From Methanothrix harundinacea (GTDB taxonomy: Archaea > Halobacteriota > Methanosarcinia > Methanotrichales > Methanotrichaceae), in NCBI GenBank assembly GCA_001509375.1, contig LGFT01000033.1, positions 1-40,648 on the forward strand: 40,648 nucleotides of DNA. Reading direction: 5' to 3'. Below, one piece after another: positions 1 to 40,648 of the stretch. The position numbers were made by a program, and so were the translations under genes. Numbering within the stretch: the stretch's first letter is position 1; each line of letters opens with the position of its first letter. Below the pieces are notes generated by a model that saw only the letters and a list, made by a program, of their open reading frames with translations, did no database searches and was not told where the DNA came from.

Positions 1-1
1 G

Positions 2-847
2 ATTAACCTGGAGGATATCAGCGCACCCCGCTGCTTTGAGATCGAGGATCGGCTGAAGCGAGAGCTGGACATCCCCGTCTTTCACGACGACCAGCACGGG
101 ACCGCCGTGGTGACGGGGGCCGCCATGATCAACGCCCTCAAGATAGTGGGAAAGAGGTTTGAAGACGTCGCGGTCGTCTTCAGCGGTGCTGGGGCGGCAG
201 GAGTCGCCGTATCCAAGTTTCTGATGAGCTTCGGCGTCCGCGACATACTCCTCTGCGACAGCAAAGGGATCATCCACTCCGGGCGAGGTGACCTCAACCC
301 CTCCAAGATGGAGATGGCGAGGATCACAAACCCCAAAGGAAAGACCGGATCTCTCGCCGACGCCCTGGAGGGCGCCGACGTCTTCATAGGGGTCTCGGCC
401 CCCGGGATCGTATCCGAGGAGATGGTCAGGTCGATGGCAAAAGACCCCATCGTCTTCGCCATGGCAAACCCCATTCCCGAGATAATGCCAGAACTGGCAA
501 AAGAGGCCGGGGCGCGGGTAGTCGCCACAGGAAGGTCGGACTATCCAAACCAGGTGAACAACGTCCTCGGCTTCCCCGGGATCTTCCGGGGCGCCCTGGA
601 CGTCCGGGCGCGAGACATAAACGAGGAGATGAAGATGGCAGCCGGGGGTTGCAAGGCTCAAAGTCGATCCCGCCGAGGTCGGAAGGAAAGCCGCGGAGAG
701 GATCGGGCTATCGGGCCAGGAGGCGGCGGGGGAGAGGTAGGCGGCCAGGCTGGAGGGCGAGGCCGGAGACCTATGAGTACTATTTCGTATCCTGGAAGGT
801 GGGGGATAAGGTCGTCAACAAGTACATCGGCTCTCCTCGGAAGATGA
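2..847 (+). pseudogene. Malic enzyme (NAD-binding part), 5' end outside window, C-terminus lost
   Basis: The reading frame is open from the left edge and encodes the core of a malic enzyme, which oxidatively decarboxylates malate to pyruvate. Visible family blocks are HDDQHGTA just inside the window, the Rossmann motif FSGAGAAGVA, MANPIPE, and TGRSDYPNQVNNVLGFPG followed by FRGALDVRA. Family similarity stops after INEEMKMAA (about base 640). The frame then continues as an Arg/Gly-rich tail of about 70 residues to a stop at 845-847. Normal members carry another 60-90 conserved residues here, ending near a PFDPR block. The tail looks like out-of-frame DNA, so the gene is probably truncated by a deletion or insertion junction near 640. 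Whether the N-terminal part is intact cannot be seen. Confidence 0.75.
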
Positions 848-891
848 CCCGAGAGGCGGCCACGGCGAAGGCTCGGAAGATGAAGGCGGTT
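760..891 (+). pseudogene. Fragment of a small YEYYFVSWK-type protein
   Basis: Translated from 760, about 44 residues contain YEYYFVSWKVGDKVV, NKYIGSPRKM and a basic helix AKARKMKA. This resembles the C-terminal part of small archaeal proteins with a YYxxxWxxGxKxxxKYIG pattern (DUF6788-like; recalled, not searched). There is no credible start upstream, and the similarity stops abruptly near 891 where base composition shifts from GC-rich to AT-rich. It looks like debris between the broken malic enzyme and the AT-rich gene on the other strand. Confidence 0.45.
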
Positions 892-1574
892 TCTATTGGT
901 TCCAAAGCTTTTTCAAGTTTATCCATATCGCTGGGATCGGATAGATCTATATAGTTTTTCCCAAAAATTTTTTCAGCATTAGTCTTTGTTTCTTCAAAAT
1001 CGCCTGTTGGATGACTAACGATATTCCGAACCCACCTATATTTTTTAATAAACGGATGTGCGGGTTTTCCTCGTTTAACGGAGTATTCATCCTCTGCCAC
1101 TTGGAAGAACTGAGAAACTTTAGTAACTACATCTTTTGACTCTAATCCCATACTATAATGCGCCAATTGTCTTGACAACTTTATATCGTTATTCTCTAGC
1201 ACATCCTTAATGGAACTAAAATCGACATCAAAGCTTTTATGTATAATGGTATCGATCGAAACCCTGGTATAACCTTGTTTAATTTCACCAGTTGGTTTGT
1301 TTTCGACTATGCTAGCAAGAAATCCCTGGATAGGATATCCATGAAGAACTCTTAGATAATCAAAGATCCTATTCGCCTTCGCTTGCGCATAAAGAAATGC
1401 ATCATCTATAACCAACGACGGAACTCTTATCACAAAACCTTTTAATTTAATGCCACCGTCCGGAGATTCTTCAATATCGAATTCTATACTTTCAACGCCT
1501 TTTATGCTGTTCTCGTGTATTGGTGCTAAAAGTTGAAATGTTGCATTCCATTCAGATGTCTTTTCGTCCGCCAT
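780..1574 (-). CDS. Hypothetical protein, AT-rich, probably with a replaced C-terminus
   Basis: I do not recognise this 264-residue protein. It is predicted soluble, with no signal peptide or membrane segment, and has mixed charged helices and strands. It starts at ATG 1574. Bases from about 892 to 1574 are clearly AT-richer than the surrounding genes and use different codons, which suggests recent acquisition. The last roughly 37 codons (780-891) are antisense to the GC-rich YEYYFVSWK fragment, so the natural C-terminus was probably lost at a junction near 890 and the frame now reads into foreign sequence to a chance stop. Conserved-looking patches are HPFIKKYRWVRNIVSHPTGD and FAxASR. HEPN-like or mobile-element cargo functions are possible but unsupported. 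Confidence 0.55.
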   Translation of the reverse strand: MADEKTSEWNATFQLLAPIHENSIKGVESIEFDIEESPDGGIKLKGFVIRVPSLVIDDAFLYAQAKANRIFDYLRVLHGYPIQGFLASIVENKPTGEIKQGYTRVSIDTIIHKSFDVDFSSIKDVLENNDIKLSRQLAHYSMGLESKDVVTKVSQFFQVAEDEYSVKRGKPAHPFIKKYRWVRNIVSHPTGDFEETKTNAEKIFGKNYIDLSDPSDMDKLEKALEPIETAFIFRAFAVAASRVIFRGEPMYLLTTLSPTFQDTK

Positions 1575-1686
1575 AATTTTGAGACACCCTTATCTTATAT
1601 TTAATCCTTTTTGAAAGAATCCTGAAAGTCTGGTCACGCCCTAATAGCCCAGCAAAAAACAGAAAGGTCAAATTGCGGCGGCGGAT

Positions 1687-1705
1687 CCCGCAGCAGAGCT
1701 GCGGG
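1687..1705. repeat. GC-rich perfect stem-loop
   Basis: CCCGCAGC, the loop AGA, then GCTGCGGG form an 8-bp perfect hairpin in the 211-base gap (1575-1785) between the AT-rich gene and the NYN pseudogene. It could be a transcription-end structure or a short interspersed repeat. I see no gene in this gap. Confidence 0.5.
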
Positions 1706-1785
1706 GTATTCGTTAAAAATAAATGATCCGCCAGCCAGAGACGAATTCACACGACAAAAACAGAGGATTAAACGGAAAAGATGGG

Positions 1786-2164
1786 TCAGAGGACCTCCTT
1801 CTGGACCTCGCTTCTTATGTCCTCGAAGTCGATGAAGTGCATCCCCGCCACCTCACGAAGCTCCCGGGCGATGAACCGTTTTGTGGACATGACCATGAAC
1901 CTCTTTCCCCTCGCCCGGAGGAGCTTGAGGGGCCGCTCAAAGTCGCCGTCGCCGCTGACCAGGATCGCCGAGAGCGGTCAGAAAGCCCTGCTGCCTCGTG
2001 TCAGGAGGGTTCTCCTCGCCGACGTAGTAGTAGGCGTCGATGATCTCGCCGTCGGTCTTGTTCTCGATCCACCTAAGAAGCTTCTCGAAGTTTATCCACC
2101 ATCTTAGCTCGTCTTTCTGCATGTAAAAGATGTTCGCACCATCGATAAATACCGAGATTTTCAC
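1786..2164 (-). pseudogene. NYN-domain (LabA/DUF88-like) nuclease, frameshifted and internally deleted
   Basis: From ATG 2164 the frame encodes the start of a NYN-domain protein: FIDGANIFY with the first catalytic Asp, then a WINFEKLLRW helix and AYYYVGEENPPDTRQQGF. The frame then shifts near 1965-1980, giving a stop at 1937. The other frame continues the family: ILVSGDGDFERPL (second catalytic Asp cluster), LKLLRARGKRFMVMST, LREVAGMHFIDFEDI, ending at a TGA on 1786-1788. Between the two parts about 40 residues expected in a NYN domain, including the central acidic stretch, are missing. So there is an internal deletion as well as a frameshift. NYN proteins are PIN-like RNases; this copy should be inactive. 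Confidence 0.75.
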
Positions 2165-2513
2165 TTATATTTCCCCTTTGTGTTAAATATAATGAACACT
2201 CTGGCCGGTGAGCCGGCCTGGCATTATTATTCCGGGTGGAGATCGATCTGAGGATACATATAGTTTCCTGAGAGAAATCTCGGCGCGGTAGGGCGGTAAA
2301 GGGGCCTATGCCAACCACTCAGAGATCCCGGCCAAAGAGAGGGAAGATGGGAGCACCAAAGTAGACCATCCGCCCCACCAAATCTTTGGAATCGGTTTGG
2401 ATGCAAACCCCTCGGGGGTTACAGATGACCATTCAGGAATGGCCGCGGCCTCGCCGGCTACCACAACTTTCTTTTAATCTGGCGAGGTGATGCATGAGAA
2501 GGAGGCCGACTTC
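2165..2513. other. Intergenic region without a recognisable gene
   Basis: This stretch of about 350 bases separates the NYN pseudogene from rsgA. A small perfect hairpin (GGCCGG, loop TGAG, CCGGCC) lies at 2213-2228. An AT-rich TATATTTAA-like block near 2187-2195 could be a promoter for the minus-strand NYN gene. Short open frames here have no codon bias or Shine-Dalgarno (SD) support and I left them out. Confidence 0.5.
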
Positions 2514-3578
2514 ATGGACTCTGCGCTTAAAAAACTCGGCTGGAACGACTTTTTCGAAGAGCGCTTCCGGGGATATGCCACTGACCATGAGCCCGGGCGC
2601 GTATCCGCAGTGAACAAAAGCAGCTGCAAAGTCCATATGAAGGGAGGCGTTGTACGGGCCAGGGTCTCAGGCAAGCTCCGCCAGGACGGCCTTCGTCCCG
2701 CCGTCGGAGACTGGGTGGCGATTTATCGAGATGAGTCCGATATCTTCACCATACAGGCCATACTGCCGAGAAAAAGTAAGATTTCCCGGAAAGATCCCGG
2801 CAGGGCGATCGGCGAGCAGGTGATGGTGACGAACATCGAGGCCGTCTTCATCGTCACTTCCCTCAACCAGGACCTGAACATGAGGCGCCTTGAGAGGTAC
2901 CTCGCAGTGGCGAGGCAGAGCGGCGCAGAGCCGGTCGTCGTGCTGAACAAATCAGACCTCTGCGCCGACGTCGAGGCGAAGGTCGACGAGGTGAAGGCTA
3001 TCGCTCCGGACCTTTCCGTCATCGCCATCAGCGCCGCGGAGAAGACCGGCCTCGAACAGCTCGCCCCCTACCTCCAGGACGGCAAAACCGTCGTCCTGCT
3101 CGGGTCTTCCGGCGTCGGCAAATCCACCCTCATAAACGCCCTGGAGGGTCGCAAAAGGCAGAAGATCGGCGAGATCCGCGAAGATGACGGCAGGGGAAGG
3201 CACACGACGACCGTCCGGGAGCTTCTGGTCCTCGAAAGGGGCGGGATCATCATCGATAACCCCGGCATGAGGGAGATACAGCTCTGGGACGCAGGTGATG
3301 GGCTCGACGACGCCTTCCAGGACATCATCGAGCTTGCCAAAGAATGCAAGTTTTCGGACTGCCGACACGAGACGGAGCCGGGCTGCGCCGTCAAGAAGGC
3401 GATAGAGGAGGGGGCCCTCTCGCTGGGCCGGCTGGAGAGCTACCGGAAGCTCCAGCGCGAGCTTTCGGCCATCGAGAGGAAGAAGAACCCGAAGCTTATG
3501 GCAGCGGAGCGGAAAAAGATGAAGAAGTTCAGCCGTGTGGCGAAGGAGATCCTAAAGAAAAAAGCGGGCGGCCTTTAA
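2514..3578 (+). CDS. rsgA: Ribosome small-subunit-dependent GTPase RsgA (YjeQ)
   Basis: A circularly permuted GTPase that acts late in 30S ribosomal subunit maturation. In order: an N-terminal OB-fold (about residues 20-95, with PAVGDWVA), the G4 motif NKSD near 145, P-loop GSSGVGKS near 203, G3 DNPG near 252, and a C-terminal zinc knuckle built from CKFSDCRHETEPGC near 283-296. This permuted G4-G1-G3 order defines the family. About 354 residues is normal. I chose ATG 2514 because GGAGG ends 8 bases upstream; GTG 2487 and ATG 2490 in frame lack a well-spaced site. RsgA is mainly bacterial and is found in only some methanogens, so lateral acquisition is likely. It appears monocistronic. Confidence 0.93.
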   Translation: MDSALKKLGWNDFFEERFRGYATDHEPGRVSAVNKSSCKVHMKGGVVRARVSGKLRQDGLRPAVGDWVAIYRDESDIFTIQAILPRKSKISRKDPGRAIGEQVMVTNIEAVFIVTSLNQDLNMRRLERYLAVARQSGAEPVVVLNKSDLCADVEAKVDEVKAIAPDLSVIAISAAEKTGLEQLAPYLQDGKTVVLLGSSGVGKSTLINALEGRKRQKIGEIREDDGRGRHTTTVRELLVLERGGIIIDNPGMREIQLWDAGDGLDDAFQDIIELAKECKFSDCRHETEPGCAVKKAIEEGALSLGRLESYRKLQRELSAIERKKNPKLMAAERKKMKKFSRVAKEILKKKAGGL

Positions 3579-3627
3579 CACCTAAAACCGCCCCAGATCC
3601 GGCCACCCCAAGAACGATGCCCTTCCT

Positions 3628-4851
3628 CTATGCCTCCTCCTTGTACCTCCCCGCACAGACTACGTACTCCACTCCGTCGCTCCCGGTGACGAGCGTGTAA
3701 TAAGTCGTCTTGTAATAGAGGTCTCCTACCGCCGGATTCGTCCAGATGTAGTCCACCCAGCCCGTCCCATCGGCCAGGGCCCCTGCGATCAGCTCGTCCC
3801 TGAACGCCCTTCCGGATACGTCCGTCTTGCCGCTCATGTTCCGGCCTGAGAGGCCGGGGTTTCCGGCGTCCGCCGCCAGGTTCACTTTGGTGTCGTAGAC
3901 GAAGACGTAGAGGTCGGGGGTATCTTCGTTTCTGTAGGGAGGCTCTCCGGAGTCGATTTCGGCGAGGGTTGCTGGCGCGTCCTCCTCCAGGTCGGAGGCG
4001 GTGAGGGCCACAAGCTCGACCACCCGCGCCTCGGAAACGCTCTCCTCGCTGTACCGGACCGGGAGGTGACTGTAGAGTATCCTCTGATAATCGCTGACCC
4101 CATCATCGCCCACCTTCGTGGCCTCTTTCAGGCCATCGTGGAAGGCTTGGACCAGGGAAGCTGAGACGTTGACGTTGAAGGCGTAGTAGAGGTCGTAAAC
4201 CCCCAAAACTCGGACGACCTCGTAGTCCGATGTATCGGCACCTAGCTTCTCCAACTGGTCGAAGGTGCTGATCTCTTCGTAGGCCAAAAGGTCGATGGAG
4301 CCGTTCGCCAGCATCTCCACCAGCGCTCCCGCCTCCTCCTCTATGACCAGATCCTCCTCCCTCACCCCCAGACCGAGAAGGCGGATCAAGGTGGAGTCAT
4401 CTTCTACAGCGCCCGTCCTGTACTTGCTGATATCCTCGGGGCTATTGATCTCAATTCCCATCTCCTTTCTGGCCACAAGGACGTCCTTGATGGTTATTAT
4501 GGGGCCTGCCCACCTGAAGGACTCCTCCCTCTCAGAAAGCCTGACCGTGGAGAAGAGGACCGTGCCGTTCTCTTTCAGGGCCCTCTCGTAGCCCTCGCCC
4601 CAGGGGAGAAGCAGGATCTCGCTTCGGTTGAGGTCGAAACCCATCCAGTTCAAAGCCACCTCCAGCAGGTCCACCGATATCCCCTGCACCATCCCTCCCT
4701 CCTCGAAGCTGAAGGGAGGAAACTGCTCTGTAATGAAAACGAGATCTTCTGCCGATGCCACTTCGGCCAGGGCCACAGAGTTCGATAAGACGGCTCCAAG
4801 GGCCATCAGGATCAGGGCCGCATATCTGCTGAGTTTAAAAAATGAATCCAG
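3628..4851 (-). CDS. Secreted amino-acid-type substrate-binding protein with C-terminal Cache domain
   Basis: An N-terminal signal peptide leads into a bacterial extracellular solute-binding family 3 domain (FITEQFPPFSFEEGG, then GISVDLLEVAL, about 230 residues). A C-terminal part ends in GWVDYIWTNP and YYKTTYYTLVTGSDGVEYVVCAGRY, typical of small Cache sensory domains. No transmembrane anchor, kinase or permease follows, so it may be a soluble extracellular binder. ATG 4806 would give a signal peptide with no positive n-region and has no SD. Starting at CTG 4851, six bases after GGAGGG (4863-4858), gives MDSFFKLSRYAALILMALGA, a complete signal peptide. The TATA box at 4898-4905 also fits the CTG. 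If only conventional codons are accepted, the start is 4806 and the protein has 392 residues. Confidence 0.8.
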   Translation of the reverse strand: MDSFFKLSRYAALILMALGAVLSNSVALAEVASAEDLVFITEQFPPFSFEEGGMVQGISVDLLEVALNWMGFDLNRSEILLLPWGEGYERALKENGTVLFSTVRLSEREESFRWAGPIITIKDVLVARKEMGIEINSPEDISKYRTGAVEDDSTLIRLLGLGVREEDLVIEEEAGALVEMLANGSIDLLAYEEISTFDQLEKLGADTSDYEVVRVLGVYDLYYAFNVNVSASLVQAFHDGLKEATKVGDDGVSDYQRILYSHLPVRYSEESVSEARVVELVALTASDLEEDAPATLAEIDSGEPPYRNEDTPDLYVFVYDTKVNLAADAGNPGLSGRNMSGKTDVSGRAFRDELIAGALADGTGWVDYIWTNPAVGDLYYKTTYYTLVTGSDGVEYVVCAGRYKEEA

Positions 4852-4897
4852 TTCAATCCCTCCGTCTGCGTCAGTTCAGTAGATGATCTCAAAACTA

Positions 4898-4905
4898 TTT
4901 ATAAA
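4898..4905 (-). promoter_or_regulatory. TATA box of the 3628-4851 binding-protein gene
   Basis: TTTATAAA on the minus strand lies about 25 bases before an expected transcription start near 4873. That is ten bases upstream of the GGAGGG ribosome-binding site at 4863-4858. The spacing fits an archaeal promoter and the proposed CTG start at 4851. Confidence 0.5.
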
Positions 4906-4930
4906 CTTTTAACCGAGAGAGAATTGAACC

Positions 4931-6058
4931 TCAGGCCTCGATTGGCGGATATATGAAGGCACCGTGCTCGCCAAGGTCATAATCAAGCCTTTGGAAGCGG
5001 GTCAGATATTCCTGATGTTCTGCCACAGGGTCGAGGTCCTCGAAGAGCTCCGGGTGAAGAACCTTGGCCATGTAGGCGACGCCGATGAAGTGCTTCGCCC
5101 CGCTGAGGACATCGTTGGAGATGACGTAAACCCTCCCCTCTTTCACCGCGGATATCTCGCCCCATCCCGGCCGGGACAACAGACCGTCGCGGAGAGCCTC
5201 CATCTCCGAAAGGTCGTCAGCGCCGTAGCCGCCTACTTGGACGTCCCCTGCACCGCAAAGCTTTATGATGACATCGGGATCTTCCACGATGACCTTCTCG
5301 GGGTCGACGACGGGATAGGTCACCGAGAGGTTCTCGAATATGTTCTCCCCACCAGCCATGGCCAGCTTCTGGTGAGAGGCCGAGCTCGACGAGGCCGTCT
5401 TGTACTCGCCCCAGATCTCCAGGTAGACCCTGGGCTTTTCGTCCTCATCGAGATCATCCACCCTCTCGGAGATCCCGATCGTTGAGGCGTTGTAGAAGCC
5501 CAGATACTCTCGGGCCTCCTCTTCGCGCTCGATGAGATGGGCGAGGGACTGGACCTCCTGGACGTAGCTCTCGGGCTTGGAGAGGTCCAGCCTTATCATC
5601 GCGATGGAGGGATCGACGGAGCCGAGCTCGGACCGGAGTTGATCGCCGCCCGAGACCATCACCGTCGCGTAATGGATCACGGCGTCGGGTCGCTGCTCCA
5701 ACACCGCCTCGGTATCCGGAGACGAGAGGGAACCCACGCTGGGAAGACCGGAGAGTTCAGGGAAGAAGACCGATTCTCCAGCTGTATTCTGGTCCACTGC
5801 CACGATCAGATCCTCAGCCTCCAGGGACCTCATCACCTCAGCGGCGGCCTTGTTGAGGACGACGACCCTCTCAAGGGGCTTGTAGATCGTAATCACGTTT
5901 CCCGTCGAATCCGCCACCGCCCGGGGATAGCTCTCGAAGATCTGCCTTTTGTCCTCAAGGCCGTCGTCGAGATCGACAGGGACGTCCAACGCCGCCGAGG
6001 TCGCCAAAAGATTAGCTGCCAGGATCAGAACGATAAAGAGGTACCTTTTTCCGCTCAC
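4931..6058 (-). CDS. Periplasmic-binding protein for an iron/corrinoid-type ABC importer (FepB/BtuF-like)
   Basis: About 375 residues, starting with signal sequence SGKRYLFIVLILAANLLATS. It continues with a helical-backbone binding-protein fold: ERVVVLNKAAAEVMRSL near residue 75, AEDLIVAVDQNT, then EQRPDAVIHY, and a second lobe with VYLEIWGEYKTASS, AGGENIF and EDPDVIIKL. This is the PF01497 arrangement used for siderophores, haem or cobalamin. No permease or ATPase gene is adjacent, so the partner must be elsewhere. Proximity to the cobamide operon does not prove a corrinoid substrate. I chose GTG 6058 because GAGGTGG ends six or seven bases upstream and the signal peptide begins immediately; ATG 6079 and 6175 are in frame but less convincing. 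Confidence 0.82.
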   Translation of the reverse strand: MSGKRYLFIVLILAANLLATSAALDVPVDLDDGLEDKRQIFESYPRAVADSTGNVITIYKPLERVVVLNKAAAEVMRSLEAEDLIVAVDQNTAGESVFFPELSGLPSVGSLSSPDTEAVLEQRPDAVIHYATVMVSGGDQLRSELGSVDPSIAMIRLDLSKPESYVQEVQSLAHLIEREEEAREYLGFYNASTIGISERVDDLDEDEKPRVYLEIWGEYKTASSSSASHQKLAMAGGENIFENLSVTYPVVDPEKVIVEDPDVIIKLCGAGDVQVGGYGADDLSEMEALRDGLLSRPGWGEISAVKEGRVYVISNDVLSGAKHFIGVAYMAKVLHPELFEDLDPVAEHQEYLTRFQRLDYDLGEHGAFIYPPIEA

Positions 6059-6273
6059 GCCAACCACCTCAAGTTTCATCAAATCGATCGATGTTAATAC
6101 AGATTTATTTGAGCTATTTGATCTGGTTGACGGTATATGAAGGTTCTGGGGAAATGGTGAGAGCACCGATCGCAATGAGAAGAATGAAGTCCTCGCGAAA
6201 ATGAGAGGGGTTCTTCAAAGAAGCATTGAATTGGAGCCTCTTCGGCCTCACACCCTTTGCCGCATCTTTTCTA

Positions 6274-7008
6274 TCAGATCTCCCCGCAAGACCGACCCGT
6301 GACCATCTCGGATACCCAGTCCCAATCGTGATCGTAGATGTGGGCCGAGCAGCTGACGGTCGAGATCGAGCCGGGCTCCGCCCCCACCCTCTCGGCGACG
6401 TATTCGAGGAGTCTCGTGAGGCCGTAGAGGTTCGCCGGATAGGCGCCCGCGAAGTCGTGGCTCCGGAAGAGGGCCGCGAGGTGGAGCCTTCCCTCCCTTA
6501 TTTTGAAGTCGTCGACCATCATGCAGGGGACCTCCTCCTTCTTCGTATCGACGGGCGGGATCCATGTGACCGCCGAGGCCCTCCGGGAGTTGGGGTTGGC
6601 CCGGAGGCGGCGGACGACGTAATCTATCTGGTCGATGGGGCCAACGGAGCCTGAGGCTTTCCCAAATTCCTTCCGACCCTCATCGGCCCCACCTCCCATC
6701 CCGGAAGCGGGCAGAGCCCAGGCCCGGAGCCGCTCCCCGTAGGTGTACTCAAAGCCGGGGTTCTCGCCGCTGATGAGCTGTCCTGCATAATCCTCCAACC
6801 GGGGCCGGTTCCAGGAGTACTCCTCCGGGATCATATCCCTTCTCGGATCCTCCACCACCACCTCCAGAGCCAGAACCTCCTTGGTTCTGGTCCCCCGCTC
6901 GTCAGTGATCTCCTCTCCTCCGCGCCAGATGAGGGAGAGGCCTCGGCGCCACGCCTCTGGTATCGTATCCGCCCTGATGAACCTTCCGACCCTCACAAAA
7001 ACCACCAT
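6274..7008 (-). CDS. thyA: Thymidylate synthase, archaeal (methanogen) type
   Basis: Converts dUMP to dTMP. The protein matches the short archaeal ThyA group: IRADTIPEAW at the N-terminus, EEYSWNRPRLEDYAGQL, phosphate-binding NSRRAS near residues 140-145, the catalytic Cys in EEVPCMMVDDF near residue 162, and the C-terminal FRSHDFAGAYPANLYGL block that contacts the nucleotide. About 244 residues from ATG 7008, normal for the group. GTG 6996 preceded by GGTGG is an alternative start. It is transcribed divergently from the nuclease-fold gene at 7106. Methanogen enzymes of this family are thought to use a tetrahydromethanopterin-type cofactor; that is family knowledge, not visible here. Confidence 0.88.
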   Translation of the reverse strand: MVVFVRVGRFIRADTIPEAWRRGLSLIWRGGEEITDERGTRTKEVLALEVVVEDPRRDMIPEEYSWNRPRLEDYAGQLISGENPGFEYTYGERLRAWALPASGMGGGADEGRKEFGKASGSVGPIDQIDYVVRRLRANPNSRRASAVTWIPPVDTKKEEVPCMMVDDFKIREGRLHLAALFRSHDFAGAYPANLYGLTRLLEYVAERVGAEPGSISTVSCSAHIYDHDWDWVSEMVTGRSCGEI

Positions 7009-7105
7009 AAACGAAGGAGTCCACATGGCTGAAATAGGTTGGCTCTTTAAACTTGAAGTACAGCAGTTCTGGATACCTTCGAAATGAGTTCTGGAGAGCT
7101 TCAAA

Positions 7106-7618
7106 ATGCCCGATTTCGAGTGGGAGCTTGTGGCGGCGATAAACCGGTTCTTTGATACGGCCGAGATTAGAGGTATCGCCTACCGGCTGAAGCAGAGCCG
7201 CTACACCCCCCAGGTCGTCGACCTCCTCGTCGACTCTCCGCACCCCTGCTATTACATGGCGATCGAATGCAAGAGCCTCGACGCCCGGAAGGCGAAGACC
7301 CTCTACTATAGCCAGCACTTCTCCATAGCCGGCGGAGTCCACCAGATCGAAAGGATAGACCAGTTCATCGAGAGGTCCGGAAGGCAAGGGATTCTGGCAG
7401 TGGAGCTCCGAAGGGGGCCAGGAAAGGCGAAGACCGCCCACCTCGTCCCCTGGAGGAGGGTGATGGCGAGCTATCGGTCCAAAAGGCCAGGAATCTCCGT
7501 GGAAGAGATCGAGGCTCTTCCGGCCCCGGAGAGAAAGAACGGCACCTACCGGATCGAGATCGGAGATCTGGAATTCGAAAATCAGGAATTTGAAGATCCG
7601 GAGCTTGGGGATATCTAG
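7106..7618 (+). CDS. Nuclease-fold protein, Holliday-junction-resolvase-like
   Basis: A 170-residue protein whose N-terminal two thirds resemble archaeal PD-(D/E)xK nucleases. FEWELVAAINRFF provides a leading Glu. VVDLLVDSP supplies the acidic residue before a strand. YYMAIECKSLD has the ExK pair near residues 53-55, and a helix VHQIERIDQFIERS follows, as in Hjc-like enzymes. The C-terminal 30 residues are acidic and low-complexity. The start at ATG 7106 follows GGAGAG. It may process branched DNA but could equally be another nuclease of the superfamily; conservation of the first acidic residue should be tested by alignment. It is divergent from thyA. Confidence 0.55.
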   Translation: MPDFEWELVAAINRFFDTAEIRGIAYRLKQSRYTPQVVDLLVDSPHPCYYMAIECKSLDARKAKTLYYSQHFSIAGGVHQIERIDQFIERSGRQGILAVELRRGPGKAKTAHLVPWRRVMASYRSKRPGISVEEIEALPAPERKNGTYRIEIGDLEFENQEFEDPELGDI

Positions 7619-7659
7619 ACCCAATCAATTTTACTTCGCGCAAGAGGATTTGGATTAAG

Positions 7660-7667
7660 CTTATATC
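7660..7667 (+). promoter_or_regulatory. Promoter of the cbi operon, probably leaderless
   Basis: CTTATATC lies 24-31 bases before the cbiT ATG at 7691, preceded by a purine-rich block. There is no SD between it and the ATG, so transcription should begin at or next to the start codon. I see no cobalamin-riboswitch-like structure, and the gap from the previous stop is only 72 bases. Confidence 0.5.
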
Positions 7668-7690
7668 CCCTTCCGCCGCTCCCAAATCCC

Positions 7691-8218
7691 ATGAAGCTTC
7701 CCGGTACCGAGACCCAGCCGGAGAACATCCACATCGCCATGGGAAAGCTGGAGATCAGGCCAGACATGACCTTCCTGGATATCGGGTGCGGCTCCGGGGC
7801 CGTCTCCCTCGCAGCCTCCAGGTTCACCGACAAGATCTACGGGATCGACAGGAGGCCCGAAGCCGTCGAAATCTCTCGAGCTAGAGTTCCAGGCGGAACC
7901 TTCCTCTGTGGCGAGGCCGCAGAGCTACTGGGGAGGATGCCAAAGATCGACCGCTGCTTCATCGGTGGGACGAAGGGGATAGAGGACTTCTTCCCCGCCC
8001 TTATGGAGAGGTTTTCACCAGAATCGATAGTCGTCGCCGACCTCGCTCGGATCGGGATCGCCTCGAAGGTCGTCACTCTGATGAAGAGGGAAGGGATCTT
8101 TGAGGAGCTTCTCCAGATAGGGATATCGCGGGGCTACGACCTGGCCGGCGACATCGCCCTCCGGCCCATAAATCCGATATTCATGGTGGTGGGCCGAATA
8201 TCAGGAGGTTCTTTTTGA
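7691..8218 (+). CDS. cbiT: Cobalt-precorrin-6B C15-methyltransferase (decarboxylating), CbiT
   Basis: Class I SAM-dependent methyltransferase of the anaerobic cobamide pathway. It methylates C15 and decarboxylates the C12 acetate side chain. It opens with KLPGTETQPENIHIAMGKL, the typical CbiT entry, then the SAM motif FLDIGCGSGAVSL near residues 30-42, GIDRRPEAVEI for the acidic ribose-binding strand, and IGGTKGIEDF. The length of 175 residues is normal for a stand-alone CbiT not fused to CbiE; the partner cbiE is the last gene of the same cluster. It is first in the operon, with ATG 7691 and no SD. Confidence 0.93.
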   Translation: MKLPGTETQPENIHIAMGKLEIRPDMTFLDIGCGSGAVSLAASRFTDKIYGIDRRPEAVEISRARVPGGTFLCGEAAELLGRMPKIDRCFIGGTKGIEDFFPALMERFSPESIVVADLARIGIASKVVTLMKREGIFEELLQIGISRGYDLAGDIALRPINPIFMVVGRISGGSF

Positions 8219-8231
8219 TGGAGATGATGAG

Positions 8232-8846
8232 ATGCTTATAGGAGTCAGCCTCGGCCCCGGTGACCCAGAGCTGTTGACCCGGAAGGCTGAGAAGGCCTTA
8301 GCTTCCGCCGAGAAGGTCTTCGTCCCCGGTGAGATGGCGGCAGATCTGGTAATGCCCTTCGCGGAACCCGAGATCCTGGAGTTTCCCATGATCTCGGACA
8401 AAGATAGGCTCCGAGAGATCTGGGAGAAGAACGCCGACCTCGTCGCCTCCTGGGCCACCGGAAGGAACGCGGCCTTCGCCTGCATCGGCGACGTAAACAC
8501 CTTCTCCACCTTCTCCCACCTGAAGAGGGTGGTGAGGACGCGCCACCCCGAGGTACGCATCGAGACGATCCCCGGCATCGGTACGGTCCCGGCCCTGGCG
8601 GCGAAGCTCGACGTCGACCTCTCCGAGTCCTTCCTGGTATCCGACGGCTCAGAGGTTAAGACGGTGGTCAGGATGAAGGCGGTGAGGCCGGCCAGCTTCG
8701 CGGCAGAGCTGGCGGAGGAGGGGTTCGACGAGTTCATCCTGGGGGTCCGGCTCTACTCCCCCGACGAGGAGATAATCCGGGGAGATATGCCCGAGAAGAG
8801 CGACTACTTCAGCGTCCTCTGCGCCAGAAGGAGGACGAAGAGATGA
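8232..8846 (+). CDS. cbiL: Cobalt-factor II C20-methyltransferase, CbiL
   Basis: Member of the tetrapyrrole methylase family that adds the C20 methyl group. Motifs: [20 protein letters not shown] at the N-terminus, the [14 protein letters not shown] segment for SAM binding near residues 80-93, and [14 protein letters not shown] near 115-128. At 204 residues it is slightly shorter than usual (about 220-240). The ATG at 8232 follows a purine-rich GGAG. It starts 13 bases after cbiT and overlaps cbiF by four bases (ATGA), so translation is probably coupled. Assignment as CbiL rather than another methylase rests on the N-terminal and GDVNTFSTF signatures and the cluster position. Confidence 0.87.
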
Positions 8847-9553
8847 AGGTCCACTTCGTCGGCGCTGGCCCCGGCGACTCAGAGCTCATCACCGTCAAGG
8901 GCGCTCGGCTCCTGGCGGAGGCGGACCTCGTCGTCTACGCTGGCTCCCTCGTCAACCCCGCCCTTCTGGAGGGCCTCGGAGCTAAGCTCGTCGACAGCAA
9001 CAAGATCAACCTCGAGGAGATCAACGGGATGATGCTCGAGGCCGCAGAGAAGGGCGAGAGGGTGGTGAGGCTTCACAGCGGCGATCCCGCCCTCTACGGC
9101 GCGATCCTCGAGCAGATGAGGCCCCTGGAGAAGGCCGGGGTAGAGGTGGAGGTGGTCCCCGGCGTCTCCTCCCTCTTCGCCGTCGCCGCCGCCCTCAAGA
9201 CCCAGCTCACCTTGAAGGGGGTCTCCGAGTCCCTGATCGTTACGAGGCCCGCGGGAACCACCCTGGAGGAGGACCAGATCCGGGAGATGTCCCGGCTCGG
9301 GACGACGATGGCGATATTTCTGGGAACTGATAAGATAAAGGAGACGATGAGGTCCCTTGAGGTTCCAAAAGAGACGCCAGCAGCCGTCGTCTACCACGCC
9401 TCCTGGCCCGATGAGCTGGTGATCATCGGCACCGTCGAGGATATCGCCGATAAGGTAGAGGAAGCGGGGATCACGAAGAGCGCCCTGATCCTGGTGGGAA
9501 ATGTCATATCGAGAAGCGGCTTTGGGAGGTCTCACCTATACCGAAGTCGGTAG
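8843..9553 (+). CDS. cbiF: Cobalt-precorrin-4 C11-methyltransferase, CbiF
   Basis: Tetrapyrrole methylase with [22 protein letters not shown] at its start, [11 protein letters not shown] near residue 36 (a CbiF/CobM hallmark), [11 protein letters not shown] for SAM binding, [14 protein letters not shown], and TRPAGTT followed by a regulatory segment. It methylates C11 in the cobamide pathway. 236 residues is slightly short at the C-terminus, where homologues usually run to 250-260. It overlaps cbiL by ATGA at 8843. Its last codons carry the ribosome-binding site for cbiG, so the two are translationally coupled. Confidence 0.93.
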
Positions 9554-10431
9554 CAGTCCTGGTCTTCGATAGAAACCTCGAAGAGGGCGAGAAGATATGC
9601 ACCAGCCTCTCGGACCGATATGAGCCCGAGGTGGTGGTCTATAAGAAAGGCGACCCTGAGGAGACGCTGGAGTCCCTGAGGGAGTTCGACCTGGTGGTGG
9701 CGGTGATGGCCGTAGGGATCGTGATGAGGCTGATCTGTCCGGCCCTGCGAAATAAGTGGACCGACAGACCTGTGGTGGCCATCGACGCATCTTTGCGATC
9801 CGCAGTTCCCATCGTCGGAGGTCATCACGGTGCCAACGACCTTGCCCTTCATCTGCACCAGAACCTGGGGGTCTACCCCGCCATCACCACCGCCACCGAA
9901 GCCGCCGACCGCCCCTCCCTCGAGGGCGCGGCAGAGAGCCTCGGCGCTCGCTTGGCGAACAGAGACTCCTCCAAGGAGGTAAACCTCGCCTTCCTCCGGG
10001 AAGATGTCCCCATCATCAGGCTGTCTGGGCCCAAGGTCGTCCTGGTGGACGAGGACGTCGCGGTCTTGAAGAGAAGTGGAGGCGTAGTCGTCGGCCTCGG
10101 CGCAAGAAGGGGCGTGGACTCCTCCGAAGTGTTGGAGGCCGTCGCCTCGGCCCTGAAATCTGCGGGGATGGGGGTTGAGGATATCAGGGTCATCGCCACA
10201 GCCTGGATCAAGAGAGATGAGATCGGGATCAAGAGAGCAGCAGAGGAGATGGGATGCCCCGTCGTCTACCTGGAAGAGGAGGTCCTCAACGCCCAGTCGC
10301 CAACGACGGAGTCGAGGGCCTCCTCTCTCGGCCTTGTGGGGGTGGCGGAGCCGGCGGTTCTCGCCCTGTCTGAGAGGCTGATAATGCCGAAGAGGGTCTA
10401 CGGGAGGGTGACCGTTGCTCTCGGAGAGTAA
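9538..10431 (+). CDS. cbiG: Cobalt-precorrin-5A hydrolase, CbiG (apparent ATA start)
   Basis: Opens the delta-lactone of cobalt-precorrin-5A and releases acetaldehyde. The N-terminal domain has [26 protein letters not shown] and [10 protein letters not shown]; the C-terminal CbiG_C domain has [10 protein letters not shown] near residue 180, [14 protein letters not shown] and [18 protein letters not shown]. The first conventional start in frame is GTG 9631, which would remove a conserved N-terminal strand. The homologous sequence begins at [18 protein letters not shown] from 9541. The only codon placed for initiation is ATA 9538, seven bases after GGGAGGT (9524-9530) inside cbiF. I therefore place the start there (about 297 residues), accepting that an ATA start is unusual. 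It overlaps cbiF by 16 bases. Confidence 0.85.
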
Positions 10432-11911
10432 GCTTTACATCGTCGGGATCGGGCCCGGAGGCCGGAACCTTCTGACAAGGAGGGCGGAAGCTGCGATAGC
10501 TGAAGCCAGAAGCGTCGTAGGCTATCGGCCCTACCTCGACCTCGTCTCCGACCTTCTCGAGGGGAAGTCCGTCAGCTCCACGGGGATGGGGCGGGAGGTG
10601 GACCGGGCGCGAGAGGCGGTAGACCTCCTTGAGGAGGGGTCCGTCGCCCTCATCAGCAGCGGAGACCCCAACGTCTACGGGATGGCGGGGCTAGGCCTGG
10701 AGGTCGCCTCGGGAAGGGTGGGCCTCAGCCGGGTCGAGGTCATCCCGGGCATCACCTCCTTCTCCGCCGCAGCCTGCCGAGCTGGCATCACCTTCAGGGA
10801 GTCGGCGGCTGTGATCAGCCTCAGCGACCTTCTCACCCCCTGGCCCAGGATCGAGAAGAGGACCAGGATTGCGTCTGATTTGAATATGCCCATCGCCATA
10901 TACAACCCCCGGAGCAAGAAGAGGACCTGGCAGCTGGAGCGGATTCTCGACATCGTCGCAAAAGACGGCGATTCGGATCGAAACCTTCTGGTGGCGAGAA
11001 ACGTCTCCCGCCTTGGTGAGACCCTCTGGTGGACGACGGCAGGAGAGATGCGGGAGAGGGAAGAGCTCCGCCAGAAGGTCGACATGTTCACCCTCCTGAT
11101 CATCGAGGGCGTGGGGATGAAGGGAGGAGAAGGAGGAGCATCAGGAGGGGGGATGAGAGGAGATGAGAGGATGGACCCAGGCGGATCCGGCTCTGAGCCG
11201 AGGATCCACCTGGTGGGAGTCGGGCCGGGAGACCCCGCCCACCTGACCTCCGAGGCCGAGGTGCTCATCGGGAGTTCAGATCTGATCCTCGGCCCCGAAA
11301 GACACCTTCATGCCGTGGGAGAATTGGCCAGGGGCGAGACGATCTCTCACGATGGAGGCTTTGAAGAGAGGATCCAGGCAAGGATCCAGGCGGCGAAGAA
11401 GGCCGAGGGCCGGGGAATGACCGCCTCGATCCTCTTCGGGGGCGACCCTGCCACCTTCAGCTCAGCCTGGCGGGCCCTCGAACCATCAAACCTCGGAACT
11501 TCAAAAGTTCACGTATCTCCGGGGGTCGGCGCCTTCTCTGCAGCGGCGGCGAGGATCGGCGCCCCCCTGGTGGGCGACTTCGCCCTCCTCTCGGGGCTGG
11601 ACGACGACACGCCCGAGAGGGCCAGGAGGCTGATGAAGGGCGGCTTTGCCGTCGTCATCTACAACCAGAGCTCCGAGAAGCTCTCAGACCTTGCAGAAAG
11701 AATATCATCCCTCGACCCGGAGAGGCCCTTCGGCCTCGTCCAGGACGCCACCCGCCCCGAAGAGAGGATCGCCGTTGGGAGGGCGATCGACCTGGCCCGG
11801 CCGAAGTTTGATGGCCGAAGGTGCACCCTGGTCCTGGCGGGTCCCGAGGCCCGGATAAAAGAGGATAGGATAATCACCCGGAGAGGGTACCAGACTAAGT
11901 ATGATTACTGA
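10415..11911 (+). CDS. cbiH: CbiH-CbiH tandem fusion, cobalt-factor III / precorrin-3B C17-methyltransferase
   Basis: 498 residues made of two tetrapyrrole-methylase domains. Domain 1 (about 1-235) has LYIVGIGPGGRNLLTRRA, VVGYRPYLDLV, the SGDPNVYGMAGL SAM loop and IPGITSFSAAACRAG, a complete CbiH. Domain 2 (about 263-498) repeats the plan with IHLVGVGPGDPAHLT, FGGDPATFSSAW and SPGVGAFSAAAARIGAPL, and ends in TRRGY. A Gly/Glu-rich linker joins them. CbiH methylates C17 and closes the ring-contraction lactone. Start is TTG 10415, six bases after GGGAGGG and overlapping cbiG by 17 bases. The linker DNA contains several purine-rich SD-like blocks before ATG 11171, so a separate second product is possible. 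Whether domain 2 is catalytic is unknown. Confidence 0.88.
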   Translation: MLSESKLYIVGIGPGGRNLLTRRAEAAIAEARSVVGYRPYLDLVSDLLEGKSVSSTGMGREVDRAREAVDLLEEGSVALISSGDPNVYGMAGLGLEVASGRVGLSRVEVIPGITSFSAAACRAGITFRESAAVISLSDLLTPWPRIEKRTRIASDLNMPIAIYNPRSKKRTWQLERILDIVAKDGDSDRNLLVARNVSRLGETLWWTTAGEMREREELRQKVDMFTLLIIEGVGMKGGEGGASGGGMRGDERMDPGGSGSEPRIHLVGVGPGDPAHLTSEAEVLIGSSDLILGPERHLHAVGELARGETISHDGGFEERIQARIQAAKKAEGRGMTASILFGGDPATFSSAWRALEPSNLGTSKVHVSPGVGAFSAAAARIGAPLVGDFALLSGLDDDTPERARRLMKGGFAVVIYNQSSEKLSDLAERISSLDPERPFGLVQDATRPEERIAVGRAIDLARPKFDGRRCTLVLAGPEARIKEDRIITRRGYQTKYDY

Positions 11912-11968
11912 GCACTTGTACAGAGTACGACTATTGAAGTACAATTCTCAAAACCAGTGGCGTTGAAG

Positions 11969-12625
11969 ATGGCTGATAAGAGGTATTCTGATCTGGGGGC
12001 GGTGACGCCCGAGGCGAGGGAGATTTACAACAGGAGCAGAAATTTCATCGCCGGTATCGTGGGGGACAGAACGCCCGATGACAAGATTAAGCAGCGCTGC
12101 GTCATCGCCACCGGCGACCTGGGCGTCGCCGAGATCCTCAGGTTCAGAAGCGACCCCCTGAATGCAGGGCTCGATGCCCTGGAGGAGGGGGCGGCGATCT
12201 ACGTCGACATCAAAATGGTGGAGGCGGGGGTGGTGAAGAGGGGGCACAAAAGCCCCGTCATCACCGCCATCGGCAGGGGTGATCGATTGGCTGAGAGGGA
12301 GGGGATCACCAGGACCTCGGCGGGATTTCGTGAGCTTAAAGGCGACCTCTCCGGGAGCATCGTCATCATAGGAAACGCCCCCTCGGCCCTTTTGACCGTC
12401 TGCGATCTGATCGAAGAAGGCGAGGCGAAGCCCGCCCTCGTCATCGGGGTTCCCGTGGGGTTCGTCAACGCCGCCGAGAGCAAAGAGAGGCTCCGAGAGA
12501 TCGCCGTCCCCTCGATATCTACAGAGGGAACCCGGGGCGGAACGCCGATCGCCGTCGCCGCCATAAACGAGATCATAAATTTGCATCATGAAAAAAAGGA
12601 ACCCCGAGAGGGAAGGAACCACTGA
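11969..12625 (+). CDS. cbiC: Cobalt-precorrin-8 methylmutase, CbiC
   Basis: Migrates a methyl group from C11 to C12 to give cobyrinate. Seen here: SRNFIAGIVGD region, RCVIATGDLGVAEILRF near residue 50, MVEAGVVKRGH containing the catalytic His, then GNAPSALLTVCDLIEEG and VIGVPVGFVNAAESKE. This is the classic CbiC/CobH pattern at about 218 residues. I prefer ATG 11969; GTG 11957 is in frame. No strong SD is visible, and the 57-base gap after cbiH is the only break in the operon, so weak re-initiation or an internal promoter is possible. Its 3' end overlaps cbiD by 38 bases. Confidence 0.93.
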   Translation: MADKRYSDLGAVTPEAREIYNRSRNFIAGIVGDRTPDDKIKQRCVIATGDLGVAEILRFRSDPLNAGLDALEEGAAIYVDIKMVEAGVVKRGHKSPVITAIGRGDRLAEREGITRTSAGFRELKGDLSGSIVIIGNAPSALLTVCDLIEEGEAKPALVIGVPVGFVNAAESKERLREIAVPSISTEGTRGGTPIAVAAINEIINLHHEKKEPREGRNH

Positions 12626-13733
12626 TCCCGTCTCCGGTTTGGCGATCCCAGCCGGCTGGATCGAGAAGTCCATAGACCCCCATGTCATGGAGAAGGTAAA
12701 TAGCGGCCTTTGGGCCCTCCTCTCCGACGGCACCCTCCTGAAACGAGGGCTCACCACAGGGACGACGGCCGCCGCCGCCTGTAAAGGGGCCGTCATCTCC
12801 CTGAAGGGATTCATCGACAACGTCACGGTCCTCACGCCGGCGGGGATCAGGGTCTCTGTCCCCGTCGATGGGAGGGACGGCGTCTGCGCCGCCGTCAAGA
12901 TAGGAGGCGACCACGAGTCCGACGTCACCGCCGGCGCTGTGATGGAGGCGAGGGCGGAGCCCGCTGAGGTCGAGATGCGGGAGGAGGGAGATGCGGGAGG
13001 ACGAATCGAGCTGGTCGCGGGCCCCGGCATCGGCAGGATCGGGGCCCGAGGCCTCTGCGCCCCCCCTGGAAAGCCCGCCATCAGCCCCTCAGCGAGGCGA
13101 GAGATCATGGGAGCGATCGAGGAGGGGATGGCCGAAAGCGGCCTTGCAGCGGTGCGGGTGAAGCTCTCGGTGAGAGATGGCGAGAGGATCGCTGAAAAGA
13201 CCATGAACCCAAAGGTGGGGGTTAACGGCGGGATATCGGTCCTGGGATCGACGGGCTTCGTCGAGCCCTGGAACGAGCACCTCGGCGAGAGCAGGGAGGC
13301 CGAAATCCAAAAGCCCGATCGGGTAGTGGTTACCACTGGGAGGGTCGGCCTCAAGTACAGCAGGTTCCTCTTTCCAGAACACCAGGTGGTCCTCCTCGGA
13401 AACCAGCTCGACCGGCTTCATTTCCGAGAGGATCAAGAGAGCGTCCTCTGCGGCCTTCCGGCCCTGATCCTGAAGTGGGGGATGCCCGATATTCTGGAGG
13501 GGACGGGATATGGTACCGTGGCAGAGATGGTGGAGAAAGAGCCCCACCACCCCAGGATCGGAGAGGCGATCTGCGAAGTGAGGGCGAGGCTGCCCATAAC
13601 GAGGATCGTCCTTCTTCGGAGGGACGGCTCAGTCCTCAGGGACGAAGGGCCTGACGTGCGAGCCCCTAGGGAGAGGCTTGGCGGAACGGTTGTGAGCGAA
13701 GATCGTAACGGAAAAGATCGAGGTTTTAGGTGA
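12588..13733 (+). CDS. cbiD: Cobalt-precorrin-5B C1-methyltransferase, CbiD
   Basis: Methylates C1 in the anaerobic pathway. The diagnostic segment LKRGLTTGTTAAAACKGAV is near residues 50-68, followed by VLTPAGIRVSVPV, GDHESDVTAG, GPGIGRIGARGLCAPPGKPAI and MNPKVGVNGGISVLGSTGFVEP, all standard for CbiD. The length of 381 residues is typical. It starts at ATG 12588 inside cbiC and its last codon overlaps the GTG of cbiE (GTGA), so it is tightly coupled to both neighbours. The 40-residue N-terminal lead before LKRGLTTGT is somewhat longer than in many bacterial homologues. Confidence 0.94.
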   Translation: MKKRNPEREGTTDPVSGLAIPAGWIEKSIDPHVMEKVNSGLWALLSDGTLLKRGLTTGTTAAAACKGAVISLKGFIDNVTVLTPAGIRVSVPVDGRDGVCAAVKIGGDHESDVTAGAVMEARAEPAEVEMREEGDAGGRIELVAGPGIGRIGARGLCAPPGKPAISPSARREIMGAIEEGMAESGLAAVRVKLSVRDGERIAEKTMNPKVGVNGGISVLGSTGFVEPWNEHLGESREAEIQKPDRVVVTTGRVGLKYSRFLFPEHQVVLLGNQLDRLHFREDQESVLCGLPALILKWGMPDILEGTGYGTVAEMVEKEPHHPRIGEAICEVRARLPITRIVLLRRDGSVLRDEGPDVRAPRERLGGTVVSEDRNGKDRGFR

Positions 13734-14320
13734 GCCAGAAGATGAAGATCGTCGGTGTCGGTGCGGGCCCCGGGATGCTGACCCAAGAGGCGGCGAGGGC
13801 CATAAGGATGGCCAGACTCATCTACGGGTCCACGAGGGCGATCGATCTCGTCCGAGAGGAGATCGGCCCCGGGTGCAATGTGAGGGTGATTGAGAACTAC
13901 AGAGAACTCCGGGAGCTTCCCGCCGAGGCCGTCATCCTCTCCACTGGAGACCCGATGCTCAGCGGCCTCGGCTACCTGGACGGGGAGGTGGTGCCGGGGA
14001 TATCCAGCATGCAAGTCGCCTGCGCGAGGCTGAAGATAAGCCAGCTGAAGGTAGTTCCCATCACCGTCCACGGGAGGAGGATGGACCCGGAGCCGATCCT
14101 CGAAGAGGTGGGTAGGGGGAGGTGCGTCTTTCTCCTCGTCGACGACTCCACCGATCTTCTGGGCCTCTGCCGCCTCCTGGAGGAGAGGGATCTCTCGAGG
14201 GACGTGGCGATCCTCACCGACCTCGGCTACCCCGATGAAGAGATCCGGAAGGGTACGACCGCAAGGCCGCCGCGGTCCGGGGGGCTCGCCTCGGTTATGA
14301 TAGGAGATCTCGGCTTTTGA
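13730..14320 (+). CDS. cbiE: Cobalt-precorrin-7 C5-methyltransferase, CbiE
   Basis: Last gene of the cobamide cluster; partner activity of CbiT. It begins IVGVGAGPGMLTQEAARAI, then IYGSTRAIDLV, the SAM loop LSTGDPMLSGLGYL near residue 75, VPGISSMQVACARLKIS, and VFLLVDDSTDLLGLCRLL, typical of CbiE. 196 residues is normal. The start is GTG 13730 in a GTGA overlap with cbiD. Genes for cobaltochelatase, CbiJ reductase, CbiA and CbiB are not in this window, so the pathway must be completed elsewhere. An ORB box begins four bases after its stop codon. Confidence 0.92.
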   Translation: MSQKMKIVGVGAGPGMLTQEAARAIRMARLIYGSTRAIDLVREEIGPGCNVRVIENYRELRELPAEAVILSTGDPMLSGLGYLDGEVVPGISSMQVACARLKISQLKVVPITVHGRRMDPEPILEEVGRGRCVFLLVDDSTDLLGLCRLLEERDLSRDVAILTDLGYPDEEIRKGTTARPPRSGGLASVMIGDLGF

Positions 14321-14323
14321 ATG

Positions 14324-14346
14324 ACCCCTTCATTTCCACTGGAGAT
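14324..14346 (-). repeat. Distal origin recognition box (ORB) after cbiE
   Basis: On the minus strand this reads TCCAGTGGAAATGAAGGGGT, the canonical archaeal ORB with its 3' G-string. It occupies the short gap between cbiE and the minus-strand membrane-protein gene, about 3 kb left of orc1. It has the same orientation as the other left-side boxes. Confidence 0.7.
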
Positions 14347-14371
14347 ACGGCGGAGAAATAAAAGAGGCTTT

Positions 14372-15250
14372 CTATTCCGGATTGCAGACTTTACAAGGAG
14401 AATATCCGGCTTCCTCCGCCTCCGCGACATTGGAGAAGAATATCCTATTTTCGTCCTTGATCTTCTCAGCATAGCGACAATCGGGTCGATGATACTTGTT
14501 GGAGGTGGTGCTGCCCACATAAAAGCTCCCAACCATCTCATCATCCTCATAATCGGTCTCTACCTCCAGCTCAGCCTCCATCTGCGCGCCGGAGCTGTCT
14601 CGATATCGTTCAGTCGATTTGTAGTAGGATGAAATCGAAGCCACTTTTGCAGAGCCAGGGGGTGAGAGAGAACTGTAAGACGCCTTTTCAGATCCTGCCT
14701 CTACGCCACGGGGCGAGCTCATCTCCTCCCAGACTACGACTCTGGAATCATCCTCCACAACCTGGCAATCATGTCGTTCGGATACAAAAAAATCCTCTGG
14801 CTCCTCGACCTCAAGAAGAGAGGAATAGCCGCGCTCCGGGCTGAGGCGACAGCTTTCGCGTATATCGAAGCTGCGCCTATCTCCAGGCCCCATATCGATC
14901 ATCATGTGCCTGGTGGACTCGATGAGAAGGTCCCCGTCCCAGAGGGTGGCGTTGAGGATCAGGTAGGGCAGAGCCGAACCATCTTCAAGGGTCAGATTTC
15001 CCCAGGTCCGAAACATGCTCGGACTGACTGAGGAATCGAATTCTACTATCGGAGAAGCCAGGGATGAGACTGAGGGGCCGATGACCGAGATCGAAGAATC
15101 AGGATCCTCTCGGACTATGGAGAGAGCGCCATCGAGTTCTGGGGGAATCCCAAACTCGTATCCAGAAAAGAAGAGCGCTGATGCAAGAAGCGCTAGAAAA
15201 AGGAAGGAGAATAGGATCAATCTCTTGAAGGATGGAAGCCTCAGCAACAA
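14372..15250 (-). CDS. Membrane-anchored extracytoplasmic protein with Ada-like zinc domain
   Basis: 292 residues with one N-terminal membrane segment (about 10-30) after a basic start, then about 215 residues of polar, Ser/Glu-rich sequence with N-glycosylation-type NLT and NAT sites. The C-terminus has FYVGSTTSNKYHRPDCRYA, then FFSNVAEAEEAGYSPCKVC. The last 50 residues match the Ada metal-binding-like module often found at the ends of secreted nucleases and lipoproteins, with Cys at about 255, 286 and 289 and a His. No catalytic domain is recognised in the middle. The start is TTG 15250 (TTG 15253 also possible) with no clear SD, and the upstream 15277-15299 ORB may overlap its promoter. 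Confidence 0.72.
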   Translation of the reverse strand: MLLRLPSFKRLILFSFLFLALLASALFFSGYEFGIPPELDGALSIVREDPDSSISVIGPSVSSLASPIVEFDSSVSPSMFRTWGNLTLEDGSALPYLILNATLWDGDLLIESTRHMMIDMGPGDRRSFDIRESCRLSPERGYSSLLEVEEPEDFFVSERHDCQVVEDDSRVVVWEEMSSPRGVEAGSEKASYSSLSPPGSAKVASISSYYKSTERYRDSSGAQMEAELEVETDYEDDEMVGSFYVGSTTSNKYHRPDCRYAEKIKDENRIFFSNVAEAEEAGYSPCKVCNPE

Positions 15251-15276
15251 AAGCGCTCAACCCCCTTAAACCCACA

Positions 15277-15299
15277 ACCCCTTTATTTCCACTGGAGAT
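15277..15299 (-). repeat. Distal origin recognition box (ORB) upstream of the Ada-domain gene
   Basis: Minus-strand sequence TCCAGTGGAAATAAAGGGGT preceded by ATC, differing from the box at 14324 at one core base. It lies in the 152-base gap between the 14372-15250 and 15403-15987 genes, about 2.1 kb from orc1. Confidence 0.7.
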
Positions 15300-15402
15300 C
15301 TATAAGCTGACATCATGGTTAGAGCTTCTGCCTGTTGAAGAATTCAAACTTCAAAGGGAAGGCAGCAATGCAATCTTTCAGCAGATAAGAACCCTATCAG
15401 CT

Positions 15403-15987
15403 TCAATCCTGCAACCTCTCCACAACCTCGAGAGCCTCCTTGACGTACTCGAGCTGGATCTTCAGCCGTCCCAGATCCTGCTCATCTCGCATCTTCTCGG
15501 AGATTTCCCTGATCTTCTGGAGGATAGCCCTCATTAGCTCTTCTTTCGCCAGATCCACCTGATCTCTCTGTCCCATCTTTCCTGATACAGCTTCGCGATG
15601 GACAGCTTCACCGTATTCCCGGTTATATGTTGATGGTGTAGCTTTAAAACTTTTTTCTACTTCAAACTCTCTCGCTGAACCTCTCTCTTTCTCAGCCTCT
15701 GGAATTAAACGCGACTCGCCCAAGGCTCTTGTCTCAGATTCCGACATGCTCAAAGGCCTCGTCTCAGATTCCGATATGCTCGGGGGCCTCGCCTCAGATT
15801 CGGCTGCGAAATTTTTCTCTTGCGGGAGAACTTGTGCTGCGCCCACCTCTTCAAAAGAACAAACCGGGCAGACCACCTCCCCTTTGTAACGAAAGAGAGG
15901 GGCACCACAATCGTGGTGATTGGCTAGCATCGTCCCCCCCATCTCCAAGAGCCTTGATATCCTTTTAATGGCCTCTTCTTCTTCCAT
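15403..15987 (-). CDS. Autoantigen p27 (SSSCA1)-type zinc-ribbon protein
   Basis: 194 residues. The N-terminal helix AIKRISRLLEMGGTMLANHH leads into a zinc ribbon with Cys27 (HHDCGAPLF) and CPVC at 40-43, the diagnostic block of the archaeal and eukaryotic p27 autoantigen family (UPF0148 in archaea). The fourth ligand could be a His of HHDC. A Ser/Glu-rich low-complexity centre (about 60-105) contains a 10-residue near-repeat, and a coiled coil covers about 145-194. Start ATG 15987 follows TGGTGAT. Function in archaea is unknown; the eukaryotic protein is linked to chromosome segregation, so a location beside the origin is suggestive but not proof. Confidence 0.8.
   Translation of the reverse strand: MEEEEAIKRISRLLEMGGTMLANHHDCGAPLFRYKGEVVCPVCSFEEVGAAQVLPQEKNFAAESEARPPSISESETRPLSMSESETRALGESRLIPEAEKERGSAREFEVEKSFKATPSTYNREYGEAVHREAVSGKMGQRDQVDLAKEELMRAILQKIREISEKMRDEQDLGRLKIQLEYVKEALEVVERLQD
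15731..15803. repeat. 30-base tandem repeat inside the p27 gene
   Basis: Two full units beginning GTCTCAGATTCCGA at 15731 and 15761 and a partial third at 15791 encode the repeated SESETRP-type segment. The period is a multiple of three, so copy number can vary without breaking the frame. Confidence 0.8.
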
Positions 15988-16175
15988 CGAGATCACCAAG
16001 TATGATTAAAGCACCAACCTAGCATAAACATGCACCCCGTCGCAAGATGCATCCCTTTGCAGCCGATGTAAAACGTCTTGAAACCACCATATGTTTAAAT
16101 ATGACTACCATGTCATAATCTGGTAGACGGACTTTATCCTTAACCTTTTTGCCGTCTTGAAAGTGTGGTGATTCC

Positions 16176-16436
16176 ATGGCAGCTGAAAATGTGATTAAGC
16201 AGTGCGTCGAAGTTTTAGAGCACATAATAAGCGACGATACCGTTCCCAGAAACATAAGGCGCTCTGCAGAGAGCGTAAAGTCAACCCTTCTTAACGAGGA
16301 AGACTCCAAGGCGATCAGAGCTGCATCCGCCATATCAATCCTGGACGAGATAAGCAACGATCCAAACATACCCCTTCACACCAGAACCCTGATCTGGAAC
16401 GTCGCCAGTCAGCTCGAGACGGTCCCCGTCGAATGA
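16176..16436 (+). CDS. UPF0147 family protein
   Basis: An 86-residue, all-helical archaeal protein. The family pattern is clear: [19 protein letters not shown] near residues 13-31, [22 protein letters not shown] in the middle, and [20 protein letters not shown] at the C-terminus. It has no signal peptide or membrane segment. ATG 16176 follows GGTGA. A GTTTAAATA block about 75 bases upstream (16093-16101) may be its TATA element. It reads toward the origin region and is separated from orc1 by about 1 kb of non-coding DNA. Biochemical role unknown in all archaea as far as I know. Confidence 0.9.
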
Positions 16437-16713
16437 CCTGTCAAGGGACGATCGGCCAAAAAGAATCGGATAATGGGCGATATTGGCTCGAATCGAGTTA
16501 TGTTCTAAGTTGTATTCTAATTCCAACCCATTTTCTGATAAATAACGAATCAGGTATAAAATCTGAGATGAAGTCTCTTAATCCAACATGAGGGTGGTCT
16601 AAGCCTTTCTATATCGAAACCCCATGAATACCCTTTTAGGAGTGCATTATAAAAACGGTTTGATTTTAAGTATTGCCCCCCACATCCATTCGGTTCATTC
16701 ATATAGAGCTTCA

Positions 16714-16750
16714 ACGCTTAGAGATCTAGAAATTTCACGCTTAGAGATCT
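16714..16750. repeat. 14-bp direct repeat in the origin
   Basis: ACGCTTAGAGATCT occurs at 16714-16727 and again at 16737-16750, 23 bases start to start, just left of the ORB cluster. It does not resemble an ORB and has no assigned role. Confidence 0.7.
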
Positions 16751-16783
16751 GGCGCATTCATCTCGGAAGCCCAGCTGGCTGTA

Positions 16784-16806
16784 ACCCCTTTATTTCCACT
16801 CGAAAA
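16784..16806 (-). repeat. ORB box 1 of the origin
   Basis: Forward sequence ACCCCTTTATTTCCACTCGA; on the minus strand TCGAGTGGAAATAAAGGGGT. One mismatch in the palindromic core relative to TCCAGTGGA. Confidence 0.75.
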
Positions 16807-16814
16807 ACCCCCCA

Positions 16815-16837
16815 ACCCCATCATTTCCACTAGAACT
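16815..16837 (-). repeat. ORB box 2 of the origin
   Basis: Forward sequence ACCCCATCATTTCCACTAGA, same orientation as box 1 and 31 bases away start to start, about three helical turns, so two Orc1 molecules could bind on the same face. Confidence 0.75.
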
Positions 16838-16962
16838 ATGGAGCCGGAACCCCTCCGTGACATCCCGGCGCGGAAACAGATTTATGGCGGGAGGAATCTA
16901 CACAAGAAATAAAAAAATTATCAATATTTTAACTATTAAAACAAAACTCTCCCGATTGCTCA

Positions 16963-16985
16963 ACCCTAATATTTCTACTGGAACA
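16963..16985 (-). repeat. ORB box 3 of the origin (degenerate)
   Basis: Forward sequence ACCCTAATATTTCTACTGGA keeps the ACTGGA half and a shortened C-string, with two deviations from the consensus. Confidence 0.6.
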
Positions 16986-16989
16986 CAAA

Positions 16990-17012
16990 ACCCCATCATT
17001 TCCACTGGAAAC
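16990..17012 (-). repeat. ORB box 4 of the origin
   Basis: Forward sequence ACCCCATCATTTCCACTGGA followed by AAC, the best match of the left cluster, immediately left of the AT-rich core and 27 bases from box 3. Confidence 0.8.
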
Positions 17013-17310
17013 TTGCAATGTGGATATGCTCTGATCTCTATACGGAAAGCTGAATCTTAAATGTGGCCCTCCAATATGAATGAAGAGCATAAATCGAGAG
17101 AAACATTTTATAGCATTTATTTAATAAATAACTGATCGTAGCTGGATCTTAAATTAATCTTTTCCACCATTGCTGGTTTTTTAAAGATATGTATATTTAT
17201 GATTGCCCAATGTAAATACAATCAGAATCTTTAAGTATGATTAGTGAGTTAACGACTAATGGCTATATCTATATTGATTTACATTACACAACTCAAAGGT
17301 ATATCTCTTA

Positions 17311-17331
17311 TTCCAGTAGAAATAAAGGGGT
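17311..17331 (+). repeat. ORB box 5 of the origin, opposite orientation
   Basis: TTCCAGTAGAAATAAAGGGG followed by T and a further GGGGGG run. It points away from the AT-rich core, opposite to boxes 1-4, giving the inverted arrangement typical of archaeal origins. A degenerate copy, GCAGTAGAAATGG, follows at 17341. Confidence 0.75.
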
Positions 17332-17424
17332 AGGGGGGTTGCAGTAGAAATGGCGGTTCCATACCGCAACTCTTAATAACAGATAGAATGTATTTTGTTT
17401 TTTGTCTGGGGGATTTGGTCTTTC

Positions 17425-18645
17425 ATGTCGGGCGGATTATTTGCTGACCTCTTAAAAAAGGGGGAAATATTTGCGTGCAGAGATGTGCTTCGTTCCAGCT
17501 ATACACCTTCAGAGCTTCCCCATAGGGAAGATCAGATCAATGGCATGGCCTCTATTTTGGTCCCAGCTCTCAGGGGCGAGACTCCTTCTAATGTCCTGAT
17601 ATATGGGAAGACTGGGACGGGGAAGACCGCCGTGGCCAAATACGTCGGTTCGGAGCTGGAGGCTGCGGGGGGGGATGGCAGCTCAAAATGCTCTTTTATC
17701 TACATCAACTGCGAGGTCATCGATACGCAGTATAGGGTTTTGGCCCATCTCGCTCGCTGTTTTGGGAGAGAAGTCCCCATGACCGGCTGGCCCACAGATC
17801 AGGTATACGAGGAGGTGAGAAAGTCCCTGGACGAGGACCACCGCATGGTGGTCATGGTTCTCGACGAGGTCGACAAGTTGACGAGGAAGGGGGACGATAT
17901 CCTCTACAACCTGACGAGGATCAACTCGGACCTGGATCAGGCCGGAGTCAGCTTGATAGGGATCTCCAACGACCTGAAGTTCACGGACTTCCTGGACCCG
18001 AGGGTCAAAAGCTCCCTTGGGGAGGACGAGATAATCTTTCCGCCCTACAACGCTGAGCAGATCAGCGATATACTCCAGCAGAGAGCTTCGATGGCCTTTA
18101 AGCCCAGTGTCCTGGCTGAAGACGTGATTCCCCTCTGCTCGGCTCTCGCAGCCCAGGAGCACGGCGACGCCCGGAGGGCTCTGGACCTCCTGAGGGTCTC
18201 GGGGGAGCTGGCAGAGCGGGTGGGTTCCGATCGGGTGACGGAGGATCACGTTCGATCCGCCCGGGCGAAGATAGAACGCGACCGGGTGAGAGAGGTGGTG
18301 ATGACCCTTCCGACCCAGTCCAAGCTCGTCCTCTACAGCGTCCTCCTCCTGGAGGAGCAAGGGATAAAGAACGTCACCACTGGGGCTGTTTACGGTATGT
18401 ACAAGCAGCTCTGCCCTCTGGTGGACCTCGATTACCTGACCCACCGGCGGATCGCCGATCTGATCGCGGAGCTCGACATGCTGGGGATCATTCACACCGT
18501 GGTGGTGAGCAAGGGCAGGTATGGAAGGACGAAAGAGATCTCACTTTCCATATCCCTCGCAAAGCTCAAAGCTATGATCTTGGATGACTACAGGCTCAAG
18601 GACCTCATCGGCGGCACCTCTTCGGTCCAGAGCAGATGGGGCTGA
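17425..18645 (+). CDS. orc1: Origin-binding initiator Orc1/Cdc6
   Basis: AAA+ replication initiator that binds ORB boxes and helps load the MCM helicase. From ATG 17425 the protein has 406 residues: LPHREDQINGMASILVPAL, Walker A GKTGTGKT at 61-68, Walker B MVLDEVDKL with DE at about 147-148, sensor-1 GISNDLKF, arginine-finger region DPRVKSSL, sensor-2 GDARRALDLLR near 250, and a C-terminal winged helix (about 290-400) with VYGMYKQLC and YGRTKEIS. A TTG at 17395 would add ten unconserved residues. GGGGG about 11 bases upstream is the best SD candidate. The gene reads away from the ORB cluster that it is expected to recognise. Confidence 0.95.
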   Translation: MSGGLFADLLKKGEIFACRDVLRSSYTPSELPHREDQINGMASILVPALRGETPSNVLIYGKTGTGKTAVAKYVGSELEAAGGDGSSKCSFIYINCEVIDTQYRVLAHLARCFGREVPMTGWPTDQVYEEVRKSLDEDHRMVVMVLDEVDKLTRKGDDILYNLTRINSDLDQAGVSLIGISNDLKFTDFLDPRVKSSLGEDEIIFPPYNAEQISDILQQRASMAFKPSVLAEDVIPLCSALAAQEHGDARRALDLLRVSGELAERVGSDRVTEDHVRSARAKIERDRVREVVMTLPTQSKLVLYSVLLLEEQGIKNVTTGAVYGMYKQLCPLVDLDYLTHRRIADLIAELDMLGIIHTVVVSKGRYGRTKEISLSISLAKLKAMILDDYRLKDLIGGTSSVQSRWG

Positions 18646-18740
18646 CTGCGGGGCGACCTGCCCCTTCGTCTAAGAACTATATGGGCGCCTTTAATGAGCG
18701 CCTCAAAATCGACTAAGACGAGAAAGAAGAAGCGAGAAGT

Positions 18741-18811
18741 GCGCCGACCGGGATTCGAACCCGGGTTTAGGCGTTGGCAACGCCTAGTGATAACCACTAC
18801 ACTATCGGCGC
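18741..18811 (-). tRNA. tRNA-Gly (anticodon GCC)
   Basis: On the minus strand a 71-base cloverleaf: acceptor 5' strand GCGCCGA pairs with the 3' strand TCGGCGC, the D-arm contains AGTGGTT, the anticodon arm GGCGT/TGCCAA/CGCC has anticodon GCC (forward bases 18776-18778), and the T-arm has GGTTCGAATCC. No CCA is encoded. No intron is seen in the anticodon loop. Confidence 0.95.
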
Positions 18812-18996
18812 TCTGTAATGTGCCGCCACACACCCCATAACGTTCCAGCGTAAAAACATTGCGGGCAGGCGGCTCCCTGGAAGCCGTAATCCGTTTTTCA
18901 TAGGCCTCTTTTCATAGTCCTTTCATCCTCGCGGGGTTGCACATCTTTTATCTATCATCAACTTCAAATTTGAGGTCGCGTTGGTGGTGTACTCTC

Positions 18997-19896
18997 GTGT
19001 ACGACGTCATAATCATCGGGGCGGGCCCGGCTGGTCTAACCGCCGGGATGTACTGTGCCAGGGGCGGGAAGAAGACCCTCATCCTCGGAAGCGTCTACGG
19101 ATCCCAGCAGTCTATGGGAGGTCTTTACGAGAACTATCCGGGCTTTCCCGAAGGCATCCAGGGGATCGAGCTCTCGGAGCGGATGCTGGCTCAGGCCGAG
19201 AAGTACGGCGCAAAGGTTCATGAAGAGATGGCTACCAAGGTAGTATCCCTGAACGGCGTCTTCAGGGTCAAGACCGATAGCTGGGAGTACGAGTCGAGGG
19301 CTCTGATCCTCGCGACGGGCGCGAGCCACAGGAAGCTCTCGGTTCCCGGCGAGGAGGAATACGCGACGAGGGGCGTCTCCTACTGTGCCTACTGCGACGG
19401 CGCCCTATTTCGAAATAAGACCGCGGCCGTCATCGGATACGGAAACGGCGCAGCAAGGGCCGTTCTTTATCTAGCGGGGCTCTGTGAGAAGGTCCACCTC
19501 CTCAACGTCCGGGAGGAGCTATCGGCGGAGGCGATATACCTCGATCGGATCAATGCCCTCACCAACCTCAGCACCTCCTTTGGGGTTGAGCCGATCTCGA
19601 TCTTGGGTGACGGTTTCGTTACAGGGGTCGAGTTCAGGGCGAGGGGGAAGGTCAGGACCCTGAAGGTCGACGGCGTCTTCGTCGAGATGGGCGTGGCTCC
19701 GAACGTCAGTCTCGCCGTCGACCTCGGCATTGAGCTGACGAAGGGCGGCTTTGTAAAGGTCAATCGGCTCACCCAGGAGACGAATATCTCTGGGGTCTTT
19801 GCAGCGGGGGACGTCACCGGCGGGAGGATGCAGGTGACGACGGCCGTCGGCGCCGGGACCTCGGCAGCCATCAGCGCCATGAGGTACATTCAGTGA
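18997..19896 (+). CDS. trxB: Thioredoxin-reductase-like flavoprotein lacking the usual NADPH motif
   Basis: Low-molecular-weight thioredoxin reductase fold, 299 residues. FAD-binding YDVIIIGAGPAGLTAGMY opens the protein, the redox-active pair is CAYC (C130, C133) in VSYCAYCDGALF, and the second FAD motif is VFAAGDVTGG near 270. The NADPH domain departs from bacterial TrxB: GYGNGAA replaces GGGxSA, and NVREELSAEA stands where an HRRxxxR-type motif is expected. A different electron donor is therefore possible; Methanocaldococcus has an F420H2-dependent relative lacking the same motif. GTG 18997 follows GGTGGTG by seven bases; an in-frame start at 18937 is not supported. Confidence 0.88.
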   Translation: MYDVIIIGAGPAGLTAGMYCARGGKKTLILGSVYGSQQSMGGLYENYPGFPEGIQGIELSERMLAQAEKYGAKVHEEMATKVVSLNGVFRVKTDSWEYESRALILATGASHRKLSVPGEEEYATRGVSYCAYCDGALFRNKTAAVIGYGNGAARAVLYLAGLCEKVHLLNVREELSAEAIYLDRINALTNLSTSFGVEPISILGDGFVTGVEFRARGKVRTLKVDGVFVEMGVAPNVSLAVDLGIELTKGGFVKVNRLTQETNISGVFAAGDVTGGRMQVTTAVGAGTSAAISAMRYIQ

Positions 19897-19954
19897 ATCC
19901 GGTGGTGAAACTTTAACGAAGAAGAATCGATCCAAGCTCGATCCGTCAAGGCCT

Positions 19955-20917
19955 GTGGCGGTCTGGCGGTCGATGGACCTTTTGGACGGGGAGGCGGCGG
20001 GGTGTCTGACCATAATCCTGAGGACGAGGGGGTGCAGGTGGCGCCAGTGCACCATGTGCGGCTACGCCTTCGAGGGTGCTCCTGCCACCGAGGACGACCT
20101 GATGGTCCAGTTTTTGGCCGCCACCAAGGATCTCTCCTCCGAGGATCAGGTCGTCAAGATCTACACCAGCGGCAGCTTCCTTGACCCCGCCGAGGTCCCG
20201 GAATCGGTCAGCTCCCAGATCCTCGAGGGCCTTGCGGCCGCCGGGGTGGAGAAGCTCGTCATCGAGTCGCGGCCGGAGTATGTAACCCGTGAACGGGTTG
20301 AGGATGCGGTTTCAAGGATCAGGACGGAGGTGGCGATGGGCCTGGAGACCACAAACGACCTGGTCAGAGAACACTCCATCAGGAAGGGTTTCTCCTTCGA
20401 CGATTTCAAGCTGGCAGCGGAGGTGGTTCATGCAGCAGGTGGGTCGGTCAAGACCTACCTTCTCCTCAAGCCCCTCTTCCTCTCCGAGGGGGTGGCGATC
20501 TCCGACGCCCTCCGGTCCGCTCGGGATGCGGCCCAACACTCTGACGTCCTCTCCCTGAACCTCTCCAACATTCAGAGGGGGACCCTCATGGAGCGGATGT
20601 GGATGCAAGGAGAATATCGCCCGCCATGGCTCTGGAGCGCCGTAGAGGTATTGAAGAAGGTCACCTCGATCCCCATCATCTGCGATCCCGTGGCCGCGGG
20701 CACCAGGCGTGGCCCCTCCAACTGCGGCAGGTGCGACGAGGCGGTCGCGAAAGCGATAAGAGAGCATGCTCTCAGCCAGGACGTCGGCGTCTTCGAAGAT
20801 CTCGACTGCGGATGCAGGGCTGCCTGGGAAAAGGTGGTGGAGCTGGGGGACCTCGCCTTCGGGTCCCCACTGGGTTCGGATAAGGGAGGTGTGCAACACA
20901 TTATAAATCGCGTTTAG
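19955..20917 (+). CDS. Archaeosine biosynthesis radical SAM enzyme (RaSEA family), start uncertain
   Basis: Radical SAM protein of the group working with ArcS to make archaeosine at position 15 of archaeal tRNAs. The cluster-binding segment CRWRQCTMCGY (CX4CX2C) near the N-terminus is a family variant of the canonical CX3CX2C. It is followed by VKIYTSGSFLDP, VIESRPEYVTRE, VAMGLETTNDLVRE and LLLKPLFLSEG, and a C-terminal Cys-rich part with NCGRCD and DCGC. Coordinates begin at the first conventional codon, GTG 19955, but that is the first Val of PVAVW, a conserved internal block. The frame is open upstream as TKKNRSKLDPSR, and GGTGGTG (19901-19907) precedes TTA 19913 and ACG 19916, so initiation is probably there at a non-standard codon. 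Confidence 0.85.
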   Translation: MAVWRSMDLLDGEAAGCLTIILRTRGCRWRQCTMCGYAFEGAPATEDDLMVQFLAATKDLSSEDQVVKIYTSGSFLDPAEVPESVSSQILEGLAAAGVEKLVIESRPEYVTRERVEDAVSRIRTEVAMGLETTNDLVREHSIRKGFSFDDFKLAAEVVHAAGGSVKTYLLLKPLFLSEGVAISDALRSARDAAQHSDVLSLNLSNIQRGTLMERMWMQGEYRPPWLWSAVEVLKKVTSIPIICDPVAAGTRRGPSNCGRCDEAVAKAIREHALSQDVGVFEDLDCGCRAAWEKVVELGDLAFGSPLGSDKGGVQHIINRV

Positions 20918-21094
20918 TTCCGAGGTTCAATCTTGGAACTTTCATCAGTTCGCGACCGTAGGACTCGTCGTAGTCATGAGGTTAGTGATGAATTACAAAA
21001 ATTGCGAAATCACTTTCTAAGCAGATAGGTTGAAATATAACATATTGGATAATATTCTGGCTGAATCTTACCGATTACAGTTGGTATAAATAGC

Positions 21095-21961
21095 ATGTTC
21101 GAAACGGTTTTGGTCCCTACAGATTTCTCTAAGTATTCGCAGAAAGTCCTCGAGTGCGTCGTCGGGTTGCCTGGAACAAAAAAGGTCGTCCTCCTCCATG
21201 TCATCAGTCCTGTAGATCCTTTGTCTAGGGTTTTGGGTCCCAGATCCAAGCTAGAAGAACAGAAGAAAAAGCTCGGAGAGCAGGCAAAGATTCTGGAGTC
21301 TCAGGGGTTCGAAGTCTGTCAGAGGGTTGAGCCGGTTCTGGGAGGCGATATCTTCAGAAGGATCCAGGCAGTTTCCGACGAAGAGGGAGTCAACCTGGTG
21401 GTAATGGCTGCCCGAGGCAAAGGCTTCGTCCAGAACATGCTCCTCGGAAACGTGGCCAAAAACACCCTCCTGTATGGTGACAAGCACCTCTTGCTTATGC
21501 GCTACAAGATGCTGGAAGAAGGTGGGGCCCATCTTGAAAAGTATTGTTCCACGATATTCTCCAAGGTCCTTTACCCTACGGACTTCTCAGATCCATCAAA
21601 CGAGGCGATTAACGTCATCAAGGGAGTAAAGGGGATCTGTGAGGTTCTTTTACTCCACGTCGTTACCACCGGTGATAGCTGGGTGCATGTTGATGCCCAG
21701 ATGAAGGAGGCCGCCATCAAGCTCAAAGCCATCAAAGCAGATTTCGAGAGTGTCGGCATCAAGGCCTCCGTTCGGGTAGCTTTGGGCAACCCTGTCGAGG
21801 AGATAATCGAGGCCGCTGAAGAGGAGAACGTCTCCCTGGTGGCCATGAGATCTCATGGGAAAGGCTCGGCGAAGCAGCACATCGTCGGTAGCTTCTCCTA
21901 CGAAGTATCCAAGCGCGGCACGAGGCCCGTTCTCGTGTTGAGGGCAGGAAAAAGGTCTTGA
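21095..21961 (+). CDS. Universal stress protein, tandem UspA domains
   Basis: 288 residues with two UspA domains. Domain 1 starts MFETVLVPTDFSKYSQKVLE and has VVMAARGKGFVQNMLLGNVA; domain 2 starts near residue 155 with FSKVLYPTDFSDPSNEAI and ends AMRSHGKGSAKQHIVGSFSYEV, followed by PVLVL. The GxxG-(9)-GS pattern associated with ATP binding is present in domain 2 (SHGKGSAKQHIVGS) and altered in domain 1 (ARGKGFVQNMLLGN). It is a clear paralogue of the protein at 23850. ATG 21095 has no strong SD; a TATA-like ATATAAC lies around 21036-21042. No signal peptide is seen. Confidence 0.88.
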   Translation: MFETVLVPTDFSKYSQKVLECVVGLPGTKKVVLLHVISPVDPLSRVLGPRSKLEEQKKKLGEQAKILESQGFEVCQRVEPVLGGDIFRRIQAVSDEEGVNLVVMAARGKGFVQNMLLGNVAKNTLLYGDKHLLLMRYKMLEEGGAHLEKYCSTIFSKVLYPTDFSDPSNEAINVIKGVKGICEVLLLHVVTTGDSWVHVDAQMKEAAIKLKAIKADFESVGIKASVRVALGNPVEEIIEAAEEENVSLVAMRSHGKGSAKQHIVGSFSYEVSKRGTRPVLVLRAGKRS

Positions 21962-22442
21962 AATCTCCCGAACTTAGATCCCTGTCGCGCGAGGCCTTGT
22001 TACGCCAAATTTTTATTTTAATAAAAAAAATTTGCTTTGCTTTGATTTTTGTTCGAAACTTGATGACCATTTTATACTTTATTTTTTGGTGGTTTTTGGA
22101 TCCTCGGTTCTCCTACTGTTTTAAAATAGCCGTTTGACAGCGTAATATTGTTCATCCATTTGGTTTTTGGCATAGGTCATATTGAATCATCATCTTATCG
22201 GTTCCATCATTTAAAACCATAATAAATTTCTCCTCGTTTTAAAAACTTTAATAATGCTCAATATATCATTATTAACCATTATACTCTAGTTTTTGTCATT
22301 ATAAATCGTTATATTAGCTTCAACCCGGCCAGAAACAATTTTAACGGTTTTTTTGTCATTATTAATCATTATAATCGTTTATTGACCCAAAAGGACTTAA
22401 TATCAGGAGTTTAACTGGGGGCCGGTTAGTTGGAGGATATAT
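21962..22442. promoter_or_regulatory. AT-rich regulatory region upstream of the 22443 small gene
   Basis: About 480 bases without a gene, strongly AT-rich with several T-runs after the UspA stop that could end transcription. Its right half carries three direct copies of a TCATTATnAAnCnTTATA element at 22266, 22296 and 22356 (30 and 60 bases apart, start to start) and a promoter-like box at 22383-22404. The regular spacing, near three helical turns and twice that, suggests an operator array read on one face of the helix. Confidence 0.55.
22383..22404 (+). promoter_or_regulatory. Promoter box shared with the ATPase operon
   Basis: TTGACCCAAAAGGACTTAAT continues into AT. An almost identical box (TTGACCAAAAAGGTTTAATA) lies at 27202 upstream of ahaH. 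AAAAGG resembles a TFB-recognition element and the TTAATAT a TATA box. A transcript from here would start near 22425, just before the GGAGG of the 22443 gene. Confidence 0.5.
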
Positions 22443-22643
22443 ATGTCCGACACGAAAAAATCAAGATCCCAGGGAAAATGTCTTCTGTATCTGTTATGCG
22501 CTTCCATTGTGTTTCGCACAAAATGGCTTGAAGGCCATACTTCGTGGACGGGAAGGGTTTCAGATGCAGTTCCAGAAAAATCGACCTCGAGCAAGAGGAG
22601 ATCATCATCTCCTAAAAAAATGCGAGAGTCGCAAAAGGTGTAA
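22443..22643 (+). CDS. Small FRTxWLE protein, shortened paralogue of the 24719 gene
   Basis: 66 residues, with ATG 22443 six bases after a clear GGAGG. The N-terminal 45 residues align with the start of the 24719 protein: a short hydrophobic stretch CLLYLLCASIVFRTKWLE, then SDAVPEK. The second half is a basic Ser/Lys/Arg tail with no membrane segments, whereas the paralogue continues into four hydrophobic segments. It is either a decayed copy or a functional short form. A good ribosome-binding site and a dedicated promoter argue that it is translated. No known domain is recognised. Confidence 0.5.
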   Translation: MSDTKKSRSQGKCLLYLLCASIVFRTKWLEGHTSWTGRVSDAVPEKSTSSKRRSSSPKKMRESQKV

Positions 22644-22747
22644 GTTGGTATGAGCTCTGGAATCTCTCATAAATCAGATTATTTTGAGCGTTGTGGTCAT
22701 GCGATTGGAGGATAAACGAGCACAATAAACTATGGAGGATAGATTTT

Positions 22748-23800
22748 ATGGTGAGCACAGTCGACATGGGTTTGTTCGGCATCTTCTTGCTGGTACTGCT
22801 ATGCCCATTTTTCATAAAAAAAGTTGAGGAGCAGCTGGAAGCTTTCCTATTTGTGATGGGCGTATCTGCAGTAACTATAGCTAACGCCTGGCATATGGAG
22901 CTTGTGATGGAGGCCATCGAGGAGCCCATCATAAAGGGAATCGTTCCGGCGGTGTTGGTCGCTGGTCTTATATTCTACTACGGAAGATCTCACGCGCAGA
23001 GGATAATGAACGTCCTCTTGGACAAAATCCCTCTCAAGATACTGGTCTTCTTTGTAGTTGTGATTCTCGGCCTATGTGCAAGCCTGATCACGGCCATAAT
23101 TGCGGCTTTGGTGCTGGTAGAGGTGGTAAGCCTCCTGCCCCTGGACCGCAAGACTAAGATCAACCTCACGGTGGTTGCCTGTTTCTCCATCGGCCTTGGA
23201 GCGGCCCTGACCCCGGTGGGTGAGCCTCTCTCCACAATTGCCATCACCAAGCTGCAGGGTCCGCCATATCATGCCGGTTTCACCTTCTTGATTGATACGA
23301 TAGGCATGTACATAATACCTGGCGTACTGGCCTTCGGCATACTTAGCACATTCGTGGTCGGAAAAAAAACCACCGAGAAGCAGATGGATGATATGGTTGC
23401 GAAGGGTGGCGACACCCTAAGAGACGTTGCGATGAGGGGTGCAAAGGTATATCTCTTCGTTATGGCTCTCCTTCTCTTGGGGAGCGGCTTCAAGATCATC
23501 ATAGACACCTACCTGATTCACGTACCCTCGATGGTCCTCTACTGGGTTAACATGTCCTCTGCAGTGCTCGACAATGCGACCCTGACGGCGGCAGAGATCG
23601 GCCCTAGCATGCATATCGACCAGATCAAGGCCATTCTGATGGGCCTTCTCGTATCCGGAGGCATGCTCATCCCCGGCAACATTCCAAACATCATATGTGC
23701 AAACAAGATCGGCATCACCAGCAAAGAATGGGCTCGCACCGGTGTTCCCATCGGGCTTGTGACGATGCTGGTCTACTTCGGGTGGGTATTCTACATTTAA
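22748..23800 (+). CDS. DUF1646 family membrane transporter-like protein
   Basis: About 350 residues with ten or eleven hydrophobic segments. ATG 22748 follows GGAGG by nine bases; the in-frame extension to 22691 is soluble and lacks an SD. The sequence pattern IGLGAALTPVGEPLSTIAI near the middle and MLIPGNIPNIICANKIGI near the C-terminus resembles the helix-break motifs of ion-transporter (NhaD/ArsB-like) permeases, and the overall sequence fits DUF1646, a methanogen family thought to be cation transporters. The substrate is unknown. It lies between two UspA genes, a context often seen for ion-transport stress systems, and ends 49 bases before the second UspA gene, so co-transcription is likely. 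Confidence 0.82.
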   Translation: MVSTVDMGLFGIFLLVLLCPFFIKKVEEQLEAFLFVMGVSAVTIANAWHMELVMEAIEEPIIKGIVPAVLVAGLIFYYGRSHAQRIMNVLLDKIPLKILVFFVVVILGLCASLITAIIAALVLVEVVSLLPLDRKTKINLTVVACFSIGLGAALTPVGEPLSTIAITKLQGPPYHAGFTFLIDTIGMYIIPGVLAFGILSTFVVGKKTTEKQMDDMVAKGGDTLRDVAMRGAKVYLFVMALLLLGSGFKIIIDTYLIHVPSMVLYWVNMSSAVLDNATLTAAEIGPSMHIDQIKAILMGLLVSGGMLIPGNIPNIICANKIGITSKEWARTGVPIGLVTMLVYFGWVFYI

Positions 23801-23849
23801 ATTCTGAGGAGCGAATATCCGAGGATAAACTGATGCGAGGATGGTTATA

Positions 23850-24680
23850 ATGTTTGAAAAGGTATTGGTTCCAACAGACTTTTCAAAGTACGCGCAGAAA
23901 GTCGTGGAGTGCATTGGGGAGCTTCCAGGCGTGAAGGAGATAGTGCTCCTTCACGTGGTGGATGCCACCCATCCTTCAAAGCGGGGATGGACTCGTGGAC
24001 CAGAAGTTGAGGATGCCAAGATCGATCTGGGCGACGTAAAAGAGCGGCTCGAAAAGCTCGGCTTCAAGGTCACAACGAGGCTTGAGGTGATCACCGAGGC
24101 TGATGTCTCAAGGACCATTCAGAGAGTAGCCGACGAGGAGAATGTATCCTTGATAGTGATGGGCGCTCGCGGACAGGGCCGCATCTCTGGCGTCCTTCTG
24201 GGTAGCGCCTCTACAGGGGTCGTCCGTTTCGGCGATAGGGACACCCTCATCATGCGCTACAAGATGCTGGAGGGGCTTGAAGGGGCGACCTACGAGAAGT
24301 TCTGCCCCATGATCTTCTCCAAGGTCCTCTGCACCACCGACTTTTCAGAGGCGTCCAAGTCGGCGATCTCCGTGATAAGGGATCTGAAGGACGCAGTCGG
24401 AGAGGTAATTCTGGAGTACGTCGTCTCCAGGGGCGAGACTCAGGAAGAGATCGAGGGATATGTCGCAGAGGCGAAGGAAAAGCTTGAGACGATCAAGGAG
24501 GATCTCGTCGGCGCTGGCCTCAAAGTGAGGACTCACGTCGACGTGGGAAACCCCCGCGACCAGATCACAAGGGCGGTGCTTTGGTGCCTTCGGCATCATT
24601 CTTTTGAAAATCATACGGGAATCTCTATTTATATGTTCGATCTAAATCCGTCTCATCAAGGCGCAAATCTTAACTATTAA
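23850..24680 (+). CDS. Universal stress protein, second domain truncated
   Basis: 276 residues, about half identical to the 21095 protein. Domain 1 is complete: MFEKVLVPTDFSKYAQKVVE through VMGARGQGRISGVLLGSAS, with the nucleotide-binding GxGxxxxxLLGS pattern. Domain 2 starts FSKVLCTTDFSEASKSAI and matches the paralogue until GNPRDQITRA (about base 24574). The last 45 residues of a UspA domain, including the ATP-binding GxxG and terminal strand, are then replaced by an unrelated 30-residue tail ending SHQGANLNY. No other reading frame recovers the missing part, so a deletion joined to foreign DNA is more likely than a simple frameshift. ATG 23850 follows GCGAGG. The product may still fold through domain 1. 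Confidence 0.75.
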   Translation: MFEKVLVPTDFSKYAQKVVECIGELPGVKEIVLLHVVDATHPSKRGWTRGPEVEDAKIDLGDVKERLEKLGFKVTTRLEVITEADVSRTIQRVADEENVSLIVMGARGQGRISGVLLGSASTGVVRFGDRDTLIMRYKMLEGLEGATYEKFCPMIFSKVLCTTDFSEASKSAISVIRDLKDAVGEVILEYVVSRGETQEEIEGYVAEAKEKLETIKEDLVGAGLKVRTHVDVGNPRDQITRAVLWCLRHHSFENHTGISIYMFDLNPSHQGANLNY

Positions 24681-24718
24681 GAATGATAAAATTGGAACCA
24701 ATCGGTAGGTGGTAAGAT

Positions 24719-25156
24719 ATGCCCAGCAAAATCTCTAAATCGTTCCTATTTGTATCGCTAGGTACGATCGTATTTCGCACCAATTGGCTTGAGTCCTACT
24801 CAACGCGTCCGAGGTGGCTCCCATCTGCTGTACCAAATAAAACCGTCGTTGAAATGAAGAGAGACCTTCGTGTTTGGGGCACTGTACTTGTAGCTATTGG
24901 GATTTTTGGGATCATGCTCTCAGGCTTTCTGGATCCCGTCTGGGGCATAGTTCTAGTGATCTTCGGCGCTTCAGCGCTGGGAATTCAGGAACGAAGCATG
25001 TTTATCCCCCTTGGAATGGCCTTACTCTTCGCAGGTCTCATAAATTTAAGTGCTGGCGGGTTTGGGATTGAATCGATATTCGGCCTTCTCATGATAGTTT
25101 TGGGTGCGCAGGAGATTAGAACGATAAGGACGTATGCCGCCCCAACAGCAGCGTGA
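24719..25156 (+). CDS. FRTxWLE membrane protein with four hydrophobic segments
   Basis: 145 residues, ATG 24719 after GGTGG. The first 45 residues (FLFVSLGTIVFRTNWLE, then SAVPNK) are shared with the small 22443 protein. From residue 53 onward there are four hydrophobic segments (VWGTVLVAIGIFGIMLSG, VWGIVLVIFGASALGI, IPLGMALLFAGLINL and FGLLMIVLGAQEI), a pattern seen in small two-hairpin membrane proteins. I do not recognise the N-terminal segment as a known domain. It directly follows the truncated UspA gene and closes the stress/transport cluster. Its function is unknown. Confidence 0.65.
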   Translation: MPSKISKSFLFVSLGTIVFRTNWLESYSTRPRWLPSAVPNKTVVEMKRDLRVWGTVLVAIGIFGIMLSGFLDPVWGIVLVIFGASALGIQERSMFIPLGMALLFAGLINLSAGGFGIESIFGLLMIVLGAQEIRTIRTYAAPTAA

Positions 25157-25347
25157 AGGCATATCGAGTACGAAATGTACCCCCCTTCCACCTCGCCTTT
25201 CTTTTTGACTGAAATTTCGATCTCTCAATTTTGACTGACGCTTATTTTGACACCAATATCGAAAGGTTCGAGGGTGCCAATACCTTTAATGGGACCGGCA
25301 CCGAGTTTGCTGCATCTGGCGAGGATCAATTGAGCAAGTCCATCGAG

Positions 25348-26625
25348 CTAATCGCCAATTGTTTTTATCAGCAAGACGTCTCTGCTGCCGTCTCCGGTGG
25401 AATCGGTACCTCCCGTGATAATGTAACCTCCATTGGATGTTTTGTCGATAGCGGTGGCCCAGTCGTTGCCCTCCCCGCCGAAGGTCCTGTCCCACTCTAG
25501 GTTTCCTTCTGAGTCGGTCTTGACCAGCCAAACATAGCTTTTTTCATCTGTGTTTAACAGCCAGGAGCGCGCGGCACCCTCACTGTGGCGGGTTGTGTAT
25601 CCTGCGATTATATAGCCATCGTCTTCTGTCTCCTGGACGGCTATCCCCTCATCAAAACCGGGCCCGCCAAAAGTTTTGTTCCATTCTTCGGTCCCGTTTA
25701 AGTCCGTCTTGATCAGCCAGAGATCTTTGCTGCCGTTGCCGTAAGAATCAGTCCCTCCAGTGATGATGTAACCTGGATCTCTCGCCTCCAGGACCGAAAA
25801 CCCAACGTCTTCGCCAGGTCCGCCGAAGGTCCTCTCCCAAAGCTTGTGACCTCTCGGGTCCGTCTTGACCAGCCAGATGTCGCTGCCCCCTGCACCGCAG
25901 GAGGTTGTATAGCCTGTGATGATGTATCCGCCGTCAGCTGTCTCCTGGATAGAAGAGCCTTCATCAAAGCCGGGTCCTCCAAAGGTTCTGTCCCAGACGG
26001 AATTTCCTTCAGAATCCGTTTTGATCAGCCAGAGATTCGCATTGAGGGGGGTCTTTACCAAAAAAGCGTTATTTATGCCGGCACCGTATGATTCTGTGCC
26101 GCCTGTGATAATGTAACCCCCATCAGTCGTTTCCTGGATTGCGTTGGGCCAATCGTTTCCCCGACCGCCGAAGATCGTATCCCATTTGAGGTCTCCCTCG
26201 GAATCGGTCTTTATCAGCCAGATATCATAATCACCAATCATCTGCGGTTTTGTAGCACCCGCGACGATGTAGCCATCGTCTTTGGTCTGCTCTACTGCAA
26301 AACCAATATCCTTTCCCAGCCCCCCAAACGTCTTCTCCCAAATAGAATTCCCCTCAGGATCCGTCTTGATAAGCCAGATTTCGCCTATGCGGGAAGCTTT
26401 GATCAGCCAAGAATAGGCTATATTCTTCTTGTGAGATGTTGTGCTGCCTGTAATTATATATCCGCCATCATTTGTTTCTTGGACGGATGTTCCTACATCT
26501 TCGCCAGCCCCGCCGAAGGTTCTCATCCAGCCGTCATCAGAAGTTGTCACATTTTTTGCTAATACTGAAGAAATAATTAGCAAATAAATTAATCCTACAA
26601 TCAGCGCTCTCTTAATGACCGCCAC
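25348..26625 (-). CDS. Secreted seven-repeat beta-propeller-like surface protein
   Basis: About 425 residues. A signal sequence (VIKRALIVGLIYLLIISSVLA) is followed by seven repeats of roughly 50 residues, each with FGGxGxDxG, xxxQETxDGGYIITGxT and WLIKTDSEGN followed by W. Seven blades is the commonest closed beta-propeller number, so the whole mature protein is probably one propeller. Some repeats carry an extra 12-15-residue insertion (SWLIKASRIGEIWLIKTD, AFLVKTPLNANLWLIKTD). GTG 26625 lies six bases after GGTGGTG and directly before the basic residue of the signal; in-frame ATGs at 26655 and 26658 are less likely. No catalytic residues are evident; adhesion or cell-surface binding is a guess. 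The 40-bp palindrome lies just upstream. Confidence 0.78.
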   Translation of the reverse strand: MAVIKRALIVGLIYLLIISSVLAKNVTTSDDGWMRTFGGAGEDVGTSVQETNDGGYIITGSTTSHKKNIAYSWLIKASRIGEIWLIKTDPEGNSIWEKTFGGLGKDIGFAVEQTKDDGYIVAGATKPQMIGDYDIWLIKTDSEGDLKWDTIFGGRGNDWPNAIQETTDGGYIITGGTESYGAGINNAFLVKTPLNANLWLIKTDSEGNSVWDRTFGGPGFDEGSSIQETADGGYIITGYTTSCGAGGSDIWLVKTDPRGHKLWERTFGGPGEDVGFSVLEARDPGYIITGGTDSYGNGSKDLWLIKTDLNGTEEWNKTFGGPGFDEGIAVQETEDDGYIIAGYTTRHSEGAARSWLLNTDEKSYVWLVKTDSEGNLEWDRTFGGEGNDWATAIDKTSNGGYIITGGTDSTGDGSRDVLLIKTIGD

Positions 26626-26650
26626 AACTATCACCACCTTTGCAGCAATA

Positions 26651-26690
26651 ACCATCACTATTAATAATGATCATTATTAATAGTGATGGT
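26651..26690. promoter_or_regulatory. Perfect 40-bp AT-rich palindrome
   Basis: The 20 bases ACCATCACTATTAATAATGA are followed by their exact reverse complement, so the whole 40-bp element is self-complementary without a loop. It lies 26 bases upstream of the GTG of the propeller gene and contains TCATTATTAA in both orientations, also found in the elements at 22266-22378 and, in altered form, near 27141. A dimer-binding operator for the propeller gene is the simplest reading. Confidence 0.75.
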
Positions 26691-27144
26691 ATAAGTGTTT
26701 TTTGTTTACCCTGCACCTGTCAAGACCTGTCAAGAAGCCAATTATAAATAGGTATATATGTATATTTTTATTGATTTTAAAACTAAGCCGATTTTTTTCC
26801 TTGGATTGGTCGGCCCTTCTCAAACTAACATTTTACGACTTTTTGCTGATACTATCTGGAGCCGCGAAAAAAAAGCGATATCTACTAAGGCTATATCATT
26901 GATCCTAGCTGATATTAATTACAAATAACTCAAAAATTATGTAAAAATATAATTATATTTTCGACCACCTTTCAAATCTCACCAAATATTACAATATTTA
27001 CACGAATAAAACTGTATATAACTCTCTTAATTGCAGTATTCGAGACTCACAGAGAATATTATATGAATTATTACTACAGATTGTCTATATGGTGAATTGT
27101 TTATTTTAGTCTAGTTTACAGGACAAAACGTCTACAATTATCAT

Positions 27145-27168
27145 GATTAATAATTATAATTGTTAATC
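27145..27168. promoter_or_regulatory. 24-bp imperfect palindrome upstream of the ATPase promoter
   Basis: GATTAATAATTATAATTGTT followed by AATC is self-complementary except for one base pair. It is centred about 55 bases upstream of the TTGACC box, a usual position for an activator or repressor site, and its TCATGATTAATAA context resembles the repeats near 22300 and the 40-bp palindrome. Confidence 0.5.
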
Positions 27169-27201
27169 GTTATGTTTATTTCATATTCGCCTGCGCATTT
27201 C

Positions 27202-27222
27202 TTGACCAAAAAGGTTTAATAT
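27202..27222 (+). promoter_or_regulatory. Promoter box of the ATP synthase operon
   Basis: TTGACCAAAAAGGTTTAATA and a final T, nearly identical to 22383-22404. The TTTAATAT (27215-27222) would place the transcript start near 27247, giving a leader of about 55 bases before ahaH. Confidence 0.5.
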
Positions 27223-27302
27223 GTGGTTTGTACACGTATAATCATGATGGATCATAAATTTGATGCAAGATTTTGCTGTGGTCCGTCTTCGGGAGGACTG
27301 CA

Positions 27303-27620
27303 ATGGTCTTTGAGACGCTGAAAATGGTGAAAGGGGCGGAGAAGGAGTCTCTATCCAAGCTCGAACGCGCAAATAAGGAGGCTGAAGAGCTGGTAATCAA
27401 AGCCAATAAGGCGGCAGGGGAGCTGGTCAACGAGGAAATTGAAGAAGCTAATTCGGAGGTTGAGGCGCTCATCGAAGATAAAATTTCACAGGCTAAGAGA
27501 TCCGCCAACGAGATTATCACGGAAGGCAAGCAAGAGGCACGACAACTTGCAGAGCGTGCCCGGTCGAAGATCTCAGACGCAGGAGAATTTGTGGCGTTGC
27601 AAGTTATTATCGGGGGATAG
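27303..27620 (+). CDS. ahaH: A-type ATP synthase subunit H
   Basis: 105 residues, almost entirely one charged helix (SLSKLERANKEAEELVIKAN, then EARQLAERARSK), as expected for subunit H, which pairs with subunit E in the peripheral stalk of the A1AO ATP synthase. ATG 27303 lies seven bases after GGGAGG; the upstream frame to 27273 has no SD. It is first in the aha operon, in the same position as in Methanosarcina. The gap to ahaI is one base. It has no membrane segment. Confidence 0.85.
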   Translation: MVFETLKMVKGAEKESLSKLERANKEAEELVIKANKAAGELVNEEIEEANSEVEALIEDKISQAKRSANEIITEGKQEARQLAERARSKISDAGEFVALQVIIGG

Positions 27621-27621
27621 A

Positions 27622-29574
27622 ATGTTTCGACCAGTTCAGATGAGGCGGTTGCACATCGTCGCATTGAGCAAGTACAAGTACCCCCTCATGAAGAGGCTGC
27701 ACGAGCTCGGTGTCGTTCAGATCACCGATGTTGGCAGGATGATGGATTCGCCCGAATGGACGCAGATTCTGGAAAATCAACCCTCAGATCCGGCGATCAG
27801 ACAGATTACTGCGCATGTCATGTCCTTAAACAAGATCATCGACTTCTTCGATGCAGTTTCTCCCCTCCCGGAAGACAACTTCTTCAAGTTTCTCTTCAGA
27901 CCATCGCCGCCAAAGGTGATCGCAGCTGAGAAGCTCTACGGGACGAAACTGTTGGAGAGTACGGACGGTCTGCTGGAGGAGGCTAATGCGGCTGTAAAGG
28001 AGCCTGAAGAGCGGTTGAACCGGGTGACTTCGGAGCTTGGCGAGCTCTCCGAGAAGGTGGAATCTCTTGAGAAGATACGAGATTTCAGGGTAGATCTGGC
28101 CGATGTCGTCAAGACGGATCTTCTCAATGTTTTCATTGGCGTTGCTCCGAGAGAGCGTACCGATGAGATCTCCAATAAGCTTTCAGAGATAACCGATGGG
28201 ATCTGCTACGTAGCGTCCCAGGGTATCTTCGAGACCGAATCTGTCGTCTTGGTGGCCGCGCTCACCGAGAAGTCGAAGGACGTCTCAGATCATTTGAGAC
28301 GGCTGGGATTTGAGAGGATCGATGTGAGCGGGCTATCTGGAACGCCAGCTGATGCGCTCTCAGAGCTCAACGGGAGAATTGCAGCACTCAATTCCGAGGC
28401 TGAATCTCTCAGGTCCGAGGTTGCGAAAATTGCCGAGATTTGGAGGGATAAGCTGCTGGCGCATCGCGAGCTCCTTCTGATAGAGCGAGATAGACTCGAC
28501 GTTGTGACGAACTTTATGAGGACGGATGAGACCTTCTTCTTGGTGGGGTGGATACCGGCAACATCCATAAATTCGGTGAAGGAGGAAGTCTTTAAGGTCA
28601 CCAAGGGATATTCGGTTGTTAAGGAGACTAACCCCAATCCCACGCCAGAAGACACCCCTGTACATCTTCAAAATCCGCCGTTCATTAGACACTTCCAGCT
28701 GCTGACAGAGCTCTTCGGCCGTCCCAAGTACAACGAGATCGACCCCACTTTCATGCTGGCGCCGGCCTTCATGCTCTTCTTCGGGATTATGCTTACCGAC
28801 GCCGTATACGGTGTGATGATGACGGTGCTGGGACTGCTTCTGCTTCGAGGTGGTGGAAGATACAGCTCCTCAGTCAAGGACTTCGGCGTCATTTTTACAG
28901 CGATCGGGTGTGCGACGATAGGATTCGGCATCTTAACGGGTGGCTATCTTGGCGACTTTGCAAGAGAGTATGTAGGAATTACGGCATTGAGCCCCATAAT
29001 CTTCGATCCGATGGTTGATGTTCAATTCTTCCTGATCCTGGTTTTGGTGATTGGACTGATTCATCTGAACCTAGGACTACTACTCGGGTTTAAGGAGAAC
29101 GTCCAGCGGAAAGAGTACAAGGATGCATTTGGGGACCAGTTCTGGCTCTTCCCTCTGCAGATCGGCATTGCATTGCTCGCAATGGGAATGGACCTGGCGG
29201 GCGCTTCACTATGTCTGATAGGAATCATAATTGTCGCCATAATCCACGGACCGCTCTTCTTCTTCGATATCACCGGATATCTTGGAGATGTGCTATCGTA
29301 CGCCAGGCTTCTGGCGTTGGGTCTGGCCACCAGCGGGATAGCGATGACTGTGAACATACTATCGTCCATGGTGGAAGGCGTTCCGCTCATCGGAATTGCG
29401 CTGGGAGCACTGGTGTTTGTCATCGGGCACATCTTCAACTGGGGGATGAACGGTCTGGGCGGCTTTGTGCACGGGATAAGGTTACATTATGTAGAATTTT
29501 TTAATAAGTTCTATGAGGGAGGGGGATCTGAGTACAGACCATACAGGATACGACGGGAGCTGACAAGAGAGTAG
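27622..29574 (+). CDS. ahaI: A-type ATP synthase subunit I (a-subunit homologue)
   Basis: 650 residues. The N-terminal cytoplasmic half (about 1-345) has RPVQMRRLHIVALSKYKYPLMKRLHELGVVQITDVG and long coiled coils, and forms the top of the peripheral stalk. The C-terminal half has seven or eight membrane helices beginning FMLFFGIMLTDAVYGVMM and includes GYLGDVLSYARLLALGLATSG, the segment carrying the essential Arg that faces the rotor, and VIGHIFNWGMNGLGGFVHGIRLHYVEFF. It provides the ion half-channels. The start is ATG 27622 after GGGGGAT; an upstream in-frame extension overlaps ahaH out of frame and is not real. Confidence 0.95.
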   Translation: MFRPVQMRRLHIVALSKYKYPLMKRLHELGVVQITDVGRMMDSPEWTQILENQPSDPAIRQITAHVMSLNKIIDFFDAVSPLPEDNFFKFLFRPSPPKVIAAEKLYGTKLLESTDGLLEEANAAVKEPEERLNRVTSELGELSEKVESLEKIRDFRVDLADVVKTDLLNVFIGVAPRERTDEISNKLSEITDGICYVASQGIFETESVVLVAALTEKSKDVSDHLRRLGFERIDVSGLSGTPADALSELNGRIAALNSEAESLRSEVAKIAEIWRDKLLAHRELLLIERDRLDVVTNFMRTDETFFLVGWIPATSINSVKEEVFKVTKGYSVVKETNPNPTPEDTPVHLQNPPFIRHFQLLTELFGRPKYNEIDPTFMLAPAFMLFFGIMLTDAVYGVMMTVLGLLLLRGGGRYSSSVKDFGVIFTAIGCATIGFGILTGGYLGDFAREYVGITALSPIIFDPMVDVQFFLILVLVIGLIHLNLGLLLGFKENVQRKEYKDAFGDQFWLFPLQIGIALLAMGMDLAGASLCLIGIIIVAIIHGPLFFFDITGYLGDVLSYARLLALGLATSGIAMTVNILSSMVEGVPLIGIALGALVFVIGHIFNWGMNGLGGFVHGIRLHYVEFFNKFYEGGGSEYRPYRIRRELTRE

Positions 29575-29650
29575 AGGTCTTGAAATTAGGTTAAAAAATA
29601 TTGAAGTTGTTTGATTACAGAATGCGTTGATAATTAGGGAGGAGAAAATT

Positions 29651-30190
29651 ATGTTGGATGTGAGTACGGGTGTGGCTCTTGCCGCAGTGGGAGCAGGCAT
29701 ATCGATGGGCGCGGCTGCTATAGGTTCCGGCATTGGCGTCGGCATCGCCGGTGCTGCGGGTGCAGGAGCGATTGCAGAAGATCCAAACAAGTTCGGAACG
29801 GCCCTCGTTTTTCAAGCGCTTCCCCAGACTCAGGGCATTTACGGTTTCCTTGGGGCGGTGCTGATAATGATCGGCACGGGCATTCTGGGAGGATTCGCAG
29901 GCTTTGAAGCGGCTGCCAATACGATGGCCGGCCTTGTTGGAACCACTCCAGAGAATGCAGCGCTGATCATGGGGCTAGCAGCGGTCGGGGGAGGCCTTTC
30001 CGTCGGCCTAGCAGGACTTTCTGCTATCGGTCAGGGCATCACTGCAGCCGGCAGCATTGGAGCGGTCTCAAAAGAACCTGGAGCTTTTGGAAAGTGCATG
30101 GTCCTCACTGTCATGTCCGAGACATTCGCGGTCTTCGGCCTGCTGATAACGATACTGATCCTGGTTGGCCTCAAACTCCTGGGTGCGTAA
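29651..30190 (+). CDS. ahaK: A-type ATP synthase proteolipid subunit K, duplicated with one carboxylate
   Basis: 179 residues with four membrane helices, i.e. two fused c-type hairpins. Hairpin 1 contains FQALPQTQGIYGF and hairpin 2 TVMSETFAVFGL. The ion-binding Glu is present in hairpin 2 (E157), but the same position in hairpin 1 is Gln (Q59), so each subunit carries one site per four helices, as in V-type rotors. L57, T60, Q61, Q128 (AIGQG) and E157 correspond to the five Na+ ligands known for Enterococcus hirae NtpK. Start ATG 29651 follows AGGGAGGA; a TTG at 29627 would add eight unconserved residues. The small ring ratio affects the ion cost of ATP synthesis. Confidence 0.93.
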   Translation: MLDVSTGVALAAVGAGISMGAAAIGSGIGVGIAGAAGAGAIAEDPNKFGTALVFQALPQTQGIYGFLGAVLIMIGTGILGGFAGFEAAANTMAGLVGTTPENAALIMGLAAVGGGLSVGLAGLSAIGQGITAAGSIGAVSKEPGAFGKCMVLTVMSETFAVFGLLITILILVGLKLLGA

Positions 30191-30207
30191 CTCTTGGGTG
30201 ATAAATC

Positions 30208-30843
30208 ATGGGTTCTGAAGGGGCCGATAAGATCGTTCATGAGATTGTCAGGATCACAGATGCCCAAGTTGAATTGATCCTTCAGGAAGCCCGGAAAGAC
30301 TCTGATGAAATTCTAGCGGAGTCGAAAAAGAAGGCACAGGCCAAGAAAACTGCAGTACTGGCAAAGGGGCAACAACAGGCTGAGAGGGAGCAGCAGAGGG
30401 TCCTGGCAGATGCGAAGATGCAGGTCAAGAGGGAGATATTCGATGTTAAGGAGGATCTCATAAAGAAGTCCTTTGGAGACGCGGAAGAAAGGTTAAAAAA
30501 ATTGGCAGACTCACCTGAGTATAGCGATACTCTCAAAAAAATGATAGTGGAGTCGGCGGTGGTGGTTGGAGGCGGCTCACTCGAAGTGCTGGTTAGGAAA
30601 AAGGACAGAGCCCTTCTCTCCGGCGAGGTTCTTGCAGATCTCGGCGAGGAGATCTCAAAGGCGACCGGCGAGGATACGGAGCTCGAACTCTCGGATGACG
30701 TCATAACCACCATTGGCGGAGCCATCGTGCGCAGCAAGAGCGGCTCAATCGAGGCCAATAACACCATCGAGTCCAGGATCAATAGGCTCAGGAGCGAGTT
30801 GAGGTTCAAGGTGGCCGAGATACTCTTCGAGGGAGCATCGTGA
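30208..30843 (+). CDS. ahaE: A-type ATP synthase subunit E
   Basis: 211 residues: an N-terminal helix of about 90 residues (ITDAQVELILQEARKDSDEI, AQAKKTAVLAKGQQQAEREQ) that pairs with subunit H, and a C-terminal globular domain (VVGGGSLEVLVRKKDRALLS, GGAIVRSKSGSIEANNTIES, LRFKVAEILF) that docks on the catalytic head. This is the standard archaeal subunit E plan and length. ATG 30208 lies 17 bases after ahaK; the SD is weak (GGGTGAT). It overlaps ahaC by four bases (GTGA). Confidence 0.93.
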   Translation: MGSEGADKIVHEIVRITDAQVELILQEARKDSDEILAESKKKAQAKKTAVLAKGQQQAEREQQRVLADAKMQVKREIFDVKEDLIKKSFGDAEERLKKLADSPEYSDTLKKMIVESAVVVGGGSLEVLVRKKDRALLSGEVLADLGEEISKATGEDTELELSDDVITTIGGAIVRSKSGSIEANNTIESRINRLRSELRFKVAEILFEGAS

Positions 30844-32015
30844 CGCTAGAAGAGTTGGCTGCAAGCCTGGGCTTTTCTTCATTCCCGCCCCTCTTCGCTG
30901 TAGCTTTAGCTGTTGCCCTTGTTGTCGGGCTCATCATATTTGTGCCGATCCTCCTCCGGGTGATCGAGATAGCAAACTACGCCTACTCAAATTCTCGAAT
31001 ACAGGTGATGTCGAGCAGAATCATCCCGGAGGAGAAGCTCAAGGAGATGATCGAGGCATCCTCCCTGGCCGAGGTGGTGGCGGCCTTGGAGGCTACGGAG
31101 TACTCTCCATACTTGCGTGAGATGATGGATGAGCGATCTGAGGCTATAGAGAGGGCGTTGAACAGGCACACTGCAGATTCGTACAGAGAAGTGGCCACTA
31201 TGGTGCCTATGAACTTTAAAAAGATATTGGCTGTACTTCTCAGGAAATGGGACGTCTACAACATCAAAATGATCTTGCGAGGAGTCTATGCAGAGAGATC
31301 TCCCGACGACATTCGGGCAGATCTCGTGCCTGTGGGGGAGTTGGACCCATCAAAGATCGGCGTGCTGGTCGAGGCCAGAAGCTTAGAAGAGGTGATTTCA
31401 AACCTCGATGGCACCCCTTACTCTCGCCTGGCCGAATCTCTCCAGCTCTTTGATCAGACCAAAAATCTCACCGTTTTCGAAGCGACTCTTGATAAAATTC
31501 TTTACGAAGATGCTTGGGGGTATGCAACGAGTCAGCCGCTCGACGAGAACCTCCTCTCTCTTAAGAATTACCTGGCAACCAACATAGATGTGGTGAACCT
31601 GAAGTTCGTCTTCAGAGCGAAAAGGGATGGGTTGGCAGCGGGAAGCATAGAGGGCTACCTGGTCAAAGGCGGAAATCTCGCGGAGAGCTTAATCAAGAGC
31701 ATCCTCGAAGTGGACAGCGTCGACAACGTCGTGGCGGCGCTTGAGGGGACGAAATACTACCAGCCAGTGTTGGCGGCAGTTCCAGAATATGAATCGACGA
31801 GATCTATCCTCCCGATAGAGCTCGCCCTGGACGGTTACCTTGCCAGGGTTGGAAAAGATATCTCGATCACGCAGCCCTTTGGAATTGGCCCAGCGATCGG
31901 CTATCTCTCCATGAAGGAGATGGAGATCCGGAACGTCAGAACTCTTGCCAGGGGAATTGAGTCGGGCCTTTCTGCTGACGAAATACGCAATCTCATCATG
32001 AAGGTGGGATCTTGA
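30840..32015 (+). CDS. ahaC: A-type ATP synthase subunit C
   Basis: 391 residues, homologous to eukaryotic V-ATPase subunit d, which links the central stalk to the proteolipid ring. Three internal repeats share helical motifs such as IEASSLAEVVAALEATEYSPYL, VEARSLEEVISNLDGTPYSRL and LEVDSVDNVVAALEGTKYYQPV. An N-terminal hydrophobic stretch (FAVALAVALVVGLIIFVPILL) is an unusual feature for a normally soluble subunit and adds about 30 residues. The start GTG 30840 overlaps ahaE; it is possible that translation starts a little later, but the frame is coupled and I see no better SD. Confidence 0.9.
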   Translation: MTLEELAASLGFSSFPPLFAVALAVALVVGLIIFVPILLRVIEIANYAYSNSRIQVMSSRIIPEEKLKEMIEASSLAEVVAALEATEYSPYLREMMDERSEAIERALNRHTADSYREVATMVPMNFKKILAVLLRKWDVYNIKMILRGVYAERSPDDIRADLVPVGELDPSKIGVLVEARSLEEVISNLDGTPYSRLAESLQLFDQTKNLTVFEATLDKILYEDAWGYATSQPLDENLLSLKNYLATNIDVVNLKFVFRAKRDGLAAGSIEGYLVKGGNLAESLIKSILEVDSVDNVVAALEGTKYYQPVLAAVPEYESTRSILPIELALDGYLARVGKDISITQPFGIGPAIGYLSMKEMEIRNVRTLARGIESGLSADEIRNLIMKVGS

Positions 32016-32338
32016 GCACGATGAAGATAGCCGTTATCGGTGACTCAGATACTGTTAGCGGCTTCAGGTTGGGGGGAGTGACCAGCTCTAATGTGGTCAA
32101 AGATGGAGAGCCGATCGATGCCATCCTCAAGGAGCTGATCGCCGATGAGACTGTTGGCGTGATAGCCATAACGGAGCGGGTGGCAGATGCAAACCGTTCG
32201 GCCATAGACGAAGCGAACAAAGGCAAGAAAGCTGTCACTCCGATTCTGGTGGAGATTCCGGACAAAAACGGGCCTATAGTGCGTGAGGTCGATCCGCTGA
32301 AGGCTCTGATAAAGAGCGCCATAGGAGTTGAGGTTTAA
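32012..32338 (+). CDS. ahaF: A-type ATP synthase subunit F
   Basis: 108 residues with [20 protein letters not shown] and [21 protein letters not shown], the Rossmann-like regulatory subunit F of the central stalk. [10 protein letters not shown] and a C-terminal helix [10 protein letters not shown] complete the family pattern. Initiation could be TTG 32012, which overlaps the ahaC stop (TTGA) and follows AAGGTGGG, or ATG 32021, where homologues usually start. Both give nearly the same product. Next gene ahaA starts 14 bases downstream. Confidence 0.92.
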
Positions 32339-32352
32339 CGGAGGGATATCGT

Positions 32353-34116
<1,764 letters not shown>

Positions 34117-34121
34117 ATCAG

Positions 34122-35516
34122 ATGGCAAAAACCACAACTCGTGAATATACGACGGTAAGAGAGGTGGCAGGTCCCCTCATGGTTGTAGAGGGCGTTGAGG
34201 GCGTGGCCTATGGTGAGATCGTGGACGTGACAATACCTGACGGCAGTACAAAGCGGGGCCAGGTGCTGGAATCCCGAAAGGGCGTCGCTGTGGTTCAGGT
34301 CTTCGAGGGGACCAGCGGGATTGATACGCTCTCGACGAAGGTGAGATTCACCGGGGACATCATGAGGATGCCGGTGTCGATGGACATGATGGGCAGGATC
34401 TTCGACGGCCTCGGCAGGCCCATTGATGGAGGTCCTGAGATCATCGCCGAGGAGTATCTCGACATAGCAGGCGCTTCGATCAACCCCACCGCCAGAGCCT
34501 TCCCCAACGAGTTCATCCAGACGGGGATCTCGACGATCGATGGGAACAACACCCTGGTTCGCGGCCAGAAGCTTCCCATAATGTCAGGCGCGGGATTGCC
34601 GCATAACGATCTAGCGGCACAGATTGCGCGACAGGCTAAGGTTCGCGGCACTGAGGAGCCTTTCTCGGTGGTCTTCGCTGCCATGGGGATCACCCACGAA
34701 GAGGCGAGCTTCTTCATGAGGGATTTCGAGAGAACGGGAGCGCTCGAGAGGATAGTTGCCTTCATCAACCTCGCAGACGATCCCGCCATCGAGAGGATCA
34801 TCACGCCGAGGATGGCTCTGACAGCTGCTGAGTATCTCGCCTACACCTGCGACATGCATATCCTGGTGGTGCTGACGGATATGACGAACTACTGTGAGGC
34901 GCTGCGAGAGATCTCGGCCGCCAGAGAGGAGGTTCCCGGAAGGAGAGGCTATCCGGGCTACATGTACACTGATCTTGCGACCCATTACGAGCGTGCCGGC
35001 AGGGTTCGAGGCGCCAAAGGCTCGATCACGCAGGTTCCGATACTCAGCATGCCTGATGACGACATCACCCATCCGATACCCGATCTGACTGGCTACATCA
35101 CTGAGGGCCAGTTCGTTCTGAGCCGGGAGATGCACAGAAGGGGGATCTACCCTCCAGTGGATATTCTGCCAAGCCTCTCAAGGCTGATGAACGAGGGGAT
35201 CGGTCCCGAGAGAACGCGGGAGGATCACTCCGGCGTATCAAACCAGCTCTATGCCGCGTATGCAGAGGGACGGGATATGCGGGATCTGGTGGCTGTGGTT
35301 GGAGAGGAGGCGCTCTCAACGAGAGATCAGCTGTACCTCAGGTTTGCAGATCGTTTCGAGAAGGAGTACGTTACCCAAGGAAGGGACGAGGACCGGACCA
35401 TAGAGCAGACCTTGGATCTTGGGTGGGATCTGTTGACAGATCTGCCCGAGGGCGAGCTGAAGAGGATCGACGAGAAGTACATCAAGAAGTATCACCCGAA
35501 TTACAGAACAGCCTAG
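34122..35516 (+). CDS. ahaB: A-type ATP synthase regulatory subunit B
   Basis: 464 residues, non-catalytic nucleotide-binding subunit. [20 protein letters not shown] opens the beta-barrel, [12 protein letters not shown] follows, and the degenerate P-loop segment [18 protein letters not shown] lacks the GKT triad as expected. [20 protein letters not shown] and [21 protein letters not shown] are highly conserved family blocks. Length is normal. ATG 34122 lies five bases after ahaA; the SD is AGATCAG, weak, so coupling with ahaA is likely. It alternates with AhaA in the A3B3 head. Confidence 0.96.
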
Positions 35517-35541
35517 CTTTCCGGAAGGGGGTTTCAAACAG

Positions 35542-36201
35542 ATGGCAGAGATCATCGAGGGGATAAGCCCCACCAGAATGGAGCTCTTGAAGCTGGGGCG
35601 AAGAATAAAGCTCGCCGAGAAGGGACATAAACTCCTGAAAGAGAAGCGGGATGCTCTGGTCTCCGAGTTTCTGGATGTGGTTCAGAGGGTCCATGAGTCG
35701 CGCGACAGCACAAATGAGAAGCTTGCAGAGGCTTTCAAGGATCTGATCATGGCTCAGGCGGTGATGGGCTCAGATGCGGTATGGCAAATCTCCCAGGTTA
35801 CAGGTCAAGAGATCAAAATCGACGTGGACACGATGAACATCATGGGCGTAAAAGTTCCGATGATCACCACCGAGGATGTCAAAAGAAGCATGATCGACAG
35901 GGGGTACGGCTTTGCAGATACCTCCTCCAAGATCGACGACGCCGCCCGAAACTTTGAGGAGGCCATCGGCGAAGTGATTAAACTTGCCGAGGTGCAGCAG
36001 AGCGTGGAAAGCCTCGCAAGCGAGGTGATCAAGACGAAACGACGGGTGAACGCCCTCGAGTACATCGTTATACCACGCCTCAAAGCGACAGCGATTCACA
36101 TCAGGATGAGGCTTGCTGAGATGGAGAGAGAGAACTTCACCCGGCTCAAGAAGATCAAAGCTGCGATCGAGGCGGGCGAAGAAGGGGCAGAGGCAGCCTG
36201 A
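35542..36201 (+). CDS. ahaD: A-type ATP synthase central-stalk subunit D
   Basis: 219 residues with the subunit D pattern: ISPTRMELLKLGRRIKLAEKGHKLLKEKRDAL near the N-terminus and LKKIKRRVNALEYIVIPRL-like block (TKRRVNALEYIVIPRLKAT) near 165-185. Both ends form an antiparallel coiled coil that rotates inside the A3B3 head. ATG 35542 follows GGAAGGGGG. The usual Methanosarcina operon continues with a small ahaG; here the next gene (36211) is unrelated, so no ahaG is recognised. The operon may end with ahaD or run on into the following genes. Confidence 0.95.
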   Translation: MAEIIEGISPTRMELLKLGRRIKLAEKGHKLLKEKRDALVSEFLDVVQRVHESRDSTNEKLAEAFKDLIMAQAVMGSDAVWQISQVTGQEIKIDVDTMNIMGVKVPMITTEDVKRSMIDRGYGFADTSSKIDDAARNFEEAIGEVIKLAEVQQSVESLASEVIKTKRRVNALEYIVIPRLKATAIHIRMRLAEMERENFTRLKKIKAAIEAGEEGAEAA

Positions 36202-36210
36202 GGTGAAGTG

Positions 36211-36597
36211 ATGCCTGTCATTACCCATAGGGTGAAGAAAATAATCGAGGAGATCGACGAGAAGAAGAGGGAGCCCTTCGACTTCGCTCTCAAAGAGACT
36301 TGCCGGGTAGACTATCTGATCGCGGAGGAGGATAAGGAGTTCAGGTCGGGCGACGCAAAGCCTTTGAAGATAAAACGAGTGGAGATTCCTCGAAATACCA
36401 TTCTTTTGATAAGCCCTTACGGTCGGCATGGGATCGGCCAGGTGATAAGCATAGGCGAGGAGATCGCCATGCCCGTAGAAATGGACCGTTCGGCGGATCA
36501 TGCGCTATTTGTGGCAGGGGTAGAAGGATCGGTCAAAAAAGAGGAGCTCATAGGCGTCATGATGCTAATCCCCATAGTCCCGCGCAAGAGAGGTTGA
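36211..36597 (+). CDS. Conserved archaeal protein, possibly DUF22
   Basis: 128 residues, no membrane segment. A basic N-terminal helix (VKKIIEEIDEKKREPFDFAL) leads into a strand-rich domain with VEIPRNTILLISPYGRHGIGQVISIGEE, which resembles the core of methanogen DUF22 proteins; I hold this at moderate confidence. It begins ten bases after ahaD, with GAGGTG five bases before ATG 36211, so it is very probably co-transcribed with the ATPase. Its job is unknown. A role in ATP synthase assembly is a contextual guess only. Confidence 0.65.
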   Translation: MPVITHRVKKIIEEIDEKKREPFDFALKETCRVDYLIAEEDKEFRSGDAKPLKIKRVEIPRNTILLISPYGRHGIGQVISIGEEIAMPVEMDRSADHALFVAGVEGSVKKEELIGVMMLIPIVPRKRG

Positions 36598-36621
36598 GGG
36601 TGAGAGTGGTAAGAGGGTGAG

Positions 36622-37041
36622 ATGGACCCGGAATCGAGGGTCTTCGCAAAGCTGGTCAGATCGCTGAACGATCACCTTCCAGTGGAGCGAAAGGCCCTCG
36701 GAGAGCTTTTGAGGGAGGAGAAGCCGAGAGTCGTCTGTAGGGACGGGTCCACCCACAGGATCAGGAAGGAGGAGCTGGAGGCGATTGAGAGGATAGTGGG
36801 GTCGAGGTGGGGAAAGGAGGCCGAAAGGCTCAAGCTTCCCATCCTTATCGAAATGGCTCCTGATTACGGCCGTTCTGCAGCCAGGATAAGGGGCCGGGTA
36901 TACTGCGACATCTTGCAGGCGATCCTCGGGGAGGATCGAAAGACCACCGACGAGATGGTGATATTCAGGCCTGACATACGCAGGCTGAGAAGAGAGCTTC
37001 CCTCGGCCACTCAGTACGCGTTCCTGATCTCCACGTCATGA
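36622..37041 (+). CDS. UPF0216 / DUF61 family protein
   Basis: 139 residues with the UPF0216 blocks RSLNDHLPVERKALGELLREEKP, DGSTHRIRKEELE, LKLPILIEMAPDYGRSAARIRG and the C-terminal RPDIRRLRRELP. This small soluble archaeal family has no known function. ATG 36622 follows GAGGGTGAG and lies 24 bases after the 36211 gene, so the two are probably translated from one message. It has no signal or membrane segment. Confidence 0.85.
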   Translation: MDPESRVFAKLVRSLNDHLPVERKALGELLREEKPRVVCRDGSTHRIRKEELEAIERIVGSRWGKEAERLKLPILIEMAPDYGRSAARIRGRVYCDILQAILGEDRKTTDEMVIFRPDIRRLRRELPSATQYAFLISTS

Positions 37042-37081
37042 AGGGTAATTAAAGTCGCGAAGGGTAAAGGAGGTGAAATCG

Positions 37082-37243
37082 TTGCATGATGATTATTATT
37101 TGGAGCGGATGTTAAATAAGAAGGACGTTCGGGTCAAGATCTACTTCTTCATGTGGATCGCTTCCATCTGCGCCTCGATCTCGCTCTTCATCGGGGGCGT
37201 CTACATGGTTTACCTTGCGATGAGTTACCTTGGGTTGTTTTAG
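37082..37243 (+). CDS. 53-residue single-pass membrane protein
   Basis: TTG 37082 is preceded by AAGGAGGTGA, the strongest SD in the region, with a five-base gap. The product begins HDDYYLERMLNKKDVRVKIY and then has one long hydrophobic helix (FFMWIASICASISLFIGGVY) before MVYLAMSYLGLF. It is therefore an inner-membrane miniprotein with a charged cytoplasmic or external N-terminus. It ends 13 bases before the 37257 gene, whose SD overlaps its stop codon, so the two are coupled. Such small genes are commonly missed; homologues would be the test. Confidence 0.65.
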   Translation: MHDDYYLERMLNKKDVRVKIYFFMWIASICASISLFIGGVYMVYLAMSYLGLF

Positions 37244-37256
37244 GGAGGAATATGCG

Positions 37257-37673
37257 ATGGTCGAGGCGAGCGGGTATATCTTCCAGGACGTTGAGGCGCT
37301 TTTGAAGAGGGCAAAAGAATTGATGGAGGAGGCTAAGGAGGGAGCAAAGGAGGAGGCGAAGATCAAGACGCCGGAGCTGGGGGTGGGTGGCAGGTGCCGG
37401 GAGTCTCTGAACGGTTCCATGCAAAAGCTGGACGAGATTTCTTCGAGGTACAGGGACGACGCCGAGGTGTCTCTCATGACAAGGAAGCTCGGCGAGTATC
37501 TCGAAGATCTCGACTCCGGCAAGCTGACGCCCGAGATTAAGGTGCAGCGTCTGGATAGGATAATAGAAGAGGTCCATCACCTGGTGGAGTGGAGGAGGCT
37601 CTCCACCGCGGCAGCTCGCGACCTCTCCCTCAAGTCGCGACGGAGGACCAGGGACGATTTCAAGAAGAGGTAG
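37257..37673 (+). CDS. Charged helical protein of unknown function
   Basis: 138 residues, mostly helical: FQDVEALLKRAKELMEEAKE followed by a Lys/Glu-rich stretch, then a second half with SLMTRKLGEYLEDLDSG, VQRLDRIIEEVHHLVEWRR and a basic C-terminus (SLKSRRRTRDDFKKR). Start ATG 37257 lies eight bases after GGGAGG. It follows the 53-residue membrane protein and may act with it at the membrane. No domain is recognised. The coiled-coil composition is similar to that of the ATPase stalk subunits, but this may be convergence. Confidence 0.7.
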   Translation: MVEASGYIFQDVEALLKRAKELMEEAKEGAKEEAKIKTPELGVGGRCRESLNGSMQKLDEISSRYRDDAEVSLMTRKLGEYLEDLDSGKLTPEIKVQRLDRIIEEVHHLVEWRRLSTAAARDLSLKSRRRTRDDFKKR

Positions 37674-37762
37674 CTTTGAGGAATCCTAGTCATTCGGTGT
37701 TATAACAGCATAACAGCACGGCAAAATTGAATGGGACTTTAGAGGTTGATTTTGAGGGTTTG

Positions 37763-37936
37763 ATGAAGATGAAGCGCGATGAAAATATGATTCTCTTCGG
37801 TCTGGCGGGCTTAATAATAAGCTATATTTTATACATAAACGATCGCATATTATTAAGCGCATTGGCTTTCACAGCTACGGTCATCATAGGCCTGATATGG
37901 GGTGCGTTGTATCTCAGGAAGAAGAACATGAGATGA
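37763..37936 (+). CDS. 57-residue two-helix membrane protein
   Basis: A positive N-terminus (MKMKRDE) followed by two hydrophobic segments (ILFGLAGLIISYILYI and LLSALAFTATVIIGLIWGALYL) and the basic end RKKNMR predict a small hairpin membrane protein with both ends inside. I chose ATG 37763, although TTG 37727 is in frame; the candidate SD GAGGG is close to the ATG. The region is AT-richer than the genes on either side. Function unknown. Confidence 0.5.
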   Translation: MKMKRDENMILFGLAGLIISYILYINDRILLSALAFTATVIIGLIWGALYLRKKNMR

Positions 37937-38067
37937 GATATTAGATGAAATAAAATCCGTAACTTCCGCTCGATCCTCGTCATCCTCTACCCAAACTCGG
38001 CGCTGAGCTTGCGGGCAAAGACCGTGGGCTTCAGCGCCTCTTCATATTCATAATTTCCTTCATGATT

Positions 38068-38589
38068 TCAGACCGCCTCGTCGAACTCTCGCCGGTACCG
38101 TGCGATCCCCGTGGCTCCAACCATCGCCGTCTTGTTCAGGATCAGGATCATGAAGGCCTCGTCGGGGACCTCCGACCACTCGCTGTGGATGCCGTAGCGG
38201 GACGCCCTCTCAAAGCCGAAGCGGGGATAGTACTCGGGGTAGCCGAGGACGATGATGAAGGGGCAGCCCCTCTCCCTCAGCATCTTTATCCCGTTGTGGA
38301 TCAAGAGCGACCCGATCCCCTGCCCCTGGCATCGAGGCAGAACCGCCATCGGCGCCAAGCCCATCCCTTCAACCTTGTAGGTCTCCCCTTCTTCCCCGAT
38401 CGTCGCCGTGCTGAAAAGGATATGGCCCACCACCTCTTCTCCCTGGACCGCCACAAGAGAAAGGAGGTTCTCGCAAGCCTCCCGGAGCTGGTCGACGATC
38501 TCGGCCTCGGCTGGCTGGCCGAAGGCCTCCTCGTTGATCCTCCTGATCGCCTCGATGTCCTCGGGTCTTTCTTCTCGGATGATGATCAT
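38068..38589 (-). CDS. GNAT-family N-acetyltransferase
   Basis: 173 residues with the YhbS-like GNAT plan: IREERPEDIEAIRRINEEAF at the N-terminus, strands around LVAVQGEEVVGHILFS, the acetyl-CoA loop motif PRCQGQGIGSLLIHNGI near residues 85-100 (Q/R-x-x-G-x-G/A), and YPRFGFERAS near 123. The substrate cannot be predicted. It starts at ATG 38589 and is transcribed in the same direction as the 38651 gene, 61 bases upstream, which may share its transcript. Confidence 0.85.
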   Translation of the reverse strand: MIIIREERPEDIEAIRRINEEAFGQPAEAEIVDQLREACENLLSLVAVQGEEVVGHILFSTATIGEEGETYKVEGMGLAPMAVLPRCQGQGIGSLLIHNGIKMLRERGCPFIIVLGYPEYYPRFGFERASRYGIHSEWSEVPDEAFMILILNKTAMVGATGIARYRREFDEAV

Positions 38590-38650
38590 TTATTCACCTG
38601 GAAGATCGGCTTTGGGAATATTCGATTTACTGTGGGTTACACCTTTCGTC

Positions 38651-39418
38651 TCACAGCTCGAACCCCGGCTCCGCCGCCACAGACTTCAGCAGCTTCCCAG
38701 CCTTCTCCATCTCCTCCTCGCTCCCGTCGACGGCGAGCCAAATGCTCCCCTCGGCGCCGGAGACGCCGCCCGCGGCCACCATCTCCGCCTTCGCTCCGGT
38801 AAGGTGTGCAATCGCCTCGATCTCGGTGTACACCTCGCCGGGGACCGGCAGAAGGCGCGGCCCCCCGGCGCCGGGGGCGTTCAGCTTGTTCGCCAGGTCG
38901 TCGAGGTCGCCATAGACTCGCTTCTCCAGGCCGACGGGCAGGATCAGCCGGACGCGCCTTCCGACGACCGCCTGGAGGGCGAGGCCGATGGTTCCGGCCT
39001 TGGGGTGGCCGATGAGGATGGCGGCCCGGTCGGACCAGGGGTCGAGGGCGTTGGCGCCCTTCAGGATGACGTCCCCCTCCTCAAGGCTGTCGACGACGTT
39101 GAGGATCGTCTTCCCCTTCTGCCAGACGCCCTTTTTGATGACGACGTCGCCGGGGAAATCGGACATGTCGGGGAGCATCCCGGCCTCGGTGGTGGGCATC
39201 CACGGCGGGAGGGTGATCCCTCGGAAAAACCTTTCTTTCGAGAAGCCCTCGGACTGCCCCGTCTTCGCCAGGATCTCTTCGGCGACGTAGCCGTTGGTCG
39301 TCCCGGCGATGATGACGATGGTTCCCGATTCCAGAGCCGCCTCGATGGCGGGATGGGTGGCGAGGGCTTTTCCGATCAGACGCTTTCCTGCTGCTGGAGA
39401 GAGGACGAACGGTCTCAT
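38651..39418 (-). CDS. Conserved hypothetical protein, 255 residues
   Basis: I do not recognise a named family with certainty. The protein is soluble, with alternating strands and helices: [77 protein letters not shown], then [20 protein letters not shown] and [17 protein letters not shown]. Gly-rich turns after strands, as in phosphosugar or CoA-binding folds, are suggestive. ATG 39418 follows AAAGGA. It lies divergent from the PadR-FmdE gene, with 187 bases between. A metabolic enzyme is plausible; nothing in the sequence fixes the reaction. Confidence 0.6.
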
Positions 39419-39568
39419 GATGATTCCTTTGTCCGCATGGGAGAAAATCTCTTTGATCTGATCACGGGGTTGTGAGGCTGGGTGCCGGTGAGGAAAGCAT
39501 TGAATGGGGGTTTTTTGTAAGTAAAATATGGTTTTAACGCATACGAACAGTGAATATCAGGCCAAAAA

Positions 39569-39577
39569 GTATATGTA
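39569..39577 (+). promoter_or_regulatory. TATA box of the PadR-FmdE gene
   Basis: GTATATGTA preceded by AAAAA lies about 30 bases upstream of the ATG at 39606. No SD is present between them, so the transcript is probably leaderless or nearly so. Confidence 0.45.
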
Positions 39578-39587
39578 TCTGCGCCGA

Positions 39588-39605
39588 TATGTCGATATCG
39601 ATATA
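39588..39605. promoter_or_regulatory. 18-bp near-palindrome at the start of the PadR-FmdE gene
   Basis: TATGTCGATATCGATATA is self-complementary except for one base pair and ends directly before the ATG. Its position over the expected transcription start fits autorepression by the PadR domain encoded downstream. Confidence 0.5.
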
Positions 39606-40648
39606 ATGGCGACGGGTATCTTGAAGATGATGATGCTTCATATCATGAAAGATGATGAAGTATCAGGCTATGACATAATGAAGAAGGTGGAGTCCCTCAC
39701 AGGAAAGAAACCCAGCACGGGGTCGGTTTATCCGCTATTGAAGAAGATGGAGCGGGTGGGCTGGATCTCTGGCAGGGCCGAAGACGGAAAGACCTGCTAT
39801 CGTTTGACTGAGGTCGGAAAAGAACACGTGGCCCAGATAAAAGAGGCAAAATGCGGCTTCATCAAGAACCTCTATCAATCGATAGCCATGGCCAACGAGA
39901 CCTTCGATGACGCTGAATTACAAGCCCTCATGAAAGACATGCACGACCTTCACATGGGCTTTCATCCCCCAGATGGGGTGGGGGGGGCGGTGTCCATCGC
40001 CTCAAACTCCGATATTGACGCTCTGGAGAAGGCGAGAATAGAGCGTCTGAGGCAGAATCCTCGAGAGGAGTTCGTTCAGGCGGTACTTGATAACGATCTT
40101 GCCAGCTGTCTCGTGAAGACTGCGGAGATACACGGCCACTTCTGCCCCGGAAGCGCCCTCGGCGTCATGGCATCGGTTTACGCCCTCAACCAGCTGGGGC
40201 TGGAGTCGATATCCTCTGACGGGATGGAGAACCTCATGGCCATCGTCGAGATCAATGCCTGCTTCGCCGACGGGGTCCAGGCGGTCTCGGGTTGCACCCT
40301 GGGAAATAACGCCCTGGTCTATCGAGACCTGGGCAGGCTCGCGGTGACCTTCACCGTCCGGGGAAGAGATGACGGGGTGCGGGTCCGGGTTCTGCCCAAC
40401 TTCCGCGACAGGGTGGCAGAAGCGGTTCCGGAGTTCTATCCCCTCCTGGAGAAGGTTATCAAAGATCGGGCAGGGGATGAAAAAGATGCTGCAGCCTTTA
40501 GAGAGGTGGGCCGAGCGGCGGCCTTCGCCCTTATCGAGCTTCCCTTTGAGGAGCTCTTCGCCGTTGAGTTTGTCCGCCCCGATCTGCCGGATTACGCCCC
40601 GATAACCGAGAGCGTGATCTGCCCAGGCTGCGGTGAGATGATCATGGC
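39606..40648 (+). CDS. PadR-type wHTH fused to an FmdE domain, continues past the right edge
   Basis: The frame from ATG 39606 is open to the end of the window (347 codons visible) with no stop. Residues 1-80 form a PadR-like winged helix: ILKMMMLHIMKDDEVSGYDI, TGSVYPLLKKMERVGWI, then a basic wing. A linker of about 60 residues leads into an FmdE domain: EIHGHFCPGSALGVMASVYAL (Cys/His ligands), EINACFADGVQAVSGCTLGNN and a final zinc-ribbon start CPGCGEMIM. FmdE is found in molybdenum or tungsten formylmethanofuran dehydrogenase operons, with a zinc-like metal site. The fusion suggests a metal- or cofactor-responsive repressor. Its DNA target may be the palindrome at its own start. Confidence 0.88.
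   Translation, partial: MATGILKMMMLHIMKDDEVSGYDIMKKVESLTGKKPSTGSVYPLLKKMERVGWISGRAEDGKTCYRLTEVGKEHVAQIKEAKCGFIKNLYQSIAMANETFDDAELQALMKDMHDLHMGFHPPDGVGGAVSIASNSDIDALEKARIERLRQNPREEFVQAVLDNDLASCLVKTAEIHGHFCPGSALGVMASVYALNQLGLESISSDGMENLMAIVEINACFADGVQAVSGCTLGNNALVYRDLGRLAVTFTVRGRDDGVRVRVLPNFRDRVAEAVPEFYPLLEKVIKDRAGDEKDAAAFREVGRAAAFALIELPFEELFAVEFVRPDLPDYAPITESVICPGCGEMIM

Follow-up and report, generated by a model that had tools for sequence, protein, structure and literature searches.

Judged from its sequence, the region upstream of an orc1/cdc6 gene of Methanothrix harundinacea very probably serves this Methanothrix-like methanogen as the sole replication origin of its chromosome, and it is laid out in the usual archaeal design. 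Motif, polarity, inversion, AT-rich core, initiator and exclusivity, by which an oriC1-type origin is recognized in sequence, are all present. Taken as a whole, the region is best explained, with high confidence, as an oriC1-type chromosomal origin of the M. harundinacea group that uses the neighbouring Orc1, and we infer that Orc1 binds the locus and that replication fires there. The origin itself is of a known archaeal type; the noteworthy part is a less usual addition, namely single conserved Orc1 boxes (ORBs) at a distance of 2–3 kb, of which one lies where a neighbouring gene begins.

The window analysed (40,648 bp) is the entire contig C69 of a 2.38-Mb draft genome. Its gene order runs from cbiG–cbiE (cobalamin) through an ORF on the minus strand (14372–15250), a zinc-ribbon gene (15403–15999, minus strand, with an autoantigen p27 domain) and UPF0147 (16176–16436) to the box region and orc1. 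The ORF carries a C-terminal Ada-type zinc domain and its product is secreted or a lipoprotein. At its left edge (1–847), the window cuts into a malic-enzyme gene, the N-terminal part of which is seemingly located at the end of contig C1, so that C1 is probably the neighbouring contig. Rfam gave no RNA at the core or at the loci checked, except tRNA and one sR41. The initiator gene (17425–18645, plus strand, ATG at 17425) is of the Orc1-1 type. A match to the ORC1-type family NF001625 (638.8 bits) together with the Pfam Cdc6 lid (AAA+) and winged-helix domains confirms that orc1/cdc6 lies directly downstream of the boxes, as had been proposed; the closest solved structures are 2qby_A and 2v1u, and the nearest relatives, at 93–97% identity, are found in M. 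harundinacea and Methanocrinis genomes.

The boxes were scored as 19-mers against the consensus TYCASTRGAAAYNAWGGGG. Four of them point left (minus strand): L1 (TCGAGTGGAAATAAAGGGG, 16785–16803), whose position is kept in the genus, and L2 (TCTAGTGGAAATGATGGGG, 16816–16834) with 1 mismatch each, L3 (TCCAGTAGAAATATTAGGG, 16964–16982) with 2 mismatches and a degenerate G-string, ATTAGGG, and L4 (TCCAGTGGAAATGATGGGG, 16991–17009) with none. On the right, pointing in the opposite direction (plus strand), are the perfect R1 (TCCAGTAGAAATAAAGGGG, 17312–17330) and R2 (TTGCAGTAGAAAT, 17340–17358), in which 11 of 19 columns are invariant. R2 is degenerate and weak in the window (TGCAGTAGAAATGGCGG), and in several relatives its G-string is intact or nearly so (TGCAGTAGAAACGAAGGGG). 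The identity and polarity of the boxes hold up against the published Methanomicrobia ORB, TCCA[GC]T[GT]GAAA[CT][AG]A[AT]GGGGT, from Ori-Finder 2 (PMC4164010), from which the window motif differs only in having R at the GT position. Successive left boxes are 31, 148 and 27 bases apart, which bears out the spacings of 31 and 27 bases first reported (L1–L2 and L3–L4). The original prediction of four left boxes and one right box also stands as regards their presence, but the third left box, which reads ACCCTAATATTTCTACT, does not fit the consensus quoted for it. To call the origin complete was an overstatement, as the weak right box at 17340 had been overlooked and so had two perfect satellite boxes at 14325–14343 and 15278–15296, which fall outside the stretch first described.

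The G-string of L3 departs from the consensus in all genus members. One left ORB is consistently broken in this way, reading ATATYRGGG in the window (L3) and CATACGG in the Methanothrix loci L038–L060, and still keeps its TCCA..GGAA or TCCA..AGAA half; retention of this half beside a broken G-string suggests a selected weak site.

L4 and R1 face each other across an AT-rich core of 299 bp (17013–17311; 30.1% GC versus 54.6% for the window), which is likely the duplex-unwinding region. The core is thus as AT-rich as had been claimed, at 30% GC, but longer than the estimate of about 250 bases. Three further elements are conserved around the boxes. An A/T block with the motif WATCAATATWTT (16908–16945), between the outer and inner left ORBs, is kept in all genus relatives and was not found as such outside the genus; it is a candidate unwinding or protein-binding element. 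Within the core, a genus-specific element that is not an ORB (ATCAGAATCTTTAAGTA, 17219–17238) is invariant at 15 of its 20 columns across 8 genomes, compared with a background of 13%, and is a candidate promoter-like or protein site. Finally, the probable orc1 promoter (AACTCTTAATAACAGATAGAATGTATTT, 17366–17396, plus strand) abuts R2, has 26 of 31 columns invariant and is located at −56/−57 in all genus members. AT-richness as such is not unique to the core, since a stretch at 26902 has 15% GC (per 60 bases); the intergenic segment 26500–27250 is AT-richer than the origin core and precedes an archaeal-type ATP synthase operon.

Considering that the window has 21 matches to the short pattern versus 7.5 ± 2.9 in shuffles, and 8 matches to the G-string pattern versus 0.98 expected, that the only four 0-mismatch ORBs of the 2.38-Mb draft genome (14325, 15278, 16991 and 17312) are found within 3 kb of one another on this contig, and that a reversed control pattern gave 0 sites in the whole genome, the boxes are not a product of chance. 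Confinement of the perfect ORBs to this locus also rejects the idea that boxes of this type are scattered genome-wide at equal density. Outside this contig, a single site lies within 1 mismatch (C1:48539), and it resembles in sequence a site of the closed relative G004 located inside the malic enzyme gene. A recurrent 1-mismatch site, TCCACCGGAAATCAAGGGG, 17–22 kb away in G003 and G004, was discarded as an ORB because in G004 it falls within the coding sequence of the malic enzyme; this coding context was established for the G004 copy, with which those of other genomes agree letter for letter.

Across the genus, as seen in seven relatives that have orc1 context, four boxes on the left and one or two on the right are constant in position and orientation: relative to orc1, two left boxes lie at about −660 to −570, followed by one at −516 to −461 and one at −488 to −434, and the right boxes lie at about −114 and −85. 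In every member of the genus the inner left boxes are separated by 27–28 bases, and the outer left boxes by 26–31, with the exception of L028 (75); such spacing may allow Orc1 to load cooperatively, as originally suggested. In an alignment of 8 sequences, invariant columns amount to 42–74% in the boxes, 75% in the core element and 84% in the orc1 promoter compared with 13% elsewhere, the inner boxes, core element and promoter together spanning 58–84%; flanks drift while the box layout recurs. Inverted ORBs upstream of orc1 are also present in Methanothrix, Methanoperedens and Methanosarcinaceae, in differing numbers. In Methanothrix proper there is usually a single left box, for the most part with the broken G-string CATACGG, and the two right boxes lie at about −121 and −88; one or two left boxes and usually two or three right ones are found in Methanoperedens and Methanosarcinaceae. 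At the sequence level, the relatives within the genus share this architecture, which recurs in modified form across Methanosarcinales.

No ORBs were found on contig C14, which carries the second Orc1 paralogue (Cdc6-2), so that the chromosome is expected to have one ORB origin, with the proviso that the genome is 97.5% complete. Together with the recurrence of the layout, this points to an ordinary oriC1-type origin that is probably the only one of the chromosome. On the inverted ORBs, Orc1 from the adjacent gene would contact TCCASTGGAAA through its winged helix and the G-string through its AAA+ domain. By analogy with Sulfolobus and haloarchaea, the left-pointing L1–L4 and right-pointing R1 and R2 would flank the core so that MCM is loaded there, and unwinding would begin in the AT-rich core. 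Since the conserved orc1 promoter directly adjoins R1 and R2, Orc1 probably represses its own gene as well.

The same adjacency could mean that the boxes near orc1 serve mainly as a cluster of operators for autoregulation of this gene, with replication starting elsewhere or independently of an origin. Cdc6 ChIP in Pyrococcus abyssi found sites besides oriC, and regulation of genes by Orc1/Cdc6 has been proposed (PMC5333045), both in keeping with such a role; nucleotide skew lends no support to an origin at the locus. Skew was sampled in the closed G004 (chromosome of 2,559,043 bp, orc1 at 234.6 kb; 40 samples of 20 kb), where no inversion at orc1 is seen in GC skew (p = 0.84) or AT skew (p = 0.45), and none of significance was found anywhere sampled. 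As it is without signal throughout G004, skew neither supports nor refutes the origin and provides no independent positional support. Thermococcus kodakarensis is reported to replicate without Cdc6 or its predicted origin (PMC5663688), so that an ORB locus need not be essential. However, an operator needs no order-conserved inverted array of >550 bp around an AT-rich core, and the genome holds no competing ORB cluster; we therefore consider a chiefly regulatory role very improbable and retain the assignment as an origin.

Two perfect ORBs, both on the minus strand, lie outside the array. The one at 14325–14343 occupies the convergent gap between cbiE and ORF 14372–15250 and is conserved in the genus only; the other, at 15278–15296, is upstream of that ORF. 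An equivalent of the latter, always on the same strand, is present in each of the 29 Methanotrichaceae loci in which this position is covered (zinc-ribbon gene in range); these are related genomes and not independent events, although several genera are spanned. Among them GGGGT is invariant, TCCA and GGAA are invariant or nearly so, and the flanks drift. The idea that this box tracks the zinc-ribbon gene and not the ORF was discarded, as the ORF start lies right behind the box in nearly all genomes; relatives of the ORF were in several genomes aligned by tblastn at the C-terminus only. No meaning can be read into an apparent relocation of a satellite in G007 (442 kb), as runs of N in the assembly adjoin both places.

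The 15278 box may serve in initiator titration, as an operator, or as a ribosome-binding site that doubles as an ORB. In 22 of the 29 loci, a possible start codon of the ORF follows GGGGT after 7–9 nt, so that GGGGT could double as a Shine-Dalgarno sequence. It is thus quite possible, though short of an even chance, that the box serves the ORF as Orc1 operator, ribosome-binding site or both and has no part in replication. Consistent with this, the G034 box has decayed to 3 mismatches and its GGGGG stays, and other genera have an unlinked ORB preceding the promoter of a NosD-like gene. On the other hand, the spacing is unsuited to a Shine-Dalgarno sequence in the window (27 nt), L031 (20) and L044 (52), although the box there shows little or no decay; in L062 the ORF has been lost and the box persists with 1 mismatch; and the palindromic half TCCA.TGGAA is conserved too. 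Nor does the 14325 satellite, in its convergent gap, have a start nearby. Perfect, selected single boxes 2–3 kb from the origin could instead titrate Orc1, as oriC2D does for Cdc6E in Haloarcula hispanica, where oriC2 is repressed, likely through titration, by 11 ORBs on the downstream side of cdc6E (PMC3936714). This reading is tentative, as two extra sites against six at the origin would give a small buffering capacity, and a position and orientation fixed relative to genes are not required for titration; a dense cluster of the oriC2D kind was not found apart from the origin, only the single satellites 14325 and 15278. In our working model of the origin, both satellites would probably be additional binding sites that keep free Orc1 buffered, and the 15278 box may also control the ORF, both being weaker suggestions than the assignment of the origin itself.

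Single boxes also occur elsewhere in the family, at fixed places unlinked to orc1. Ten genomes of other genera (L158 2320, L159, L160, L162–L166, L170 and L171) have one such perfect ORB upstream of a NosD-like beta-helix gene and its conserved promoter; this gene is divergent from one for a DUF2116 zinc-ribbon protein. In six genomes (L152 2737 and L153–L157), a single perfect ORB lies between a zinc alcohol dehydrogenase gene and a Lhr-type helicase gene, and in G034 this box is ∼727 kb from the origin. The genome of the window has no equivalent of the NosD or dehydrogenase/helicase boxes within 1 mismatch.

The Sulfolobus oriC1, Pyrococcus oriC and haloarchaeal oriC1 share with the present locus inverted ORBs with a polar G-string, an AT-rich region and a cognate orc1/cdc6 gene. 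The window differs from them in its four left and two right boxes, arranged in tandem pairs, and adds a second A/T block within the left array as well as the satellites 2–3 kb off. With the predicted Methanomicrobia origins (DoriC/Ori-Finder 2, PMC4164010; PMC3984812) it has in common the ORB motif with GGGGT, a single origin and two Orc1 paralogues, to which it adds the evidence of multi-genome conservation and the satellites; single origins were predicted for Methanosarcina mazei and M. acetivorans (PMC3984812). Extra ORBs apart from the origin proper are likewise a feature of H. hispanica oriC2/oriC2D, but oriC2D is a downstream cluster of 11 boxes in 722 bp behind cdc6E (PMC3936714), whereas the window has single upstream boxes, two in this genus. 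Sulfolobus origins contain a ucm element inside the DUE that is bound by UBP (PMC12141716); the short non-ORB motif in our core (17219–17238) may be likened to it by analogy only. Binding of Orc1/Cdc6 outside oriC has been reported in P. abyssi (PMC5333045).

According to a 2014 review, the origin of M. thermautotrophicus (Methanothermobacter) was the only one shown experimentally among methanogens (PMC3984812), and our literature search found no dedicated description of a Methanotrichaceae origin. The present locus provides an exact, conservation-backed predicted origin for a dominant group of acetate-using methanogens, for which a closed relative exists. Its satellites are a concrete case of Orc1 sites under selection outside an origin and bear on gene regulation by the initiator or on its titration. 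It is conceivable, although we would not yet call it probable, that Methanotrichaceae keep isolated ORBs outside the origin: one near it, at the start of a secreted-protein gene, where GGGGT would be used by Orc1 and by the ribosome alike, and in certain genera another at a fixed place unlinked to orc1, so that the initiator controls non-replication genes or is buffered. If so, the isolated ORBs of Methanotrichaceae would link replication initiation to gene expression.
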